Positions 1 to 64,000 of a stretch of 64,000 nt of DNA are shown in pieces; positions within the stretch are counted from its first letter, which is position 1; every line of letters begins with the position of its first letter. Source of the stretch: Shewanella colwelliana ATCC 39565 (GTDB lineage: Bacteria > Pseudomonadota > Gammaproteobacteria > Enterobacterales > Shewanellaceae). The notes below the pieces were generated by a model. That model saw only the letters and a list, made by a program, of their open reading frames with translations. It made no database searches and was not told the DNA's origin. The stretch spans positions 1-64,000 of the forward strand of contig NZ_JAEC01000025.1 of NCBI RefSeq assembly GCF_000518705.1, read 5' to 3'. Made by a program: the position numbers and the translations under genes.

Positions 1-76
1 ATTCGATAGCGTTGAAGCGATAGCCTACTGGCTTCAATGAGTATTCACTCGGTACAGAGTATAAGGTACCAACAGT

Positions 77-152
77 GTCCCATTCGTCTAGAGGCCTAGG
101 ACACCGCCCTTTCACGGCGGTAACAGGGGTTCGAATCCCCTATGGGATACCA
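77..152 (+). tRNA. tRNA-Glu (TTC), copy 1
   Basis: A 76-nt cloverleaf with an encoded CCA end. The anticodon stem CCGCC/GGCGG encloses the loop CTTTCAC, giving anticodon TTC. The T arm is GGGG-TTCGAAT-CCCC. It is identical to the second copy at 260-335 and probably belongs to the same transcript as that copy and tRNA-Ala. Confidence 0.97.
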
Positions 153-259
153 CTTTCTTGAGTGGTTGACTGTAAAGTTAACGATTCGATAGCGTTGAAG
201 CGATAGCCTACTGGCTTCAATGAGTATTCACTCGGTACAGAGTATAAAGTGCCAACAGT

Positions 260-335
260 GTCCCATTCGTCTAGAGGCCTAGGACACCGCCCTTTCACGG
301 CGGTAACAGGGGTTCGAATCCCCTATGGGATACCA
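260..335 (+). tRNA. tRNA-Glu (TTC), copy 2
   Basis: Same 76-nt sequence as the copy at 77-152, with the CCA end encoded. It lies 51 bases before tRNA-Ala on the same strand, and a single terminator follows tRNA-Ala, so the three are likely one operon. Confidence 0.97.
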
Positions 336-386
336 CATTTTAATTTTGTGTTATCTACTTTGTGTTATGCATGGTTACATAAAATT

Positions 387-462
387 GGGGCCTTAGCTCA
401 GCTGGGAGAGCGCAACACTGGCAGTGTTGAGGTCAGCGGTTCGATCCCGCTAGGCTCCACCA
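387..462 (+). tRNA. tRNA-Ala (GGC)
   Basis: A 76-nt cloverleaf with CCA encoded. The anticodon stem CAACA/TGTTG encloses CTGGCAG, giving anticodon GGC. The T arm AGCGG-TTCGATC-CCGCT is standard. It is the last gene of the tRNA block. Confidence 0.97.
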
Positions 463-482
463 TATAAGCGTTTAATTACGCT

Positions 483-511
483 AAAAAAACCACCTTAGGG
501 TGGTTTTTTTT
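483..511 (+). terminator. Rho-independent terminator of the tRNA operon
   Basis: A 12-bp stem (AAAAAAACCACC/GGTGGTTTTTTT) with a 4-base loop and a run of eight T, 20 bases after tRNA-Ala. Confidence 0.9.
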
Positions 512-618
512 CGTCTATAATTTGATGAGTTGGCTCAATAGAGGTGAGTTAAACTGATTGGATAAAACGAATGCTTGCTAACAAGCGACAAGCACTCGAT
601 GGGGGAGATGGATTGGTA

Positions 619-2448
619 TTAATCGATACCCAAGAAGCCGCCCGTTTGATGGGCCCATAGCTGCGCGTAGATCCCGCCCTGGGCAATAAGTTGCTGATGA
701 GTGCCTTGTTCTACTATTTTCCCTTGGTCGAGCACGATGAGTCGATCCATGGCCGCTATGGTCGATAGACGATGGGCGATGGCAATAACGGTTTTACCAG
801 CCATAAGCTGATACAAACTTTCTTGAATTGCAGCTTCAATTTCTGAGTCTAGCGCTGAGGTGGCTTCATCAAGTAACAAAATCGGTGCATTTTTAAGTAG
901 CACGCGCGCGATGGCTATCCGTTGGCGTTGACCGCCAGAGAGTTTCACACCTCGTTCTCCCACTTGAGCATCTAAACCATGGTTGCCTTCAGGATCACTT
1001 AGCGCCTGAATAAATTCATAGGCTTGAGCTTGCTTAATTGCATCTTCTAACTCCTCGTCGCTTGCATCCGGTTTACCGTAACGAATATTGTCTCGAATAG
1101 AGCGGTGAAGCAGGGAGGTGTCTTGGGTAACCATGCCGATACAAGAGCGCAGTGAATCTTGGGTCACCAGACGAATGTCTTGATCATCAATGGCGATAGA
1201 GCCATTTTCAACATCGTGGAAGCGCATGAGTAGGTTCACTAAGGTTGACTTCCCCGCACCAGAGCGACCAACGAGGCCAACTTTTTCGCCGGCTTTAATG
1301 TTGAGGTTAAGTGTGTCTATCACACCTGAATCTTCGCCGTAGTGAAAGCTGACCTGTTCAAAGTCAATTTTCCCTTGTGAGACACACAGTGCGGCAGCAT
1401 CTTCACTGTCGGTGATCGCCGTTGGCTTGGATAGTGTATTCATGCCGTCTGTTACGGTACCGATATTTTCAAATAGGGAACTTATCTCCCACATGATCCA
1501 TTGAGACATGCCGTTAAGTCTTAATGACAGGCTTACTGCAACCGCTATAGCGCCCACTGTAATGGCACTGTCTCGCCATAGCCAAATAGAAACCGCTGCA
1601 ATGGTAAAGGCCAATAGGTAGTTGATCACCTGCACGCTGACGTTGATTCCCGTTACTAGGCGCATCTGGCGATACACTGTGTCGAGAAAGCCTGACATGC
1701 TGTCTTTGGCATATTCAGCTTCTTTTTGTGTATGAGAGAAAAGCTTAACGGTGGCGATATTTGTGTAGCTGTCGACGATACGTCCGGTCATGGTTGAGCG
1801 GGCATCGGCTTGTTCGGTAGAGACTTTCTTTAGTTTCGGCAAAAAATATAACTGCAAGCCCACATACAATCCGAGCCAAACGAGCATTGGTAGCATTAGC
1901 CTGATATCAGCATCAGCGATAATCACCAACATAGAGACAAAATAAACCAAAATGTAGACCAATACATCGAGGAGTTTGGTGACTGTTTCTCTTACTGCAA
2001 GGGAGGTTTGCATCACTTTTGTGGCGATACGACCCGCAAAATCATTTTGATAAAATGAGACGCTCTGCCTTAGCAGGTAGCGATGGGCTAGCCAGCGGAT
2101 CGACATTGGATAGTTGCCGAGCAGTCCTTGATAGACGATGAGTGCATGTAACAGCACCAATGCGGGGATCACCACCAATACCAAAATGGCCATGGTCAGC
2201 AGTTTATCGCCTTGCTCAGCAAACAGGGTTTCAGGCGTATGGCTACCAAGTAAGTCGACGAGGTCGCCCATGAAGACGAACAAGGACACTTCCAAAATCG
2301 CGAGCACGGCAGTCAGAAACGACATCAAGGCTAAGGGGATTTCAAATCCTCTGGTGTAGTGGCGACAAAAGGCATATATACCGCGTGGGGGCTGCGTCGG
2401 TTCATCATCGGGTAAAGCATTCACCCAGGATTCAAATAGTTTAAACAT
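619..2448 (-). CDS. ABC exporter, fused membrane and ATPase domains
   Basis: A 609-aa half-transporter of the MsbA/LmrA type that should dimerise in the inner membrane and export a hydrophobic or drug-like substrate. The N-terminal ~330 residues hold the six-helix ABC transmembrane domain. The ATPase domain follows, with Walker A GRSGAGKST near residue 395, signature LSGGQRQR near 505, Walker B LLLDEATS near 526 and the H-loop AHRLST near 557. All catalytic motifs look intact. It is transcribed alone, on the opposite strand to the alkylation-repair genes. The substrate cannot be read from sequence; homologues are often labelled multidrug or lipid exporters. Confidence 0.9.
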   Translation of the reverse strand: MFKLFESWVNALPDDEPTQPPRGIYAFCRHYTRGFEIPLALMSFLTAVLAILEVSLFVFMGDLVDLLGSHTPETLFAEQGDKLLTMAILVLVVIPALVLLHALIVYQGLLGNYPMSIRWLAHRYLLRQSVSFYQNDFAGRIATKVMQTSLAVRETVTKLLDVLVYILVYFVSMLVIIADADIRLMLPMLVWLGLYVGLQLYFLPKLKKVSTEQADARSTMTGRIVDSYTNIATVKLFSHTQKEAEYAKDSMSGFLDTVYRQMRLVTGINVSVQVINYLLAFTIAAVSIWLWRDSAITVGAIAVAVSLSLRLNGMSQWIMWEISSLFENIGTVTDGMNTLSKPTAITDSEDAAALCVSQGKIDFEQVSFHYGEDSGVIDTLNLNIKAGEKVGLVGRSGAGKSTLVNLLMRFHDVENGSIAIDDQDIRLVTQDSLRSCIGMVTQDTSLLHRSIRDNIRYGKPDASDEELEDAIKQAQAYEFIQALSDPEGNHGLDAQVGERGVKLSGGQRQRIAIARVLLKNAPILLLDEATSALDSEIEAAIQESLYQLMAGKTVIAIAHRLSTIAAMDRLIVLDQGKIVEQGTHQQLIAQGGIYAQLWAHQTGGFLGID

Positions 2449-2631
2449 TCCTGTCCTTGTCGAGTTTAAATCGGTAAATCAGATAGACAGAGCATCATAT
2501 CCTAGCTTTGATGTCATATCTAAGTTTTCAATTGTAAGATAATTCACCTTGGGTTCCGTTTTCCGCTAGTCAGTAATAGAAGCTTGCATTAGAGTGTCTT
2601 CAATCTTTCACGTGCCATTAAACGAGATACC

Positions 2632-4137
2632 ATGAACACTACAAAGCGGTTTTCGGATGAGAGTTTTCGCCGTGCTCGACTGGCACGCGATGCGCGGTTT
2701 GATGGATTATTTTATGTTGGAGTGTTATCAACCGGTATCTATTGCCGTCCCATCTGCCCCGCGATGCCCGCAAAAGAAGAAAATGTTCGCTACTTCAACA
2801 CAGCCTTAGCCGCTGCTAACCATGGGCTAAGGCCTTGCTTGCGCTGTCGCCCCGATAGCGCACCACATTCAAACCCGTGGATGGGTAATCAAACGAGTGT
2901 CAATCGCGCCTTAACCTTGATTAATGAAGGTATATTATCGGGCGTCGATAGCATTACGTTGGAGCAACTTGCTGAAAAGCTTGGTATTACTAGCCGTTAT
3001 TTACGTGAACTGTTTAAAACTTATGTCGGGGCATCACCCAAGCAGTATGCGCTATATCAGCAGTTGATGTTTGCCAAACAATTATTACATCAAACAACTA
3101 TGCCGATCACCGAGGTGGCATTTGCCGCGGGATTTAACAGTGTACGTCGTTTTAATGAAGCTATTGCACAGGAGTTAAAGTTAACCCCTAGCGCGATTCG
3201 AAAGCAGCGTGCGGTGGGCTCTGTGCAAGTACAAGCAAACAGTATCAACTTAAAATTATCCTACCGCCCGCCGTTTAATTGGGCGCATATGCGAGCGTTT
3301 TATCAATTGCGAGCCGTTGATGAGATGGAGTGGTTGGGGGATAACTCTTACGGCAGAACTATCACTTTAGGAAAGGTTCGGGGGTATTTCACGGCGGTGC
3401 ATAATAGTGAGCAATCTTGTTTTGGCATTAACATCGTATTCACCGATACCGACGGCCTATTACAGCTTAAACGCATTGTTAGCCACATCAGACGTTTACT
3501 TGACCTTGATGCCGATCTTATTGAAGTGGAGGCCAGGCTTTCGCTGCTTGGCAATGCCCTGCCTAAGATTAATACTGGTGTTAGGATCCCCGGCGTTTGG
3601 TCTACCTTTGAAGCCGGTTGTCGTGCGATTCTTGGGCAGCAAGTTAGTGTTGAACAAGCGGTAAAACTGTTAAAGTTATTGACTGCTCACTATGGTGAAC
3701 GTGTCACTGTTGGCGACCAAGAGGTGCTATTTTTTCCCTCAGCCGAGGCGATTGCCAAGGCGGAATTGACTGAGCTCAAAATGCCAGGCTTAAGAAAATC
3801 TGCGCTGCGGGCGTTAGCAGTTTTTGTCAGCGAGTGTCCAGATAGTGATGTTGAGCAATGGTTGAAGATTAAGGGGATTGGGCCTTGGACCGTCAATTAT
3901 GTGCGCCTACGTGGATTGAGTGCCCCCGATTGTCTGCTCGCCGATGATCTTGTGGTCAAAAATCAGGTGTTAGCCAATATAAGCAGCGATCCGCAGGAGT
4001 CTGAGCTTATCGACATAATACATGCCAAAGATAAGGCCGCGATAAAAAGCTATTACCTTGAAAAGAGCCAACTGATTGGCCAAGCCATATCCCCATGGGG
4101 GAGCTATTTAACGTTTCAACTTTGGAGTCAACAATGA
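2632..4137 (+). CDS. alkA: Ada-type regulator fused to AlkA 3-methyladenine DNA glycosylase
   Basis: A 501-aa fusion. Residues 10-80 form the Ada N-terminal zinc domain with C38, C42, C69 and C72, the same numbers as in E. coli Ada, where C38 accepts methyl groups from DNA phosphotriesters. An AraC-type double helix-turn-helix follows (about 95-195). The C-terminal ~290 residues are an AlkA glycosylase, with helix-hairpin-helix KIKGIGPWT near 412-420 and the catalytic aspartate in LADDLV near 437. The protein should sense alkylation, switch on the adaptive response, and excise 3-methylated bases. It overlaps ogt by four bases (ATGA), so the two are co-translated. No methylguanine-transferase domain is present; the next gene supplies it. 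Confidence 0.93.
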   Translation: MNTTKRFSDESFRRARLARDARFDGLFYVGVLSTGIYCRPICPAMPAKEENVRYFNTALAAANHGLRPCLRCRPDSAPHSNPWMGNQTSVNRALTLINEGILSGVDSITLEQLAEKLGITSRYLRELFKTYVGASPKQYALYQQLMFAKQLLHQTTMPITEVAFAAGFNSVRRFNEAIAQELKLTPSAIRKQRAVGSVQVQANSINLKLSYRPPFNWAHMRAFYQLRAVDEMEWLGDNSYGRTITLGKVRGYFTAVHNSEQSCFGINIVFTDTDGLLQLKRIVSHIRRLLDLDADLIEVEARLSLLGNALPKINTGVRIPGVWSTFEAGCRAILGQQVSVEQAVKLLKLLTAHYGERVTVGDQEVLFFPSAEAIAKAELTELKMPGLRKSALRALAVFVSECPDSDVEQWLKIKGIGPWTVNYVRLRGLSAPDCLLADDLVVKNQVLANISSDPQESELIDIIHAKDKAAIKSYYLEKSQLIGQAISPWGSYLTFQLWSQQ

Positions 4138-4700
4138 GCCGTGCCATTGCAGCAAAATACACCCCTTTCTATCGTCATCAACACCACAACGAGTACCTGC
4201 CGGTGGTCAAGAGGCAATGGACCAACGCGATGGGCACCATGGTGTTAGCGGCCAATGAATATGGCTTAACTGATTTGACCTTTTTGTCTCAAAACGAGGA
4301 GTGGCCAACCAGAAATATCACGTTGATGGACGGCCTTCCTGCAGCAAAAAACTTGGCTGAACAACATATAGACCAAGCCGTTAAACAAATAGAGCTGTAT
4401 TTAAACGGTGAGCTTAACGAGTTTTCTGTGCCATTAGCCCCCGTGGGCACTGAGTTTCAGCATCAAGTTTGGCAGGCACTATTAGCCTTACCATTTGGCA
4501 CTGCATGCAGTTATAGTGATATCGCTAAGCAGATCGAGCGGCCTAAAGCGGTGAGAGCCGTTGGTAGTGCTAATGGTGCTAACCATATTGCCTTGTTGAT
4601 TCCCTGTCACCGGGTTATCGGTAAAAGCGGTGCTTTAACGGGCTATGCGTATGGGGTGGAGATTAAGCGTCGCCTATTAATGATAGAGGCTGCAATTTAA
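4134..4700 (+). CDS. ogt: Methylated-DNA-protein-cysteine methyltransferase
   Basis: A 188-aa O6-alkylguanine-DNA alkyltransferase that moves the alkyl group onto its own cysteine in a suicide reaction. The active-site motif PCHRVIG carries the acceptor cysteine at about residue 158. The helix-turn-helix before it (GTACSYSDIAKQI...) inserts into the minor groove. I chose the ATG at 4134 because it overlaps the alkA stop as ATGA; an upstream in-frame codon at 4095 lies inside alkA and would add non-conserved residues. Together with the Ada/AlkA fusion it makes a two-gene adaptive-response operon. Confidence 0.94.
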   Translation: MSRAIAAKYTPFYRHQHHNEYLPVVKRQWTNAMGTMVLAANEYGLTDLTFLSQNEEWPTRNITLMDGLPAAKNLAEQHIDQAVKQIELYLNGELNEFSVPLAPVGTEFQHQVWQALLALPFGTACSYSDIAKQIERPKAVRAVGSANGANHIALLIPCHRVIGKSGALTGYAYGVEIKRRLLMIEAAI

Positions 4701-4849
4701 GGGATAGAGCCAGCCACTTATTATCACGTGCAGGCCAAACATGGCAATTAGCTATGTTTGGCGCGAGTCGTTCAATGAAATAGTAAGCTTTCCCGCAGCT
4801 TTTGCAGTACAATGGCTGGCTATATAATGATTTAGTAGCCAGTTAATCC

Positions 4850-6157
4850 ATGACCCAAGCAACACCAGTAAACCCATCCGCTCAACAAGAGAATAGTGCT
4901 GTTTCTTTTGCCCAAATGAATTTGGCAGCGTCGCTGCAATCTCGTTTGGCTCACCTTGGTTATACCCAGGCGACACCTATCCAGGCGCAAGCTATTCCTG
5001 TCGTGCTTGCTGGACGCGATCTGTTAGCTGGAGCGAATACTGGGTCGGGTAAAACAGCAGCCTTTGCATTACCATTATTACAAAACCTGGTGGGTAAACG
5101 CGCATCTGGCGGTAATTTTGTTAGCGCATTAGTATTAGTGCCGACCCGCGAGTTGGCGCAACAGGTGGCAGACAGTTTCTTGAGTTATGGTGCTGAATTA
5201 GTCCCAAGAGCGAAAGTGGTCGCCGTTTACGGTGGTGTTTCAGTTAATACCCAGATGTTGTCGTTACGTGGTGGCGCTGATGTATTGGTGGCAACACCAG
5301 GACGTTTACTCGACCTGATCTCAAGTAATGCGATAAAGCTATCTCAGCTTAAAAGCTTGGTTCTCGATGAGGCCGATCGCATGCTTAACTTAGGCTTTAC
5401 TGAAGAGCTAAGTCAGATTTTAGCGCTATTGCCTGCTAAAAAGCAGACACTGCTTTTCTCGGCAACATTTCCTGAAGAAGTACAAACTCTGACATCAAGT
5501 TTGCTGGATAATCCATTTGAGATCCAGCTACAAAGTGATGTTGAAAGTACCATTGCGCAAAAAGTGTATACCGTTAATCGGGAACGTAAAAATGCGTTAT
5601 TGGCTGAACTTATTAAGGCCAATGATTGGCGCCAGGTGTTAATCTTTGCCAGTGCTAAGAATAGTTGTAATCGTATTGCACAAAAGCTCGCTAAACAGGA
5701 TATCGCTGCGGAAGTTTTTCATAGCGATAAAGCTCAAGGTACGCGTAATCGCTTACTTGAGTCATTTAAGCAGGGGGATGTGACGGTATTGGTCGCAACA
5801 GATATCGCCTCGCGTGGTATCGATATCGATAAATTGCCTGTAGTGATTAACTATGAACTTCCACGCAGCCCTGCCGATTACATGCATCGTATAGGTCGTA
5901 GTGGCCGTGCTGGAGCCGCAGGTGAAGCAATAAGCCTTATTAGTCATGAAGACTATCATCACTTCAGTATTATCGAGAAGAAAAACAAAATTCGTCTAGT
6001 GCGCCTGCAATACCCTGGTTTTGAGGCTGATGAAGAAGCGCCAGAAGATTGCCCGTCAAGACTTGATAAGCCGATGGCAAAACCTGAAGGAACTGGCAAG
6101 AAAAAACGCAAAAAGTTACCTAAGATCAATGAAGAGCTTTGGAATAGTAAGTCATAG
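4850..6157 (+). CDS. DEAD-box ATP-dependent RNA helicase
   Basis: A 435-aa RNA helicase of the RhlE/SrmB-like group, acting on ribosome assembly or mRNA. The order of motifs is complete: Q motif ATPIQAQAIP (about 41-50), Walker A GANTGSGKT (61-69), PTRELAQ, DEAD at 173-176, SAT (FSATF), and the motif VI sequence HRIGRSGRAG. A short lysine-rich tail (GKKKRKKLPK) probably adds RNA affinity. The exact paralogue cannot be fixed from sequence alone, so no gene symbol is given. Confidence 0.92.
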   Translation: MTQATPVNPSAQQENSAVSFAQMNLAASLQSRLAHLGYTQATPIQAQAIPVVLAGRDLLAGANTGSGKTAAFALPLLQNLVGKRASGGNFVSALVLVPTRELAQQVADSFLSYGAELVPRAKVVAVYGGVSVNTQMLSLRGGADVLVATPGRLLDLISSNAIKLSQLKSLVLDEADRMLNLGFTEELSQILALLPAKKQTLLFSATFPEEVQTLTSSLLDNPFEIQLQSDVESTIAQKVYTVNRERKNALLAELIKANDWRQVLIFASAKNSCNRIAQKLAKQDIAAEVFHSDKAQGTRNRLLESFKQGDVTVLVATDIASRGIDIDKLPVVINYELPRSPADYMHRIGRSGRAGAAGEAISLISHEDYHHFSIIEKKNKIRLVRLQYPGFEADEEAPEDCPSRLDKPMAKPEGTGKKKRKKLPKINEELWNSKS

Positions 6158-6201
6158 TAGTCGATGCTTGGTTTCATTAACTTATTGATATAGGAAGGGT
6201 T

Positions 6202-6672
6202 ATGCAGCACCTTTTTTGGTTGGTCGAAGGTAAAATCGCTGGGCGTTGTGGCCCGAATAAAGTGATGTGGGATATTGCATTACTTAAGCAAGCGGGGATT
6301 GGCGCGGTTATCTCGGTTAACGGCGGAGACATGTGCGACACGCTAGAGTTTGATAAGCACGATATTTTATACGCCTGCGTGCCTTTTTCTAGCAACGTAC
6401 CGCCGACAGAAGATGATTTAGCTCTGTGTGTCGAGCAACTCCCCAAGGCATTAGACTTTATTCGCCGCTGCGAAGAAGAACAGATCCCTGTGATGATCCA
6501 TTGTCGTTCGGGTAAAGACCGAACAGGCTTGTTGATGGCCTATTATTTGATGCAAAATGGTGCTGCGCCGTTGCATGCTGTGAGTCAGGTCAGAGCGATT
6601 AGAGATATCGCTTTTACCGCTGAAGGTTGGGATCAATTTGCCTTTGATGTGTTGTACGCTTTACAGGACTAA
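6202..6672 (+). CDS. Dual-specificity/tyrosine phosphatase-like protein
   Basis: A 156-aa cytoplasmic protein with the cysteine-phosphatase loop HCRSGKDRTG; the nucleophile is C101 and the phosphate-binding arginine R107. The region before it (ISVNGGDMCD...) has the fold order of small dual-specificity phosphatases. An aspartate-containing stretch that could act as general acid lies earlier but cannot be fixed by eye. A good ribosome site (AGGAAGG) precedes the ATG. The substrate is unknown; a phosphoprotein or a phosphorylated small molecule are both possible. Confidence 0.8.
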   Translation: MQHLFWLVEGKIAGRCGPNKVMWDIALLKQAGIGAVISVNGGDMCDTLEFDKHDILYACVPFSSNVPPTEDDLALCVEQLPKALDFIRRCEEEQIPVMIHCRSGKDRTGLLMAYYLMQNGAAPLHAVSQVRAIRDIAFTAEGWDQFAFDVLYALQD

Positions 6673-6720
6673 TGCACATAGCCTAAGTTAGTGCTTCTAT
6701 TTATCATGAGGTAACAGCAT

Positions 6721-8232
6721 TTGAATAGAGCGGCGATTCTGATTGTAGCATTATGTTTAACTTTGTTGGGCTGCGCATCACCGGTGGCGGATATTGATAA
6801 GCAAGCTAGCTATAAAATAGCGGCCCCCCAAGACAGCCCATTGTCTCGTTACCTCAATGCTGCGCTGTCTGCTCACCCTGAACAAACCGGTGTCTACCCT
6901 TTATCGAACGGCATCGATGCATTTGTTGCCCGCCTTGCTATTGTTGATAGTGCAACCAGCAGCATCGACATGCAGTATTATATCTATCGTGATGACGATA
7001 CGGGCAAGCTGCTGATGTGGCATCTCATCGATGCGGCTAATCGCGGTGTCAGAGTACGTATTTTACTTGATGATTTGACGACAAAAACTATCGATCAAGC
7101 ATTGATAGTGTTGGCCAGTCATCCCAATATTCATATTCGTCTTTTTAACCCCTCATACCAAAGAACATTTCGCAATATCGCTATGCTGACCGGTTTTTCT
7201 CGCTTAAATCACCGGATGCACAACAAGTCTCTGACTGCTGATAATAGGGCAACGATTGTTGGTGGACGTAACATAGGTAACGAGTACTTCTCCAATAACG
7301 AGGATGTCGATTTTGGAGATTTTGACTTGCTTACCATAGGTAAAGCGGTTGATGCGGTGTCAGAGCAATTTGATACCTATTGGAATGCGCCGATGTCTAT
7401 CGACGTTGAAAACTTAATTGATGAAATTAACCCTCAGCAAGTGCTACAGGCTGAGCAGTATATGTTACAACAACGCGCATTATTTGCCGATAACGAGTAT
7501 ATGGGGCGCCTAGAGCTGAGCCAATTGCTTGGTGATCTTCAAGCACAGCACCTTGCGTGGTATTGGGGAGAGGGGAGAGTGGTTTACGATCCTCCAGAAA
7601 AGATCATTGGCGAAAATAGCCAGCAGTGGTTGTTGTCAGATCTGGGATTGTTTCTTGCTCAAGCTAAAGAGGAAGCATTGATTGTTTCACCCTATTTTGT
7701 GCCTACTAAAGAGGGAACGGATGATTTAGTTGCTGCGGCTAAGTCGGGTTTAACCATCACAGTTGTCACCAATAGTTTGGCCGCGACAGATGTGTTGGCA
7801 GTTCATGCGGGCTATCAGCAGTATCGGCAACGCTTGGTAGAGCATGGCATCGCCCTTTATGAGGTTAAAGCCGACCCCAATAATCGGCCCTCCGCATGGA
7901 AAGGGAGTTCTCGCAGTAGCTTGCATGCAAAGACGTTTATTTTAGATAGAAAGTCGGTATTTGTGGGATCATTTAATTTCGATCCGCGTTCGGCATGGAT
8001 TAATACTGAGCTTGGCATCATATTCGACAATCAAGAGTTTGCGAGTGGATTGCAACAAAGTATTGAACTATCGCTTTTACACACCGCCTATCGTGTTGGG
8101 ATACAAGGTGGGGAGCTAGTGTGGTTCGATGATAAGGATGACACTGTGCGCTATGCTGAGCCTGATGCGAGTTTCTGGCGTAAGTTTATGGCTGATTTGT
8201 TGGCGCTATTGCCAATAGAAGCACAACTTTAG
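6721..8232 (+). CDS. Phospholipase D-family lipoprotein
   Basis: A 503-aa protein with a lipoprotein signal (LTLLGC, lipidated C18) and two HKD catalytic motifs, H167/K169 in MHNKSLTADN and H402/K404 in LHAKTFILD. Both GG/GS(F/N) extensions are present (GGRNIGN and GSFNFDPRS). This is the two-HKD layout of cardiolipin-synthase-like and phospholipase D proteins, so it probably acts on phospholipids from the periplasmic face of a membrane. The TTG start has GAGGTAA about 7 bases upstream and is followed directly by the signal peptide. Not linked to other lipid genes here. Confidence 0.9.
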   Translation: MNRAAILIVALCLTLLGCASPVADIDKQASYKIAAPQDSPLSRYLNAALSAHPEQTGVYPLSNGIDAFVARLAIVDSATSSIDMQYYIYRDDDTGKLLMWHLIDAANRGVRVRILLDDLTTKTIDQALIVLASHPNIHIRLFNPSYQRTFRNIAMLTGFSRLNHRMHNKSLTADNRATIVGGRNIGNEYFSNNEDVDFGDFDLLTIGKAVDAVSEQFDTYWNAPMSIDVENLIDEINPQQVLQAEQYMLQQRALFADNEYMGRLELSQLLGDLQAQHLAWYWGEGRVVYDPPEKIIGENSQQWLLSDLGLFLAQAKEEALIVSPYFVPTKEGTDDLVAAAKSGLTITVVTNSLAATDVLAVHAGYQQYRQRLVEHGIALYEVKADPNNRPSAWKGSSRSSLHAKTFILDRKSVFVGSFNFDPRSAWINTELGIIFDNQEFASGLQQSIELSLLHTAYRVGIQGGELVWFDDKDDTVRYAEPDASFWRKFMADLLALLPIEAQL

Positions 8233-8322
8233 TCAAGTTACCCTAGTTTGAGCATCGTCAATAATGGCGTGGTGTGCTAGGGTTAAACTAGTCACAATAT
8301 TTAGTGAAATATCGGTAACAAT

Positions 8323-9222
8323 ATGAAAAGTAAGGCTAGTCAATCTCAAGGTTTATTGCTGTTTAGGTTGTCGCAAACCCAACTCTTTGCCTTAGGGACG
8401 CTTAAAATTCGAGAGCTTGTACCGTTCACTTCCTTAAGTGCTATTCCTAAGTCACACCCAAATGTACTTGGCGCTGCTACGGTACGCGGCCAAACCATCC
8501 CCATTATCGACATGGCAGCTGCTGTTGGTTATGCGCCCATTAGTGAAGCGGATCGTCTTAAAAGCTATATCATCATTACTGACTGCCAGCGTATGGTGAT
8601 GGGCTTTTTGGTACGCTCAATCGATAAAATTATTGAGTGTAATTGGCGTGATATTGAATCGCCACCCAATAACTTAGGTAAGAATGCCTACTTAACGGGT
8701 GTCACGCGTGTAGAGGATAAACTGGTACAGTTGCTGGATGTCGAGTTATTACTTTCTAAAGTGTTTCCCCCTAGCCCTGAAACCACGCGAGCGATTTTGA
8801 CAGATGTTCAGCGAGAGATTTTGAAGCCGCTGAATATTTTGTTGGTCGATGATTCTTTGGTGGCGCGTAAGCAGCTTTCCGATGCGCTTGATAGCATTAA
8901 TATTCCCTATTTGGTGACCTCCGATGGCCGAGAGGCACTTGCGATTATGGAACATGCCTCTCAAGAGGGGCGGCCAGTGGATCTGCTGGTGAGTGATATT
9001 GAGATGCCGGGGCTCGATGGTTACGAATTAGCCTTTGAAGTGAAAAACACCCCATCATTGGCTAGCGCCTATATTATTTTGCATACCTCGTTGTCCAGTG
9101 AGATCAGTGTCAGTCAGGCCCATCAAGTTGGTGCCGATGAGGCATTAACTAAGTTTGATGCCCACGAACTGATTGATGCAATGTTACGCGGTGCTAAACG
9201 CTTTGATACTAATAAAGATTAG
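8323..9222 (+). CDS. cheV: Chemotaxis coupling protein CheV
   Basis: A 299-aa protein with an N-terminal CheW-like coupling domain (about 10-150) and a C-terminal receiver domain (about 167-290). The receiver has the acidic pair in LLVDDS, the phospho-acceptor D225 in SDIEMPG, a threonine in ILHTSLS and a lysine in LTKFD. CheV links chemoreceptors to CheA and dampens signalling when phosphorylated. It stands alone, away from any flagellar or chemotaxis operon, which is common for CheV. Confidence 0.93.
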   Translation: MKSKASQSQGLLLFRLSQTQLFALGTLKIRELVPFTSLSAIPKSHPNVLGAATVRGQTIPIIDMAAAVGYAPISEADRLKSYIIITDCQRMVMGFLVRSIDKIIECNWRDIESPPNNLGKNAYLTGVTRVEDKLVQLLDVELLLSKVFPPSPETTRAILTDVQREILKPLNILLVDDSLVARKQLSDALDSINIPYLVTSDGREALAIMEHASQEGRPVDLLVSDIEMPGLDGYELAFEVKNTPSLASAYIILHTSLSSEISVSQAHQVGADEALTKFDAHELIDAMLRGAKRFDTNKD

Positions 9223-9247
9223 CAGCATGTTATTGTTATGCTGCTAA
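9219..9247 (+). terminator. Hairpin at the end of cheV, no T-run
   Basis: A perfect 10-bp inverted repeat (TTAGCAGCAT/ATGCTGCTAA) that starts in the cheV stop codon region. It lacks a U-tract, so it may stabilise the 3' end rather than terminate. The rest of 9248-9512 shows no gene. Confidence 0.45.
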
Positions 9248-9512
9248 TGCGTAATTTCCAAACTTAAAATGGCCATAGCGCTAGACAATTCCAGTGACTT
9301 TCTATACAACTTCAACATGAAGGAAGATTAATATTGGGCTTTCATCTGTTTGAGCATGCTTTTACTTTCGATATGCTTTCATGTGGCACTGCGATTAACG
9401 TTGGCTACATGGGCGACGACAATAATATAAAAATGAAAGTAGGACATTTTTAAGCATGTTGAATTTTTCGCCCACGTATTAAACCTAATAATTTATAAAG
9501 ACAGGTCAATCA

Positions 9513-10739
9513 ATGAATCAAAATAATTCACTATTTGCCAAGCTGGCAGATGGCAGTCTCGTGCTTCAAATCTTGATAGGTATTATTGCAGGGGTTTTGC
9601 TGGCGACGTTTTCGAGCTCCTCTGCGTTAAGCGTGGCTTTCCTTGGCGATCTTTTTGTGGGTGCATTGAAAGCGATTGCGCCCATATTAGTGTTTGTATT
9701 GGTGGCAGCTTCGATTGCTAATCAAAAGAAAAACGCTAAAACAAATATGCGACCTATTGTTTATCTTTACCTCTTCGGAACCTTTGCCGCTGCGATCACG
9801 GCGGTCACGATGAGTTTTCTATTTCCCACAACATTAGTCTTAGCGACAGGGGCTGAAGGTGCCAATCCGCCTGAAGGTATAGGCGAAGTGATTCACACCT
9901 TGCTGTTTAAATTGGTTGATAATCCAGTCAATGCGCTGATGACGGGTAACTATATTGGCATCTTAGCCTGGGGTGTGGGTTTAGGCCTAGCGCTGCATCA
10001 TGCTAGCGATAGCACCAAAACAGTATTTGCGGATATCAGTCATGGCGTTTCACAAATGGTACGCTTTATTATTCGTTTAGCACCCATTGGTATTTTTGGC
10101 CTAGTGGCTAATACTTTTGCACAAACGGGCTTCGAAGCGATAGCTGGATATGCTCAGCTATTAGCCGTGCTGCTTGGGTCAATGTTGATCATCGCGCTGG
10201 TGGTTAATCCGCTAATCGTGTGGTTTAAGATCAAACGTAATCCTTATCCATTGGTGTTTATGTGTCTTCGTGAAAGTGGTGTAACGGCTTTCTTCACCCG
10301 TTCAAGTGCAGCAAACATTCCCGTCAATATGGCCTTGTGTGAAAAACTGGATCTGCATGAAGATACTTATTCTGTCTCGATTCCACTCGGTGCGACCATT
10401 AATATGGGCGGCGCGGCCATTACGATTACAGTGTTAACCTTGGCAGCGGTTCATACTTTAGGTATTCAGGTGGATATCTTAACGGCCATTTTACTCAGCG
10501 TGGTTGCTGCTGTGTCAGCTTGTGGGGCGTCGGGGGTCGCAGGTGGTTCACTGTTGCTGATTCCACTGGCTTGTAGCCTGTTTGGGATATCTAATGATGT
10601 TGCCATGCAAGTGGTTGCGGTAGGCTTTATTATTGGTGTAATTCAAGACTCGGCAGAAACTGCGCTTAATAGCTCTACCGATGTTATCTTTACCGCATCA
10701 GCATGTGAAGCCGCTGAACGGCTGCAAGACAATAGTTAA
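9513..10739 (+). CDS. sstT: Serine/threonine:sodium symporter
   Basis: A 408-aa inner-membrane protein of the dicarboxylate/amino acid:cation symporter family, closely resembling SstT over its full length from [20 protein letters not shown] onward. Eight to ten hydrophobic segments and the re-entrant-loop signatures are visible, including [13 protein letters not shown] and the serine-rich [11 protein letters not shown], which match the glutamate-transporter fold. It imports L-serine and L-threonine with sodium, fitting a marine lifestyle. The gene is single, with a strong terminator right after it. Confidence 0.93.
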
Positions 10740-10756
10740 CCTGACATAGACAGCAA

Positions 10757-10792
10757 AACGAAAAGGAGCCATTGGCTCCTTTTCGTTTTTTT
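10757..10792. terminator. Terminator between sstT and the GH109 gene
   Basis: Stem CGAAAAGGAGCC/GGCTCCTTTTCG with loop AT, followed by seven T on the + strand. It serves sstT and, more weakly, the convergent gene. Confidence 0.9.
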
Positions 10793-12185
10793 AAGCGCCA
10801 ACAATACCTAAAGGTTTACCCTGTTGCCACATTCCCCGGGTAAAGTCAGGGAAGGTGACCGATTGGCTACGATTTTTGAGAGATTGTTCACTCAGGATAC
10901 TCACCACCGACCAAGCCGCACCATCATAAACATCTTGATCGAGTGCTTCACCATTGCGTAGACAGTAAACCATGCGCCACAGCATGAGAAAATCCATGCC
11001 ACCATGACCACCATTTCGTTGGGCTTCTACGCCCATTTGTTGCCATAGTGGGTGATCGTATTTGGCATACCACTTATTCATGTCCGTATCCCATTGATGA
11101 TAACTTTGTGGGCTGCCATCGCTGTTCTTACTAAGGCTAGCCGTTTCTAACGCAATTCGATTAGGAAACCCGGCAAAAACCCCATTAGTACCTTGGATTA
11201 GATTATGTCGACTGTAAGGGCGCGGCGTTGTGGTGTCATGCTGAACCATAATGGTTCGCCCATTAATTGTTTTGATGAGCGTGGTGTTAATATCGCCATT
11301 GATATAGTGGAGTTGATTACGCTCATGGTCGCTAGGGAACTCACGCTGGGCATAGCGTTGACGCCCAAGAGCTGGCGAACTCATTGACGTTAAATAGTCG
11401 AACCGATCACCACGGTTAATATTCATATATTGAGAAACCGGACCTAAACCATGGGTAGGATAGAGATTGCCATTACGTTTGGTATGCCAGTAGGTTCGCC
11501 ATGAACCGGTTTTATGTTCAATCTCTTTCATTTGCCAACGTAGTTCATGGATGTAGGCGGCTTCTCCATGGAGCAGCTCGCCAAATAGACCTTGTCTCAC
11601 CATGTTTAGCACCATCAACTCATCTCTACCGTAGTTGACGTTTTCCATCATCATGCAGTTTTTCTGCGTGCGTTCTGCGGTATCAACGAGTTGCCAGCAC
11701 TCTTCAATCGTTAACGCAAGTGGCACTTCAACAAAAGCGTGTTTGCCGCTTTCCATAGTGTCGATTGCCATGGGGGCATGCCATTCCCACGGGGTCGCGA
11801 TAATGACGATATCAATGTCATTACGGCTAAGCAGGTCTCGATAAGCATGTTCTGAGCCTGTATAAGATGTTGGCTTGTTAAGTCCTTGCTTGCTAACAAA
11901 CTCAACGGCGCGCTCCAGCACCTCTTGATGGGTGTCACAAATGGCTTTTATTTCGACACCCTCGAGATGACAGAAGTGCTGAACATGGCCATAACCTCGT
12001 TCACCCACACCAATAAAGCCAACACGAACCGTATCGAGTTTAGGGGCGACAAGTCCCATTACTGATTTGCCTAGAGGAGGAGCGGCTTGTTGTGATTGAG
12101 CTGCGTAGCTCATTTTTGTGGTGACAAGCCCTGCTGCGGTCAACCCTGCAACTTTTAAAAAGTTACGCCGATTAAGATCCTTCAT
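10791..12185 (-). CDS. GH109 alpha-N-acetylgalactosaminidase, Tat-exported
   Basis: A 464-aa Gfo/Idh/MocA-fold protein with a twin-arginine-type leader ([17 protein letters not shown]), which fits export of a protein already folded around its NAD cofactor. The Rossmann domain ([16 protein letters not shown], about 53-70) binds NAD. Family markers of glycoside hydrolase 109 are clear: [12 protein letters not shown], and [11 protein letters not shown] followed by [10 protein letters not shown]109 enzymes cleave terminal alpha-N-acetylgalactosamine by an oxidation/elimination mechanism with bound NAD. The gene is single; a CRP-like site lies in the divergent upstream region. Confidence 0.9.
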
Positions 12186-12373
12186 TGTATGTCCTGTTGT
12201 TATATCATTGTTTTTATTAAGAAGCGTCCTTGCCTGTCAAGGGCTTACAGACTTTACTCAAGTCTTAGATCACTATTGGTTTGTTATATCAAAGAAAAAC
12301 CCTAAATACATCGCTTGCTTAACTGATCGGAGCCGTTACGATTTTGTATTCACCTTTACTGAATTAATGCATT

Positions 12374-12395
12374 AAAAGTGATTTAGATCGCGTTT
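12374..12395. promoter_or_regulatory. CRP-like operator
   Basis: The palindrome AAAAGTGATTTAGATCGCG followed by TTTTT closely follows the E. coli CRP consensus (GTGAT, four to six bases, ATCAC). It lies between the divergent GH109 gene and the small gene at 12519. The remainder of 12186-12518 holds no gene; a weaker ATCAC-type half-site is seen near 12266. Confidence 0.6.
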
Positions 12396-12518
12396 TTATT
12401 TTATTTGTCGGTTACAATTTAGTACAAGGGTGAAGGGGAACAAGTTTTAATTGATTGGTTTTCTGATAGTTTTATTCACAACATTGCAACATGTTCAGCG
12501 GTTAGAGGTTAAATAAAT

Positions 12519-12926
12519 ATGGAATCAAAGCTTAGAGTAATGTTAGACAAAACCAACGTGAATGGTTCGCAGTCATTACTTCAAGTTATCGAGATGCCAG
12601 TCGTTGAAAAACGTAAGCGTCTAAATTGGCAGGAGCAAGATATGGATAAACGCGAAATTATTGGTAACTGGATTGATGAACGCCCTTCTTTGGGTGACAA
12701 GATCACCCTGTATCGCCAAAATGATAAGTTATTTCTAGAGACTTGGTATAACGATGGCTGCCATAGCTTAGATGAGATGCAAGCAACTGAGGTCGAAAAC
12801 GGCATTAAGCTTGAAGACTTAGGGGGCAATCTTTTTGGGGAGTACTTTTTACTCTCAGCGGATAACAGCCTACAGTTTTGTAATAGTAGCGAATGTTTCT
12901 ATACCGCTAAACGCGCTGCTGCCTAA
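12519..12926 (+). CDS. Small protein of unknown function
   Basis: A 135-aa soluble protein that I do not recognise. It has no signal peptide or membrane segment. The C-terminal two thirds (from MDKREIIGNWI at residue 42) looks like a small beta-sheet domain with alternating hydrophobics, while the first 40 residues are basic. AGAGG lies 11 bases before the chosen ATG; an internal ATG at 12642 is an alternative start. It is divergent from the GH109 gene across a CRP-like site. Confidence 0.6.
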   Translation: MESKLRVMLDKTNVNGSQSLLQVIEMPVVEKRKRLNWQEQDMDKREIIGNWIDERPSLGDKITLYRQNDKLFLETWYNDGCHSLDEMQATEVENGIKLEDLGGNLFGEYFLLSADNSLQFCNSSECFYTAKRAAA

Positions 12927-12935
12927 TTGATGTCG

Positions 12936-12968
12936 AAACCGTGTGATTCTCATGCCTCACACGGTTTT
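12936..12968. terminator. Bidirectional hairpin between 12926 and rluA
   Basis: A perfect 11-bp stem AAACCGTGTGA/TCACACGGTTT with a 9-base loop between two convergent genes; the T-run is short. Confidence 0.6.
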
Positions 12969-12976
12969 GGTCGCAA

Positions 12977-13630
12977 TTAAAAAGGGTGTTTGCTGAAAAA
13001 GCTGATGGGTGCTTTAGTGTAAGGGTGCAAAATCTGAAGGTGCTGTGCGTGTAAACACAAGCGATCCGCGGCTTTGATGATCTGTTCATCGCCATAAAAA
13101 TCATCCCCTAAAATCGTGTGTCCTAACGCTTTCATATGCAATCTTAGTTGGTGTGTTCTGCCAGTGATCGGCTTTAGCTTAATTAACGTGCTATTGGCTC
13201 TGCGCTCCATTACCTCGTAATAAGTTGTCGCGGCTTTACCATTCACATCAATTTTTTGCAGCGGCGGGTGTTCGCTGTTAGCCATCATCGCCAATGCAAT
13301 TTTCCCCTTATCATCGGTCACTATCCCTTGTACTTCGGCGACATAGTATTTCTCTGTGACTCTATTCTGAAATTGCGTTTTTATGTTTGACTCAGCCTTT
13401 TTGTTTAAGGCGAAGACCATAATACCTGATGTGGCACAGTCGAGCCGATGCACCAAAATCGCTTCAGGGTAACGTTGTAATAAACGATTAATCGCACAAT
13501 CAAAGGTATTTTCTGCTCGACCAGGATTAGACAGTAAGCCAGAAGGTTTATTGATAACAATAATGTCCCTGTCTTGGTAACGTATGTCTAGCCAAGGTAT
13601 TGAGGGGGGCTGATAGCTAAAAATTTTCAT
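12977..13630 (-). CDS. rluA: Pseudouridine synthase RluA
   Basis: A 217-aa RNA pseudouridine synthase. The catalytic motif HRLDCATSG places the aspartate at residue 64, the same position as in E. coli RluA (219 aa), and KPITGRTHQLRLHM matches the second family motif. No S4 domain is present, again as in RluA. The enzyme modifies 23S rRNA U746 and tRNA U32. The gene is single, with a 7-base tandem repeat in its upstream region. Confidence 0.9.
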   Translation of the reverse strand: MKIFSYQPPSIPWLDIRYQDRDIIVINKPSGLLSNPGRAENTFDCAINRLLQRYPEAILVHRLDCATSGIMVFALNKKAESNIKTQFQNRVTEKYYVAEVQGIVTDDKGKIALAMMANSEHPPLQKIDVNGKAATTYYEVMERRANSTLIKLKPITGRTHQLRLHMKALGHTILGDDFYGDEQIIKAADRLCLHAQHLQILHPYTKAPISFFSKHPF

Positions 13631-13680
13631 TGGTTCTCCTTCGGCGTGATCCTACCAAATTCGAGTGGCTGTGCCTACAA

Positions 13681-13729
13681 GCACCAAGCACCAAGCACCA
13701 AGCACCAAGCATCAAGCATCAAGCATCAA
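13681..13729. repeat. Seven tandem copies of a 7-base unit
   Basis: Four copies of GCACCAA followed by three of GCATCAA, head to tail, between rluA and the binding-protein gene at 13801. The single-base step between the two halves suggests a mutation that then spread by slippage. Confidence 0.95.
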
Positions 13730-13800
13730 TAGTGTCGTGGCTAGTTAATTTGTGAACATTCTGTTAAGTTTGCAAAAGTGATGGCAAATGAGAAGACGTT

Positions 13801-14562
13801 GTGACCAGAGTATTAGTAAGTCAGTTATTAATCGCGGCAGCATTGCTTGTGAACACTTGCACTGCCAGCGCTAAACCTGCTGTGTTGGCGTCGGACATCT
13901 GGTGTCCTTACGTGTGCGATGCACAGGCTTCACAGCGTGGCTATGTGCTTGATTTGACACAGCGAGCGCTTGAAATTGCTGGGCAGAAAAGCCAATTTGA
14001 AATACAACCTTTCTTACGTACCCTAGAGAATGGTCGGCAAAGTAAAGTGGATATTGTGTTGGCCGTGACCGCCGAGCACCTTAAAGAGTACGAACTTACC
14101 TCATCTCACTCCATCATTGGTCGTTATAGTAATGATTTTTATGTCAATAAGAGTGATCAATGGCAATATCAAGCTCCCGATAGCTTACTGACAAAAAATA
14201 TCGCTGCCATACAAGGTTACACTTATGGGCAGGTACTCGATGACTTCTTACCTACACTGCCTAGCCTTTATCTTGCATCGGGTAAATCACAGCTAGAGAT
14301 GAATCTTCAGCGACTAATTAAGGGGCGAGTGAGTATTATCTTAGGTAATCGTCATGTCATTGAGTATGTTGCTGCTGAGCAAGGTTTAATACCTCAGATA
14401 CGCTACGCGGGCAGTGAAGGTGAGTCGATGCCACTGTTTATTGGTTTTAGCCAAAATGCTGTTCAAGAGGGACTGCTGGAGCGATTTGAAACGGGGCTTA
14501 AGCTCCTTCAACAAAGTGGTGAATATCAGCAAATCTTGGCCCGTTACCGCATCTCTTTTTAG
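13801..14562 (+). CDS. Periplasmic solute-binding protein, family 3
   Basis: A 253-aa secreted protein with a signal peptide ending near TASAKP (about residue 25). The mature part has the two-lobed fold of extracellular amino-acid-binding proteins (SBP_bac_3), starting with VLASDIWCPYVC and continuing RGYVLDLTQRALEIAG. Two early cysteines (C35, C39) may form a disulfide. The start is GTG. There is no ABC permease or ATPase beside it, as in many Shewanella and Vibrio orphan binding proteins, so its role may be sensing rather than import. Confidence 0.83.
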   Translation: MTRVLVSQLLIAAALLVNTCTASAKPAVLASDIWCPYVCDAQASQRGYVLDLTQRALEIAGQKSQFEIQPFLRTLENGRQSKVDIVLAVTAEHLKEYELTSSHSIIGRYSNDFYVNKSDQWQYQAPDSLLTKNIAAIQGYTYGQVLDDFLPTLPSLYLASGKSQLEMNLQRLIKGRVSIILGNRHVIEYVAAEQGLIPQIRYAGSEGESMPLFIGFSQNAVQEGLLERFETGLKLLQQSGEYQQILARYRISF

Positions 14563-14720
14563 GCCATAATAATGTTGCCTTTGCCAAGAGGCCTTACTTA
14601 TCACTTTCATCAGAGTTGCTAAACGTGTCTTGGCGCATCTTAGCTATTTTATAGAGAACCTAAGCTGCGTTATGATAAGCCCTTTCGAGTCACCCGCCTT
14701 CATATTATGGAACACTTATA

Positions 14721-15650
14721 ATGACAACAGACAAGCACTATTTTATTGGCAAACCTGGATTTAAATGGGGGGAGGTTGAGAAGCTGGCATGGCGACAAGC
14801 ACAGCTTATTAAGCGCTCTTACCACCAAGAGGTTGTGACGAAAATAGAGGCATTATCGCTAGACTATGATATTGAGCAATATGGCCAATTAACTTATGAC
14901 GAAGGCCATTACCCCCTTTATGTGGTGAAGAGTAAAAACTTCTGTATCACTAAACCAACCGTGTTAGTCACGGGGGGGGTGCATGGTTATGAAACCAGTG
15001 GTGTACAGGGAGCGATTCGATTTTTAGAAACCGCAGCGAAAGCGTATACCCAAAGATTTAATATTGTGGTTGCACCATGTGTGAGCCCATGGGGGTATGA
15101 AACCATTAATCGCTGGAATCCTTTTGCTATCGACCCCAATCGTTCATTCTATCCCAATAGTCCGGCAGCAGAGTCTAATGCTTTGATGAAAATGGTCAGT
15201 GCACTTGGTGTAACGCTCATGGCACATATCGATCTCCATGAAACTACCGATACGGATAATAGTGAGTTTCGTCCTGCGCTGGCAGCAAGAGAGGGGATCA
15301 CCAACACCAATTGGAATATCCCTGATGGATTCTATTTAGTTGGTGACAGTGAAAACCCGTGTGATGATTTTCAATCTCACATCATTGATGCGGTTCAAGG
15401 GGTGACTCATATCGCTCCTGCTGATGAAAATGGCAAACTCATTGGGGCGGCGGTCACGCAATTTGGCGTGATAAATTATGCCACTAAAGCCTTAAGCCTC
15501 TGCACCGGCTTTAGTGATGCTAAGTTCAATACCACCACCGAAGTGTATCCCGACAGCCCTTTGGTTGACGATGAGAATTGCATTGCGGCGCAAGTCATGG
15601 CTGTCACCTCAGGACTGGACTTTATTAGTCACGCAGCGGTATCGAAATAA
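14721..15650 (+). CDS. M14-family zinc carboxypeptidase-like protein
   Basis: A 309-aa protein with the M14 zinc site HxxE...H: H88 and E91 in GGVHGYETSG and H173 in HIDLHETTD. DPNRSF near 138-143 matches the conserved substrate-binding asparagine-arginine pair. No signal peptide is visible, so it probably acts in the cytoplasm on a peptide or an acylated amino acid. It is close to the succinylglutamate desuccinylase/aspartoacylase branch of the fold, so the exact reaction is uncertain. Confidence 0.82.
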   Translation: MTTDKHYFIGKPGFKWGEVEKLAWRQAQLIKRSYHQEVVTKIEALSLDYDIEQYGQLTYDEGHYPLYVVKSKNFCITKPTVLVTGGVHGYETSGVQGAIRFLETAAKAYTQRFNIVVAPCVSPWGYETINRWNPFAIDPNRSFYPNSPAAESNALMKMVSALGVTLMAHIDLHETTDTDNSEFRPALAAREGITNTNWNIPDGFYLVGDSENPCDDFQSHIIDAVQGVTHIAPADENGKLIGAAVTQFGVINYATKALSLCTGFSDAKFNTTTEVYPDSPLVDDENCIAAQVMAVTSGLDFISHAAVSK

Positions 15651-15676
15651 GACAAGCCGGCATAAGACAAACAGGG

Positions 15677-16321
15677 TTACATGAGCCCGCTGATGATGGC
15701 TAATGCAACGCTGAGAAATAGCAACCCAGTTATCAAATTGATGATTGGGGTTGCACGTTTCATGGTGAGCTGTATTGAAGGCTTTGAAAGTACTAACGCG
15801 ATAAGGCTAAACCAAACCATAGAGAGCAATAGCAACATGACAGCGGCTGTGAGTTTGGTTAGCAGGTTTATCTCTGGAGTGATCATGGCTGAGAATAGGG
15901 TGATGAAAAACACCAATGCTTTTGGGTTGAGAAGATTGGTGTAGAGCCCCTGCATAAAGCCTTGTTTAATTGTTAATACCGCAGTTGCTGACTGCTGAAC
16001 AATAGTCGATTGTTTATCTTGCCAATGGCTTATTGCAGCGCGAATCGCACTCATTCCCATCCAGCCTAAGTAACAGGCACCTATCAATTGTACCGCCATA
16101 AACAGGTGTGGTGAGCTTTTTATCACTAAGCTAACACCTGTCAGACTGAAAATAGTATGTAGCAAAATTGCCACTGATATCCCAGCAGCTGACGCCACGG
16201 CGGTGCTGCGTCGCTCTTGGGTCGCCATTTTAACGACGAGCGCAAAGTCGGGGCCAGGGCTTGCCAATGCGACGGTATGAATGACCGCTAATGAGAGTAA
16301 GAGTTGCAGTTCTATTGCCAT
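15677..16321 (-). CDS. LysE/RhtB-family amino acid exporter
   Basis: A 214-aa membrane protein with six hydrophobic segments. The N-terminal signature ASPGPDFALVVKMA is typical of LysE/RhtB amino-acid efflux carriers, which export basic amino acids, threonine or homoserine. It lies 295 bases downstream of an AraC-type regulator on the same strand, which may control it. Confidence 0.9.
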   Translation of the reverse strand: MAIELQLLLSLAVIHTVALASPGPDFALVVKMATQERRSTAVASAAGISVAILLHTIFSLTGVSLVIKSSPHLFMAVQLIGACYLGWMGMSAIRAAISHWQDKQSTIVQQSATAVLTIKQGFMQGLYTNLLNPKALVFFITLFSAMITPEINLLTKLTAAVMLLLLSMVWFSLIALVLSKPSIQLTMKRATPIINLITGLLFLSVALAIISGLM

Positions 16322-16616
16322 TAAATATTAATCCTTGCTGCGCAGTGTTTATCTGTCTGTTGATAGCATAGTGCCTCAGGCTCAATGGCATTGATTGTAA
16401 AATATTGCACGCTAACAGGGTTAACGCATACCAGTCAGTATAAAGAGGTGTTTTGACGCTGACTTCTGCGTTGAATTACCTCACTTGAGAATAAGCGTTT
16501 CCTCATCCTTATAATTTGAATTAGTTGATAAAAAACACATTGAGTTGAGTGTTTTTGTATTGGTCGGTATAAGTTCATTCACGCGCAGATGCAAATCTTA
16601 ACCCGCTTGTTATGCT

Positions 16617-17447
16617 TTAAATAACCCGTTTTTTAAAGTCTGATGGGGTCACCAGATAGGCTCTTTTAAAGGCTTTATTGAAGTGACTTTGGTCAAAAAA
16701 TCCCACCTCATATGCGGTATTAATCGCACTATTGCCGTTTCTGAGTGATTTTTTAGCATATTCTAATCTTAGCCGGGTGAGGTAAGCGTGGGGTGTCATT
16801 CCCATTGCTGTTTTAAACTGGCGTAAAAATTGGAATTTACTTAAATCAACACTAGAGGATAACTGTTCAAGATTAATATCACTTGCTAGGTGTTCATGCA
16901 AAAGCTGTTTTACGCGAGACAATTCCATGATGCCTAACTTAGCTGAAGGCTGGATCAGTTTAGGACTTTGACCGTAGTGGCCAAACAATTCGGTAACAAG
17001 CGCCAGCAAGGTGGTTTCGGCCTCTAATCGACTGAGTCGCTGACGCTCGGTGGTCAGCAATGTATGCAGCAGCAAGAACTGTCGTTGTAGCACTTGGCTG
17101 TTAATTATTGGTGTTTGGAAAAACAGTGCGCTGACTCCAACCTCTGTGGCTATCTCTTCAACAAGTGAGCACGGCAGTGACATAACATGGACATGGTAAC
17201 CGTCGGCGTGGAGACTGTGTCCGTTATGGCACTCATCAGGGTTCAATATGGAGATATTACTAGGGGTGAGTTGATAATGGGTGCCCTTGTGAAGATATTC
17301 TTGCACGCCTTGAGATACAACACCAATGTGGTAGTCGAGGTGAATGTGCTTTTCAAAGCTGAACGAGTTTAAGTGCGCGCGGCTGAGCTCAACCTCTTTA
17401 TGTATGGGATGAGTCCAATACTCAATATGTTCATCCTGGTGGGGCAA
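16617..17447 (-). CDS. AraC-family transcriptional regulator
   Basis: A 276-aa regulator. Residues 20-100 form an AraC_binding cupin (HLDYHIGVVSQGVQEY, then ILNPDECHNG). The C-terminal ~100 residues contain two helix-turn-helix units, LEQLSSSVDLSKFQFLRQFK and AYEVGFFDQSHFNKAFKR. The most likely start is TTG at 17447. The same-strand neighbour is the LysE-type exporter, a pairing common for regulators of amino-acid efflux. The 16322-16616 gap has no gene. Confidence 0.88.
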   Translation of the reverse strand: MPHQDEHIEYWTHPIHKEVELSRAHLNSFSFEKHIHLDYHIGVVSQGVQEYLHKGTHYQLTPSNISILNPDECHNGHSLHADGYHVHVMSLPCSLVEEIATEVGVSALFFQTPIINSQVLQRQFLLLHTLLTTERQRLSRLEAETTLLALVTELFGHYGQSPKLIQPSAKLGIMELSRVKQLLHEHLASDINLEQLSSSVDLSKFQFLRQFKTAMGMTPHAYLTRLRLEYAKKSLRNGNSAINTAYEVGFFDQSHFNKAFKRAYLVTPSDFKKRVI

Positions 17448-17637
17448 TGTCGTCTCAGTGTCTTTAGCGGGTTTATTTTCAGTCTAGCTTAGTGGGTTTT
17501 AACCTGACTAGTAAATTATTGCACAGCGGCGCGGCAAAAAATGAACTATCTGCATTTTGCACCGTGAATTATGTAGAGTATTAGCCCATAATAGGCTCGC
17601 AATTTTTGCTTGTCGTTAACATTATTGGAGCGAAGCC

Positions 17638-18465
17638 GTGAAAGGACAGATCATACGTGAAATGAAAGTGCAGCCTCAAATTGAATCTGAATTTGAGGTG
17701 CAAAGACGTATTGCCTTTATAAAAACTAAGCTAAGAGAGGCAAATGCGCATACGTTAGTGCTGGGGATCAGTGGTGGTGTTGACTCTTCATTGGCGGGCC
17801 GTTTATGCCAACTTGCCGTTGATGAGCTGAACGCTGACAAGCAAAACGATGAATATCAGTTTATCGCGGTAAGGTTGCCGTTTAATGTGCAAAAAGATGA
17901 AGATGAAGCGCAGCTTGCATGTCAGTTTATCTCTCCTTCAAAGCAAGTCTCGGTGAACATAGGTGAGGGGGTTGAAGGGATCCATCTGCAAACATTGGCT
18001 GCGCTCGAGGTTGCTCAAGTTGGGTGTAGCGGTGCCAATGCAGATTTTATTAAAGGTAACGTCAAGGCAAGAATGCGTATGATTGCCCAATATGAAATTG
18101 CTGGCTTCACTGGCGGATTAGTTGTGGGCACTGATCATAGTGCCGAAAATATCACTGGTTTTTATACCAAATGGGGCGATGGTGCCTGCGATTTAGCGCC
18201 ACTCTTTGGCTTAAGTAAACGTCAGGTTCGCCAGTTAGCAGCGTTTCTAGGGGCGCCTGATTTGTTGGTGCGCAAAGCGCCAACGGCTGATCTTGAAGAG
18301 GACAAACCGCAGCTCGAAGACGAAGTCGCATTAGGGTTAACCTATGATCAAATTGACGATTTTTTAGAGGGTAAGTCTGTTAGCAGCGCAGTGGAAGATA
18401 AGTTGATTGGGATCTATAAGCGGACACAGCATAAGCGTCAGCCTATTCCTACTCTCTACGATTAA
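17638..18465 (+). CDS. nadE: Ammonia-dependent NAD synthetase
   Basis: A 275-aa enzyme that makes NAD from deamido-NAD, ATP and ammonia, the last step of NAD biosynthesis. The PP-loop GISGGVDSS is at 43-51, and [22 protein letters not shown] and the C-terminal [17 protein letters not shown] match NadE along its length. No glutaminase domain is present, so it uses free ammonia. The start is GTG with GGAGCG upstream. Confidence 0.95.
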
Positions 18466-18473
18466 TCATTAAT

Positions 18474-18498
18474 AAAAAGGCGCACACAGCGCCTTTTT
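18474..18498. terminator. Bidirectional terminator after nadE
   Basis: Stem AAAAAGGCGC/GCGCCTTTTT with a 5-base loop between convergent genes. Confidence 0.88.
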
Positions 18499-18956
18499 CA
18501 ATCGGCAATGGCGTTAAGATATTGGCGTAACTCGTTAATCGTCCGGTTGGGTAATTGGCGATAGTCTAGGTAGGGTAACAATATTCTGGTTTGATTTGCT
18601 CCGCTTACATCCATAAAAGATTGAGGCGTCAGCTTGATATCAATCCCCAGTTTTTGTGCACTCTGCTGGCCGCAAATTAGATGGATATTTGCCTGCTTTT
18701 TGTAATCATCTGCAGTAAATTGAATTTGCGTATCTTGGCGCAGTAGCGATGCTTGATAGCGGCGCCAGTCATCATCTGGTGCACTGATCTTTGCCATGAT
18801 GACGCTTATTTTACGCCAATGATTACCGTTTAGAGCGACGATGCTCGCCATTGCATTAGGTTGTTGGTCGTGCCAATTGAGTGGCAGTTGTGGTGGGTTA
18901 GGTAGATAAAAACACCACTTTGCTGACTCTTTGCCAAAGCGTGTATCAGGTAGCAT
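18498..18956 (-). CDS. Conserved-type small protein of unknown function
   Basis: A 152-aa protein that I do not recognise. It has no signal peptide or transmembrane segment. The sequence ends with the leucine-rich segment YLDYRQLPNRTINELRQYL, probably helical, and has a beta-rich middle. It converges with nadE on a shared terminator and diverges from the hydrolase gene at 19054. Confidence 0.6.
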   Translation of the reverse strand: MLPDTRFGKESAKWCFYLPNPPQLPLNWHDQQPNAMASIVALNGNHWRKISVIMAKISAPDDDWRRYQASLLRQDTQIQFTADDYKKQANIHLICGQQSAQKLGIDIKLTPQSFMDVSGANQTRILLPYLDYRQLPNRTINELRQYLNAIAD

Positions 18957-19053
18957 AAATTCTAATGACTGTTTTGCCTAAGTTAGGCTGGAGTTTACCT
19001 ATTAAAGCCATGTATGTTAATGGCTATGTTTACTATGGACATGCAAACATCTG

Positions 19054-20537
19054 ATGAAGACAATTGTGATCAGTTCGACCAAACATCTAATAATGGCTTT
19101 GACCTATGCCACGCTGGGCATTTTAGCTGCGCTGCTCATTGCAGCGGTTTGGTTTCTAAATAGCAGGACAGATTTAGACATTTGGCACACCATAGATTTA
19201 TCGCATCAATTTAAACACCATGGTAAGGTGATTAACTTCAAGCAATACCTTGATGCTGAAAATCGTCAGTTTGAAGCCCTAGAAGCGCAAATTTATCAAG
19301 CCACTGCCAAACTGCCTCATCAAACATTAAACCGTTATTTCCATGGTAGTTATTCCGACCCCAACAAATGGTCTCAAGACTGGAATCGCAGTTTTGAATG
19401 GCCGTTAGACGATGCCCCTTTGGTGTCCTGCTGCTTCACGGCATGTCTGACTCTCCTTATGCGCTATCTCATTTTGCCAACCATTATAAAGGCCGCGCTC
19501 ATGTGCTGGGGTTACGATTGCCAGGTCATGGCACCATTCCCTCGGGGTTGGTTAATCTGACATGGCAGGATATGGCCGCCGCAGTTGCATTGGCAACTGA
19601 GCATCTTTCGCAGCAATTGGGTGATAAGCCTATTTATGTTGTTGCTTTTTCAACTGGTGCTGCATTAGCACTGAACCATGAGCTCGAAGCCATTAATCGT
19701 GGCAAACAGCCTGCTTATCAAGGGCTAGTTTTTCTTTCACCAGCCATAGGTTTACCGCCAGTTGCGGCTGGGGCCAAATGGCAAGATAGATTAGGGCAGG
19801 TGCTGGGGCTCGATAAGCTGAGTTGGAATACGATTCAGACCGAATATGACCCGTTTAAATATAATTCCTTTGCTGTGAACGCTGGAGATGTGGTGTATCA
19901 GCTCGCCATTGAGAATCAACGGCTGCTAAGTTTGTTGACTGCTAACCAACTCGGCCTGCTTGGGGATATTTTGACTTTTCAGTCTATTGTTGATGATACC
20001 GTCTCAACCACAGCCGTGTTACAAGGCTTATATCAGCGATTACCTAAAAAATCGCATCAGTTAGTCTTGTTTGATATTAATCGACTTAAGGTGAATATGG
20101 CGTTGGTTGAGAGAGATCCTAGACAGCGTATTCAGCCCTATCTCGATTCACCGTTGAATCAATTTGAGCTCACGGTGGTCGAAAACGGGCTGAATCAATG
20201 GGATCAAAGTCAGGTGAGTGCCGCCGTTGTTGCCAATGATTACCTAGGCAATGCCTTATTGCGCACGACACCAATTAACATTGCCTGGCCACGAGGCGTC
20301 TATTCATTATCTCATGTCGCGCTGCCCTATCCTGAACATGACAGTCTTTATGGGTTACAACGTAATGATGTCGTTGAGCGAGTGCGCATCGGTGCTGCGG
20401 CCAGCCGCGGAGAGCGGGGGGTATTAGGTGTCAGCGCCGCAGAGATGTTGAGGCAGAAATGGAATCCATTTTACCCCTACATGATAGATCGACTAGACAC
20501 CTTTATTGACGAGGCTAGCTCAGTTAGTCATCGCTAG
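19054..20537 (+). pseudogene. Alpha/beta hydrolase with a -1 frameshift
   Basis: Two overlapping frames give one protein. Residues 1-121 (frame from 19054) start with a membrane anchor (about 14-36) and run to FEWPLDDAP; the other frame continues with FGVLLLHGMSDSPYALSHF, the oxyanion region of an alpha/beta hydrolase. The nucleophile motif is AFSTGAA, and a histidine near the C-terminus (SHVALPYPEHD) could complete the triad. The break falls on C-CCT-TTG (19416-19422): either one base has been lost, or ribosomes slip back by one there. The reading is otherwise open to 20537 for about 494 residues. The tail overlaps the convergent diguanylate cyclase by 14 bases. Confidence 0.8.
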
Positions 20538-22683
20538 CTAGCTGAGTGCTGATAACCTTGTTTCTGCCAGCTGCTTTCGCCTCATAAAGGTTTAAGTCAG
20601 CCATCTTGAACCAATGGTCAATGTCGTTGATGTAGCCGGCATTACTGATGACGAGGCCGGCACTAATACTGATATTAATACTGAGCGATTCATTGATCAC
20701 TATGGCTGTTTGATGTACCTGCTCTCTAAACTGATCTAGGTGCTGCTCAACCTGCAGTGCATTACATTGCGGCAAAATAATCAGAAACTCTTCGCCACCA
20801 TAACGCGAAACAATATCGGTATCCCGTTTAAAATAGGCTTTCATCAGTTGTGCTAACTTGATGAGTGCGGTGTCGCCAGCCTGATGGCCGTAGGTATCGT
20901 TAATCTGCTTAAAGTGGTCGATGTCAATAATACAAAATGCGAGTGCTGCGTAACTGCGCTTACACATGTCATGAATGGCTGGGAAATGGCTTTCAGCATA
21001 ACGGCGGTTATAGAGTTGCGTAAGTTCATCTTTTTCTGCCAAAGATTGTAATTTCGCATTGGCATCTTCTAATTCAATCGTGCGAATGGCGACTTTCTCC
21101 TCCAGCTCTAATTGATAGCTAATGAGCGCTTGCTTACTCTGTTGAATGCTTTTAGACAGAGTGTAAATTTCCAGTGGCGTGCTGTCATTAAGCTGCTCTA
21201 ATGCTTTGTTATCTTTTCCCCATTGATTAAATTTCTGTGCGATAGACTCTAACGGCTCAGTTAATCGGCCGCTGATCACCTGAATGAGCAACACTGTGGT
21301 GACAAACGCAAATAGTAAGATGGTAAAGGTGGTTAGATATTGTTGCTCTACTTGTTTGATGAGCGGTGAAAATGGCATCACCACATAGAGCGACCAACCA
21401 TTTTTGAGCACATATTTAGAAAAAGCAAACTCGGGGCTAGAACTGCTTAAATTATTAAAGTTAATCATATCTAAGCTTGTTTTATATTTGAGCCCCATTG
21501 TTGACGATTTTAGCGGTGTTAACGGGGTCATCTCGAGTGATTTAGAGGCGTAAATGACCAAATTGTTTTCATCAACCAACACCATAGCTTGTTGCTGATA
21601 TTCTCTATTTCTTTCATCAATTTGTGCAAATTTGGTCAGGTTAAGTGATCCCTCAATAATGCCGCGCGGTTTAATTTGGTCTCGTGAATCATAAAGTGGT
21701 GCACTGATAGCGACAATGGGATCGTTACCAAAGCCACGACCTAAAAAGGCGGGTGAGATAAAACTGAGTTGATTATAAAAGGCTTCTTGAAAATAGTGAC
21801 GATCTTTAATACTCAAGCTTTTATTGTTCAGAGTGTCTTTACCTAGCCGAGATATGGGGCTTGCAGCCGTGATCAAGCCTTGCTCATCAGCAATAAGCAT
21901 CGAGATAAAATAAGGGTAGCTTTGATGTAACTTAGTCAATAAACCTTGCCACTTAGAGATATCTTGATCGGTAAAGCTTAACCATCGGGCTGCATTATCG
22001 ATAGCGCGAATATGATTATCGATAAAAGTTTGCGTGGCTAAACCCAGGTGGTTGGCAGAGTCATCAAGGTTACGTTTAACATCTATTTGCTGTTGATTGA
22101 TTGAGTTGTTATTGAAAATAAAAGCGGAAACCAACAAGGCTAAAGTTAAAATTTGGGTGAAGGTATATGTTAGCTGCGCATTGAAACTTTTGCGTTTTTG
22201 AGTACTAATTCTGTCCTTTATATGCAGGCCGCTAGGTAATAGGGTAACAATAATTGAGCCCAATGCTGTGTACAGCATGCCATTAATCCCTTGTTTAAGG
22301 GTGATGAATGTCATGTAGCTATCAGGTAGTTCAAACACTAGCTCGGCGAAGAGATAAAAAATAGGCATGCCTAACAGTAGCCAGAAGCAAATGTCAGCAA
22401 ATAGCGAATAGACATCACGTCGTCTCGCAAACCCTAACCATATTGCTTCTAATGGGAATAGCAGGAACATATGCCAACTATCCCAAGCGAGATATAACCC
22501 AGCAGAACAGAGTAATGCAGTGATCAGTGCATACCAAGGGCCCGCAAAAATCGCCACAATAACGAAAAATAGGTTACCGATGATCATCTGCTGATTGCCA
22601 AAGAGTGGAATTGGATAAAGGTTAACCAATAGGCCTAAGAGACCTAAAACGAATGCGAATGCTAAGTGCTGCTTATTTATCAA
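20524..22683 (-). CDS. Membrane diguanylate cyclase with sensor domain
   Basis: A 719-aa protein. The first ~190 residues hold several membrane helices resembling a LytS-like 5TM sensor, then a long helix-bounded periplasmic region with Cache-like features (AARWLSF..., ISPAFLGRGFGNDPIVAIS), another membrane helix near 460, a HAMP-like segment and coiled coil, and a C-terminal GGDEF domain. The active-site motif is RYGGEEF near 626-632, an active variant. RDTD just before it fits the RxxD inhibitory site for feedback by c-di-GMP. Start is TTG with TAGGA upstream. A CRP-like site precedes it. Confidence 0.9.
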   Translation of the reverse strand: MINKQHLAFAFVLGLLGLLVNLYPIPLFGNQQMIIGNLFFVIVAIFAGPWYALITALLCSAGLYLAWDSWHMFLLFPLEAIWLGFARRRDVYSLFADICFWLLLGMPIFYLFAELVFELPDSYMTFITLKQGINGMLYTALGSIIVTLLPSGLHIKDRISTQKRKSFNAQLTYTFTQILTLALLVSAFIFNNNSINQQQIDVKRNLDDSANHLGLATQTFIDNHIRAIDNAARWLSFTDQDISKWQGLLTKLHQSYPYFISMLIADEQGLITAASPISRLGKDTLNNKSLSIKDRHYFQEAFYNQLSFISPAFLGRGFGNDPIVAISAPLYDSRDQIKPRGIIEGSLNLTKFAQIDERNREYQQQAMVLVDENNLVIYASKSLEMTPLTPLKSSTMGLKYKTSLDMINFNNLSSSSPEFAFSKYVLKNGWSLYVVMPFSPLIKQVEQQYLTTFTILLFAFVTTVLLIQVISGRLTEPLESIAQKFNQWGKDNKALEQLNDSTPLEIYTLSKSIQQSKQALISYQLELEEKVAIRTIELEDANAKLQSLAEKDELTQLYNRRYAESHFPAIHDMCKRSYAALAFCIIDIDHFKQINDTYGHQAGDTALIKLAQLMKAYFKRDTDIVSRYGGEEFLIILPQCNALQVEQHLDQFREQVHQTAIVINESLSINISISAGLVISNAGYINDIDHWFKMADLNLYEAKAAGRNKVISTQLASDD

Positions 22684-22718
22684 TTTTATGAAATCCTATT
22701 CAAAACTGATCAGACTCT

Positions 22719-22740
22719 ACTCGTGATGCCGATCACATAA
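22719..22740. promoter_or_regulatory. CRP-like operator before the diguanylate cyclase
   Basis: CTCGTGATGCCGATCACATA contains a perfect GTGAT-N4-ATCAC palindrome, 36 bases upstream of the cyclase start codon. It would link c-di-GMP synthesis to cAMP levels if used. Confidence 0.6.
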
Positions 22741-23357
22741 ATCCTAGTAACTGGCAGTGTAAGTTAATCGTATGTTAAATGCTAACTAAATGTTTCTAAT
22801 CATTGTTTAGTTTCTACCAACTCACATTAGTGATTAATGAGTTAGGGATAATCTCTATGGCAATTTGCTATATATTAGGCTAACGAGCAGCGTCCAGTGC
22901 GGATGAGTGGTGCAAGGCTAGAGTGACAGGCAGTAACAAAAAAGACACACTAGTTGTCTTTTCCCGGCCGTACTAATTTAATAGATAAGCAGAATGTGAG
23001 GACAATGAGAACGCTTTGGGACTATTGTCAGATGTTCAATATGTAAAATTATAAACGCCACCCAGAAGGGTATCACTTATAGAGGTTTGGTAAGCCCCTA
23101 ATTTAATTGCATGAAAACATGATTGTTTGATGTATATCGGTGACAACACAGACTAAGTCACATATAGTCATTTAAAAACTGCAACTCGTTCAGTAAAAGT
23201 TCAGGTTTTTAGATATATGGATTAAATGCAGAATGGAATCTGAAGATTATATTTTTCTTATTTGCATGATGATTCCCTGACTTTGCTAAGGTCAAAACTA
23301 ACCCTGAGCCGGGGGCGTTTTATGACTGTGATGGCGTTATTTTTGGCGAAATATAAT
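22741..23357. other. Gene-poor left flank of the accessory island
   Basis: No convincing gene on either strand. It contains a hairpin with T-run (AAAAGACA/TGTCTTTT at 22940-22962) that could terminate a leftward or rightward transcript. The tract is AT-rich around 23100-23260, where the promoter of the island genes should lie. No direct repeat of the tRNA-Pro 3' end was found here. Confidence 0.5.
22940..22966 (+). terminator. Terminator-like hairpin in the island flank
   Basis: Stem AAAAGACA/TGTCTTTT with a 7-base loop (CACTAGT). Nothing recognisable lies upstream that it would terminate, so it may end a small RNA or an eroded gene. Confidence 0.45.
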
Positions 23358-24479
23358 ATGAAACAAATCTTAGTTGCTGTAACGGGGGCAAGCCCTCAAG
23401 TACTAACTGAAACCTTGTATGCATTGCACATACAAGGTAAACCGACGCCTGATGAAGTCTTTGTGATCACCACTAAAAGTTCCAAACAGATGTTGGTAGA
23501 GGGATTGTTTGAGCAAGGGCATTGGCTGCGGTTAATTGAAGACTACTCACTACCGCCCATCACATTTTCTGAATCAAATATCTGGGTCATTAGTGACGAG
23601 CAAGGCAATGAGCTAGAGGATGCCAAGAGGGAAGAAGATCAGTCTACAATGGCAGATTTTATCACCCGTAAGATAGCCATGCTAACAGCTGACACTAACT
23701 GTGCTATTCATGCATCTATTGCAGGAGGCCGTAAAACCATGGCCTTCTATATGGGGTATGCCATGTCGCTCTATGGTCGTGAACAAGATGCCTTGAGTCA
23801 TGTGTTCGTCGACGATGAATATGAGTTTGTTAAAAATTTTTATTATCCAACGCTTCAAGATAACTGGATTGAGGGAAAAACGGCTGGCAGCCGAGTCAAT
23901 ACCAAAGATGCCCAAGTTACCCTTGCTGAGATCCCGTTTGTACGCATGCGCAAGCAGTTTGAATCGGACCTGTTAAATCAACTTGAAGACAGTTCTTTCT
24001 CTAAAACTGTTGCGCTAATGAATGCTGCTAGCCAGCCATTGGCAGTCTCTATCAATTTGAAAACAAAAAAGCTGAGTGTTTTAGGGGTTGATATAAAGCT
24101 CTCAGCCAAGCTGTTAGCCCTCTACCTGTTTATGCTCTCACAACCTCAGCGGCAAATTAAAGTTGGTTCTGGGTTCATCAAAAATACCGAATTTACTAAA
24201 CAGTACCTAAATCACTTCAATCAAATGAATGGCGATATACGTGTTTACAACACCTTTGGTTTAGAAGACGAGGGCGATTGGGTTCGCGGTCAGTTTGATA
24301 ACTTACAGCCTATGACGGCAAAGTTCATTCAAGAGGTACTTAGTCAGCTCCATAAGAAGCTGATGCACCACTTACCAAGTGACGTGGTAGATAAAATAAA
24401 AGTGCACTCAGATGGAGTAAAGGGCGGAGCTACTTACTCAGTATGCAATGAGCTTACTGTCGATGTGATTCTTCCGTAA
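23358..24479 (+). CDS. CARF/ring-nuclease-like protein, Cas NE0113 family
   Basis: A ~373-aa protein. Its N-terminal ~190 residues match the CRISPR-associated NE0113 (TIGR02584) family: KQILVAVTGASPQVLTETLYAL at the start, then HASIAGGRKTMAFYMGYAM near 116-134 and LYGREQDALSHVFVDDE. Families of this kind have a CARF-like Rossmann fold that binds, and in ring nucleases cleaves, cyclic oligoadenylates. The C-terminal half (about 220-373) is probably a winged-helix or helical output domain. I chose the ATG at 23358 because homology begins there; in-frame TTG 23262 and ATG 23322 lie upstream. No cas gene or CRISPR array is in the window. Confidence 0.85.
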   Translation: MKQILVAVTGASPQVLTETLYALHIQGKPTPDEVFVITTKSSKQMLVEGLFEQGHWLRLIEDYSLPPITFSESNIWVISDEQGNELEDAKREEDQSTMADFITRKIAMLTADTNCAIHASIAGGRKTMAFYMGYAMSLYGREQDALSHVFVDDEYEFVKNFYYPTLQDNWIEGKTAGSRVNTKDAQVTLAEIPFVRMRKQFESDLLNQLEDSSFSKTVALMNAASQPLAVSINLKTKKLSVLGVDIKLSAKLLALYLFMLSQPQRQIKVGSGFIKNTEFTKQYLNHFNQMNGDIRVYNTFGLEDEGDWVRGQFDNLQPMTAKFIQEVLSQLHKKLMHHLPSDVVDKIKVHSDGVKGGATYSVCNELTVDVILP

Positions 24480-24483
24480 CGAT

Positions 24484-24495
24484 TGTAAGCTTATG
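24484..24495 (+). repeat. Direct repeat, left copy (GTAAGCTTATGA)
   Basis: GATTGTAAGCTTATGA at 24480-24495 matches GATCGTAAGCTTATGA at 24838-24853 with one difference. The right copy is the last codons of the 81-aa gene (I-V-S-L-stop). The left copy can be read the same way, so it looks like a relic of a second copy of that gene's end, placed directly after the CARF gene. Confidence 0.6.
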
Positions 24496-24607
24496 AACAC
24501 CACTCTAGCTCCGGTTTGGCTATGATGGTTTCATCAATGAATAAGAGCTTGTGTAAACCATTAGGTTCGCTTTTTTTTAGCATTAAGCTCCGCAGCTTGG
24601 AATAGAT

Positions 24608-24853
24608 ATGGACAATTTTGTTTGGAATGATTTTGGCACACTCTCTGCGGTTGATAAGACCGACAAGCTCGTCACGGTGACTAACTCCGACGGGGAGGCG
24701 AGAAAAATGAGCGTTGCTAAGTACAAAGAGAGTGCGTTGGCCGTACACCAAAAGGCGCAGTCGTTAATCGGCAAGCAAGTGACAATTAGAACCAGTCAAA
24801 ATACAGCCGACTGGAGCACACAGGTGTGGTTTAGCGAGATCGTAAGCTTATGA
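24608..24853 (+). CDS. 81-aa island protein of unknown function
   Basis: An 81-aa protein that I do not recognise. It reads as a small beta-barrel: strands around GTLSAVDKTDKLVTVTN and KQVTIRTSQ, with a helix VAKYKESALAVHQKAQSLI between them, and a C-terminal strand QVWFSEIVSL. This order would suit an OB- or SH3-like domain, which is inference. It does not end in the diglycine of a ubiquitin-like protein, although an MPN-domain protein follows. The ribosome site is weak (TTGGAATAG). It lies between two direct repeats. Confidence 0.6.
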   Translation: MDNFVWNDFGTLSAVDKTDKLVTVTNSDGEARKMSVAKYKESALAVHQKAQSLIGKQVTIRTSQNTADWSTQVWFSEIVSL

Positions 24854-24885
24854 TAACTAGTAATCTGTTCTTACGTTACTAGTTA
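24854..24885. repeat. Perfect 10-bp inverted repeat in the island
   Basis: TAACTAGTAA and TTACTAGTTA flank a 12-base loop, directly after the stop of the 81-aa gene and 58 bases before the MPN gene. There is no T-run. It could be an operator, or a hairpin that tunes expression between the two parts of the operon. Confidence 0.6.
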
Positions 24886-24942
24886 AACTATTAAACTGAC
24901 AGGTTGTAACACCCAAAATTGATAATCCTGGGAGAGGGAATA

Positions 24943-25719
24943 ATGTCGAAAATTGAAGTTAGTAAGAGTGTTCTGTTTGAAATGATCATGGCGACCTATG
25001 AGGCCTATGCCGTTAAGCATGATGGCAAGCATATCGTCGCAATAGAAACTTACGGAACACTATGGGGGACTTTGAAAGGACGTAGAGGCTTTAACTGTAG
25101 TTTGGAACACTTCTCGGTTGAGTCTTCAGCCCGCCGACAAAGGGGCTGTGTGGAAGCTTTAACTATGTCCCGTCAAATTAAAGATGAAATAGCCGACGTT
25201 TTTGGTGAGGGATACCAATATTTAGGCTCGTTTCATTCCCACCCTTACATTAAGTCAGAGGTCGCTACTGCTAGCGAGTTACGTAAAGAACGATTATTCG
25301 ACTTCAGTGATGGCGATCATAAGAGTGAATTCGGTGAGAGTTTTGAGGTTAATGGTAAACAGTATTCCTTAGCGTTGGTGATGACCATCTTTTCGATGGA
25401 CAGAGCTGACACGAGTAAAGACTTTAAAGTAGAGCCTAATCTATATGAGTTTTCTTTGGGCAACGTTAAGCTGTGGTTAAAGGCGCAAGTCTTTGAACAT
25501 AAAGCTGAATCAGAACTATCAGATAGTGATAAAGACGAGATGGAGATGTACAAGCTTAAGTTAGATGAGCTTGAGTATGATGACCCACAAGAGTTAATAC
25601 CTGTGCCAATTGCAACAGAGCTCTGTTGTGATTTTCTTGATAATTTTGGTACCAGCTTCGAGAAGTTTGGCCGCTTGGACATTAGCTCAAGAAAAGCTCG
25701 ATATATGAGCCGTAAGTAG
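24943..25719 (+). CDS. MPN/JAB-domain protein with atypical metal motif
   Basis: A 258-aa protein. The first ~150 residues have the outline of an MPN/JAB metalloprotease: a glutamate in IETYGTLWG (E35), and GSFHSHPY with H98 and H100. The usual continuation, seven residues then S-x-x-D, is not present; SELRKE comes after ten residues and an aspartate is missing at the expected place. Activity is therefore uncertain. The C-terminal part is acidic and helical. The start is set by GGAGAGGG four bases before the ATG at 24943. Bacterial JAB proteins process ubiquitin-like modifiers or act with E1/E2 proteins in CBASS and Bil systems, but no E1 or E2 is seen here. Confidence 0.75.
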   Translation: MSKIEVSKSVLFEMIMATYEAYAVKHDGKHIVAIETYGTLWGTLKGRRGFNCSLEHFSVESSARRQRGCVEALTMSRQIKDEIADVFGEGYQYLGSFHSHPYIKSEVATASELRKERLFDFSDGDHKSEFGESFEVNGKQYSLALVMTIFSMDRADTSKDFKVEPNLYEFSLGNVKLWLKAQVFEHKAESELSDSDKDEMEMYKLKLDELEYDDPQELIPVPIATELCCDFLDNFGTSFEKFGRLDISSRKARYMSRK

Positions 25720-25742
25720 TTATCCGTGAGAGGGGGATTACT

Positions 25743-26225
25743 GTGATTAAACAAAAAGTGAAACACCTTAAACTGAAAGGTGACTCCCTAGAAGAGGAGG
25801 TAAACAATTTTGTCGGTGCGCATACGGATCACCGGAGTTTATATATTGAAGGGATAAAGGCTGTTAGTTCAGGCTTGGATTCATTGTTCGAATACTTTGA
25901 AAAACGCGAAGTATATGTTTTTAGTCGATTCCCTGCGGTTAAGTTGCTTCAAGCTTTTGAAGAGTTTGAAGATCTGTTTTTCGATGGACTTGAAGAGATA
26001 GCTAAACCTCTAGAGAAAGGTTCAGTTGAGCAGACTCAGCTGCTTGATTCTGGTGGTTTCATCGATGCGATTCACTGTGGCGAATTTGAAGCTGTATTTA
26101 CTGTTGACTATCAAAGTGGTGTTGATAGTGAGAGCGATAAGGCTGGTCTAAATACTTCGCTGCAATCGATAGATAGAGGATTCAAGCAGTTGCTTATGGC
26201 TCAAGGTTACTATGAGACTTATTAA
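25743..26225 (+). CDS. 160-aa island protein of unknown function
   Basis: A 160-aa acidic, mostly helical protein that I do not recognise; the helices around LDSLFEYFEKREVYVFSRF and KLLQAFEEFEDLFFDGLEE are amphipathic. No signal peptide or membrane segment is seen. It starts with GTG 23 bases after the MPN gene, behind a strong ribosome site (GAGAGGGGG), so the two are surely co-transcribed. Its role could be structural or as a partner of the MPN protein. Confidence 0.7.
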   Translation: MIKQKVKHLKLKGDSLEEEVNNFVGAHTDHRSLYIEGIKAVSSGLDSLFEYFEKREVYVFSRFPAVKLLQAFEEFEDLFFDGLEEIAKPLEKGSVEQTQLLDSGGFIDAIHCGEFEAVFTVDYQSGVDSESDKAGLNTSLQSIDRGFKQLLMAQGYYETY

Positions 26226-26311
26226 GAGTAGAAGTTATTGCTCATAAGGTTCGTTTTAAAATAGTCACATTTTTGTTGTTTTACATCACTATTTCTGGAG
26301 AAGGGAAGCCC

Positions 26312-27064
26312 ATGTTCGAAGAAGAGTTATCCGAAGTAATAAAATACCTATCAGGTCACGAGTTTGAAGTATGTTGCAGTTTGGATGTTGATGAGTTTCT
26401 TAAGCGATGTATTGAGGAAATAGATCATAGTATAACCCAGCAAACTCCGGTTCAATTAGCTCTTAGCTCTTTCGGGCAATTCCAGGTTAGTCCGATGAAA
26501 ACCATTAATGGCGCTAAAGTTATCTATGACTCAGAGACTTATTGCTATGACCAGGCTGATACGCTAGCTCAACTACATAGTATAAAATCGCAGCAGCCCA
26601 GAGTGTCCTGTGCAGAAAAGTGGTTTGAGATTAACAAGTTATTTAATCAACCCATTGTCTTCGGGTTGGAAAAAGTGGTTGATAGTTATCCTGCTGCACA
26701 GCATTACCATTATCGAATGACCGGGCAACTCGCCGGAATTTTAGATCGTGGCTCCCTACGTAAAGACGGACTTGTTGAACAGCCAAGTTTTGGAAATGAT
26801 TCTCACTGGCTCACCTACCGTTCAACAAACGATTATTTGTCATCTTATTTCGAAGAAGTTTCGCCAGAAATCGAACCTGCTCTCATTAAGATCATCGAGT
26901 CTTCTGAAGGGTTACCGCAGGCCTGGTCGAAACTTAACAATATGGTGAAAATGAATAGTAAGTTGGGTATTAAAACCAGAATTTTACTTGGGAAGGTCAA
27001 TGCGTATCAAATCCGTCGCTTAATGGATCGCTTTGAAATTGATTTTCTCGAAGATGAAGACTAG
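26312..27064 (+). CDS. 250-aa island protein of unknown function
   Basis: A 250-aa soluble protein, not recognised. The middle segment HYHYRMTGQLAGILDRGSL, then GNDSHWLTYRST about 20 residues later, has the spacing seen in some ADP-ribosyltransferase-fold and RES-type toxins (a histidine/arginine strand, 'G-I-L-x-x-G-x-L', then a W-L-T strand). This likeness is weak. The C-terminus is acidic (FEIDFLEDED). I chose the ATG at 26312 because GGAGAAGGG stands in front of it; an upstream in-frame TTG at 26273 has no such site. Same strand and spacing as the other island genes. Confidence 0.7.
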   Translation: MFEEELSEVIKYLSGHEFEVCCSLDVDEFLKRCIEEIDHSITQQTPVQLALSSFGQFQVSPMKTINGAKVIYDSETYCYDQADTLAQLHSIKSQQPRVSCAEKWFEINKLFNQPIVFGLEKVVDSYPAAQHYHYRMTGQLAGILDRGSLRKDGLVEQPSFGNDSHWLTYRSTNDYLSSYFEEVSPEIEPALIKIIESSEGLPQAWSKLNNMVKMNSKLGIKTRILLGKVNAYQIRRLMDRFEIDFLEDED

Positions 27065-27130
27065 TTAAAGTTTGCGATTCAGTATTTAACGTGTTGTTGG
27101 AGTAAACTTTTTAACTTGAGGTAAGCAGAT

Positions 27131-27937
27131 TTGATTAACATTAGTAATGAAGTTATCTGTACAGAAGATGGCATCATCAAGGCTGTTTGTACCGGGCAAT
27201 ACTCAAAAGAAGTTTGTCTTGGTATAACAAATAGAGTGTTTGGTGTTGATTGGTGGAGTATGGAAGGCGAGACTTCATCTGTATCTGGTTTAACTGAAAA
27301 TCTTAAAGACACGGACTTGCTGCTAATTATTTCTGACTTTTCGGATGAGTCTGAGTTAAACAGCTGCTTTATGCTAAACCAAATCGCTGGTGAGCTTGGT
27401 GTGTTGGTGATGGTTTTTGCCCTGAATTGCAATACACAACACCTAAATAGTAACTGTACCCGGGTATCGCAATTAGCCACAACGGCTAACATTTTTATTA
27501 TTGAAGCTGAACTTTCCATCGAGCTATCAAATGAAGGTAACGAGCTTTCCTCTCAAGCTGACAACTTACAATGGTCCATGAAGGCTTTGATAGAGCTATT
27601 TACTAAAGCGTCGTTTGTTGGAGTCGACTTCGCTGATGTGAAGTGTGCTTTTAATAGAAAAGGGCTGTATCAATTTTATTGGGCCTCTGCTTATGGCCAT
27701 AATGCTACTCAAGTCGCTCATGCTCATTTATCTAAATTACTTCAAGTGGAATCTAAGGAGCATAAGAGCGTGGTAGTGAGTGTTTTTTGTGATTTGGATT
27801 ACTCTCTGCAAGACTTTCACTATATCAGTAGTGAGATAGGGTCGACTTTTTCAAATGACTCTTACTTTGTATGTGCCCCGATAGTTAACCCTCAGTTTTC
27901 TGAAAAAGTAGTGATTAGTGCATGCATCTCTGCTTAG
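27131..27937 (+). CDS. Diverged FtsZ-fold protein without GTPase signature
   Basis: A 268-aa protein whose order of motifs follows FtsZ. Residues 58-100 (NLKDTDLLLIISDF..., IAGELGVLVMVFAL) match FtsZ 'ALEGADMVFIAAGMGGGTGTG...VAKDLGILTVAVV', but the GGGTGTG loop is replaced by SDESELNS at 71-78. Residues 146-204 match the central helix and T7 loop: LIELFTKASFVGVDFADV keeps both T7 aspartates (D166, D169), while the asparagine before them is G164. Residues 211-266 match the C-terminal sheet. The N-terminal ~50 residues are too short to hold the glycine-rich T1 loop. The protein probably cannot bind GTP. The start is TTG with GAGGTAAG upstream. Confidence 0.75.
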   Translation: MINISNEVICTEDGIIKAVCTGQYSKEVCLGITNRVFGVDWWSMEGETSSVSGLTENLKDTDLLLIISDFSDESELNSCFMLNQIAGELGVLVMVFALNCNTQHLNSNCTRVSQLATTANIFIIEAELSIELSNEGNELSSQADNLQWSMKALIELFTKASFVGVDFADVKCAFNRKGLYQFYWASAYGHNATQVAHAHLSKLLQVESKEHKSVVVSVFCDLDYSLQDFHYISSEIGSTFSNDSYFVCAPIVNPQFSEKVVISACISA

Positions 27938-28038
27938 TGCGATGGACAGGACGTTTTGTGCCACAAACTCTTCTCTCCACCTTTCTGATTGCGGCCGCTG
28001 TTGAATTACAGGCTTGTAAATGAAATTTATATACCTAC

Positions 28039-28068
28039 TGTAGTGGTCAATATTTATTGACCACTACA
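28039..28068. repeat. 30-base palindrome
   Basis: TGTAGTGGTCAATA is followed after two bases by its exact complement TATTGACCACTACA. About 100 bases past the last island gene, it could end the operon transcript, although there is no T-run, or be the tip of a small mobile element. Confidence 0.85.
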
Positions 28069-28194
28069 AGCATAGACTCAAAACACTTTTTGATCATGAG
28101 TGGGTTTATGACCCTTATGACTCAAGTGTTAAAGAGCTAATAACTTTTACTAAAGTTTTTGACTGAATATCTATGATGAGCTTCTGTCATATAT

Positions 28195-28226
28195 TGTCCC
28201 GTCCTGAAATAGGTTGACGGTTTTAT
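28195..28226 (+). mobile_element. Possible insertion-sequence end relic
   Basis: TGTCCCGTCCTGAAATAGG, continuing TTGACGG, has the look of an IS3-type terminal repeat; this is from memory and unverified. A shorter, imperfect inverse (GGACAGGACG) lies at 27944-27953. No transposase remains between them. Confidence 0.35.
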
Positions 28227-28252
28227 CAGACCAGTAGCGATTCACTGGCAAC

Positions 28253-28285
28253 AAAAAAGCCTAACTTTTCAGTTAGGCTTTTTTG
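28253..28285. terminator. Terminator of tRNA-Pro
   Basis: A 13-bp stem AAAAAAGCCTAAC/GTTAGGCTTTTTT with a 6-base loop, six bases from the tRNA 3' end. Its symmetry lets it stop transcription from the island side as well. Confidence 0.9.
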
Positions 28286-28291
28286 TTGAAT

Positions 28292-28368
28292 TGGTCGGTA
28301 TGAGAGGATTCGAACCTCCGACCCCTGACACCCCATGACAGTGCGCTACCGGGCTGCGCTACATACCG
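28292..28368 (-). tRNA. proL: tRNA-Pro (GGG)
   Basis: A 77-nt cloverleaf with CCA encoded. The anticodon loop is ATGGGGT, anticodon GGG, in the stem CTGTC/GTCAG with the same T-T mismatch as E. coli proL. It sits next to yejM, as in E. coli. The island ends directly at its 3' side, the usual target for tRNA-specific integrases. Confidence 0.96.
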
Positions 28369-28504
28369 ATTTATCACTAACAGCATCAAGTTGGGGTCTG
28401 TTAGGACAGGCCGAACTTTATCAACTAGTTGCGGCTTGCGCAAGTCTTTAGCGTTCAACCTATTATCGATTGATTAGTTTCTAATCGCACATCACAATGC
28501 GTGC

Positions 28505-30289
28505 TTAATGATTATAAAAACGTCTTCCTTCTCGCATCACTTCGATAAGTTCTGGCGCACTGATTTTTTTACGAATTCTTTGACTGTAGGCTTTGTTGTA
28601 AATTCGGTATTTACCATGGCGATCGATCACAGTTATCTCATCTTGTTGGTAGATGCCAAAAATAAGATTATCACCGACGTAGCTCCATGCTGCCGAATTT
28701 GGTTGCAGTAAGCTACGGCCTGAACTGTAGTCTTTTGCTGGGTTATTACAGTTTATCAGCTGGGTCATTATGGTCGGGACTACGCCTGAATGACTGGTTG
28801 CATAATCTACCGACTTAGAATGCTGCTGATTGGGCCAGTGAATAATTAATGGCACTTGGACGTTGCTGGGGGATAAGTTAGAGCGTGACTCATCTCCATT
28901 ACTGGTAAACACTTTTCCGCTTACCCCAGTGACCAGCACAAAGGTATTGCTAGGCAGCTCAGTGAGCAGCTGTTGAAGCTGGGTATCAACAAAATATAAT
29001 GATTGACGATACTGATTAAACAAGACTTTTTGCGCGGCTTTTAGCGGCAATTGAGGCTTGACGGTTTCGATTCCAAGAAAACCCACCGGAGTATCATAGC
29101 TATCAGGACTTTGCAGATTAACCAATGAATACCATGGTTGGTTTTGCGCTTTATGCCATTGCCTAAACGCCTCAATAGCTTTGATATCAGCCATAGCGAC
29201 GCCATCGTCGATCGATTGAACCTGATTATCTAGCCCTTGATAAAGGGCATGTGGGACGATGTTGTCTTTGTCTGGAGCAAAGCGACCCATGGCATAGCCT
29301 TGGCGAGCCAGCTCTTGATGCAGCGCTGGTGGACGGTAATTTAGGTCATTGGCGGCAATGTAGCTACCTTGTAAGCCATAGAGTAGCGAAAACATACCGC
29401 TGTTATGCATGTTGCCGCCACTTAAGTGATGTTTGAACTGGTGATTTTGCTGTGCAAACTGACTTAAAAACGGCATGGTGACAGGATCGAGTAGATCAGC
29501 TCTAAAGCCGTCAATTGCGACGATGAGGATATTAATTTGATCATCAGGTTTGCACTGTAGTGGTGCGATAGGGTAATTCAGCGCAGGTTGCAGACTCTCG
29601 GGCGCATGGGCAACCGTGCTCTTTTCTATGCCATGGCTTTCCATAAAGGATCTTGCTGTTGCCGGATAGGAGAGAGGATAGGCGTCATCGAGTCGGGTGA
29701 TTTCGGTAATATCAGCAGCATCAGCCCAGATGTGAATTAAATGGCTACTGATAAAACAGATCCCTACAACTGCCACGACTTTGTTGCCACAGTTTACCTT
29801 GCGGATTTTCTCGATTCGTTTCCACAGATAATTGGCGGCGGTAAGCTCTAAAATTAGAATACCGATTGGAGTAACAATGTATGATGTACCTTGTAGTAAT
29901 GCGTTGAGGTCGGCCCACGCAATATCAAAGACAAATGGGCTGAGGTGCAAGCCATAATCGTCATAAATCAAAGTGTCATACAGTAAGACGCACAAGCTTA
30001 ACGTTGCAGCGACTGCAGCAAGCCCGCGTAATATCTTGGAGTAAGGCAAGATAAGAGTAATGGGAAACAGCAATACAAGGTATACAATGAATGCTAAGAA
30101 ACTAAAGTGACCTATCGTGCTAATGACTAAATAAAACCAGCCTAACCAGCTCTCTGGTGCACCGACGGTTTCAATATAACGGACACCGACAATCATAGCT
30201 AAAAAGCCGTTAAAAAAGGCAAACCAATGCCCCCAGCTAACTAAGCGTGATACGCGATCACGTCCCATCTCTTTTTTACGCTCGATCAT
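28505..30289 (-). CDS. yejM: LPS-sensing inner-membrane protein YejM/LapC/PbgA
   Basis: A 594-aa protein with five N-terminal membrane helices (about 1-190; VSRLVSWGHWFAFFNGFL matches YejM) and a periplasmic sulfatase/alkaline-phosphatase-fold domain (about 250-580; ILIVAIDGFRADLL, SGGNMHNSGMF). In enterobacteria it senses lipopolysaccharide and protects LpxC from LapB/FtsH proteolysis; it is not thought to hydrolyse sulfate esters. The gene is third in yejK/L/M order, with yejK divergent, and tRNA-Pro lies beyond its 3' end. The first ATG is used; M8 is an alternative start. Confidence 0.93.
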   Translation of the reverse strand: MIERKKEMGRDRVSRLVSWGHWFAFFNGFLAMIVGVRYIETVGAPESWLGWFYLVISTIGHFSFLAFIVYLVLLFPITLILPYSKILRGLAAVAATLSLCVLLYDTLIYDDYGLHLSPFVFDIAWADLNALLQGTSYIVTPIGILILELTAANYLWKRIEKIRKVNCGNKVVAVVGICFISSHLIHIWADAADITEITRLDDAYPLSYPATARSFMESHGIEKSTVAHAPESLQPALNYPIAPLQCKPDDQINILIVAIDGFRADLLDPVTMPFLSQFAQQNHQFKHHLSGGNMHNSGMFSLLYGLQGSYIAANDLNYRPPALHQELARQGYAMGRFAPDKDNIVPHALYQGLDNQVQSIDDGVAMADIKAIEAFRQWHKAQNQPWYSLVNLQSPDSYDTPVGFLGIETVKPQLPLKAAQKVLFNQYRQSLYFVDTQLQQLLTELPSNTFVLVTGVSGKVFTSNGDESRSNLSPSNVQVPLIIHWPNQQHSKSVDYATSHSGVVPTIMTQLINCNNPAKDYSSGRSLLQPNSAAWSYVGDNLIFGIYQQDEITVIDRHGKYRIYNKAYSQRIRKKISAPELIEVMREGRRFYNH

Positions 30290-30402
30290 AGGGATCCGCT
30301 AATTATTGAAAATCGACACTATCTTAATTTTTTATCTAGTAATATTGCCAGTTTTTTACCAATAAAAACAAATTTATTGGTCACATCTGACATCAATCAT
30401 TG

Positions 30403-30618
30403 CTAGCTTTTTACCGACTGAGTCAGGGCTTTGGCAAATTGCTCTGCGACTTGCTCACGCGCTTCTTGTGGTACTTTACGAGTGAGTAGGTCTGTCACAC
30501 AGTTACCCAAAACCATCAAGCTTAGATCGGTTGGTGCTTGGTGTTTAGCTAATACCGCTAGCATTTCAGCGATGATAGATTCTACTTGAGTGTTTGAGTA
30601 TTTAGATTGGATAGCCAT
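30403..30618 (-). CDS. yejL: YejL family protein (UPF0352)
   Basis: A 71-aa helical protein matching Yej[39 protein letters not shown]... The function is unknown; it forms a small helical dimer in structural-genomics work on the family. It is upstream of yejM on the same strand and divergent from yejK with a 75-base gap that must hold both promoters. Confidence 0.92.
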
Positions 30619-30693
30619 ATAAAAAATTTTTCACTTTTAATTGAAATAGCAGCATATAATAACGGATTTCTACCATTATCACTATCGAGGCTT

Positions 30694-31725
30694 ATGAGTA
30701 TTAACGTCGAACAAGCAATTATTCATGCTATTTCCCAAGATGGCGATGGCCAACTAAGTTGCAGATTGCGCCCACAACCGCTTTTAAACAGCCAAGCGGT
30801 AGAAACCATGCTGGATGAGTTGCATCAAACTTACACGACAAAAGCGGGTAAAGGCTTTGGTCATTTCGGTACTCATGGCGAAGATGGTGAAGCCAACCCT
30901 AAGTTTAAAGATGCGCTAACTGAATATCGCAATGGCGAATTGGGTTTTGTGGAGTTTTCCGGACTTGCGGGCAAACTGTTGCAAGAAGAACTGGCAAAAT
31001 ATGATTTCAGTCAGGGCGGATTCTTGTTGCTGTCCTGCTATACCCATATGACCAGTGACTACCTCTTTGTGTCGTTGCTGAATGCTAAATCGTCGATGAC
31101 AGTGCTCGATGACATGGAGCTATCGCAAAACACCCATCTAGATTTGAACAATGTTCAACTGGCGGCGCGTATTGATCTGACCGAATGGCAGGCCGATCCC
31201 GATTCCGTCAAATATATCTCGTTTGTTCGTGGACGAGCGGGGCGTAAGGTTGCCGATTTCTTCTTAGACTTTATGGGCTGTGTCGAAGGGGTCAATACCA
31301 AAGCGCAAAACAAGTCGTTGATGAACGCTGTTGAAGACTTTGTTTCAGGCAGTGAATTGACTAAGGATGAGCGTCAGCAATGCCGAGAGAAAGTGTTTGA
31401 ATACTGTAGCGAACGTTGTGATGTCGGTGCCGATATTCAACTTAAAGATCTAGCCGATGAACTGGCCGACTCGGGGATGGATTCATTCTATGATTTTGCG
31501 CAGGGCGGCGATTATGAACTGGAAGATGAGTTTCCTGGTGATAAGCCCACTTTACGCCAGTTAAAGAAGTTTTCAGGAACCGGTGGTGGTGTTACCTTGA
31601 GCTTTGATGGTCAGCATTTAGGTGAGCGGGTGATCTATGACCCTATCTCAGATTCCATATTAATCAAAGGTGTGCCGGCCAATCTTAAAGATCAGTTAGA
31701 TAGGCGCTTAAAAGGCGGGCAATAG
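30694..31725 (+). CDS. yejK: Nucleoid-associated protein YejK/NdpA
   Basis: A 343-aa nucleoid protein that spreads over DNA and has been found with the nucleoid in E. coli. [20 protein letters not shown] at the start and [14 protein letters not shown] near the C-terminus are family signatures. I chose the ATG at 30694 with CGAGG upstream; in-frame codons before it overlap the divergent yejL. A strong terminator follows. Confidence 0.93.
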
Positions 31726-31742
31726 TTTCAAGCGAGTATTAA

Positions 31743-31777
31743 TGAAAAGCGCCGTAATTAGGCGCTTTTCATTTTTT
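31743..31777 (+). terminator. Terminator of yejK
   Basis: An 11-bp stem TGAAAAGCGCC/GGCGCTTTTCA, a 7-base loop and six T. Confidence 0.92.
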
Positions 31778-31962
31778 GGCTGTAGGCGATGGCTGACCGA
31801 CACAAAGATAGACAAAATAGCCGATTGATGGCTATCAATATTGCTGTAGCTTGCTAAAATGACCTTCCATGGATGCGATCATCCAAGCTTGATTTTGAAT
31901 CCGTTGGCCGATTGCCAGTGGGATTATAGAAGGGTGGACTGTTTTTCTGCCTAGGAGATTAA

Positions 31963-32853
31963 ATGCAACTTTTCGTTAGAGATTTAACCGTTATCGATTT
32001 TTCATATCTATGCCCAATCCGCGGTATGGTAGGAGAAAGCTGGATTGTCGACGTGCTGCTCGATGGCGGCTTAGGCGATCAAAATATGGTGTTGGATTTT
32101 GCTAAAGTCAAACGCACGATAAAAAACACCATTGACGACGTCGCTGACCACCGTCTATTGATCCCCACAGCCTGCTCTGAAGTCAGATGGCAGCAGCAAG
32201 GCGATCGTGTTTGGATGGATTTTAAAAGCCTGTCAGGAAATATCCACCTTGCTTGTCCCGCGCAAGCCTTCGCCCTTATTCCTACAGAGATCATTGATTT
32301 CGATAGCGTCAATGCGTTCTTGCAAAAGGCGTTAAAAGAGGTATTGCCAGATAATGTTAATGGGATAGCACTTACTTTACGTAATGAACTGCACGAAACT
32401 CCTTTTTATCATTATTCTCACGGTCTTAGAAAGCATGACGGAAATTGCCAACGTATTGCACATGGCCATAGAAGTCCGATTAATGTGTTTGAAAATGGTG
32501 TGTCGGCGCCGCAATGGGATGAGTACTGGGCACGTCGTTGGAAGGATATCTATCTAGGCTCTGTTGAGGATTTGGTTGAAGTTGATGAGTTAGACTTGTC
32601 AGTGCAAACCCTTGTGAGTGACGACACCCACTATGGTTTTCATTACGTATCGCCTCAAGGGGATTTCCAGTTGGCGATGCCTAAGAAACGGTGTGAAATT
32701 ATTCCCCACGATACGACCGTTGAACTCCTGGCCGAATTTATTGCCAATACATTAGTGACTGAAGTGCCTGATAGTGAGTTTAAAGTGATCGCCTTTGAAG
32801 GTGTCGGTAAAGGTGCGATTTCGGTTAAAGGCAAACAAACCGATAGTGAATAA
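31963..32853 (+). CDS. Tandem QueD-like (6-carboxytetrahydropterin synthase) protein
   Basis: A 296-aa protein with two pterin-synthase-like halves. The second (about 140-290) has FYHYSHGLRKH and RIAHGHRSPI, which supply the zinc histidines. The first (about 1-130) keeps the fold and MVLDFAKVKRTI...ADHRLLIP, but its metal histidines are replaced (FSYLCP, VGES). QueD proteins convert dihydroneopterin triphosphate to carboxytetrahydropterin on the way to queuosine. The halves look complementary: one brings zinc, the other the DF/DH elements. The true substrate is not certain. Confidence 0.82.
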   Translation: MQLFVRDLTVIDFSYLCPIRGMVGESWIVDVLLDGGLGDQNMVLDFAKVKRTIKNTIDDVADHRLLIPTACSEVRWQQQGDRVWMDFKSLSGNIHLACPAQAFALIPTEIIDFDSVNAFLQKALKEVLPDNVNGIALTLRNELHETPFYHYSHGLRKHDGNCQRIAHGHRSPINVFENGVSAPQWDEYWARRWKDIYLGSVEDLVEVDELDLSVQTLVSDDTHYGFHYVSPQGDFQLAMPKKRCEIIPHDTTVELLAEFIANTLVTEVPDSEFKVIAFEGVGKGAISVKGKQTDSE

Positions 32854-32867
32854 TGAAAGGAGTTGTT

Positions 32868-33698
32868 GTGAAAGCCATTTTGATACCCGTTATTTTGTCC
32901 TTACTTACTGTCAGTGGCTTAGCCACTGCAGAGGTCTCATTGTATGGCAAAATGGAACAAGGTGCTTTGATACGGGGTGAGACACTACCCGGCAGTGCCG
33001 TGTACCTTAATGGCCAGCCTATTCAAGTGACCCCAGACGGTAAGTTTGCCTTTGGTTTTGAACGTGAAGCGTCGCTATCTCAACAGCTAAAGCTGGTTTA
33101 CCCTGATGGGCTGACCCAAGTAAAACCACTGACGATTACGGAAAAAAAATATAAGATTGATAGGGTTAATGGTATTACTAAAAAGATCATGAAACCTGAT
33201 CCCCAAGCACAAGCTCGGGCGGCAAAAGATAGCAAACAAGTTAAGGCTGCACGCAGTACCTTTAGTGAACAAGAGGCCTTTAGTCATGAATTTATTTGGC
33301 CGTTAACTGGCAGAATTTCAGGGGTTTACGGTAGTCAGCGAGTGTATAATGGTAAGCCGGGTAATCCGCATTATGGTGTTGATGTTGCGGCGAAAACAGG
33401 CACTGTCGTTGTGGCGCCTGCAGACGGTGTGATTAGCCTGTCTGTGCCTGACATGTTCTATTCTGGCGGCACGATTGTGCTCGATCATGGTTATGGTGTG
33501 AGCTCAAGCTTTCTGCATTTGAGTAAGCTTTATGTTAAGCAAGGTGATGAGATCAAACAAGGCCAGCCGATTGCCGAAGTTGGGGCGACGGGCAGAGCAA
33601 CTGGGCCGCATTTAGATTGGCGGCTTAATTGGTTTCAGATGCGTCTAGACCCTGTGACAGTGGTCCCCTCGATGCAGAGCGTACTGGCGAAACAGTAG
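32868..33698 (+). CDS. Secreted M23 peptidase (LytM domain)
   Basis: A 276-aa periplasmic protein. The signal peptide (AILIPVILSLLTVSGLATA) is best used with the GTG start at 32868, which has AAAGGA seven bases before; an ATG at 32853 touches the previous stop but has no ribosome site. The C-terminal M23 domain has HYGVDVAA, FLHLS and GPHLDWRL, giving the zinc and catalytic histidines. Such proteins cut or regulate cutting of peptidoglycan cross-links. The gene is translationally linked to the QueD-like gene. Confidence 0.87.
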   Translation: MKAILIPVILSLLTVSGLATAEVSLYGKMEQGALIRGETLPGSAVYLNGQPIQVTPDGKFAFGFEREASLSQQLKLVYPDGLTQVKPLTITEKKYKIDRVNGITKKIMKPDPQAQARAAKDSKQVKAARSTFSEQEAFSHEFIWPLTGRISGVYGSQRVYNGKPGNPHYGVDVAAKTGTVVVAPADGVISLSVPDMFYSGGTIVLDHGYGVSSSFLHLSKLYVKQGDEIKQGQPIAEVGATGRATGPHLDWRLNWFQMRLDPVTVVPSMQSVLAKQ

Positions 33699-33711
33699 CA
33701 AACAAATAGTT

Positions 33712-33736
33712 AAAAAGGCGTCTAGGGCGCCTTTTT
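33712..33736. terminator. Bidirectional terminator after the M23 gene
   Basis: Stem AAAAAGGCG/CGCCTTTTT with a 7-base loop between convergent genes. Confidence 0.88.
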
Positions 33737-33772
33737 CTATCTCAATCAACAGTTTCATTTATTTTGGTTTGG

Positions 33773-34474
33773 TCACTTAGCGCCGGCATCAATCAATGCG
33801 TTTTTAAAGTCGTTTAGCCAACGGCGGTAAACGGTACGCACATCTCCCCAATTAAACACTTGAGTGTTCTGTCGCCACTGCTCAAAGGCTTGACCACGAT
33901 CAGCCACTTTGGCTAATACTTCACCGGTTTCTCCATCTTTAATCACGGCAAGCAGCAACATTGACCCTGACGTTTGCGTGTAGGTGCTTCCCAATGAGCG
34001 GTAACTTTTACGACTCTTCTCTATTGGTGCACTAAGACGAATATCTGTGACGGCTGCTTGGATGATCAAGGTATTGGCACCAGCTTTGTTAACTAGGGTA
34101 AATGGCTGTTCAGCATTAAATACCCTTTGACTCATCTCATGGAATGCCGTTGCCATTTTAGTCAGGCTCTCCTCTGGCAGTTGGTAGGTCGCATTAGGGC
34201 CATCTGTGCGGGGGTCTATCTTAGGTGGTTTGTAGTCTGGACTATGATCGTTGGTGACTTGTACTGGGCTAAAATAGAGTTTGCTGTAATGCGTCCAATC
34301 AATATTGGGCCGCACGTATGAAAGTGCTAACCTGCTATTTTCTACCTTCACTAAGCCTTCATTGGTGACTTGAGCATTGTCACCAGTCGGTATGCTGGGA
34401 GGCTGAGTACTACAGCCCACAATGCTTGAGAGCATAATGCTGCCAATGAGTGGCACGATTCTGTAACGATTCAT
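33773..34474 (-). CDS. DUF3313-type lipoprotein
   Basis: A 233-aa lipoprotein: the signal MLSSIVGC puts the lipidated cysteine at residue 21. The body fits the DUF3313 family, with RPNIDWTHYSKLYFSPVQV near 55-73 and a stretch near 175-205 with DGETGEVLAKVADRG. Function unknown; homologues sit in the outer membrane or periplasm. Single gene, convergent with the M23 gene. Confidence 0.8.
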   Translation of the reverse strand: MNRYRIVPLIGSIMLSSIVGCSTQPPSIPTGDNAQVTNEGLVKVENSRLALSYVRPNIDWTHYSKLYFSPVQVTNDHSPDYKPPKIDPRTDGPNATYQLPEESLTKMATAFHEMSQRVFNAEQPFTLVNKAGANTLIIQAAVTDIRLSAPIEKSRKSYRSLGSTYTQTSGSMLLLAVIKDGETGEVLAKVADRGQAFEQWRQNTQVFNWGDVRTVYRRWLNDFKNALIDAGAK

Positions 34475-34603
34475 CTTTTCGTCCTTAAAAATTTATTGAA
34501 TAAAACAAAATATTTATACGCTAAACGCGGGATAGTGGATCAGCTTATAACACCTGTCTATTATTTGCTTGGCAGTGTTTGTCCCAATGCTGGGTGATCG
34601 TAA

Positions 34604-35278
34604 GTGGCCATGAGTGCGTATGATCACCATGTTGTTTTACTGGGTATAAATGTGATCAATACAAAGGCTTCAATTAATTCATCTCAATCGGAGAAAACTG
34701 AGTACCCACTTAGTTTAGCTGTCTTTCCGCTACCACTGTTTATCTTGCCTGGTGGGATTCAACGATTGAGGATATTTGAACCTCGCTATCTCGCTATGGT
34801 CTCCCAAGCGACTAATGGCGATGGCTTTGTGATGGCGCGTTATGATAAAAATGCGATGCATAACGTCGCAGGCTGGGGGACTCGAGTGCAGATCATTGAT
34901 TTTGACATGGATGATGATGGTGTGTTGGTCATAGATGTGAGAGGACAGCATCTGGTACGGTTAGAAGGGCTATATAGCCGACATGATGGCTTATTGATGG
35001 CCAAGGCCGACTATCTGCCCCATTGGACCTGCTTGGAAGCGGGAGTTGCTGCGACCGATTTGGCAACGCTGCTTAAATCCATCTTCGACGATAACGACAA
35101 GCTAGCCCAACTGTACCAACAAGTCTATTTTGACTCAGGGGAGTGGGTGTGCGCTCGCTTTTTGGAACTATTGCCCTTATCCTTGAATGATAAGGAAAAA
35201 TTTATTGAGCCCAGTAGTTACATTCAGCTCAAGCAATTTCTCCACACGTTTATTTTCGGTAATGAAAAATTAAATTGA
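34604..35278 (+). CDS. LON substrate-binding-domain protein
   Basis: A 224-aa protein consisting mainly of the N-terminal substrate-binding domain of Lon protease: LAVFPLPLFILPGGIQRLRIFEPRYLAMV is diagnostic. There is no ATPase or protease domain. Function is unknown. The GTG at 34604 or ATG at 34610 could start it; the first ~35 residues are not conserved-looking. It lies just before the sigma factor but has a 57-base gap. Confidence 0.82.
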   Translation: MAMSAYDHHVVLLGINVINTKASINSSQSEKTEYPLSLAVFPLPLFILPGGIQRLRIFEPRYLAMVSQATNGDGFVMARYDKNAMHNVAGWGTRVQIIDFDMDDDGVLVIDVRGQHLVRLEGLYSRHDGLLMAKADYLPHWTCLEAGVAATDLATLLKSIFDDNDKLAQLYQQVYFDSGEWVCARFLELLPLSLNDKEKFIEPSSYIQLKQFLHTFIFGNEKLN

Positions 35279-35302
35279 TCCCTTTTGCCTTACTGAGCGT
35301 AT
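35276..35302 (+). promoter_or_regulatory. Candidate ECF sigma (RpoE/ChrR-type) promoter
   Basis: TGATCC at 35276-35281 matches the -35 element reported for ChrR-controlled sigma E promoters of Rhodobacter. CGTATT about 17 bases later is a possible -10. It precedes the sigma gene, which such systems autoregulate. Confidence 0.4.
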
Positions 35303-35335
35303 TGACCGTTAATTAATGACAATGGTTGAGACGAT

Positions 35336-35974
35336 ATGCAGCAGACAGTGAGCAGAAGCGACCCGAGCAGGGAGAGCAAGACTATCGCCAATATCGCCGA
35401 GCAGCAGGTACCAGAAGAGCTATCTGATTGGCTAGTGAGTGTTGCATCACAACGAGACAAGCAAGCGTTTACCCGTTTGTTTCAGTTCTTCGCTCCCAAA
35501 ATTCTTCGGTTTGGTATTAAGCAGCTGGGTAATGAAGCCCAAGGCAACGAGCTGGTCCAAGACACAATGACCAACGTTTGGCGCAAAGCGCACCTCTATG
35601 ACAGTAGCAAAGGGGCGGCCACGACGTGGGTTTACACCATTATGCGTAATGCCTCGTTCGATATGTTGCGCCGAATTAAAGCGAAAAATGAGCAAAACCT
35701 TGGTGACGATATCTGGCCAGTCGATATGGCACAAGATGAGGGAAGTAGCGTTACCGAGAGTTTTGGTGATCATCTGATGGAAAAGCAGATGTTGGATTAT
35801 GTTGAGTCTTTGCCCCTTGCCCAGCAAGCCGTGGTCAAGGGCGTTTACTACCAAGAGCTGTCGCAAGAGCAGTTGGCGCAGCAGTTGGGTGTCCCAATAG
35901 GCACAGTAAAGTCGAGATTAAGATTAGCACTAGCTAAATTAAAGCAGCAGATGGGAGACGAGTATCATGATTAA
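35336..35974 (+). CDS. ECF RNA polymerase sigma factor, partner of ChrR
   Basis: A 212-aa sigma-70-type extracytoplasmic factor. Region 2 covers FTRLFQFFAPKILRFGIKQLG through AATTWVYTIMRN (about 40-110). Region 4 (LPLAQQAVVKGVYYQELSQEQLAQQLG, then GTVKSRLRLAL) recognises the -35 element. The following gene overlaps by eight bases and encodes a ChrR anti-sigma factor, so this is a RpoE/ChrR pair responding to singlet oxygen and photooxidative stress. It heads the long same-strand run that ends at 45067. Confidence 0.92.
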   Translation: MQQTVSRSDPSRESKTIANIAEQQVPEELSDWLVSVASQRDKQAFTRLFQFFAPKILRFGIKQLGNEAQGNELVQDTMTNVWRKAHLYDSSKGAATTWVYTIMRNASFDMLRRIKAKNEQNLGDDIWPVDMAQDEGSSVTESFGDHLMEKQMLDYVESLPLAQQAVVKGVYYQELSQEQLAQQLGVPIGTVKSRLRLALAKLKQQMGDEYHD

Positions 35975-36725
35975 ACATCATCCAACTCAGGCATTATTAA
36001 AGGATTTTGTTTCAGGTGATCTTGAAGCATCTGTGGCTGTGCTAGTTGCAAGCCATGTTGAAATGTGTGCAGTGTGCCGTGGCGCGGTGCAAACACTGAC
36101 AGAACAGGCAGCCGATGAAGCGTTTGAAGCGGTGAGTGCAATGGAAAGCTCACCTGGTAAAGTTGACCCGATGTGGTCATTCGACCCTACTGAAGATATG
36201 GTCGGTAATTTTGATGCCGAAGAGGCCTTTTCAGCTCAAGGCGCTGGGCTCGCTGACAGTTCAGCGCTGGCAATGATTGATGCCATCACGGAAACGCCGC
36301 AAGATGCGCAAATTGTTTTACCGCAAACGGTGACCGAGATTGAGGTGGCGGGTAAACGTATCTCTCTACCAAGGTCGCTTAAATCTATTGCACTGAAAGA
36401 GTGGCAAGGCATGGGCAAATTATCTAGAGCACGTTTGGCGCTTGATGACGATGAGCGTCGCATGAGCTTGTTGCATATCGACAAAGGCGGAAGCGTACCG
36501 ACTCACACCCATAAAGGCTTCGAAATAACCCTGTTACTAGAAGGTAGTTTTGATGATGAGATGGGGCATTATGTGGCTGGAGATTTTATCTGGTTAGATG
36601 GCGATCATACCCATCAGCCCGTGACTCAGGATGGATGTGTCTGTTTAACGGTATCGAGTGATGCCATTCACTTCACTCAAGGTGTGAGCCAAATACTTAA
36701 TCCAATTGGTCGCTTTATTTACTAG
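35967..36725 (+). CDS. chrR: ChrR-family anti-sigma factor with cupin domain
   Basis: A 252-aa zinc anti-sigma factor. The N-terminal domain has a histidine at H4/H5, H30, C34 and C37, matching the ChrR zinc site. The C-terminal cupin (LLHIDKGGSVPTHTHKGFEITLLLEG, then DGDHTHQP) carries the second metal site used to sense singlet oxygen. It holds the ECF sigma factor inactive until stress releases it. Overlap with the sigma gene implies coupled translation. Confidence 0.92.
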   Translation: MIKHHPTQALLKDFVSGDLEASVAVLVASHVEMCAVCRGAVQTLTEQAADEAFEAVSAMESSPGKVDPMWSFDPTEDMVGNFDAEEAFSAQGAGLADSSALAMIDAITETPQDAQIVLPQTVTEIEVAGKRISLPRSLKSIALKEWQGMGKLSRARLALDDDERRMSLLHIDKGGSVPTHTHKGFEITLLLEGSFDDEMGHYVAGDFIWLDGDHTHQPVTQDGCVCLTVSSDAIHFTQGVSQILNPIGRFIY

Positions 36726-36758
36726 TGACATTTAGTGGTATGTGTGGGGGATAAGAGG

Positions 36759-37703
36759 ATGGAAAAGAAACTAAAGATAGGCATTAGCGCGTGTGTGATG
36801 GGCGAGCCAGTCCGTTACGATCGAGGACATAAAAAATCGAATTTTTGTGTTGAGCAGCTTGGTGACTTTGCACAGTTTAAGCCCGTTTGCCCAGAGATGG
36901 CGATTGGCTTGCCTGTTCCACGCCCCACAATACGCCAGATCATCAAAGACAATATCATTACCGTGTCTCGTCCTGATGGCAGTGGTGATGTTACCGAGCA
37001 GCTGAAAGCCTTTGGCCAGCAAGCTGCGAGTCAATATGATCAATTAGCCGGCTTTGTGTTTTGTGCGAAAAGTCCGAGCTGTGGTATGGAGCGGGTAAAG
37101 GTCTATCATCACCATGGTAAAGGCTCTGAATCTACAGGTGTCGGTGTGTTTGCAGAGCAGGTGATGAAAGCTAACCCGCTATTGCCTTGTGAAGAAAATG
37201 GCCGTTTGAATGATCCAATTATTAAAGAAAACTTTATTACGCGGATTTTTACCTATCAGAAATGGCTGGATCTGAAAGCCGAAGGTTTGACCAAACATAA
37301 GTTGATCGCCTTCCATAGCGCGCATAAATATTTGGTGATGAGTCATCATGTGGAGAGTTATCGGGCGCTGGGGCGCTTACTGGCTCAAGCCGATGTTGAT
37401 TTAGATGAACTGGCGGACAGTTATATTGCGGGGTTGATGGATGCGCTTAAACATAAAGCTTCTCGTCGTAGTCACACCAACACGCTGCAGCACCTACAAG
37501 GCTACTTTAAGCGACAGCTTGACGAGGTCAAGCGTAAAGAGCTTACTGACGAAATTGCAGCTTATCGCCAAGGCCTGTCGCCACTTTTGGTGCCACTCAC
37601 CTTGATTAAACACTATTTGATAGAGTTCCCTAATGCGTACCTGCAAGATCAGGTTTACCTTAACCCTCATCCGAAGGAGCTTAGACTGAGGTACGGCTAT
37701 TGA
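36759..37703 (+). CDS. DUF523/DUF1722 fusion protein (YbgA-like)
   Basis: A ~314-aa protein with an N-terminal DUF523 domain (IGISACVMGEPVRYDRGHKKS, FCAKSPSCGMERV) and a C-terminal DUF1722/YbgA domain (about 190-310; KHKLIAFHSAHKYLVMSHHVESYRALG). Cysteines in VCPE and SPSCGM could bind a metal. In other bacteria it lies next to photolyase, as here. The ATG at 36759 has GGGGGAT upstream. Its exact role in light or oxidative stress is unknown. Confidence 0.85.
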   Translation: MEKKLKIGISACVMGEPVRYDRGHKKSNFCVEQLGDFAQFKPVCPEMAIGLPVPRPTIRQIIKDNIITVSRPDGSGDVTEQLKAFGQQAASQYDQLAGFVFCAKSPSCGMERVKVYHHHGKGSESTGVGVFAEQVMKANPLLPCEENGRLNDPIIKENFITRIFTYQKWLDLKAEGLTKHKLIAFHSAHKYLVMSHHVESYRALGRLLAQADVDLDELADSYIAGLMDALKHKASRRSHTNTLQHLQGYFKRQLDEVKRKELTDEIAAYRQGLSPLLVPLTLIKHYLIEFPNAYLQDQVYLNPHPKELRLRYGY

Positions 37704-39094
37704 GTGGTGTTTACTGGGTTCGTCGAGATTTAAGGACGCATGACAATCCAGCCTTGAGCACCGCCATTGCTCAAGGTGTTAATACCGCCGTTTTTATCTC
37801 AACGCCTCAGCAATGGCAACAGCATAACCTAGCGCCAATAAAAGCCGATTTTATCGCTAGGCATCTGCAGCTACTTGCTCAGCAGTTAGCAGTAATGGGC
37901 ATTGAGCTTGTTCATTTTAATGCCAAGACATTCGATGACCAAAATACAGTACTAACAAAGTTTTGCCAGCAACGCGGTTACAGCAAAATCTACGCTAATA
38001 GTGAGCCAGAATTAGATGAAATACACCGCGATGAGAGGCTAGGCCAATCAGGCCTATCACTCAACCTATTCCATTGTGACACTATCATTCCACCCGGTAA
38101 TGTGCTGAATAAGCAAGGGGAGATGTTTAAGGTTTTCACCCCATTCAAAAATGCCTGGCTGCAACGCTTGCGACAGACTGGTGTGGCTTATCAGGCTTTG
38201 CCAGATGTTGAACCTATCCAAAAAATAGCAACCGCAAGTCAGTGTGTGACATTTGACTACCCTCAGGTTGATTCAGCGGCTTGGCCTTTGGCCGATGTTG
38301 TCATGACGCAGGTGTTTCCTAGGTTTATACAGACTAAGCTGGAGCGGTATGGCGCGCAGCGTGATATTCCCAGCATAAAAGGCACATCTGGCCTGTCTCC
38401 CTATTTAGCCATCGGCGCCATTAGCCCTCGTTGGTTGGCACTGCAGCTGATTCAGCAAGTTCCTGAAATACTAGAAGATCAGCAGCACCTTGCGTTTAGT
38501 TGGTTAAACGAATTGATATGGCGAGACTTTTATAAACACCTGCTGTTTCATTACCCAAATTTAGTTAAAGGCGACAGTTTTCAACCCAAATATCAGGGAG
38601 CAAAATGGAGCGGTAGCGAGCAAGATTTCAGTGCTTGGTGCCAAGCAAAAACAGGCTATCCGTTGGTCGATGCAGCGATGAGGCAGTTATTGCAAACAGG
38701 CTGGATGCACAATCGGCTGCGTATGGTGGTCGCAAGTTTCTTAACTAAGCACCTGTTGGTCGATTGGCGCCTGGGTGAGCAGTTTTTTATGTCGCACCTC
38801 ATCGATGGCGATTTTAGTGCTAATAATGGTGGTTGGCAGTGGGCCGCTAGTACTGGGTGCGATGCCCAGCCGTATTTTAGGATCTTTAATCCGATAACCC
38901 AAAGTCAAAAGTTTGATCCTAATGGTAAATTCATCCGTAAATATGTACCAGAGCTGGCCAATATACCCGATAAACATATTCATTTTCCCCATGAGTATAT
39001 TGCGCAGCAAGGGATCGACGTAGGCTACTGTTTGCCGATTGTCGAACATAAGCAAGCGCGTTTAAGGGCGTTGGCCTTTTATAAAGCATATTAG
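37700..39094 (+). CDS. phrB: Deoxyribodipyrimidine photolyase
   Basis: A 464-aa class I photolyase/cryptochrome-family protein. The N-terminal antenna domain starts VYWVRRDLRTHDNPAL and holds the antenna pigment. The C-terminal FAD domain has GTSGLSPYLAIGAISPRW, WLNELIWRDFYKHLLFHYP, and the hallmark GWMHNRLRMVVASFLTKHLL with DGDFSANNGGWQWAASTGCDAQPYFRIFNP. It repairs cyclobutane pyrimidine dimers with blue light. TTG start; it overlaps the previous stop (TTGA), so translation is coupled. Presence in a ChrR cluster fits light stress. Confidence 0.94.
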   Translation: MSGVYWVRRDLRTHDNPALSTAIAQGVNTAVFISTPQQWQQHNLAPIKADFIARHLQLLAQQLAVMGIELVHFNAKTFDDQNTVLTKFCQQRGYSKIYANSEPELDEIHRDERLGQSGLSLNLFHCDTIIPPGNVLNKQGEMFKVFTPFKNAWLQRLRQTGVAYQALPDVEPIQKIATASQCVTFDYPQVDSAAWPLADVVMTQVFPRFIQTKLERYGAQRDIPSIKGTSGLSPYLAIGAISPRWLALQLIQQVPEILEDQQHLAFSWLNELIWRDFYKHLLFHYPNLVKGDSFQPKYQGAKWSGSEQDFSAWCQAKTGYPLVDAAMRQLLQTGWMHNRLRMVVASFLTKHLLVDWRLGEQFFMSHLIDGDFSANNGGWQWAASTGCDAQPYFRIFNPITQSQKFDPNGKFIRKYVPELANIPDKHIHFPHEYIAQQGIDVGYCLPIVEHKQARLRALAFYKAY

Positions 39095-39106
39095 GATGTG
39101 GCAAAT

Positions 39107-39538
39107 ATGGCATACCCATTGTGGTTACAAAACTTTATATCCGTATACAGTGAGCTCGGTACAGAGAACCTCAGTTCGCTGGAACACATATATCATCCAC
39201 AAGTTGAATTCTTAGACCCTATCCACAGAGTCGAGGGATTTGAGCATTTATTGGCTTATTTTCGCCAACTCTATACCCAGGTCAGCAGCTGTGATTTTAA
39301 GATTGAAGAAGTGATTGTTGCTGACAGTCAGGCGGCTATCTATTGGACCATGACCTACCGCCATAAGCAGTTAAATGGCGGTGAGGCAATCACAGTCGAG
39401 GGGCATTCAAGACTGAAGGCCAGAGACAATAAAGTAATTTATCACCGTGATTATATTGATATTGGTGCCATGCTTTATGAACACATTCCACTTATTGGTG
39501 GCGTGATTAAAATGATCAAACGTCGGGCGGCCAACTAA
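39107..39538 (+). CDS. NTF2-like (SnoaL) protein
   Basis: A 143-aa single-domain protein of the nuclear-transport-factor-2 fold: a helix, then FLDPIHRVEGFEHLLAYFRQLY and a long curved sheet ending YHRDYIDIG. The fold often forms enzymes or binding proteins for small hydrophobic molecules. It is placed between photolyase and an SDR enzyme, and a similar protein occurs in the Rhodobacter ChrR regulon. Start ATG 39107 has AGGATG upstream. Confidence 0.82.
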   Translation: MAYPLWLQNFISVYSELGTENLSSLEHIYHPQVEFLDPIHRVEGFEHLLAYFRQLYTQVSSCDFKIEEVIVADSQAAIYWTMTYRHKQLNGGEAITVEGHSRLKARDNKVIYHRDYIDIGAMLYEHIPLIGGVIKMIKRRAAN

Positions 39539-40254
39539 TGCGTATTATGATAACAGGTGCTACTTCGGGAATTGGTAAAGCCTTGACAGTGGCATACGCT
39601 GGTGCAGGGCATCAAGTGATCGCTTGTGGTCGCAGTGCAGATAAACTTGATGAATTAAATCAAAATTCGTCCTATATCGATAGCTTATGCTTTGACTTAA
39701 CAGACTTCGATAATTATCCAAATTTGACGTCGGAGCAAACAGGTTTAGATCTGCTCATTTTTAACGCCGGCGACTGCGAATATATTGATGATGCACTTAA
39801 TTTCGATGCGAAACGTTTTGAACGAGTGATCAATATTAACTTAATCTCTGTGGCTTATGGCTTGCAAGCTTGGTTGAAGCACTTAAAACCGGGGGGGAGG
39901 TTAGTGTTGGTCAGTTCTAGCGCACGCTTTTTACCACTTCCTAGAGCGGAAGCCTACGGCGCTTCAAAAGCAGCCTTGAGTTATTTGGGGCGTACGCTTG
40001 CCATCGATCTTGAAAAACATCAACTGGCCGTGACCACTGTGCATCCCGGATTTGTCGATACACCACTTACCGAGCGCAACACCTTTGCTATGCCGATGAT
40101 CGTGAGTAGTGAGCAAGCGGCGGCAAAAATAATTCAAGGCCTAGATAAAGGTCTAGATGAGATCAGTTTCCCCTCGGTGTTTATATTTTTTATGAAATGC
40201 TTACGTTGCTTGCCATTTTCGTGGTGGCGCAAAATCGCCAAAAGGATTGTCTAG
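39538..40254 (+). CDS. Short-chain dehydrogenase/reductase
   Basis: A 238-aa NAD(P)-dependent oxidoreductase. The Rossmann signature is TGATSGIG (7-14), NAG appears in LIFNAGD, the catalytic serine is in LVSSSARF and the Y-x-x-x-K pair in YGASKAAL. The C-terminus adds a hydrophobic/basic tail (FFMKCLRCLPFSWWRKIAKRI) that could touch the membrane. The start codon overlaps the stop of the NTF2-like gene. Substrate unknown; a lipid or its precursor fits the context. Confidence 0.9.
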   Translation: MRIMITGATSGIGKALTVAYAGAGHQVIACGRSADKLDELNQNSSYIDSLCFDLTDFDNYPNLTSEQTGLDLLIFNAGDCEYIDDALNFDAKRFERVININLISVAYGLQAWLKHLKPGGRLVLVSSSARFLPLPRAEAYGASKAALSYLGRTLAIDLEKHQLAVTTVHPGFVDTPLTERNTFAMPMIVSSEQAAAKIIQGLDKGLDEISFPSVFIFFMKCLRCLPFSWWRKIAKRIV

Positions 40255-40256
40255 AG

Positions 40257-41510
40257 ATGAAAAAAATTGCTGTGATTGGATCTGGGATTTCTGGGCTGAC
40301 CTGCGCTTATCTACTTGATAAGCAGTATGCCGTGACAGTATTTGAAAAGAACCACTATGTGGGTGGGCATACCGCAACCGTTGATGTGCATCATCAAGGC
40401 AAAGACTACGCGATAGACACAGGTTTTATCGTTTTTAATGACAGAACCTATCCAAATTTTAATCGTCTGCTGTCCCTGCTAGGTATTGACTGCCAGCCGA
40501 CGGAGATGAGCTTTAGTGTGCACAATCGGCAAACGCGATTCGAATACAATGGACATGGTATTAATGCGTTATTTGCTCAGCGACGAAACATCTTTAGACC
40601 ACAATTTTGGCGTTTGATCGCTGAAATTTTAAAATTCAATCGCCTGTGTAAGCGTCTCTATCATGAACAGCGTATTGATAGCGGCATGACACTTGGGGAT
40701 CTGCTGCAACAACACCAATTTTCTGATTTCTTTTGCCAACACTATATTTTACCTATGGGCGCGGCGATCTGGTCGACGAGTTTGGCTGAGATGGCTAAGT
40801 TTGAACTGAAATTCTTTATCCAGTTTTTCTACAACCATGGGCTGCTCAATATCAGTGACCGTCCGCAATGGCATGTGGTACCAGGTGGGTCTCGTGAATA
40901 TGTAAAAGCTATCCTGGCGCAGCTTAGTCAACCAGTTAAGACTGATAGCGATATTGCGCAAGTGACTCGCAGTGAAGAGGGGGTACACATTGAAATGGCC
41001 TGTGGGGAGTCAATGAGATTTGATGAGGTGATCTTTGCTTGTCATTCTGATCAAGCACTCGCTTTGCTTGGCGATGCCAATGACGTTGAGCAGCAGGTAC
41101 TTGGCGGTATTCCATACAGTCGAAATGAAGTGGTGCTGCATACCGATACCTCACTCCTACCAGATCGAGAGCTCGCTTGGGCAAGTTGGAACTACATGTT
41201 GGACGACAACTTGTCTCGACCAGCATGCGTCACCTATAACATGAATATCTTGCAAGGGATTGAAAGTGACAGCACTTTCTGCGTCACCCTTAACCAAAGT
41301 GAGCAAATCGCGCCTGAAAAAGTGATCAGAAGTTTTGTCTATCACCATCCGGTACTTAACGATGCCAGTGTCGCAGCGCAGCAACAGCGCTCACTAATTT
41401 GCGGCAAACGTGGTTGTCATTTTGTTGGAGCTTATTGGTATAACGGCTTTCATGAGGATGGTGTACGCAGTGCACTGGATGTGACCAAACGCTTTGGTTT
41501 GTCTTTATGA
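40257..41510 (+). CDS. FAD-dependent amine-oxidase-like oxidoreductase
   Basis: A 417-aa flavoprotein. The dinucleotide-binding motif VIGSGISGLTCAYLL is at 5-19 and is followed by EKNHYVGGHTATV, typical of the NAD-binding_8/amine oxidase family. The C-terminus has the second FAD contact FVGAYWYNGFHEDGVRSAL. The ATG at 40257 lies two bases after the SDR stop. Homologues sit beside cfa-type genes and DUF1365 in many proteobacteria, so it probably oxidises or desaturates membrane fatty acyl chains; inferred from context. Confidence 0.9.
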   Translation: MKKIAVIGSGISGLTCAYLLDKQYAVTVFEKNHYVGGHTATVDVHHQGKDYAIDTGFIVFNDRTYPNFNRLLSLLGIDCQPTEMSFSVHNRQTRFEYNGHGINALFAQRRNIFRPQFWRLIAEILKFNRLCKRLYHEQRIDSGMTLGDLLQQHQFSDFFCQHYILPMGAAIWSTSLAEMAKFELKFFIQFFYNHGLLNISDRPQWHVVPGGSREYVKAILAQLSQPVKTDSDIAQVTRSEEGVHIEMACGESMRFDEVIFACHSDQALALLGDANDVEQQVLGGIPYSRNEVVLHTDTSLLPDRELAWASWNYMLDDNLSRPACVTYNMNILQGIESDSTFCVTLNQSEQIAPEKVIRSFVYHHPVLNDASVAAQQQRSLICGKRGCHFVGAYWYNGFHEDGVRSALDVTKRFGLSL

Positions 41511-42256
41511 ATACGCCATTGGGTGAGCACAGCGGGATCTATTTAGGCGATGTACGTCATCGTCGCTATAAAGGCGTATTTCATCAATTTAGCTACCGGA
41601 TGTATATGTTAGGTATCGATATTGATGAGCTTCCATCGCTGATAAAGCGCAGCAAAGTATTCGGTTTGAACTGGTATAACCCGATACGATTTTTTGAAAA
41701 AGATTATTTAAAAAATGAACCTGGAAGTCTTAAGCAACGTATTGGTAATAAAGTCAGATCGCTTGGAGGCGATTGGCATGACAATAACCGGGTCGTCATG
41801 TTGGCGCAGTGTCGTTGTATGGGGCTCTATTTTAGTCCGATAAATTTCTATTTTTGCTACGACACCGCCAACCAATGCCAATACATGCTGGCAGAAGTGA
41901 GCAACACACCTTGGAAGCAAAGGCACTATTACTTGCTTGAGCTTAGCGGCGAGATGAAGGTAAAAAAAGCTTTCCATGTGTCGCCCTTTATGGAGATGGA
42001 CATGACCTACCATTGGCGTGTCAGCCCCCCCGGGAGTAAAGCGATGGTGCATATTGAAAATCACCAGCAGCAGAAGGTATTTGAGGCCACGTTAGCGATG
42101 TCTAAAAAGGCATTTACCGCTGCAGAGTTAGCATCGACATGGCGGTCGATACCGTCAATGACGCTGAAGATGGTAGCAGGCATTTATTGGCAAGCACTGA
42201 AACTGTTTGTTAAGCGGGTGCCCTTTATTGCCCATCCTGAAACGAAAAAAATATAA
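41507..42256 (+). CDS. DUF1365 family protein
   Basis: A 249-aa protein of the DUF1365 family: SGIYLGDVRHRRYKGVFHQFSYRMYM at the start, then RCMGLYFSPINFYFCYD and AEVSNTPWKQRHYYLL. No enzymatic motif can be named. It overlaps the FAD gene by four bases (ATGA) and precedes cfa, its common neighbour. The role is likely in the same lipid-modification pathway. Confidence 0.9.
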   Translation: MNTPLGEHSGIYLGDVRHRRYKGVFHQFSYRMYMLGIDIDELPSLIKRSKVFGLNWYNPIRFFEKDYLKNEPGSLKQRIGNKVRSLGGDWHDNNRVVMLAQCRCMGLYFSPINFYFCYDTANQCQYMLAEVSNTPWKQRHYYLLELSGEMKVKKAFHVSPFMEMDMTYHWRVSPPGSKAMVHIENHQQQKVFEATLAMSKKAFTAAELASTWRSIPSMTLKMVAGIYWQALKLFVKRVPFIAHPETKKI

Positions 42257-42287
42257 TTAGTTTACGATACGTTAGAGCGAGGTTTTC

Positions 42288-43565
42288 ATGGAGCAACTAG
42301 CCAAACAGCATCAAACGCTGGCAAAAAATTCAACGGACTGCCGCGTCGAGGTTAATAAGTACCGTAACGTAATTTTTGGCCTGCTCAATCATCTTAAAGA
42401 GGCTGGGGTCGAAATTATCGAAGCTGATAATCATACCGTCCTCGGTGACAGAAATGCTCCGCTGCAGGGGCAGATAGTGGTTCATGATGCCAGTTTTTAT
42501 CAAGATGTGGCTAAAGGTGGCAGCATTGGTGCCGCCGAAGCTTTTCTTGATGCTAAGTGGACCAGCCCAGATTTGACTCGTCTTGTTCAAGTCTTTGCGA
42601 GAAATCAAGCTCAGCTCGATGCCTTAGAAAGCAAGATGGAGTGGCTGACGCGGATTTTGAATCTGTTTCTACGCCGTAAAAATGCCAATAGTGAACAAGG
42701 CTCGAAGCGCAATATTTTGGCCCATTATGATATTGGCAATAACCTTTACGAGCGATTCTTAGATGACAGCATGCTCTATTCTTGTGCTATCTACAGTGAT
42801 GATGCGACCAGTTTAACCGACGCGCAGCAGCTCAAGATGCAGCAAATCTGCCAGCGATTAGAACTCAAATCCAGTGACAGTGTGATTGAGATAGGCACGG
42901 GCTGGGGTGGGTTAGCCATCTATATGGCACAGCACTATGGTTGTCACGTGACGACAACTACCATCTCAGATGCACAATATGCATTTGCCCAGAAACGCAT
43001 TGAAGCCCTTGGTTTATCGAACAAAATTACATTACTTAAGCAAGATTACCGCAAACTAAGTGGTGAGTATGACAAGCTGGTCTCTATTGAGATGATTGAA
43101 GCGGTCGGCCATGAGTACTTACCGACCTTTTTTGACACCTGCGCTAACCTGCTTAAACCCCAAGGCAAGATGTTAATTCAAGCGATAACCATTGCTGATA
43201 GTCGTTATGAGAAATATCGCAAGGGCGTCGACTTTATTCAGAAGTATATCTTCCCCGGTGGCGCACTGCCTTCTGTTGCAGTAATGAGCAACATCATCGC
43301 TGAACGAACAGATATGGTGATCCATGAGGTGCAAGACATTGGTTTGCACTATGCACGTACATTAAATGATTGGCGCGTGGCCTTTGAAGCTCGCTGGGAT
43401 GAGTTAGCGTCATTGGGGTATAGCGAAGAGTTTAAACGTTTGTGGCTGTTCTATTTTTGCTACTGTGAAGGCGCATTTCGTGAGCGCGTGATCAGTACTC
43501 ATCATCTCGTGGCCAGAAAGCCACGTTTTGTAGGGCAAAGTGATGAAACGATTCTGGATTATTAA
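42288..43565 (+). CDS. cfa: Cyclopropane-fatty-acyl-phospholipid synthase family methyltransferase
   Basis: A 425-aa S-adenosylmethionine-dependent methyltransferase. The SAM site is IEIGTGWGGLAIYMA (about 198-212). NILAHYDIGNNLYERFLDDSMLYSCAIY near 145-172 is the hallmark of Cfa proteins, and MLIQAITIADSRYEKYRKGVDFIQKYIFPGG matches the catalytic region. It adds a methylene or methyl carbon to unsaturated acyl chains. In Rhodobacter, ChrR-regulon relatives make methylated or furan fatty acids, so the product here need not be a plain cyclopropane. Confidence 0.92.
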   Translation: MEQLAKQHQTLAKNSTDCRVEVNKYRNVIFGLLNHLKEAGVEIIEADNHTVLGDRNAPLQGQIVVHDASFYQDVAKGGSIGAAEAFLDAKWTSPDLTRLVQVFARNQAQLDALESKMEWLTRILNLFLRRKNANSEQGSKRNILAHYDIGNNLYERFLDDSMLYSCAIYSDDATSLTDAQQLKMQQICQRLELKSSDSVIEIGTGWGGLAIYMAQHYGCHVTTTTISDAQYAFAQKRIEALGLSNKITLLKQDYRKLSGEYDKLVSIEMIEAVGHEYLPTFFDTCANLLKPQGKMLIQAITIADSRYEKYRKGVDFIQKYIFPGGALPSVAVMSNIIAERTDMVIHEVQDIGLHYARTLNDWRVAFEARWDELASLGYSEEFKRLWLFYFCYCEGAFRERVISTHHLVARKPRFVGQSDETILDY

Positions 43566-44046
43566 TTTAGCCCTATTTCAGGCGGCTTGGTTTGCTGCGG
43601 CGTTCGCCACTTCGATGGCGGTGCCCATCATGGTATTGATACTCTGTATTCACTTTTACCTGACGCCGACACCTAAACTGGATGCAAAACTCTTACTCTT
43701 GATGCCCATTGGGGTCGCTGTAGACAAAGTGTTGATGGAACTCGGGTTATTTTATGCTGGCAGTGAGATATTTCCGCTGTGGCTGCTATTACTGTGGTGC
43801 ATGTTTGTGATCAGCTTAAATCATAGTTTGAAGTGGTTTGCCAGCCAACCTTTACTGCTTATCATCGCTTTTGGTGCAGTAGGTGGCGCGGGCAGTTATT
43901 GGGCTGGCATTCGCTTAGGCGTGTTACAACAAGCATTACCTGCTATGACAACGATAGCCTTGCTAATGATCGCGTGGGGCGGCTTATTCCCACTATTAAC
44001 CCGCTGTGCTCAATTGTTAGCACAGTCAAACGTTCGCAGAGTGTGA
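43543..44046 (+). CDS. DUF2878 membrane protein
   Basis: A 167-aa inner-membrane protein with five to six hydrophobic helices and almost no loops, fitting DUF2878. The opening FWIINLALFQAAWFAAAF is characteristic. The ATG at 43543 has AGGGC in front and overlaps the end of cfa by 23 bases in another frame. Function unknown; always found close to cfa and DUF3833 genes. Confidence 0.84.
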   Translation: MKRFWIINLALFQAAWFAAAFATSMAVPIMVLILCIHFYLTPTPKLDAKLLLLMPIGVAVDKVLMELGLFYAGSEIFPLWLLLLWCMFVISLNHSLKWFASQPLLLIIAFGAVGGAGSYWAGIRLGVLQQALPAMTTIALLMIAWGGLFPLLTRCAQLLAQSNVRRV

Positions 44047-44054
44047 GGTGAACC

Positions 44055-44549
44055 ATGGCTAAATGGCTATTGATTTTTCTGTTCAGTACCAGTGTGTCCG
44101 CATCAACCCTTACTCACCTGACCAAGTCTGGTGAAGGTGAGATGACCTACCTGTTTTGGACCTTGTATCGCGCCGAGCTGTTTGTCAGTAACAGTGACAC
44201 AGCTTCTTTGAACGCGGGTGATAGGGCGTTGCGCATTGAGTATTTCAAAGATATTGATAAGCATGCCTTAATTGAGGCTACGGCGGAGCAGTGGCAACAT
44301 TTAGGGTATCAAGCTACCGATATTCAACGGTGGATGGCACCGCTGACTCAGATCTGGCCTGATGTTGCTCCAGGTGACGTATTGACCTTGGTGGTGGCTG
44401 ATAACGGCTTGAGTCATTTTTATTTTGGTGACAATTTGCTGGGGGTGATTGAGCAGCCTGATTTTGGTGAAGCATTTCTCTCAATCTGGTTATCGGAAAA
44501 GACGTCAGAACCTGAGTTGCGTAGACAGTTACTAGGATTAAGCCAATGA
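44055..44549 (+). CDS. Chalcone-isomerase-like secreted protein
   Basis: A 164-aa protein with a short signal peptide (about 1-16, ...SVSAST) and a chalcone-isomerase-like fold: TYLFWTLYRAELFVS near 31-45 and VVADNGLSHFYFGDNLLGVIE near 115-135. Bacterial members are thought to bind fatty acids rather than flavonoids, which would fit the lipid context. The last codons overlap the next gene by four bases (ATGA). Confidence 0.82.
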   Translation: MAKWLLIFLFSTSVSASTLTHLTKSGEGEMTYLFWTLYRAELFVSNSDTASLNAGDRALRIEYFKDIDKHALIEATAEQWQHLGYQATDIQRWMAPLTQIWPDVAPGDVLTLVVADNGLSHFYFGDNLLGVIEQPDFGEAFLSIWLSEKTSEPELRRQLLGLSQ

Positions 44550-45067
44550 AAAAAATACTCTCTATTGCGTTAGTCATCCTGTTATCTGCATGCGGCAGTG
44601 CCAGCCTAGAGGAGCACACCAATACCACCCCTGAGTTGAAGCTTGAGCAATTTTTTGATGGTAAGCTGAAAGCCTACGGGATAGTGCTAGATCGCAGCGG
44701 CAACATGTTGCGTCGATTTGACGTCGACTTAATAGCGAGCTGGCAAGGTAACAAGGGGGAGATTAAAGAGTGGTTCGAATTTGATGATGGTGAAAGGTCG
44801 ACTCGCGTATGGCGTTTAGAGCGTCTTGGTGACAATCGCTACAGTGGTGAAGCTGGCGATGTCATCGGCACTGCATACGGTGAAACTCGCGGTTCTGCGC
44901 TGTATTGGAAATACGATCTCTCTATCGAAGTGGATGGTGAAACCTACCAGGTAACGTTAGATGATTGGATGTTTCTCATCGATGACAAGCGCCTCTTTAA
45001 CAAGACTGACATGACAAAGTTTGGTATTAAAGTGGGCGAAGTCATTCTTTATATAGAAAAAATTTGA
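44546..45067 (+). CDS. DUF3833 lipoprotein
   Basis: A 173-aa lipoprotein; VILLSACGS gives the lipidated cysteine at about residue 16. The body (LEQFFDGKLKAYGIVLDRSGNMLRRFDVDLIASW...) is the DUF3833 family. It ends the run that began with the sigma factor. It may act with the chalcone-isomerase-like protein in handling lipids at the outer membrane; inferred. Confidence 0.87.
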   Translation: MKKILSIALVILLSACGSASLEEHTNTTPELKLEQFFDGKLKAYGIVLDRSGNMLRRFDVDLIASWQGNKGEIKEWFEFDDGERSTRVWRLERLGDNRYSGEAGDVIGTAYGETRGSALYWKYDLSIEVDGETYQVTLDDWMFLIDDKRLFNKTDMTKFGIKVGEVILYIEKI

Positions 45068-45115
45068 TACCCAACACCATCAAGGCATCAACCAAACTTC
45101 GCCTTCAGAGCTAGG

Positions 45116-45691
45116 TTATCTCTTTTCTGAAGCGATTATCGCTTTTATACCGTGAGCATGAACCTTAATACAGAGGCCTTGATGTTTGAATGCTATGGTG
45201 GGATTGGCCAAGCGTTCATGTTCACCTTGAGGCGAGCTAAGTTTGACATCTATTTCGCTGTCACCGGCGATAACGGGGGCAAGTGTTGGTACTGCTTCAA
45301 TCAATTGCGCACTTAACTGCTGGCCGTTGCACGCGTTACCTGGCAGTACAAGTTCAATATGTTCCCAACCCTCATTTGGATACTGTTTCTCTCCAGGATA
45401 GGGCAGTTCCACACAATCGATGCACATTGAGCCCAACATCAGCGGCGTGTTCAGCTCGATGATCAAAATAGGGCGACCATTAATCATATTATTAGAAATG
45501 ATTGCGCCTTGATGGCAAAAGTGGTCACGCAAAGAATCAGCGGCAGTGTCGCTATTGACTCGAAGTGCGACATGGTCGCAAACCATATTTAGCCTATCGA
45601 GTTGTAGATCGGCGAGAAAAGAAACTATTTTCGCTTCAAATGTTGGCCAGGTATCGATTAACGTTTGCGCCGTGATTGTGTTTTGATTCAT
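45116..45691 (-). CDS. YecM-like VOC protein
   Basis: A 191-aa protein of the YecM family (vicinal oxygen chelate fold): MVCDHVALRVNSD... (histidine near 40), GRPILIIELNTPL, YPNEGWEHIELVLPG and KVHAHGIKAII. The start at 45691 (MNQNTITAQ) has AGAAAG upstream; the open frame extends further, but over another gene. Metal-dependent enzyme or binding protein of unknown substrate. Confidence 0.85.
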   Translation of the reverse strand: MNQNTITAQTLIDTWPTFEAKIVSFLADLQLDRLNMVCDHVALRVNSDTAADSLRDHFCHQGAIISNNMINGRPILIIELNTPLMLGSMCIDCVELPYPGEKQYPNEGWEHIELVLPGNACNGQQLSAQLIEAVPTLAPVIAGDSEIDVKLSSPQGEHERLANPTIAFKHQGLCIKVHAHGIKAIIASEKR

Positions 45692-45746
45692 GGTAGAACT
45701 TTCTCTAAGCAGGCAATAAGGTTGAAGTGTTAGCGGACAGCTGATG

Positions 45747-46286
45747 CTATGGCCAGATCTCAATCGGCGTGCCGGTGTCAATCGCCTGCCATAATTCATC
45801 AATTTCATGATTTTTAATGGCAATGCAACCGTCAGTCCAGTTGAGCTTTTGCGCTTCGTCAGGCGTTAATGTGGAGTTGGGGTTTTGCCCATGGATCATG
45901 ATTTGGCCACCAGGGTCGATACCTAACGCATCAGCGCGCAGCTTATCTTCCTCATTGGGGTAAGAGATATGAATTGCACGGTAATAGGCGCTATCGGACT
46001 TTTTATAGTCAAGGATGTAACGACCTTCTGGCGTGCGTTGATCACCCTCTTGCAGCTTATGACCAACAGGTCGGTCACCCATGGCTATTTTGTAGCGGCG
46101 TAACACCTTGCCATTGCGCATTAAAAGCATGCTGGTGTCAGACTTATTAACCACGACAAGATCAACTTTACCAATACTAGACTGACTCGCACTGTGAGGC
46201 GAGTTTTGAATGCTACTGGCGGCAACACTTAGTTGTGACATGCAGAGCAGCACTAATAGTAAAATCTGTTTGAAAAGTATTCGCAT
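45747..46286 (-). CDS. L,D-transpeptidase family protein
   Basis: A 179-aa periplasmic protein with a signal peptide (about 1-22, ...LSVAAS). It has the YkuD fold: IMIHGQNPN (histidine near 131) and NWTDGCIAIKN with the catalytic cysteine near 154. The usual S-x-G-C is T-D-G-C here, as in the YafK/DpaA-like subgroup, some of which cut rather than make cross-links or release Braun's lipoprotein. It lies upstream of yecM on the same strand. Confidence 0.88.
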   Translation of the reverse strand: MRILFKQILLLVLLCMSQLSVAASSIQNSPHSASQSSIGKVDLVVVNKSDTSMLLMRNGKVLRRYKIAMGDRPVGHKLQEGDQRTPEGRYILDYKKSDSAYYRAIHISYPNEEDKLRADALGIDPGGQIMIHGQNPNSTLTPDEAQKLNWTDGCIAIKNHEIDELWQAIDTGTPIEIWP

Positions 46287-46423
46287 TTTATTAACTGGAA
46301 AATTAATGATCTCGTTAAGGTGTTCATCATACCTTATTTTAGATTAAGCTGGATCGGTAAATTAGATGGATTATGATTAAGCGCCAAAGCGCGTTTATGG
46401 CGATAAAAGGAAAAATTTGATAG

Positions 46424-47254
46424 ATGGATTCATCCTCAACAGAGCAGACCGTTAAACAAAAGCTGCGACGTGTAATATTTGGCACTGATACTAAGGCAGG
46501 GCGATATTTCGATATATCCTTGATTATCTGTATTATTCTCAGTGTTCTACTGGTTTTTATTGACACGGTTGATTCGGTTCACAAAGAGTATGGCGGCGTT
46601 ATCCGTATTGTCGAATGGGTCTTTACTGGGATATTTACTCTTGAGTATCTGTTGCGACTCTATTGCTCTGCACAACCGGTACAATATGCGCGCAGCTTTT
46701 ACGGTATTGTCGACCTGCTATCTATTTTACCGAGTTATTTAGCGCTTATCTTTCCGGGGGCGAATTTTACCTTAGTGATTCGAATTCTGAGGTTGTTTAG
46801 AATATTCCGTGTTCTCAAGTTGCTGCGTTATTTGAGTGAGGGCAATATTTTACTGCGTGCCATGATGCAATCTAGTCGTAAGGTGTTTCTGTTTTTCTTC
46901 TCGGTTAGCCTGATCGTGATGGTCCTTAGTGCGTTTATGTATGTGGTTGAAGGTCCTGAAAATGGTTTTACATCGATCCCTAAGTCTATCTATTGGACCA
47001 TAGTGACCATTACCACCGTAGGATATGGAGATATTACGCCGCAGACGGCTTTAGGTCAGGGTATTGCTGCGCTAACCATGTTGATCGGTTACTCCATCAT
47101 TGCTATTCCAACGGGTATTTTAACCGCAGAGATCTCGCAAGAGATAGTGCGTAAAAAAGATCTACGTCGCTGCAGTAACTGTTTAAAAACGGGCCATGAA
47201 ATTAACGCGCTCTATTGCGACAAATGCGGTAGTGAGTTGGAATCCGATCTTTAG
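46424..47254 (+). CDS. Voltage-gated potassium channel with C-terminal zinc ribbon
   Basis: A 276-aa ion channel with the six-helix voltage-sensor/pore layout. The S4 segment LVIRILRLFRIFRVLKLLRYL carries regularly spaced arginines. The selectivity filter is TITTVGYGD near 194-202. After S6, residues 249-270 form a zinc ribbon, C-x-x-C...C-x-x-C (CSNC, CDKC), an unusual cytoplasmic addition. Single gene. Confidence 0.92.
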   Translation: MDSSSTEQTVKQKLRRVIFGTDTKAGRYFDISLIICIILSVLLVFIDTVDSVHKEYGGVIRIVEWVFTGIFTLEYLLRLYCSAQPVQYARSFYGIVDLLSILPSYLALIFPGANFTLVIRILRLFRIFRVLKLLRYLSEGNILLRAMMQSSRKVFLFFFSVSLIVMVLSAFMYVVEGPENGFTSIPKSIYWTIVTITTVGYGDITPQTALGQGIAALTMLIGYSIIAIPTGILTAEISQEIVRKKDLRRCSNCLKTGHEINALYCDKCGSELESDL

Positions 47255-47299
47255 CACTCTCATACGATGGCAAAGGTGTCATCGTAATCAAGGAATGAC

Positions 47300-48799
47300 A
47301 TGACCACAGCAAAGTTTGTCCAAGGGCCTATTTTACGCCATATATTGGTGATGAGCTCCACTGCCGCGGTGGGGATATCAGCACTGTTTGTTGTTGATCT
47401 TATTGATATCTTTTTTCTTAGTTTACTCGGCGAGCAGGAACTTGCAGCAGCTGTTGGTTACGCTGGAACCATCTCTTTTTTCACCACCTCTATTGGTATC
47501 GGTCTGTCGATTGCACTTGGGGCATTAGTTTCTCGTGCCATTGGCGCCAAAGAGTTTGAGTTGGCTAAACGTTTATTGCTCAATAGTGCTGTGATGACAC
47601 TACTGGTGGCAGTATTTGTGGCCATTGTGGTGACTTTGTTCATACCTGAATTATTAGCCCTTGTTGGCGCAACAGGCCGCACCGCGGAATTGGCTGCCGA
47701 CTACCTCTATATACTTGTCCCATCTATGCCACTTATCTGTTTGGCAATGGCACTAGGTGCAGCACTGCGAGCGGTCGGTGATGCTAAATTATCCATGGTT
47801 TCAACCCTAACGGGTGGTGGTGTAAACCTTGTGTTTGACCCCATTTTTATTTTCTTATTTGCTATGGGAATCGAGGGGGCTGCGGTTGCCTCTGTGCTAG
47901 CGAGAGTTGCCGTATTAGTGGTTGCCGCACGAGGTGTAATCATCAAGCATAAGTTGTTTGGTCGCTTTCAGTTTTCCCATTTTAAAGCCGATATTGGCGC
48001 CATATTTGCCATTGCTGCGCCAGCGATGCTAACCAATATCGCAACCCCCATAGGTAATGCGGTGGTCACCCGTGCGATTGCTGATTTCGGTGACAGTTAT
48101 GTTGCTGCATGGGCTGTGCTGGGGCGTTTAACGCCCGTAGCGTTTGGGATGATATTTGCGTTGTCTGGGGCTATTGGCCCTATTGTTGGGCAAAACTTTG
48201 GCGCCCGAGAGTTTGAGCGCGTCAAAGAGAGCCTGACCAAGGCGCTGCTATTTTGTGGGGGGTATGTGCTGTTGGTATCAATAATACTGTTTGCACTACA
48301 AGAGCAGATTATTATCGTGTTTGATATGCACGGCGATGGCGCTGAATTGATCCGTTTTTTCTGTAGTTATATTGCCGTTTTCTTTGTCTTCTCTGGCGCA
48401 TTGTTTGTAGCCAATGCGTCGTTTAATAATTTAGGCAAAGCCAAATATTCGACACTGTTTAACGTGGGTAAAGCGACATTAGGCACGATTCCGTTTGTAT
48501 ACTATGGAGCCCAATGGGGCGGTGTAGAAGGGGTGTTGATTGGCCAAGTGATCGGTACTATTGTTTTTGCAGCGTTAGGGGTGTGGACCGCATACCGTCT
48601 GGTTGACAAAGTTCAGTCGACAAGCGTTTTTTATACGTCTACAGACGACGAATATGATGAGTTAAATGAAGAGCTTAGCCCAAGCAGTCCCAATCCACTC
48701 TCATCTTCTTGTGCACAAATGGCGCAGATCAGTGAAGAGCAAGATTGTGAAGCGAGTAACAGAGTGACCGAATTAGTGAGTGGATCACGACGAGATTAA
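47300..48799 (+). CDS. MATE-family efflux transporter
   Basis: A 499-aa membrane protein with 12 hydrophobic segments in two similar halves, as in MATE (NorM/DinF-like) exporters. VVDLIDIFFLSLLGEQELAAAVG near 28-50 and GGGVNLVFDPIFIFL near 173-187 are family features. It should expel drugs or metabolites by sodium or proton antiport. The last ~60 residues are acidic/serine-rich and not part of the transport fold. Confidence 0.9.
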   Translation: MTTAKFVQGPILRHILVMSSTAAVGISALFVVDLIDIFFLSLLGEQELAAAVGYAGTISFFTTSIGIGLSIALGALVSRAIGAKEFELAKRLLLNSAVMTLLVAVFVAIVVTLFIPELLALVGATGRTAELAADYLYILVPSMPLICLAMALGAALRAVGDAKLSMVSTLTGGGVNLVFDPIFIFLFAMGIEGAAVASVLARVAVLVVAARGVIIKHKLFGRFQFSHFKADIGAIFAIAAPAMLTNIATPIGNAVVTRAIADFGDSYVAAWAVLGRLTPVAFGMIFALSGAIGPIVGQNFGAREFERVKESLTKALLFCGGYVLLVSIILFALQEQIIIVFDMHGDGAELIRFFCSYIAVFFVFSGALFVANASFNNLGKAKYSTLFNVGKATLGTIPFVYYGAQWGGVEGVLIGQVIGTIVFAALGVWTAYRLVDKVQSTSVFYTSTDDEYDELNEELSPSSPNPLSSSCAQMAQISEEQDCEASNRVTELVSGSRRD

Positions 48800-48883
48800 C
48801 GCTGTAGAGAGGGTTATTACTCGGCGTAAAGTGTCACTTTAGCGCCGAATCATGAGTCGAGTGCTCAAGTTATGACCAAACAA

Positions 48884-49129
48884 CTATGATTTGTCTGTTG
48901 TCATGTCGCTCTGTGCGACATCAGTCTCTGTTGTGTCAGTGCTTTGCGCGGTATCATCTTGCGGCTGCTTACCGTTGGCAAGTGCTGCGGCTGCGGCTTG
49001 CTCTTGAGCGAGTTCTTTAGCGCGATCGCCTTTAGATACGTACTTTTTGACTGTTGGTGGCGTATGTTTGTTGTGACGCGCTTTGGCCCGCTTAGCCGTC
49101 TTTTTAATCATTTTCTGTTTTCTGTTCAT
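48884..49129 (-). CDS. Small basic protein, DUF2986-like
   Basis: An 81-aa protein with a very basic first half (MNRKQKMIKKTAKRAKARHNKH) and an acidic, threonine-rich tail. The first half fits the DUF2986 family of short Shewanella/Vibrio proteins; function unknown, possibly RNA binding. The ATG at 49129 has TGGTGGA about 5 bases upstream; a GTG at 49141 is an alternative. Confidence 0.68.
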   Translation of the reverse strand: MNRKQKMIKKTAKRAKARHNKHTPPTVKKYVSKGDRAKELAQEQAAAAALANGKQPQDDTAQSTDTTETDVAQSDMTTDKS

Positions 49130-49255
49130 ACATTCCACCAAGGTGTGTCATTAACTCAAAATGTGGTTTTGCGTTGACCTAGCAATAACCGGAGGTGGAT
49201 TTTAACTTAATCTCTGGCCTGGGGCTATAGGCAAATATTCTAATCGCGAGGATTT

Positions 49256-49576
49256 ATGACATATACCATCGATGGTGAGATAACCTTTTTCGAACGTTTT
49301 GAGGCAGATATTCTCTCTGGCGCTAAAACCATCACTCTTAGAGATGATAGCGAGTCCCATTTTAAAGTGGGTCAATACCTGCGTGTGGCGACTTTTGAAG
49401 AGCAACGTTGGTTTTGCAATATTGTGGTAACTGGGGTTGAAAAGGTCGCGTTTAATGCGCTTAATCAAGGTCATGCTGAGCAAGAAAATATGACTTTATC
49501 TGATTTGAAACAGGTGATTACTGAAATATATGGCGATATTTCAACCTTATATATGATCACTTTTGAGTGTAGATAA
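49256..49576 (+). CDS. yqfB: N4-acetylcytidine amidohydrolase (YqfB, ASCH domain)
   Basis: A 106-aa ASCH-fold protein. ITFFERFEADILSGAKTITLRDDSESHFKVGQYL matches E. coli YqfB closely, including the lysine, threonine and glutamate residues of the active site. The enzyme hydrolyses N4-acetylcytidine to cytidine and acetate. ATG with GCGAGGA upstream. Confidence 0.9.
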   Translation: MTYTIDGEITFFERFEADILSGAKTITLRDDSESHFKVGQYLRVATFEEQRWFCNIVVTGVEKVAFNALNQGHAEQENMTLSDLKQVITEIYGDISTLYMITFECR

Positions 49577-49619
49577 CAAAGTGTTGTTAAGGGAATTAAA
49601 CTGAGTAAAGGGAATTTAC

Positions 49620-50039
49620 ATGAAACGATTAATCGCATGCGTACTACTCATGTTGTGCGGGTGCTCTACAATGATGACCACAACCATCGATGAGTCTATG
49701 CAAGCTAGGTTGGCAGGTAGTTGGGACGACAGACAAAGTAACGTGTGCAGCGCTAATTATCACACTATCTCTATTACAGGTGATCGTTTGTTGCTTGAAT
49801 ATGTTCAGCAGGGATACGTCGGAGAGGATGATGGCCGAACACTTGTTAGCTATACCATATTAAGTCAGCAAGATAGTTCGTTGCGCGTGCAACTCGATAA
49901 TGAATTACGTTTAGATGCTGACGGCCAGCCTGTTATTTGGAAAATGAATTTGCTTAATGATAGTCAATATTGCTGGGGTCGTGATGACTGGCTTGCAGAG
50001 CAATGTACCCCCATACGACAAAAATGTGAAATACTCTAG
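49620..50039 (+). CDS. Small lipoprotein of unknown function
   Basis: A 139-aa protein with a lipoprotein signal: MLCGCS puts C15 as the lipidated residue. The mature part is a beta-rich domain with tryptophans, as in small lipocalin-like or copper-resistance-like folds; I cannot assign it. Two cysteines near the C-terminus could pair. Short intergenic gap to yqfB, same strand. Confidence 0.7.
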   Translation: MKRLIACVLLMLCGCSTMMTTTIDESMQARLAGSWDDRQSNVCSANYHTISITGDRLLLEYVQQGYVGEDDGRTLVSYTILSQQDSSLRVQLDNELRLDADGQPVIWKMNLLNDSQYCWGRDDWLAEQCTPIRQKCEIL

Positions 50040-50181
50040 ATCATATTTTGGATTATACCAATCAGTATCGATAGTGTGATCAACTCAGCGTGTTTATTGG
50101 TAATTAATGCAAGGTGAGCGCAAATAGAACAGCGATCTACTTGAATGGGTATAGATTGGTCATGGATATCGTTAGTTAAGT

Positions 50182-50868
50182 TTGCTGTGGAGCATTATGA
50201 TGAGTGTGCTGTTGCCCGTTAAGGCTAGTGCAAAGGAGTGCGTGGTGTTGCTTCACGGATTGGCGCGCAGCGCTAGTTCATTAAATAAGCTCGCCGCCGC
50301 GTTAGATAAGCATGGCTATCACTGTATTAATTATAACTATCCATCGACACAAGCTGATATTCCTACCTTGGCTGAACAGGCGATTACTGCTGCGTTGTCT
50401 CAATGCCCTAATGCGCTAACTGTGCATTTTGTCACTCATTCCATGGGAGGCATTTTAGTCAGGCAATATTTGAGTCAGCATACAGTCCGCAATTTAGGGC
50501 GCGTAGTGATGCTGGGCCCGCCTAATCAGGGCAGTGAAGTCGTGGATACATTAAGAGACATGCCTGGTTTTCAATTGATTAATGGACCCGCTGGCATGCA
50601 ATTAGGCAGTGATAAAATGAGTGTGCCTAATCGTCTTGGGCCAGCGAACTTTGAGTTAGGGGTGATCGCGGGAACACGCAGTATTAACTGGATTTTGTCG
50701 ACTATGTTACCTAAGCCTGATGATGGCAAGGTATCTGTGCAGAGCACTAAACTAGAAGGGATGAGCGACCATATTAGCTTGCCAGTGACCCACCCGTTTA
50801 TGATGAACAACCGTCAAGCGATAGCGCAAACGTTACACTTTCTAACCTATGGCGAATTTAGTCGCTAA
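50182..50868 (+). CDS. Secreted alpha/beta hydrolase (lipase-like)
   Basis: A 228-aa protein with a weak signal sequence (about 1-17, VLLPVKASA). VLLHGLARSASSL gives the oxyanion region and THSMGG the nucleophile serine near 95; HPFMMNNRQ near the C-terminus supplies the histidine. This is the triacylglycerol lipase/esterase type without a lid. TTG start chosen; ATG at 50197 is an alternative. Confidence 0.82.
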   Translation: MLWSIMMSVLLPVKASAKECVVLLHGLARSASSLNKLAAALDKHGYHCINYNYPSTQADIPTLAEQAITAALSQCPNALTVHFVTHSMGGILVRQYLSQHTVRNLGRVVMLGPPNQGSEVVDTLRDMPGFQLINGPAGMQLGSDKMSVPNRLGPANFELGVIAGTRSINWILSTMLPKPDDGKVSVQSTKLEGMSDHISLPVTHPFMMNNRQAIAQTLHFLTYGEFSR

Positions 50869-50879
50869 TTAGTGATGAT

Positions 50880-51332
50880 TTAACCTTTAGTAAAAGAAGC
50901 AAACTTTTTTAAGTCGTCTTCGGTGGCACCGTCGTTACATTCGCCTCGTATTTCACCACGTCCAACCTCTATGATGCGGCTGAGCTCAATGTAACCGTCA
51001 CGGCAATAACCCGTCATAGAGATGGTTTTATCCAGCCCCAGTTCAATCTGTTCGGTCCACTCGCTTAGATCTACAGCATAGATGGAGCGTTTTTTACTCC
51101 CTGAACGTTTCAATTTTTCAATCTGCTTTACACGTGCCATATGTGGTTGCTCTAACGTCGGCAGTTCGGCAAATTTAACTTTATAGGTAAACAGCTTAAT
51201 GCCATCACCTTTTATAGCTGTCTGAAATTTATCTTCAACTTTGATGGAGAAATCATCGACTTCAGGTTTGCTAGCAGCACAACCTGAAAGCAAAAAAATA
51301 GTGATCATGGCAACAGAAAAGAGTTTAGACAT
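50880..51332 (-). CDS. Small lipoprotein of unknown function
   Basis: A 150-aa lipoprotein with lipobox LLSGC (C18). The mature domain has two further cysteines (GYCRDG and GECNDG) that could form a disulfide. Not recognised; convergent with the hydrolase gene. Confidence 0.7.
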   Translation of the reverse strand: MSKLFSVAMITIFLLSGCAASKPEVDDFSIKVEDKFQTAIKGDGIKLFTYKVKFAELPTLEQPHMARVKQIEKLKRSGSKKRSIYAVDLSEWTEQIELGLDKTISMTGYCRDGYIELSRIIEVGRGEIRGECNDGATEDDLKKFASFTKG

Positions 51333-51598
51333 CGAGGTAGGTTCTTATTTTAGTTTTATTTAGCAGCTTAATGAGCAATCAGCATAACCCAAAGTCGTGC
51401 TTATATCATCCATTCAACAACTGTTTTACACAGGATTACAAATTGGGTGGCCAGATCCAACCGATTAATAGCGCTAGAGATTGATTAAAGTCACGGAAAT
51501 GTAGATTAATGTAAATTAATTGTTGTTATTTTTTTTTGGCTTGGCACACTAAATTTATGGCGAATTGTGGTAGGAAGCGCCGGATCTTAGGAGTGAGA

Positions 51599-52333
51599 AT
51601 GCAAGCGTTAATGAAGTTGTTAACCTCTATGTTAGGTAGTTTTCGGGACCTTGTTCCGATCATTTGCGTTGTCGGTTTTTTCGAGATATTTGTTTTGCAA
51701 CAAGCACCTGCCAATCTTGTTTCTATTCTTATCGGTCTCCTGTTTATCGTCTTTGGTTTAACCTTTTTTGTGTTTGGCTTAGAGATGGGACTCTTTCCCA
51801 TTGGGGAGTCATTGGCGCAAGCATTAGCCCGCAAAGGCAGTGTTTTTTGGTTGGTGATTTTCTCATTCTCGTTAGGGTTTGGTACCACTTTGGCCGAGCC
51901 CGCACTGACTGCTGTAGCCAATGAAGCCGCAGAAGTAGCGGCAAAGTCAGGGGCTATTGGTCAAAGTGAAGCGGCAATGGATAGTTATGCGATGGGCCTA
52001 AGGCTGACGGTCGCCGTTGCGGTGGGACTGGCCATTCTATTAGGTGTTATCCGTATTTTGAAAGGATGGCCCATTCATTATCTCATTATTGGGGGTTACA
52101 TCTGCGTGATGATCTTAACCTCTTTTGCCCCAGAGAATATAATCGGTATCGCCTATGACTCCGGTGGTGTAACGACCTCCACAATTACAGTGCCCCTTGT
52201 TACCGCCCTTGGGGTTGGACTTGCAACGGTTATTAAGGGGCGCAATCCAATGTTAGACGGCTTCGGTCTTATCGCCTTTGCGAGTTTAACACCAATGATT
52301 TTTGTCCTACTTTACGGCATGGTGGTGCTCTGA
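51599..52333 (+). CDS. DUF1538 membrane protein (first of pair)
   Basis: A 244-aa inner-membrane protein with about six to seven helices. [16 protein letters not shown] and [12 protein letters not shown], then [24 protein letters not shown], are the family signature repeated in the next gene. Tandem DUF1538 pairs (UmpA/UmpB) have been described as a two-component sodium/proton antiporter. The ATG at 51599 has AGGAGTGAG upstream; in-frame codons from 51536 are unlikely. Confidence 0.9.
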
Positions 52334-53121
52334 TGAGTTTAACACTGCAAGTATTAGATACTCTGCTATTAACCGCTCGTGATGTTGTGCTGATAGCTGT
52401 GATACTGTTTGGTTTTCAGTTGGGCGTACTCAAACGGCCTATTGCCAACTGGCGTAAAGTGTTGCTGGGCTTTGTGTATGTCATCATAGGGTTAAGCTTT
52501 TTCTTGGTTGGTTTAGAGCTGGCATTATTTCCTATCGGCGAAAGTATGGCCGAGCAGCTCACCTCTCCGAGTTTCTTACACCCCGAAGGAGATACCAGCC
52601 CTTACGTTTGGCAAGACTATTTTTGGGTTTATATTTTTGCGGCAGCCATAGGTTTTAGTACCACGATTGCAGAGCCGTCACTGATCGCAGTTGCGATTAA
52701 GGCTAATGAAGTGTCCGGTGGCACGATTGGCATTCAGGGGCTTAGGATCTCGGTGGCAATAGGCGTTTCCATGGGGATATCCCTAGGTTGTTTTAGGATT
52801 GTTGTGGGCGACCCTATTCATTATTACATCATGGCGGGTTATGTACTGGTGGTTATTCAAACCTTTTATGCCCCCAAAATGATTGTGCCGTTAGCATATG
52901 ACTCTGGCGGTGTGACGACATCGACGGTTACCGTGCCTTTGGTTGCTGCGTTAGGCTTAGGGTTGGCGACAAATGTAGAGGGGCGGGATCCGCTTATCGA
53001 CGGTTTTGGCTTGATCGCCTTTGCCAGTTTATTCCCAATGATAACTGTAATGGGCTATGCCCAATTAGTTGAATTTTTAAGTAAGCGAAAATCCGCTAAG
53101 GAGCGAGAGCATGCGCTTTAA
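52333..53121 (+). CDS. DUF1538 membrane protein (second of pair)
   Basis: A 262-aa inner-membrane protein, paralogue of its upstream neighbour: LELALFPIGESMAEQL, IGFSTTIAEPSLIAVA and [24 protein letters not shown] align one to one. The start codon overlaps the previous stop by one base (TGATG), so the two are made together and probably form a heteromeric complex. The C-terminus overlaps the PII-like gene. Confidence 0.9.
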   Translation: MSLTLQVLDTLLLTARDVVLIAVILFGFQLGVLKRPIANWRKVLLGFVYVIIGLSFFLVGLELALFPIGESMAEQLTSPSFLHPEGDTSPYVWQDYFWVYIFAAAIGFSTTIAEPSLIAVAIKANEVSGGTIGIQGLRISVAIGVSMGISLGCFRIVVGDPIHYYIMAGYVLVVIQTFYAPKMIVPLAYDSGGVTTSTVTVPLVAALGLGLATNVEGRDPLIDGFGLIAFASLFPMITVMGYAQLVEFLSKRKSAKEREHAL

Positions 53122-53461
53122 ACTCATAGTCGCGTTTGTCGATGATACCAGTACCGACACGGTACTGGATGCTGCGAGAGCCGCTGGCGCAACGGGTGCG
53201 ACGGTTATTAATCATGCCCGAGGTGAAGGGTTAGAAAAAAAGAAAACCTTCATGGGCCTAGGTTTGGATATTCAGCGTGATGTCATATTGTGGCTGGTAG
53301 AAGAACATATGAGCCGCACTATTTTAGAAACCATTTGCCGAGTAGGGGAGTTTGATACCAACCCTGGCCAAGGGATCGCGATTCAAATTGATGTCGAGGA
53401 TGCTGTTGGCGTGGCCCATCAAGTTGAAAAGCTTAGTAAAGAGATAGAGGATCAAATATGA
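53111..53461 (+). CDS. PII-like nitrogen regulator protein
   Basis: A 116-aa protein of the PII/GlnB fold: KLIVAFVDDTSTDTVLDAARAAGATGATVINHARGEG, then a B-loop-like C-terminal half. The T-loop differs from GlnB (GLEKKKTFMGLGLDIQRD), and there is no uridylylated tyrosine at the usual place. It probably gates the DUF1538 transporter in response to a nucleotide, as GlnK does for AmtB. Operon member with 11-base and 4-base overlaps. Confidence 0.86.
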   Translation: MRFKLIVAFVDDTSTDTVLDAARAAGATGATVINHARGEGLEKKKTFMGLGLDIQRDVILWLVEEHMSRTILETICRVGEFDTNPGQGIAIQIDVEDAVGVAHQVEKLSKEIEDQI

Positions 53462-53862
53462 AACCATCTTTGCCAATACAAAATAGTGACGTAATGACCA
53501 ATGACTATGTAATGGTTGATGGTTTGCATACCGTCGCCGAGGCGATAAGGCTCGCTATCAGCCATAATGTCAGTATGTTGTTGGTTAATAAGCGCCATGA
53601 GCATGATGAGTTTGGTATGGTTTTGATGAGCGATATTGCGCGTAAGGTGCTCGCAAAAGACAAATCACCTGAGCGGGTCAATGTTTATGAAATCATGATA
53701 AAACCGGTGTTTTCGGTCCATGCAGACATGGATATTCGTTATACAGCGCGCTTGTTTGAACGCTTTGGTATTAATAAAGCTCCAGTGATTGAAGCGGGGG
53801 AAATTTTGGGTGTTGTGACTTATCACGACATAGTGCTGAAGGGGATGATGCCTCAAGCATAA
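53458..53862 (+). CDS. CBS-domain protein
   Basis: A 134-aa protein with a pair of CBS motifs (about 8-65 and 72-130; VMTNDYVMVDGLHTVAEAIRLA, then VFSVHADMDIRYTARLFERFGINKAPVIEAGEILGVVTYHDI). CBS pairs bind adenine nucleotides and regulate channels or enzymes. It is the last gene of the DUF1538-DUF1538-PII-CBS operon and overlaps the PII gene by four bases. Confidence 0.88.
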   Translation: MKPSLPIQNSDVMTNDYVMVDGLHTVAEAIRLAISHNVSMLLVNKRHEHDEFGMVLMSDIARKVLAKDKSPERVNVYEIMIKPVFSVHADMDIRYTARLFERFGINKAPVIEAGEILGVVTYHDIVLKGMMPQA

Positions 53863-53870
53863 GACCAAAT

Positions 53871-53904
53871 AAAAGTGGGTGTCATCGTGACACCCACTTT
53901 TATT
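53871..53904. terminator. Bidirectional terminator after the CBS gene
   Basis: A 14-bp stem AAAAGTGGGTGTCA/TGACACCCACTTTT with loop TCG, between convergent genes. Confidence 0.9.
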
Positions 53905-53920
53905 TTGCTAGTGTAAAACC

Positions 53921-54283
53921 TTAAGCGAAGCGTTGGTTGAGATAGTTGATAATGTCTGATGACTCATACATCCACTGCGTTTCACCATTTTCTTCGATAC
54001 GTAAACAAGGCACCATCGCTTTGCCACCTTGGCTCACAAGCGTTTGTTGATGCAACTCTTGTTTGGCATCGACGGTCTCAATATTCAATCCTTGACGGCG
54101 AATTGTTCTGCGAACTTTTACGCAAAATGGGCAAGCAGGATATTGATAAAGCTGTATAGATTTGGTTACTTCATCCACTTTTGCTTGTTCTGCTAGCGGG
54201 CGCTGACGCTTCTTAGGTGCGAAGATAAAATTAAAAAATAGAATAATGCGGCCTAATACCCAACGAACAATAAACATCAACAA
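53921..54283 (-). CDS. Membrane-anchored glutaredoxin-like protein
   Basis: A 120-aa protein with one N-terminal membrane segment (about 3-20) and a glutaredoxin/GST-N thioredoxin fold. The redox motif is CPFC (YPACPFCVKVRRTI), followed by the cis-proline region KAMVPCLRI. The active site faces the cytoplasm if the anchor is a signal anchor. Single gene. Confidence 0.87.
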   Translation of the reverse strand: MLMFIVRWVLGRIILFFNFIFAPKKRQRPLAEQAKVDEVTKSIQLYQYPACPFCVKVRRTIRRQGLNIETVDAKQELHQQTLVSQGGKAMVPCLRIEENGETQWMYESSDIINYLNQRFA

Positions 54284-54375
54284 CTCCTTATCATATTTGA
54301 TGTGGCGGATTTTAACCTAAGCGTGATGGGGATCAAAGAAAATTTAGCGTGATGGGGAGATAAGCCAACAAAATG

Positions 54376-54410
54376 AATAAAGGGAGTGATTAAGCACTCC
54401 CTTTATTTTC
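54376..54410 (-). terminator. Terminator of the DUF748 gene
   Basis: Stem AAAGGGAGTG/CACTCCCTTT with a 6-base loop, 20 bases past the stop codon on the minus strand. Confidence 0.75.
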
Positions 54411-54425
54411 TGGTAATACAGGTGG

Positions 54426-57400
54426 TTAGTTTGCACTCAATGTCAATAATGCTTGGTTTGCGCTAGCATCCACATCAACGCGACTGTCGAGCACAAATAC
54501 CCGTTCAGCACCAATGTTGGCGCTATCGACTAGATAGGTCTTTACCGATAATGCGCGTTGTTGGGCTAACACACCTAACGCATCATCTGACAAGGTTTGG
54601 GCCGCATGGCAGTAGTTATATAAGGCGATATGCCAACGGGTCGCTAACTCATCTTCCGTCAGCGGCTTTTCTCCATATTCTGCAAGGATCTGCGATTTAA
54701 CGTCGGTAGCGGAAAGTTGAAGTTCATCTTGATAGAGGCGTTTGAGCGCATCAGAAAGTATACCGCTAGTAGGGTAAGTGCTAGGCGTTAAATTGGCGGG
54801 TAGAGTGTTGACTTCAATACCTGCAATTTTTGCCAGTTTTTGCTGCAATGCCTGTGTCATTAGGGCTTGGCTGTCGGCAATCTCATCGACGGCCCCTTTG
54901 GCGCTTAAGGTCAGCATTGGGCGGCTTTCTAGGCCTTTGGCTAAGTTGTCCAACAACTTCTGGCTGGCGGCAGGGAGCTTGCTTTCCCCTGCATTAAAAG
55001 GCACTTTGTCGAGTTCATCATCAGAGCCAAGTAGGCCCGCCAACAGACTAAATGGCGCGGTAACAGCTTTAGTGATCACATTAGTAAACGCCGTCGCAAT
55101 AATGCTACCGAAACTGAAGCTAGGTTCGTCAAGATCGCCTGATACCTGCAGCCCTAAATCAATCACGCCATGTCTATCTTGCAGCAAAGCAATAGCCAAG
55201 GTGATGGGCAGTGAGGTTGCTAGGCTACTGTCACTGGGCTTCCCTAATTGCAGTTGGTCGACCACTAAGTGGTTATCGCCGACGAGCTGGTTGTTCTCAA
55301 GCTGGTAGTTAAGATCGAGTGAGAGTAGACCTTTATCAATATAGTAACCTGCATAGGTACCTGAGTAAGGGTTAACCGATGTTAGCTCTACATGCTTAAA
55401 GCTGAGGGCGAGGTCAAGAAACGGTTGCGCAAGGAGTGGGTTGATTTGTCCTTTTAAGCTAACAGGCGCATAGCGATCAATTTTGCCTAAAATATCAACG
55501 CTAGCAGGTTGTTCACTGCTGGATGATAAATTGGCGATGTTGCCAGATAAGTGCTCGATGCTGGCTGCAAAATTTGGCGTTAACGAATTATCTGCAAAAA
55601 AGGTTGAGCCATCGTTAAAGGCAATATTATTAATCGATAGTGCCAATGGTGCTGAGTCGCTGTTGACCTCCGGTTTCGACGCTGGCTTAGTGTCGGGTCT
55701 TTGCACCATGAGTTCTTGGAAGTTGGTACTACGGTCTTCGGCAATCAAAATGCGGCTAAAAGGCTGGCTAAGTGTCACTTGATCTATGCTTAATTGGTTT
55801 GCCGCTTTGTCGAACGTCAATTGATTAATGTCTAAGGTTTGCCATTTTAGCAGGGGCTGCTGCTTAATGGTGTCTTTAATCAGTAGCTGTTTAACTTGCA
55901 ATGCGCCTTGATAGGTTACATTGGTGCTGGCATCTGCCTGAAGTTGGCCTTGGGTACTAAATAATCCATCCTCTAAATTGATGTTGAGGTACAAAGACAA
56001 ATAGGGCTGAAATTGTGTGAGGGCAAGGTTAGCCATAGTGATTTGGCTATCTATTTTTTGAGTGGCGGGATCAACGGCTCCTTGTGAAGTAAGTGTACCT
56101 TGCTGGTTAACATTGAGTGCTAATTGATACTCGATGGGCGAGGTTAACGCTGCGTCAACTGGCCCCGTGCTCAGACTGATATCGCCAATTTCCCATAGGT
56201 TTTCATCACCAAGTAATTGCTCTTTGAGGTTAACCTTGTAGTCACTTATTTTGATTTGGCTGAGTGTTGCATGCCATGGCTGAGTTTGAGCTGATGGCGT
56301 GGTCGCAAGTTGCGCTGCTGGCTCATCTTTTGGTGGTTGGGCATGCTTTTTCTGCATCTGTTTAGGCATAAATAATGGTACTAAGTCGACACCCGTTTTA
56401 TCTAAGTGCGCATTGAGCGTTAGGTTGTTGGTCGTTAATGTATCCACAACAACACTTTTGTTGGCCAGATCGAAATTGATGCCTTTAAAGGCAAAGGAGT
56501 CAAGGGCGACAATAGACGCTTGTTGATGGCTAACATTGAGTTGCTTAAGGTCAAGCTCGCCATTATTCAGGGTCGCCTGTAGGTGTTGATTTTCGAATCC
56601 AAATTGATAGTCAGTGCTAAAGTCTAGCAACCCTTTGTCTAGTTTCACCTGAAACTCGTCAGCGATAAACGTCCAAAATTGTGGCAAGTGGATATTCTGC
56701 AGACTGATGTCGCCAACGACGTTAAAAGGCGTGAGTTGCACTTGGCCTTTCAGCTGCATTAATCCACCGTGTCTACCAACAAATTCAATATCATACCGAT
56801 TAACCTTGCTAGAAGGTTCGTTGGAGATCTGAGTTGATAATGGCGTGTTTGAATCAAATGCCGCAATGTTAAGCTGGATACTTGGATAGGTCACTTCGCC
56901 TTGAGTGACCTCATCAATGAGGTTTAGGTTGGCGTCGACAATGGCCAAGTCTGTGAATAGAAAGTGAGGTATCGCTGCTGAGGCGGCATCATCTTCTGCT
57001 TGAGCTTCAGTGTCGTTATTATTTGCCAAATGCTCAATGATGTCAGAAAAATTAAACCTTAACGGTTCGTCACTGATCACACGTTTTATGTGGGCATAAG
57101 GCCCATTGAGTTCGATATTAGTGACACTGTAGCCCCAGTTTAAAATTGATCACCAAAACTGATACTCAAAAGAGAGCTGATGAAACCCCACAAAGGGAGT
57201 GCCATCGGCCTCTTTGATGGCAAAATTATCCAAGCTTACAGCTAACGTAAAAGGATTGATGGCAACGTCAGATAACACCACTTCTCTGTTAAGCATTTGA
57301 GAGAGCTGTTTGGGGGCTTGCTGTTGTACTATGTAGGGAGCAAGCATACCTAATAGAAGTGTCCATATTAAATATATTAGGGTGGAAATCCCTATATATC

Positions 57401-57467
57401 GTTGATATCTAGGCAGTTGTGTGTATTGTTGTCTTAGGCGAGAAAGTGGTGATGAGACGACAGACAT
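54426..57467 (-). pseudogene. DUF748 protein interrupted by an in-frame TGA
   Basis: A large envelope protein of the DUF748/AsmA-like type. The reading frame from 57467 (MSVVSSPLSRLRQQYTQ) has one N-terminal membrane helix (about 24-44) and reaches FHQLSFEYQFW, where TGA (57150-57152) stops it. Without the stop the same frame continues SILNWGYSVTNIELNGPY and on for over 900 residues to 54426, matching DUF748 (FSFGSIIATAFTNVITKAVTAPF and an OmpA-like C-terminal end). No base is gained or lost. A start at 57080 could also express the rest without its membrane anchor. Likely a nonsense mutation or a sequencing error. Confidence 0.82.
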
Positions 57468-57634
57468 AATGACCCTAATGTTAAATTGAACCGTTCCGGT
57501 GGTTGCTAATAGTGAGTGACTAGGCTTATCGCTGTGACATAGCCAGATCAACCACTATAATTTTAGTAGCATTATTGTCGATTATGCATTTATACACATC
57601 TAATTTCAGAGTTTTTTTGAGATAAATTGTAGAT

Positions 57635-58636
57635 ATGACGAGATTTTATCTAGATGGGCAGCTCTATGACGCTCAAGAAGGGGAGTCGGTACTCGATACC
57701 TTAATTCGCCATGGTCAGCAAGTGAACTACTCCTGCAAAAAAGGGGTCTGTAAGACCTGCCTAGTTCAGCACCTTGAGGGCGATATTAATATCGGCGCAC
57801 AAAGGGGGCTCACGTCAGGGCTAAAAGCTCGGCACTATATTTGCGCGTGTCAGGCTGTGGTATCCGATGAGCTGAAATTAAAGTCAATTCTGCCTCATGA
57901 TCTGTTTACACCTGCGGTGCTTGAGCAAAAACAGTATCTTAATCAGTCCATTGTTCGTATCGCATTGAAGGTCGAACAAGGCTTTATTCATCAAGCCGGT
58001 CAATATATCAATTTAAGACGGTTTGATGGTGTCACGCGTAGCTATTCGTTAACTAATTCACCAAGTGATGACTTACTCGAGCTACATGTTAGGCGAAAGT
58101 ACAATGGCCAGTTCAGTGATTGGCTCTATCACCAAGCCAATATTGGTGAAAAACTGCTGGTGCAGGGGCCCATGGGAGCAAGTAGTTACGATAGTCAATG
58201 CCAAGACAATAAGCTTATCGTTATTGCGTTTGGCAGTGGCTTAGGTGTGGCGGTCAGTATTGTGCGTGAAGCTCTGTCTCATCGCCATCAAGGTGAGATT
58301 CATCTTTATGTGGGTGGACGTGAGATGGACGATCTATACCTACACGCAGAGTTGCTGCAGATGATGCTAGAGCATCGTCACTTTTTCTATCATGCCTGCA
58401 TTACTGGTCACCATGATGTTATGCCCTCTGGGCGCAGAGTGATGCTGGGAGACCCGTTTAATGAAGCCGTTAAAGCACACAAGTTTGACCGTCAGCAACA
58501 CCTGTTTTTATGCGGCGAGCCCAGCTTAGTTAATCAAAGCCGTAAAATGGCTTTTTTAAATGGTTTTCCGATTGAGCGGGTACACACACTTTCTTTTGAA
58601 TATAAAGATCTACGCACGCGCCCTAGGGATTTATAG
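57635..58636 (+). CDS. [2Fe-2S] ferredoxin-NAD(P)H reductase fusion
   Basis: A 333-aa electron-transfer flavoprotein. An N-terminal plant-type ferredoxin domain binds [2Fe-2S] through C34, C39, C42 and C70 (or C72). The FAD-binding domain has RSYSLTN, and the NAD(P) domain has FGSGLGVAVSIVREAL and LCGEPSLVNQSRKM. It resembles reductase components of oxygenases. No oxygenase is adjacent, so the partner is unknown. Confidence 0.9.
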   Translation: MTRFYLDGQLYDAQEGESVLDTLIRHGQQVNYSCKKGVCKTCLVQHLEGDINIGAQRGLTSGLKARHYICACQAVVSDELKLKSILPHDLFTPAVLEQKQYLNQSIVRIALKVEQGFIHQAGQYINLRRFDGVTRSYSLTNSPSDDLLELHVRRKYNGQFSDWLYHQANIGEKLLVQGPMGASSYDSQCQDNKLIVIAFGSGLGVAVSIVREALSHRHQGEIHLYVGGREMDDLYLHAELLQMMLEHRHFFYHACITGHHDVMPSGRRVMLGDPFNEAVKAHKFDRQQHLFLCGEPSLVNQSRKMAFLNGFPIERVHTLSFEYKDLRTRPRDL

Positions 58637-58763
58637 GCAACAATAATTAAGTGATAACGAGTGTATTGGGTTGCGGTTTTTTGTTTTCATGCTAACATCA
58701 TGTTAAATATAGAAATAGCCCTAAAACTTGTTAGCGAGAGCATTGAAATTTCAAGGACGGAAT

Positions 58764-59198
58764 ATGCTAATTAGAATTGCCATAGAAGAAGACTTATCGG
58801 TTTTATCCGCACAGTTTGATTTATATCGTCAAAGCCTTGGTCAGCTGCCAGCCCCCGATGATTCTAAGGACTTTATTCAATCTCGATTACAAGAAAACGA
58901 CTCGGTAATATTCATTGCTCAATTGGAGAGTGAAATTCTTGGGTTTATTCAGTTGTATCCCTCGTTCTCTTCTCGATTACTCAAACCCTTATGGTATTTT
59001 GACGATATTTTTGTTGTCGAGTCTCAGCGCAATAAAGGTATTGCTACCGCTCTCATCCACAAAGCCAAGGAGCTTGCTGATGAAACAAATGTGCTCGCGG
59101 TGCGTCGAGAGCATCTTGATGAGGATGGATTTTTGATGATTGACAACGATGACTCTAAATCAGTCTTTGAATCCTTCTCACGGGCTGCCGTCATTTAA
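58764..59198 (+). CDS. GNAT-family N-acetyltransferase
   Basis: A 144-aa acetyltransferase with the acetyl-CoA loop VVESQRNKGIATALIHKA (about 86-103). The start at 58764 has AAGGACGG upstream. Substrate unknown: an amino acid, an aminoglycoside or a protein N-terminus are all possible. Confidence 0.86.
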   Translation: MLIRIAIEEDLSVLSAQFDLYRQSLGQLPAPDDSKDFIQSRLQENDSVIFIAQLESEILGFIQLYPSFSSRLLKPLWYFDDIFVVESQRNKGIATALIHKAKELADETNVLAVRREHLDEDGFLMIDNDDSKSVFESFSRAAVI

Positions 59199-59217
59199 TA
59201 TTCTGATTCTTTCATTA

Positions 59218-59249
59218 AAGCGCGTTGTGGTAACATAACGCGTTTTTTT
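59218..59249 (+). terminator. Terminator of the GNAT gene
   Basis: A 9-bp stem CGCGTTGTG/CATAACGCG with a 4-base loop and seven T. Confidence 0.9.
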
Positions 59250-59272
59250 ATGCTTAATGGTTGGAGAGAAGA

Positions 59273-59977
59273 TTGAATAAGAGCGTGATCACCAATGTCG
59301 TTGCAGCGGCATTAATGACAATTGGATATTTTTTTGCGGCCCCAATTTTATTAAGTGTGGGCTTATTTGCTTTATCAGGCGCGGCAACCAATTGGTTAGC
59401 TATCCATATGCTGTTTGAAAAGGTACCAGGGTTATATGGCTCCGGTGTCGTCCCCGCGCATTTTGAAGAGTTTAAGGCGGGCATTGCTTCATTGATGATG
59501 GAGCAGTTTTTTACTGACGAAAACATCGATAAGTTTTTATCAGAGCAGGGGAGTGGCGCGGCTAAAATAAATCTTCAGCCTGTGATTGAAAATGTTGACA
59601 TGACTCCGGCTTTTAATGCATTAGTGACCACGGTAGAGCAATCTTCTCTTGGTGGCATGTTGGCGATGTTTGGTGGTAGCGAAGCTATAGCGCCTCTTAA
59701 AGAACCGTTTATTCATAAAATGAAAAGCTCCTTAATTGAAATTTCACAAAGTGAAGATTTCTATGAACTATTGAAAAATGAGATAGAACAGCCTGATGTT
59801 ATGGCTGATCTTAGGGCAAAAATTAGCGCCATTGTGCATCAAAGGCTACAAGAGCTAACGCCGCAGTTAGTTAAAGAGATTATTCAACAGATGATTAAGA
59901 AACATCTTGGTTGGTTAGTCGTGTGGGGCGGGGTGTTTGGTGGGTTAATTGGCCTTGTGGCTGGACTCATTACATAA
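59273..59977 (+). CDS. DUF445 membrane protein
   Basis: A ~234-aa protein with helices at both ends (VVAAALMTIGYFFAAPILLSVG; LVVWGGVFGGLIGLVAGLI) and a helical middle. AATNWLAIHMLFEKVPGLYGSGVVPAHFEEFK is the DUF445 signature. I chose TTG 59273 because GGAGAG lies 6 bases before it; TTG 59261 has no site. Function unknown. Confidence 0.85.
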   Translation: MNKSVITNVVAAALMTIGYFFAAPILLSVGLFALSGAATNWLAIHMLFEKVPGLYGSGVVPAHFEEFKAGIASLMMEQFFTDENIDKFLSEQGSGAAKINLQPVIENVDMTPAFNALVTTVEQSSLGGMLAMFGGSEAIAPLKEPFIHKMKSSLIEISQSEDFYELLKNEIEQPDVMADLRAKISAIVHQRLQELTPQLVKEIIQQMIKKHLGWLVVWGGVFGGLIGLVAGLIT

Positions 59978-59978
59978 T

Positions 59979-60004
59979 AAAAAGGGAGCTTAGCTCCCTT
60001 TTTT
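59979..60004 (+). terminator. Terminator of the DUF445 gene
   Basis: Stem AAAAGGGAGC/GCTCCCTTTT with loop TTA and further T. Confidence 0.9.
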
Positions 60005-60032
60005 ACTTTTTGGATATGCATAGAGGTGTTAA

Positions 60033-60395
60033 ATGGAAGAAACAGTTAATCAAGACGGGCACATTAATTACCTTGAGATCCCCGTGCGTGCTATGGCACC
60101 AACCAAGGCATTTTTTAGTCAGGTTTTTGGCTGGGAATTTGTTGATTATGGTGAGACCTACAGCTGTTTTATTAATGCAGGGATTAACGGTGGTTTTACG
60201 CTTTCTGACCACAGCTTTAGTTTGGCTAACGGTGCGCCACTCATTGTTATCTATGCCACACAATTAACGCAAACAATGGCCAAAGTGACCGAGGCTGGCG
60301 GTGAAATTAGCCAAGCTATTTTTACCTTCCCAGGTGGGCGTCGTTTTCATTTTAAGGACCCAAATGGCAATGAATTTGCGGTTTGGTCAGAATAA
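60033..60395 (+). CDS. VOC (glyoxalase-like) protein
   Basis: A 120-aa VOC-fold protein: HINYLEIPVRAMAPTKAFFSQVFGWEF at 10-36 and FKDPNGNEFAVWSE at the end carry the metal or substrate positions. The N-terminal histidine (H10) and the C-terminal glutamate are in place. Followed by a tautomerase gene after one base. Confidence 0.87.
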   Translation: MEETVNQDGHINYLEIPVRAMAPTKAFFSQVFGWEFVDYGETYSCFINAGINGGFTLSDHSFSLANGAPLIVIYATQLTQTMAKVTEAGGEISQAIFTFPGGRRFHFKDPNGNEFAVWSE

Positions 60396-60396
60396 T

Positions 60397-60744
60397 ATGC
60401 CACACTGTATCATAGAGTATTCAGCGTCGTTAGAGACTGATATCGATATCGCTCAGCTTGTTGAGGCGGTTCACAAGGGGGCGATAGACTCGGCGTTATT
60501 TGACGCCGCTGCTGTGAAGTCTCGCTGTATTCCTGTGTCACATTCTAAGGTGGGTATGTTGGCTGATGGGCGATTTATCCATATCACCTTCAAGATTATG
60601 CCTGGGCGTAGCACAGAACAGAAACAGTTGCTCAGTAACAGTGTCTATCGGCAGATAGTCATTCTTAATCAGTCGATCGACAGCCTGACAATGGAAGTGT
60701 TGGAGCTAGACAAGCGTCATTACTTTAAGTGGACTAACGAATAA
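60397..60744 (+). CDS. 5-carboxymethyl-2-hydroxymuconate isomerase-like protein
   Basis: A 115-aa protein of the CHMI/tautomerase family: after the initiator methionine the catalytic proline P2 begins PHCIIEYSASLE, as in HpaF. No other homoprotocatechuate genes are present, so its in vivo substrate is uncertain. The start overlaps neither neighbour and lies one base after the VOC stop. Confidence 0.86.
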   Translation: MPHCIIEYSASLETDIDIAQLVEAVHKGAIDSALFDAAAVKSRCIPVSHSKVGMLADGRFIHITFKIMPGRSTEQKQLLSNSVYRQIVILNQSIDSLTMEVLELDKRHYFKWTNE

Positions 60745-60800
60745 TTTGACTGGACCGAATTGATCCAGTATTCCCTGATTTAAGCAGCTCTAGGAGTATT

Positions 60801-61574
60801 TTGTCAGTGGTGCGTTTTGAACAGATAGGACAGTTACTAAGCATAGCTTGCCTGTTATGCAGTTTTTCAGTGGTTAGCGCGGGAACCATGAGGGTTTGTG
60901 TCGATCACTATCCGCCGTTTCAGGTGTTATCTGCTGATGCGGAGCCGATTGGTGAAAATATTGCTGCATTACGATTGATGGCTAAGCTGCTTGAACATGA
61001 CTTAAGTTTTGAAACTAGTCCCAATTTTGCGCGTTGCTTACACATGCTAGAAGGGGGCCGTGTTGATGTGGTCGCGGGGTTAATCGATAAGCCAGAACGC
61101 CACACTTACAGCTATTTTTTGCCCTTTAGACCCGATAGTCGTTACGTATTTATTAGCCTCAAAGGTTTCAACAATGTCAAGGATTATGAGGGACTGATTG
61201 ACGCCTCTATTGGGGTTTCGAGAGAAACGCAATATTTTGAGCGTTTCGACAATGATCAGCGCCTACGTAAAGTCATGACCAACGATATGATTTCTGCCAC
61301 GAATATGTTGCTGCGAAGCCGTTTCGATATTTTAATATTACCCAAGGTTGTATTGCCCAGCCTCAAGAAATACTATCCAGAATTTGAACAGAAATTAAAG
61401 GTTCACCCCTATACGTATGAAGAGATTAGGCCGATTTATTTTGGTGTGAGTAAAAAGCATCAGATGAATATTTCACTGCTTGAGATGGAACGTATTATTG
61501 GTGAGGCCTATGAGCAAGAACGATTTATGAGCGAAGTTGAACAGTTTATCTTGGAGCATATTGAGCTGTATTAA
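60801..61574 (+). CDS. Periplasmic solute-binding protein, family 3
   Basis: A 257-aa secreted protein with a signal peptide (cleavage near VVSAG, about residue 27). The mature part (MRVCVDHYPPFQVLSADAEPIGENIAALRLMAKLL) is SBP_bac_3. No transporter genes are adjacent. The TTG start follows AGGAG at 60791-60795. Similar orphan binding proteins occur at 13801 in this window. Confidence 0.82.
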   Translation: MSVVRFEQIGQLLSIACLLCSFSVVSAGTMRVCVDHYPPFQVLSADAEPIGENIAALRLMAKLLEHDLSFETSPNFARCLHMLEGGRVDVVAGLIDKPERHTYSYFLPFRPDSRYVFISLKGFNNVKDYEGLIDASIGVSRETQYFERFDNDQRLRKVMTNDMISATNMLLRSRFDILILPKVVLPSLKKYYPEFEQKLKVHPYTYEEIRPIYFGVSKKHQMNISLLEMERIIGEAYEQERFMSEVEQFILEHIELY

Positions 61575-61602
61575 AAAAGAGACCCTAGGGTCTCTTTTTT
61601 GT
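61573..61602. terminator. Bidirectional terminator before asnB end
   Basis: A perfect palindrome: AAAAAAGAGACCCT and AGGGTCTCTTTTTT, between convergent genes. Confidence 0.92.
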
Positions 61603-61611
61603 TATTCCAAT

Positions 61612-63270
61612 CTAGTAGGCGCTCTCATGAACAGATTGCACCGCACGGCCTGAGGGGTCAATGATCCCTTGTAAGCTTTCATCCCAAGCGAGTGCTTCAG
61701 GGGTAGAGCAAGCGACAGACTTGCCACCAGGGACGGTTTCCGCAGCCGATGCAAGCGGGAAATGTTCTTCAAAGAAGCAACGATAGAAGTAAGCTTCTTT
61801 TGTTTCTGGCGTGTTATAGGGGAACCTAAATTTGGCATTGGCCAGTTGTAGGTCATCGACCTGCTCAGCAGCATGATCTTTCAGCCCGTCGATCCATGAA
61901 TAGCCTACACCATCACTAAACTGCTCTTTTTGACGCCATGCAACCTCTTTAGGTAATTTGTGCTCAAACGCCTGACGTAAAATGTGTTTTTCGATCCGGC
62001 CGTCTTTAGACATTTTGGCTTCTGGATTGATTCGCATGGCGGTGTCGATAAACGCTTTGTCCAAGAAAGGCACGCGGGCTTCTAAGCCCCAAGCGGCCAT
62101 GGCCTTGTTGGCGCGTAGGCAATCAAACAGGTGAAGCTTATCCAGTTTACGCACTAGCTCTTCATGGAATGCCTGTGCATTAGGGGCTTTATGGAAGTAA
62201 AGATAACCGCCAAATAGCTCATCAGCTCCTTCACCCGACAACACCATTTTAATCCCCATCGCTTTGATCTTACGTGCCATAAGGTACATAGGGGTTGCGG
62301 CACGAATAGTGGTGACATCATAGGTTTCTAAGTGATAGATCACATCTTTAAGGGCATCGATACCATCTTGAAATGTAAAGGTGATTTCGTGATGAATCGT
62401 GCCAATGGCATCGGCAACTTTTTTTGCTGCGATAAGATCAGGCGCACCCTCTAAGCCAACTGCAAATGAGTGCAACTGTGGCCACCAAGCATCAGACTCG
62501 CCATCATCTTCGATGCGACGTTTAGCAAAAGTCTGGGTTATGGCTGAGATGACTGAGGAATCGAGTCCACCCGATAGCAGTACGCCATAAGGCACATCTG
62601 ACATCAGCTGACGCTTAACGGCCGCCTCTAAAGCTTCACGTAGTTCATCGACACTGGCTTCGTTATTTGCCACGGCACTAAATTCACGCCAATCGCGTTG
62701 ATAATATTGCGCATAGCCAGCTGGTGTTAGATATTGACCTGGTTTGAACTCCTCAACGGTTTTACATACAGGCATTAATGCTTTCATCTCTGAGGCAACA
62801 TAGAAGTTACCTTCTGTGTCGTGGCCGGTATAGAGCGGAATAATACCCATATGATCACGACCCACTAAATAGGTGTCTTTAGTTTTGTCATACAGTACAA
62901 AGGCAAAAATACCATTAAGCTTATCGAGAAAATCACAGCCATACTCTTGGTAAAGCGCAAGAATGACTTCGCAATCTGAGTTGGTTTGGTAGCTGTATTT
63001 ATCGCCTAACTCAGCTTTAAGTTCTTTATGGTTATAGATCTCACCGTTAACAGCAAGGATCAGGCTTTCGTCTGTCGATAGCAGTGGCTGAGCACCATGC
63101 TCAATATCAACAATGGCTAAGCGCTCGTGAGCCAATATGGCTTTGTCGCTACTGTAGATCCCTGACCAATCCGGTCCGCGGTGACGTAATAGCTTGGACA
63201 TTTCGAGAGCGACTTGACGCAGTGGCGCGGCGTCTGACTGAATATCTAAAATGGCGAATATTGAACACAT
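61612..63270 (-). CDS. asnB: Asparagine synthetase B, glutamine-hydrolysing
   Basis: A 552-aa enzyme that makes asparagine from aspartate, glutamine and ATP. The chosen start, 63270, puts the catalytic cysteine at position 2 (MCSIFAIL); an upstream in-frame codon would bury it. The N-terminal class II glutaminase domain runs to about 190; the synthetase domain has the PP-loop LLSGGLDSSVIS near 232 and ADELFGGY near 347. GGGAG precedes the start. The 63271-63602 gap holds no gene. Confidence 0.95.
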   Translation of the reverse strand: MCSIFAILDIQSDAAPLRQVALEMSKLLRHRGPDWSGIYSSDKAILAHERLAIVDIEHGAQPLLSTDESLILAVNGEIYNHKELKAELGDKYSYQTNSDCEVILALYQEYGCDFLDKLNGIFAFVLYDKTKDTYLVGRDHMGIIPLYTGHDTEGNFYVASEMKALMPVCKTVEEFKPGQYLTPAGYAQYYQRDWREFSAVANNEASVDELREALEAAVKRQLMSDVPYGVLLSGGLDSSVISAITQTFAKRRIEDDGESDAWWPQLHSFAVGLEGAPDLIAAKKVADAIGTIHHEITFTFQDGIDALKDVIYHLETYDVTTIRAATPMYLMARKIKAMGIKMVLSGEGADELFGGYLYFHKAPNAQAFHEELVRKLDKLHLFDCLRANKAMAAWGLEARVPFLDKAFIDTAMRINPEAKMSKDGRIEKHILRQAFEHKLPKEVAWRQKEQFSDGVGYSWIDGLKDHAAEQVDDLQLANAKFRFPYNTPETKEAYFYRCFFEEHFPLASAAETVPGGKSVACSTPEALAWDESLQGIIDPSGRAVQSVHESAY

Positions 63271-63556
63271 AACAAAAGCTCCCAAAAACTAACTAAATCT
63301 CAATTGCTAATCACTTTGACAGCATTTTTCGCATTTGCCAAACCAAATTTTTGTGAAAACATCTGTTTTTGGTGGTTTTGGTTGAGGTTTTTGTAGGTGA
63401 ATGCCGTTTAAAAATGAGATATCTACAACTAATTCGACATTTTACTGGGAAAAGTTAAGATTTATCCATTTTTGCAGCGTCAGATTTGCACTATCTTAAA
63501 CTGTTATCTCATTTTTAATGATGGGCAAAAATAGCGTAATCATGATGATTATATGA

Positions 63557-63584
63557 ACAAAAAAGGCTTCATTAAGAAGCCTTG
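63557..63584 (-). terminator. Terminator of the M28 peptidase gene
   Basis: Stem AAGGCTTC/GAAGCCTT with T-run on the minus strand, 19 bases past the stop codon. Confidence 0.88.
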
Positions 63585-63602
63585 TCATCGATTAAGGAAG
63601 CA

Positions 63603-64000
63603 TTAGTCTGTAGTTGTTTTTGCTGGGCGCAGAGAGTGGAATTCAGTGCCCGGATAATAACCCGGCCAAGCGTCACTATTGCCAAGGGTCTGCGCAGCTT
63701 GATAGTAGACACCTAAATCCTGCAGGGCTCCCGACAGATCCCAATCAGCGCGATATTCATCACAGACATTGTGATAGCAGCCTTTCATCTTCTCTTTCAT
63801 GGATGACCGGTAGGTTTTTGATGCCTCATCGGCAGGTTCGTTACCGCCGCCCGCGAAGACCGCTGGCACGCCATATTTGGCAAAGCTGAAGTGATCTGAG
63901 CGGAAAAATCCTCCCGATTCAGGACGGGACTCGCTAACAGCAATACGCTGCTGAGCACTAGCTGCGGTTGTTAAGTAGGTTTCGAGTTCTGACTTACCCT
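63603..64000 (-). CDS. M28-family aminopeptidase, C-terminal part (runs off the window)
   Basis: Only the last 132 residues are in the window. SGGFFRSDHFSFAKYGVPAVFAGG is typical of M28 zinc peptidases, with the metal-binding histidine in SDHFSF. The next residues (YHNVCDEY, LGVYYQAAQTLG) match secreted Shewanella peptidases of this kind. A terminator follows. Confidence 0.88.
   Translation of the reverse strand, partial: GKSELETYLTTAASAQQRIAVSESRPESGGFFRSDHFSFAKYGVPAVFAGGGNEPADEASKTYRSSMKEKMKGCYHNVCDEYRADWDLSGALQDLGVYYQAAQTLGNSDAWPGYYPGTEFHSLRPAKTTTD

Follow-up and report, generated by a model that had tools for sequence, protein, structure and literature searches.

A CARF protein of the NE0113 family, encoded by Shewanella colwelliana ATCC 39565, belongs to a separate clade of that family, and the best reading of this clade is that it branched off from a stock linked to type III CRISPR and is today found with other defence modules. 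The gene lies at 23358-24479 on the forward strand of the 64,000-nucleotide stretch analysed here (the window, bases 1-64000 of an 82 kb contig; the genome is 4.58 Mb in 58 contigs and is given as 100% complete), and it is the first of six genes found in the same order in another Shewanella genome. Membership of the family, the separate clade, the absence of type III RAMPs from 10 of 11 searchable genomes, conserved pocket residues and six genes that move together are the observations on which we tentatively regard the protein as an NE0113-type nucleotide sensor or regulator emancipated from CRISPR and heading a transferable, predicted growth-arrest cassette, a reading that is plausible but still short of probable.

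The CARF reading frame is open throughout and encodes 373 residues from its ATG, with a further in-frame TTG upstream at 23262. The coordinates and motifs given in the initial annotation are correct, with IAGGRKTM at residues 121-128 and LYGREQDALSHVFVDDE at residues 138-154. Its assignment of the protein to the NE0113 family is borne out by TIGR02584 (223.3 bits against a curated cut-off of 80.65), by PF09623 (143.7 bits, cut-off 23), which is the sole Pfam match of the protein up to E 10, and by the PADLOC CARF5--CARF model, which matched residues 1-363 with an E value of 6.5e-130. A structure model built from a two-row alignment of the window protein and its relative at locus L062, in the other Shewanella genome, has a mean pLDDT of 47.5 and is usable for the N-terminal CARF part only. 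This part matched Cad1-CARF and the ring nucleases Sis0455 and Sso2081, with Z of about 11 to 14 over 125 to 143 residues, and Csa3 was also among the structural matches. Residues S12, R125 and K126 correspond to Ser11, Arg105 and Lys106 of Sso2081, in which the pocket serine, arginine and lysine bind or cut cA4 (PMC10018336). S12 is present in 13 of the 14 clade members and R125 and K126 in all 14, and the retention of these residues suggests that the likely ligand is a cyclic nucleotide or else RNA ending in a cyclic phosphate. The description "ring-nuclease-like" is thus backed by the CARF fold of the model and by the pocket residues, cleavage of cA4 being a prediction.

NE0113 proteins are typically encoded with type III cas genes, but the whole genome gave no match to Cas1 and none to the type III RAMPs (PF03787). 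The initial annotation had seen no CRISPR system around the gene; this absence extends to the entire genome for Cas1, RAMPs and true Cas10, and within the window there are no CRISPR-like repeats (direct repeats of at least 23 nt with copies no more than 400 nt apart) except for one pair at 1-339. That pair, at the contig end, consists of two 156-nt direct repeats, 98% identical and 183 nt from start to start, and is unrelated to CRISPR. A hidden Cas10 was considered and rejected: all five matches, weak ones, to the Cas10-palm model PF22335 are GGDEF proteins, or diguanylate cyclases, one being the GGDEF gene at 20524-22683 and the other four carrying GGEEF. PF22335 cannot distinguish a divergent Cas10 from GGDEF proteins, since its matches beside RAMPs in two other genomes (G076 and G151) reach only 33-34 bits, and RAMPs were therefore taken as the marker of type III systems. 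The genome-wide search for cas10 or CD-NTase genes proposed in the initial annotation thus yielded no true Cas10 and a single CD-NTase, a SMODS match of 40.1 bits on a separate contig, C24; the CARF operon contains none, whereas a CBASS effector would be expected to share its operon with one. On C24, the CD-NTase gene is followed by E1-like, JAB and HNH-containing genes, the latter three read by eye, and this locus (L042:9999-14802) is a probable type II CBASS.

CARF relatives were found, the window's own genome included, in 19 of 295 genomes of the order, four of 129 of the genus and, by a profile search, 32 of 369 of the class. From the 31 class genomes matched besides the window's own, 29 contributed to a tree of 49 proteins; G411 and G589, with matches of about 40 positions, were left out, as were G670, the second CARF of G758 and the second matches in G440, G657, G597, G646 and G492. 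Three of the 19 order genomes (G202, G259 and G110) are also off the tree, being represented by fragments or yielding no full frame. Decayed copies occur in the order genomes G259 and G110, whose matches have internal stops (L019-L021), and a 91-residue remnant is present in Pseudoalteromonas (L054:6620-6895). The window protein falls in a clade of 14 members (support 100/100, branch 1.04), made up of itself, nine relatives from the order, the L062 protein and three plasmid copies, which are labelled "csm6" in RefSeq. The RAMP model was without a match in 10 of the 11 searchable clade genomes, the positive one being that of L062, and the three plasmid copies gave no RAMP match in a search that covered the plasmid record only. 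Outside the clade, 31 of 35 tree rows stem from genomes with RAMPs. The RAMP-negative rows there are L126, L135 and L140, together with L032, which lies beside Cas1 in a genome that is 75% complete, so that absence of RAMPs is not unique to the clade. Cas1 was matched in one of 10 clade genomes (G207, 39.2 bits). The initial annotation had suggested a response to cyclic oligoadenylate made elsewhere, for which the CD-NTase on C24 is a candidate source in the window's genome, but a SMODS CD-NTase was found in two of 10 clade genomes only, and such enzymes cannot therefore serve as the general signal source of the clade. In the L062 genome (G768, with the same matches as G758), the RAMPs are found on a different contig, where a second NE0113 protein is encoded 2.7 kb away; this protein shares 36% identity with that of the window and is also matched by the PADLOC CARF5--CARF model. 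Because this type III locus has an NE0113 protein of its own, the clade protein in that genome is an addition. Nevertheless, it is the only other genome with the cassette, and cyclic oligoadenylate (cOA) from its type III system could reach the clade CARF protein.

For six of the 14 clade members, genes of Zorya II, Druantia III or type I restriction were identified nearby by PADLOC, directly or through shared protein clusters. ZorA2, ZorB2 and ZorE2 of Zorya type II were called by PADLOC in L027, with the same protein clusters in L030 and L031; Druantia type III is represented by DruE3 in L025 (same cluster in L026) and by DruH3 in L030; and type I restriction by REase_I in L031, with the same cluster in L029. 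In addition, type I restriction and WYL genes were read by eye beside the clade CARF gene of L024. Other neighbours are a VWA/PP2C/kinase set with an SF1-type helicase in L023, a HerA-like ATPase in L050 and insertion sequences on the flanks in L049. Two distant clade genes adjoin a metallophosphoesterase and an ADP-ribosylglycohydrolase, fused in L028 (5165-8191) and encoded separately in L051 (11127-13771). The neighbours vary, and no partner recurs across all members. Zorya II and Druantia III are a known pairing in islands (PMC12458937), and their nearness to clade CARF genes may thus reflect the sharing of islands and not function. A further family, c4, for which the L024 copy has no Pfam match, occurs at or near clade CARF genes in L024 (7685-8761), L027 (10571-11563) and L023 (5941-6906), with fragments in L031 and L039.

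The cassette spans 23102-27937 on the forward strand, with the CARF gene first and five genes behind it (24608-27937) separated by short gaps. It begins with a leader (23102-23357) shared with L062 and with L023, in a third genome; blastn homology to both starts at 23102, and the three leaders were aligned. Behind the CARF gene lie P0006 (24608-24853), an 81-residue protein whose counterpart in this position of L062 is 91% identical; P0005 (24943-25719), a JAB-type protein with JAMM metal-binding residues; P0004 (25743-26225, 160 residues, 87% identical in L062); P0003 (26312-27064, 250 residues, 70% identical in L062); and P0002 (27131-27937), a 268-residue FtsZ-like protein. P0006, P0004 and P0003 match no Pfam family above cut-off, and the P0006-like sequence of L052 is part of a 268-residue frame with a 68% match. 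The five same-strand genes pointed out in the initial annotation are therefore present, and all six genes recur together in L062, one of 53 JAB loci obtained from a profile scan of genome contigs. Between window and L062, identity from the CARF protein to the FtsZ-like protein is 96, 91, 96, 87, 70 and about 52%. Homology at the DNA level covers 23102 to 27453 and, at the protein level, continues until the last gene ends; neither flank has a match. For the same pair of genomes, dN/dS is 0.075 for the CARF gene, 0.155 for the 81-residue gene, 0.046 for the JAB gene, 0.366 for P0004, 0.248 for P0003 and 0.324 for P0002. L023 shares only the CARF gene and its leader (23102-24541, 80.4% identity), which together with the six-gene match of L062 indicates a movable CARF unit inside a movable cassette. 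Relatives of the other genes are sparse: P0003 was found in the window's own genome only among 295 order genomes, and P0005 likewise among 274 class genomes; plasmids gave no match for P0002 or P0003, E. coli genomes gave no megablast match, and JAB and CARF scans of viral contigs confirmed no relative. A 16-nt direct repeat (15 of 16 positions identical; 24481-24496 and 24838-24853) frames the 81-residue gene just behind the CARF gene and is a possible module junction.

The JAMM residues of P0005 (E35, H98, H100, S122 and D125, in the arrangement E / HxH / SxxD) are invariant in all five aligned relatives. The PADLOC JAB model matched the protein at E 2.8e-4, Pfam gave no match at E 0.001, and the relative P0011 scored 12.6 bits against Prok-JAB, for which the cut-off is 25. 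P0002 matched the NCBIfam FtsZ model TIGR00065 at E 2e-12 with 47.1 bits, below the cut-off of 295.2, and solved FtsZ structures at 1.6e-5 in phmmer. The best 50 Foldseek rows for a low-confidence model of it (pLDDT 41.5, from a two-row alignment) were all FtsZ. Alignment with FtsZ leaves out its first 50 residues, and its C-terminal end is without an FtsZ-type tail peptide. The GTP-binding signature GGGTGTG is missing from both alleles, the place being taken by FSDESELN in the alignment to 4u39, and for this reason the protein is named FtsZ-like and not FtsZ. Acidic residues are kept at the place of the T7 loop, which reads DFADV in P0002 and DFTDV in the L062 allele. The two alleles are identical at 85 of 99 residues in the first 100 alignment columns and at 52 of 169 beyond, a pattern that looks like allele exchange or rapid change.

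A Marinomonas plasmid carries a JAB relative of 42% identity and no CARF gene. Behind the JAB gene come two unknown genes, one PcfJ-like gene and an FtsZ-like gene. The FtsZ-like protein of this plasmid keeps the GTP signature, reads DFAHF at the T7 place and has no pairwise BLAST similarity to P0002, suggesting that the two may have joined JAB genes independently. A general pairing of JAB and FtsZ-like genes was considered and is not upheld, as no FtsZ-like gene was seen in 51 of the 53 JAB loci. Such genes were counted in L062 and L085 only (BLAST at 1e-3 on called frames, with flanks of up to 9 kb and often shorter), and a CARF gene occurs in one of the 53. The association of JAB and FtsZ-like genes is no more than suggestive.

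The initial annotation had also proposed that the CARF protein might use its C-terminal domain to regulate the five genes that follow. The part of this proposal concerning the genes is consistent with their travelling with the CARF gene. As for the domain, the C-terminal 150 or so residues are conserved within the clade and form strands followed by helices, which by eye resemble a winged helix in a part of the model with pLDDT below 50, but neither Pfam nor PDB profile searches gave a match in support of DNA binding or a winged helix. VIA-align searches with the CARF model were dominated by matches of the CARF domain, gave no separate match for the C-terminal domain and are uninformative on its fold. 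No AAA+ domain was found in the protein by Pfam, and its architecture is thus distinct from the CARF-AAA+-HTH arrangement of RtcR. Upstream, the leader contains GTTCAG-N5-GTTCAG at 23188-23204, exact in the window and L023 and with one mismatch in L062; we take this pair, with its 11-bp spacing, to resemble the sites of OmpR-type regulators. With up to two mismatches allowed, the pattern has three matches in the window against 4.5 expected by chance, and is not rarer than chance. No element common to the other clade members was found upstream of their CARF genes.

The sequence of events that we envisage for the sensor/regulator reading would begin on infection, when the CARF dimer would bind either a cyclic nucleotide or the cyclic phosphate at an RNA end, and the C-terminal domain of the ligand-bound protein would alter expression of the downstream genes. 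P0005, a predicted JAMM peptidase, would process a cassette or host protein, and P0002, without a GTP site but with the acidic residues of the T7 loop, would cap or poison host FtsZ filaments so that division stops; its growth-arrest role is predicted from its anatomy alone. Ring-nuclease cleavage in the same CARF pocket may then reset the switch. In a more specific version, a CRISPR-free CARF pathway would respond to a nucleotide signal of its own and turn on the JAMM peptidase together with an FtsZ decoy that has no GTP site. The variable C-terminal part of this decoy would engage host FtsZ and halt the division of infected cells, a form of abortive infection in which a defective copy of the division protein serves as the weapon; as a whole, this version is unlikely. 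Against the sensor/regulator reading stand the type III system of the L062 genome, the lack of any profile match for a DNA-binding C-terminal domain, the want of a clade-wide upstream site, the low frequency of CARF (1/53) and FtsZ-like genes (2/53) at JAB loci, and the variable neighbours.

Two rivals are serious, each of them unlikely. The protein could be a stand-alone ring nuclease that degrades cyclic oligonucleotides from other systems, of which the CBASS on C24 may be one here, with the genes behind it forming a separate module. Retention of the pocket residues, the CD-NTase in the same genome and the occurrence of the CARF unit (23102-24541) without the cassette in L023 all favour this, but among 10 clade genomes SMODS CD-NTases were found in two and RAMPs in none, so that there is usually no detected maker of cOA to regulate; moreover, the clade conserves an additional C-terminal domain that is dispensable for cleavage in the compact Sso2081 type. 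Equally, the CARF gene and the genes from JAB to FtsZ-like could be independent passengers of an island, joined by chance before the block moved, with the CARF protein acting alone. The restriction of L023 homology to 23102-24541, the Marinomonas JAB relative, which is accompanied by another FtsZ-like gene but by no CARF gene, the single CARF gene among 53 JAB loci and the possible junction marked by the 16-nt repeat all favour such a history, whereas the preservation of the six-gene block in two genomes between unlike flanks, its genes all pointing the same way and separated by short gaps, argues for a unit.

Activation of an effector function, such as a nuclease, in the C-terminal domain of the CARF protein by its ligand, as in Csm6 and Csx1, is improbable. 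CARF effectors of this kind are common (PMC9704534), and an R-x6-H stretch, which has the spacing of the HEPN motif, occurs in the C-terminal part of five of the 14 clade members; the window protein and eight others, however, have no R-x(4-6)-H in this part, and no Pfam effector domain was found in any of the 14. It follows from the absence of the HEPN motif that the RefSeq name Csm6 is misleading for the window protein. Least probable is a functionless relic of a lost type III system. Decayed CARF copies do exist in the order, as described above, but the low dN/dS against L062 indicates purifying selection, and the clade is old, well supported and intact in its pocket, which together disfavour a relic.

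Several known systems come close. By curated cut-offs and pocket motifs, the window protein is of one family with the type III CARF proteins of TIGR02584 (named "CRISPR-associated ring nuclease Csm6" in RefSeq), from which it differs in its separate clade, in the missing RAMPs and in its neighbours. NE0113 proteins were predicted to be transcription regulators by Makarova and co-workers (PMC4012209). Csa3, with a CARF domain and a winged helix (PMC8699464), shares the CARF fold, the winged helix of the window protein being putative and model-based. CoCoNuT superoperons are headed by RtcR-like and 2xCARF proteins, which are other CARF types (PMC11090510), and resemble the clade in placing a CARF gene outside CRISPR amid type I restriction, Druantia III and similar systems; the window protein differs in being without AAA+ and of another CARF family, and no McrB-type gene of CoCoNuT was seen beside the cassette. 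BrxR proteins are likewise ligand-sensing regulators spread over varied defence systems (PMC9122601), but their sensor is a WYL and not a CARF domain. For another protein, Csx15, a survey devoted to ring nucleases around type III loci reported that 25% of occurrences are in genomes lacking type III (PMC12409355), and FtsZ/tubulin effectors have been described as rare components of other conflict systems (PMC7159879). Among the titles and opening lines of abstracts listed by searches of an open-access library, no description of this CARF clade or of the six-gene cassette was found.

SulA and MciZ are inhibitors of FtsZ that block assembly of the Z-ring. The outcome predicted for P0002 is the same, but P0002 is itself FtsZ-like, and an FtsZ-like gene without a GTP site behind a CARF gene raises cell division as a possible target. 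More broadly, if a single CARF clade has left type III systems and lives amid Zorya, Druantia and restriction genes, CARF signalling would extend past Cas10, and the question arises of which nucleotide is sensed in genomes that have no Cas10 and in most cases no detected CD-NTase. As NE0113 proteins are named as CRISPR parts, surveys may tally members of the clade as type III ancillaries.

Behind the cassette, a perfect 14-bp inverted repeat (28039-28068) is followed by a tRNA-Pro gene (28292-28368), and the two possibly mark the edge of an island. Separately, a WYL gene directly followed by an FtsZ-like gene occurs in five Pseudoalteromonas megaplasmid records (L054, L056, L057, L058 and L059); viperin, McrBC or restriction-type genes are close by in three of the five. 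Three of these FtsZ-like proteins were examined, and they keep both the GTP signature and the FtsZ-type tail, and the WYL-FtsZ-like pair is a candidate defence pair.
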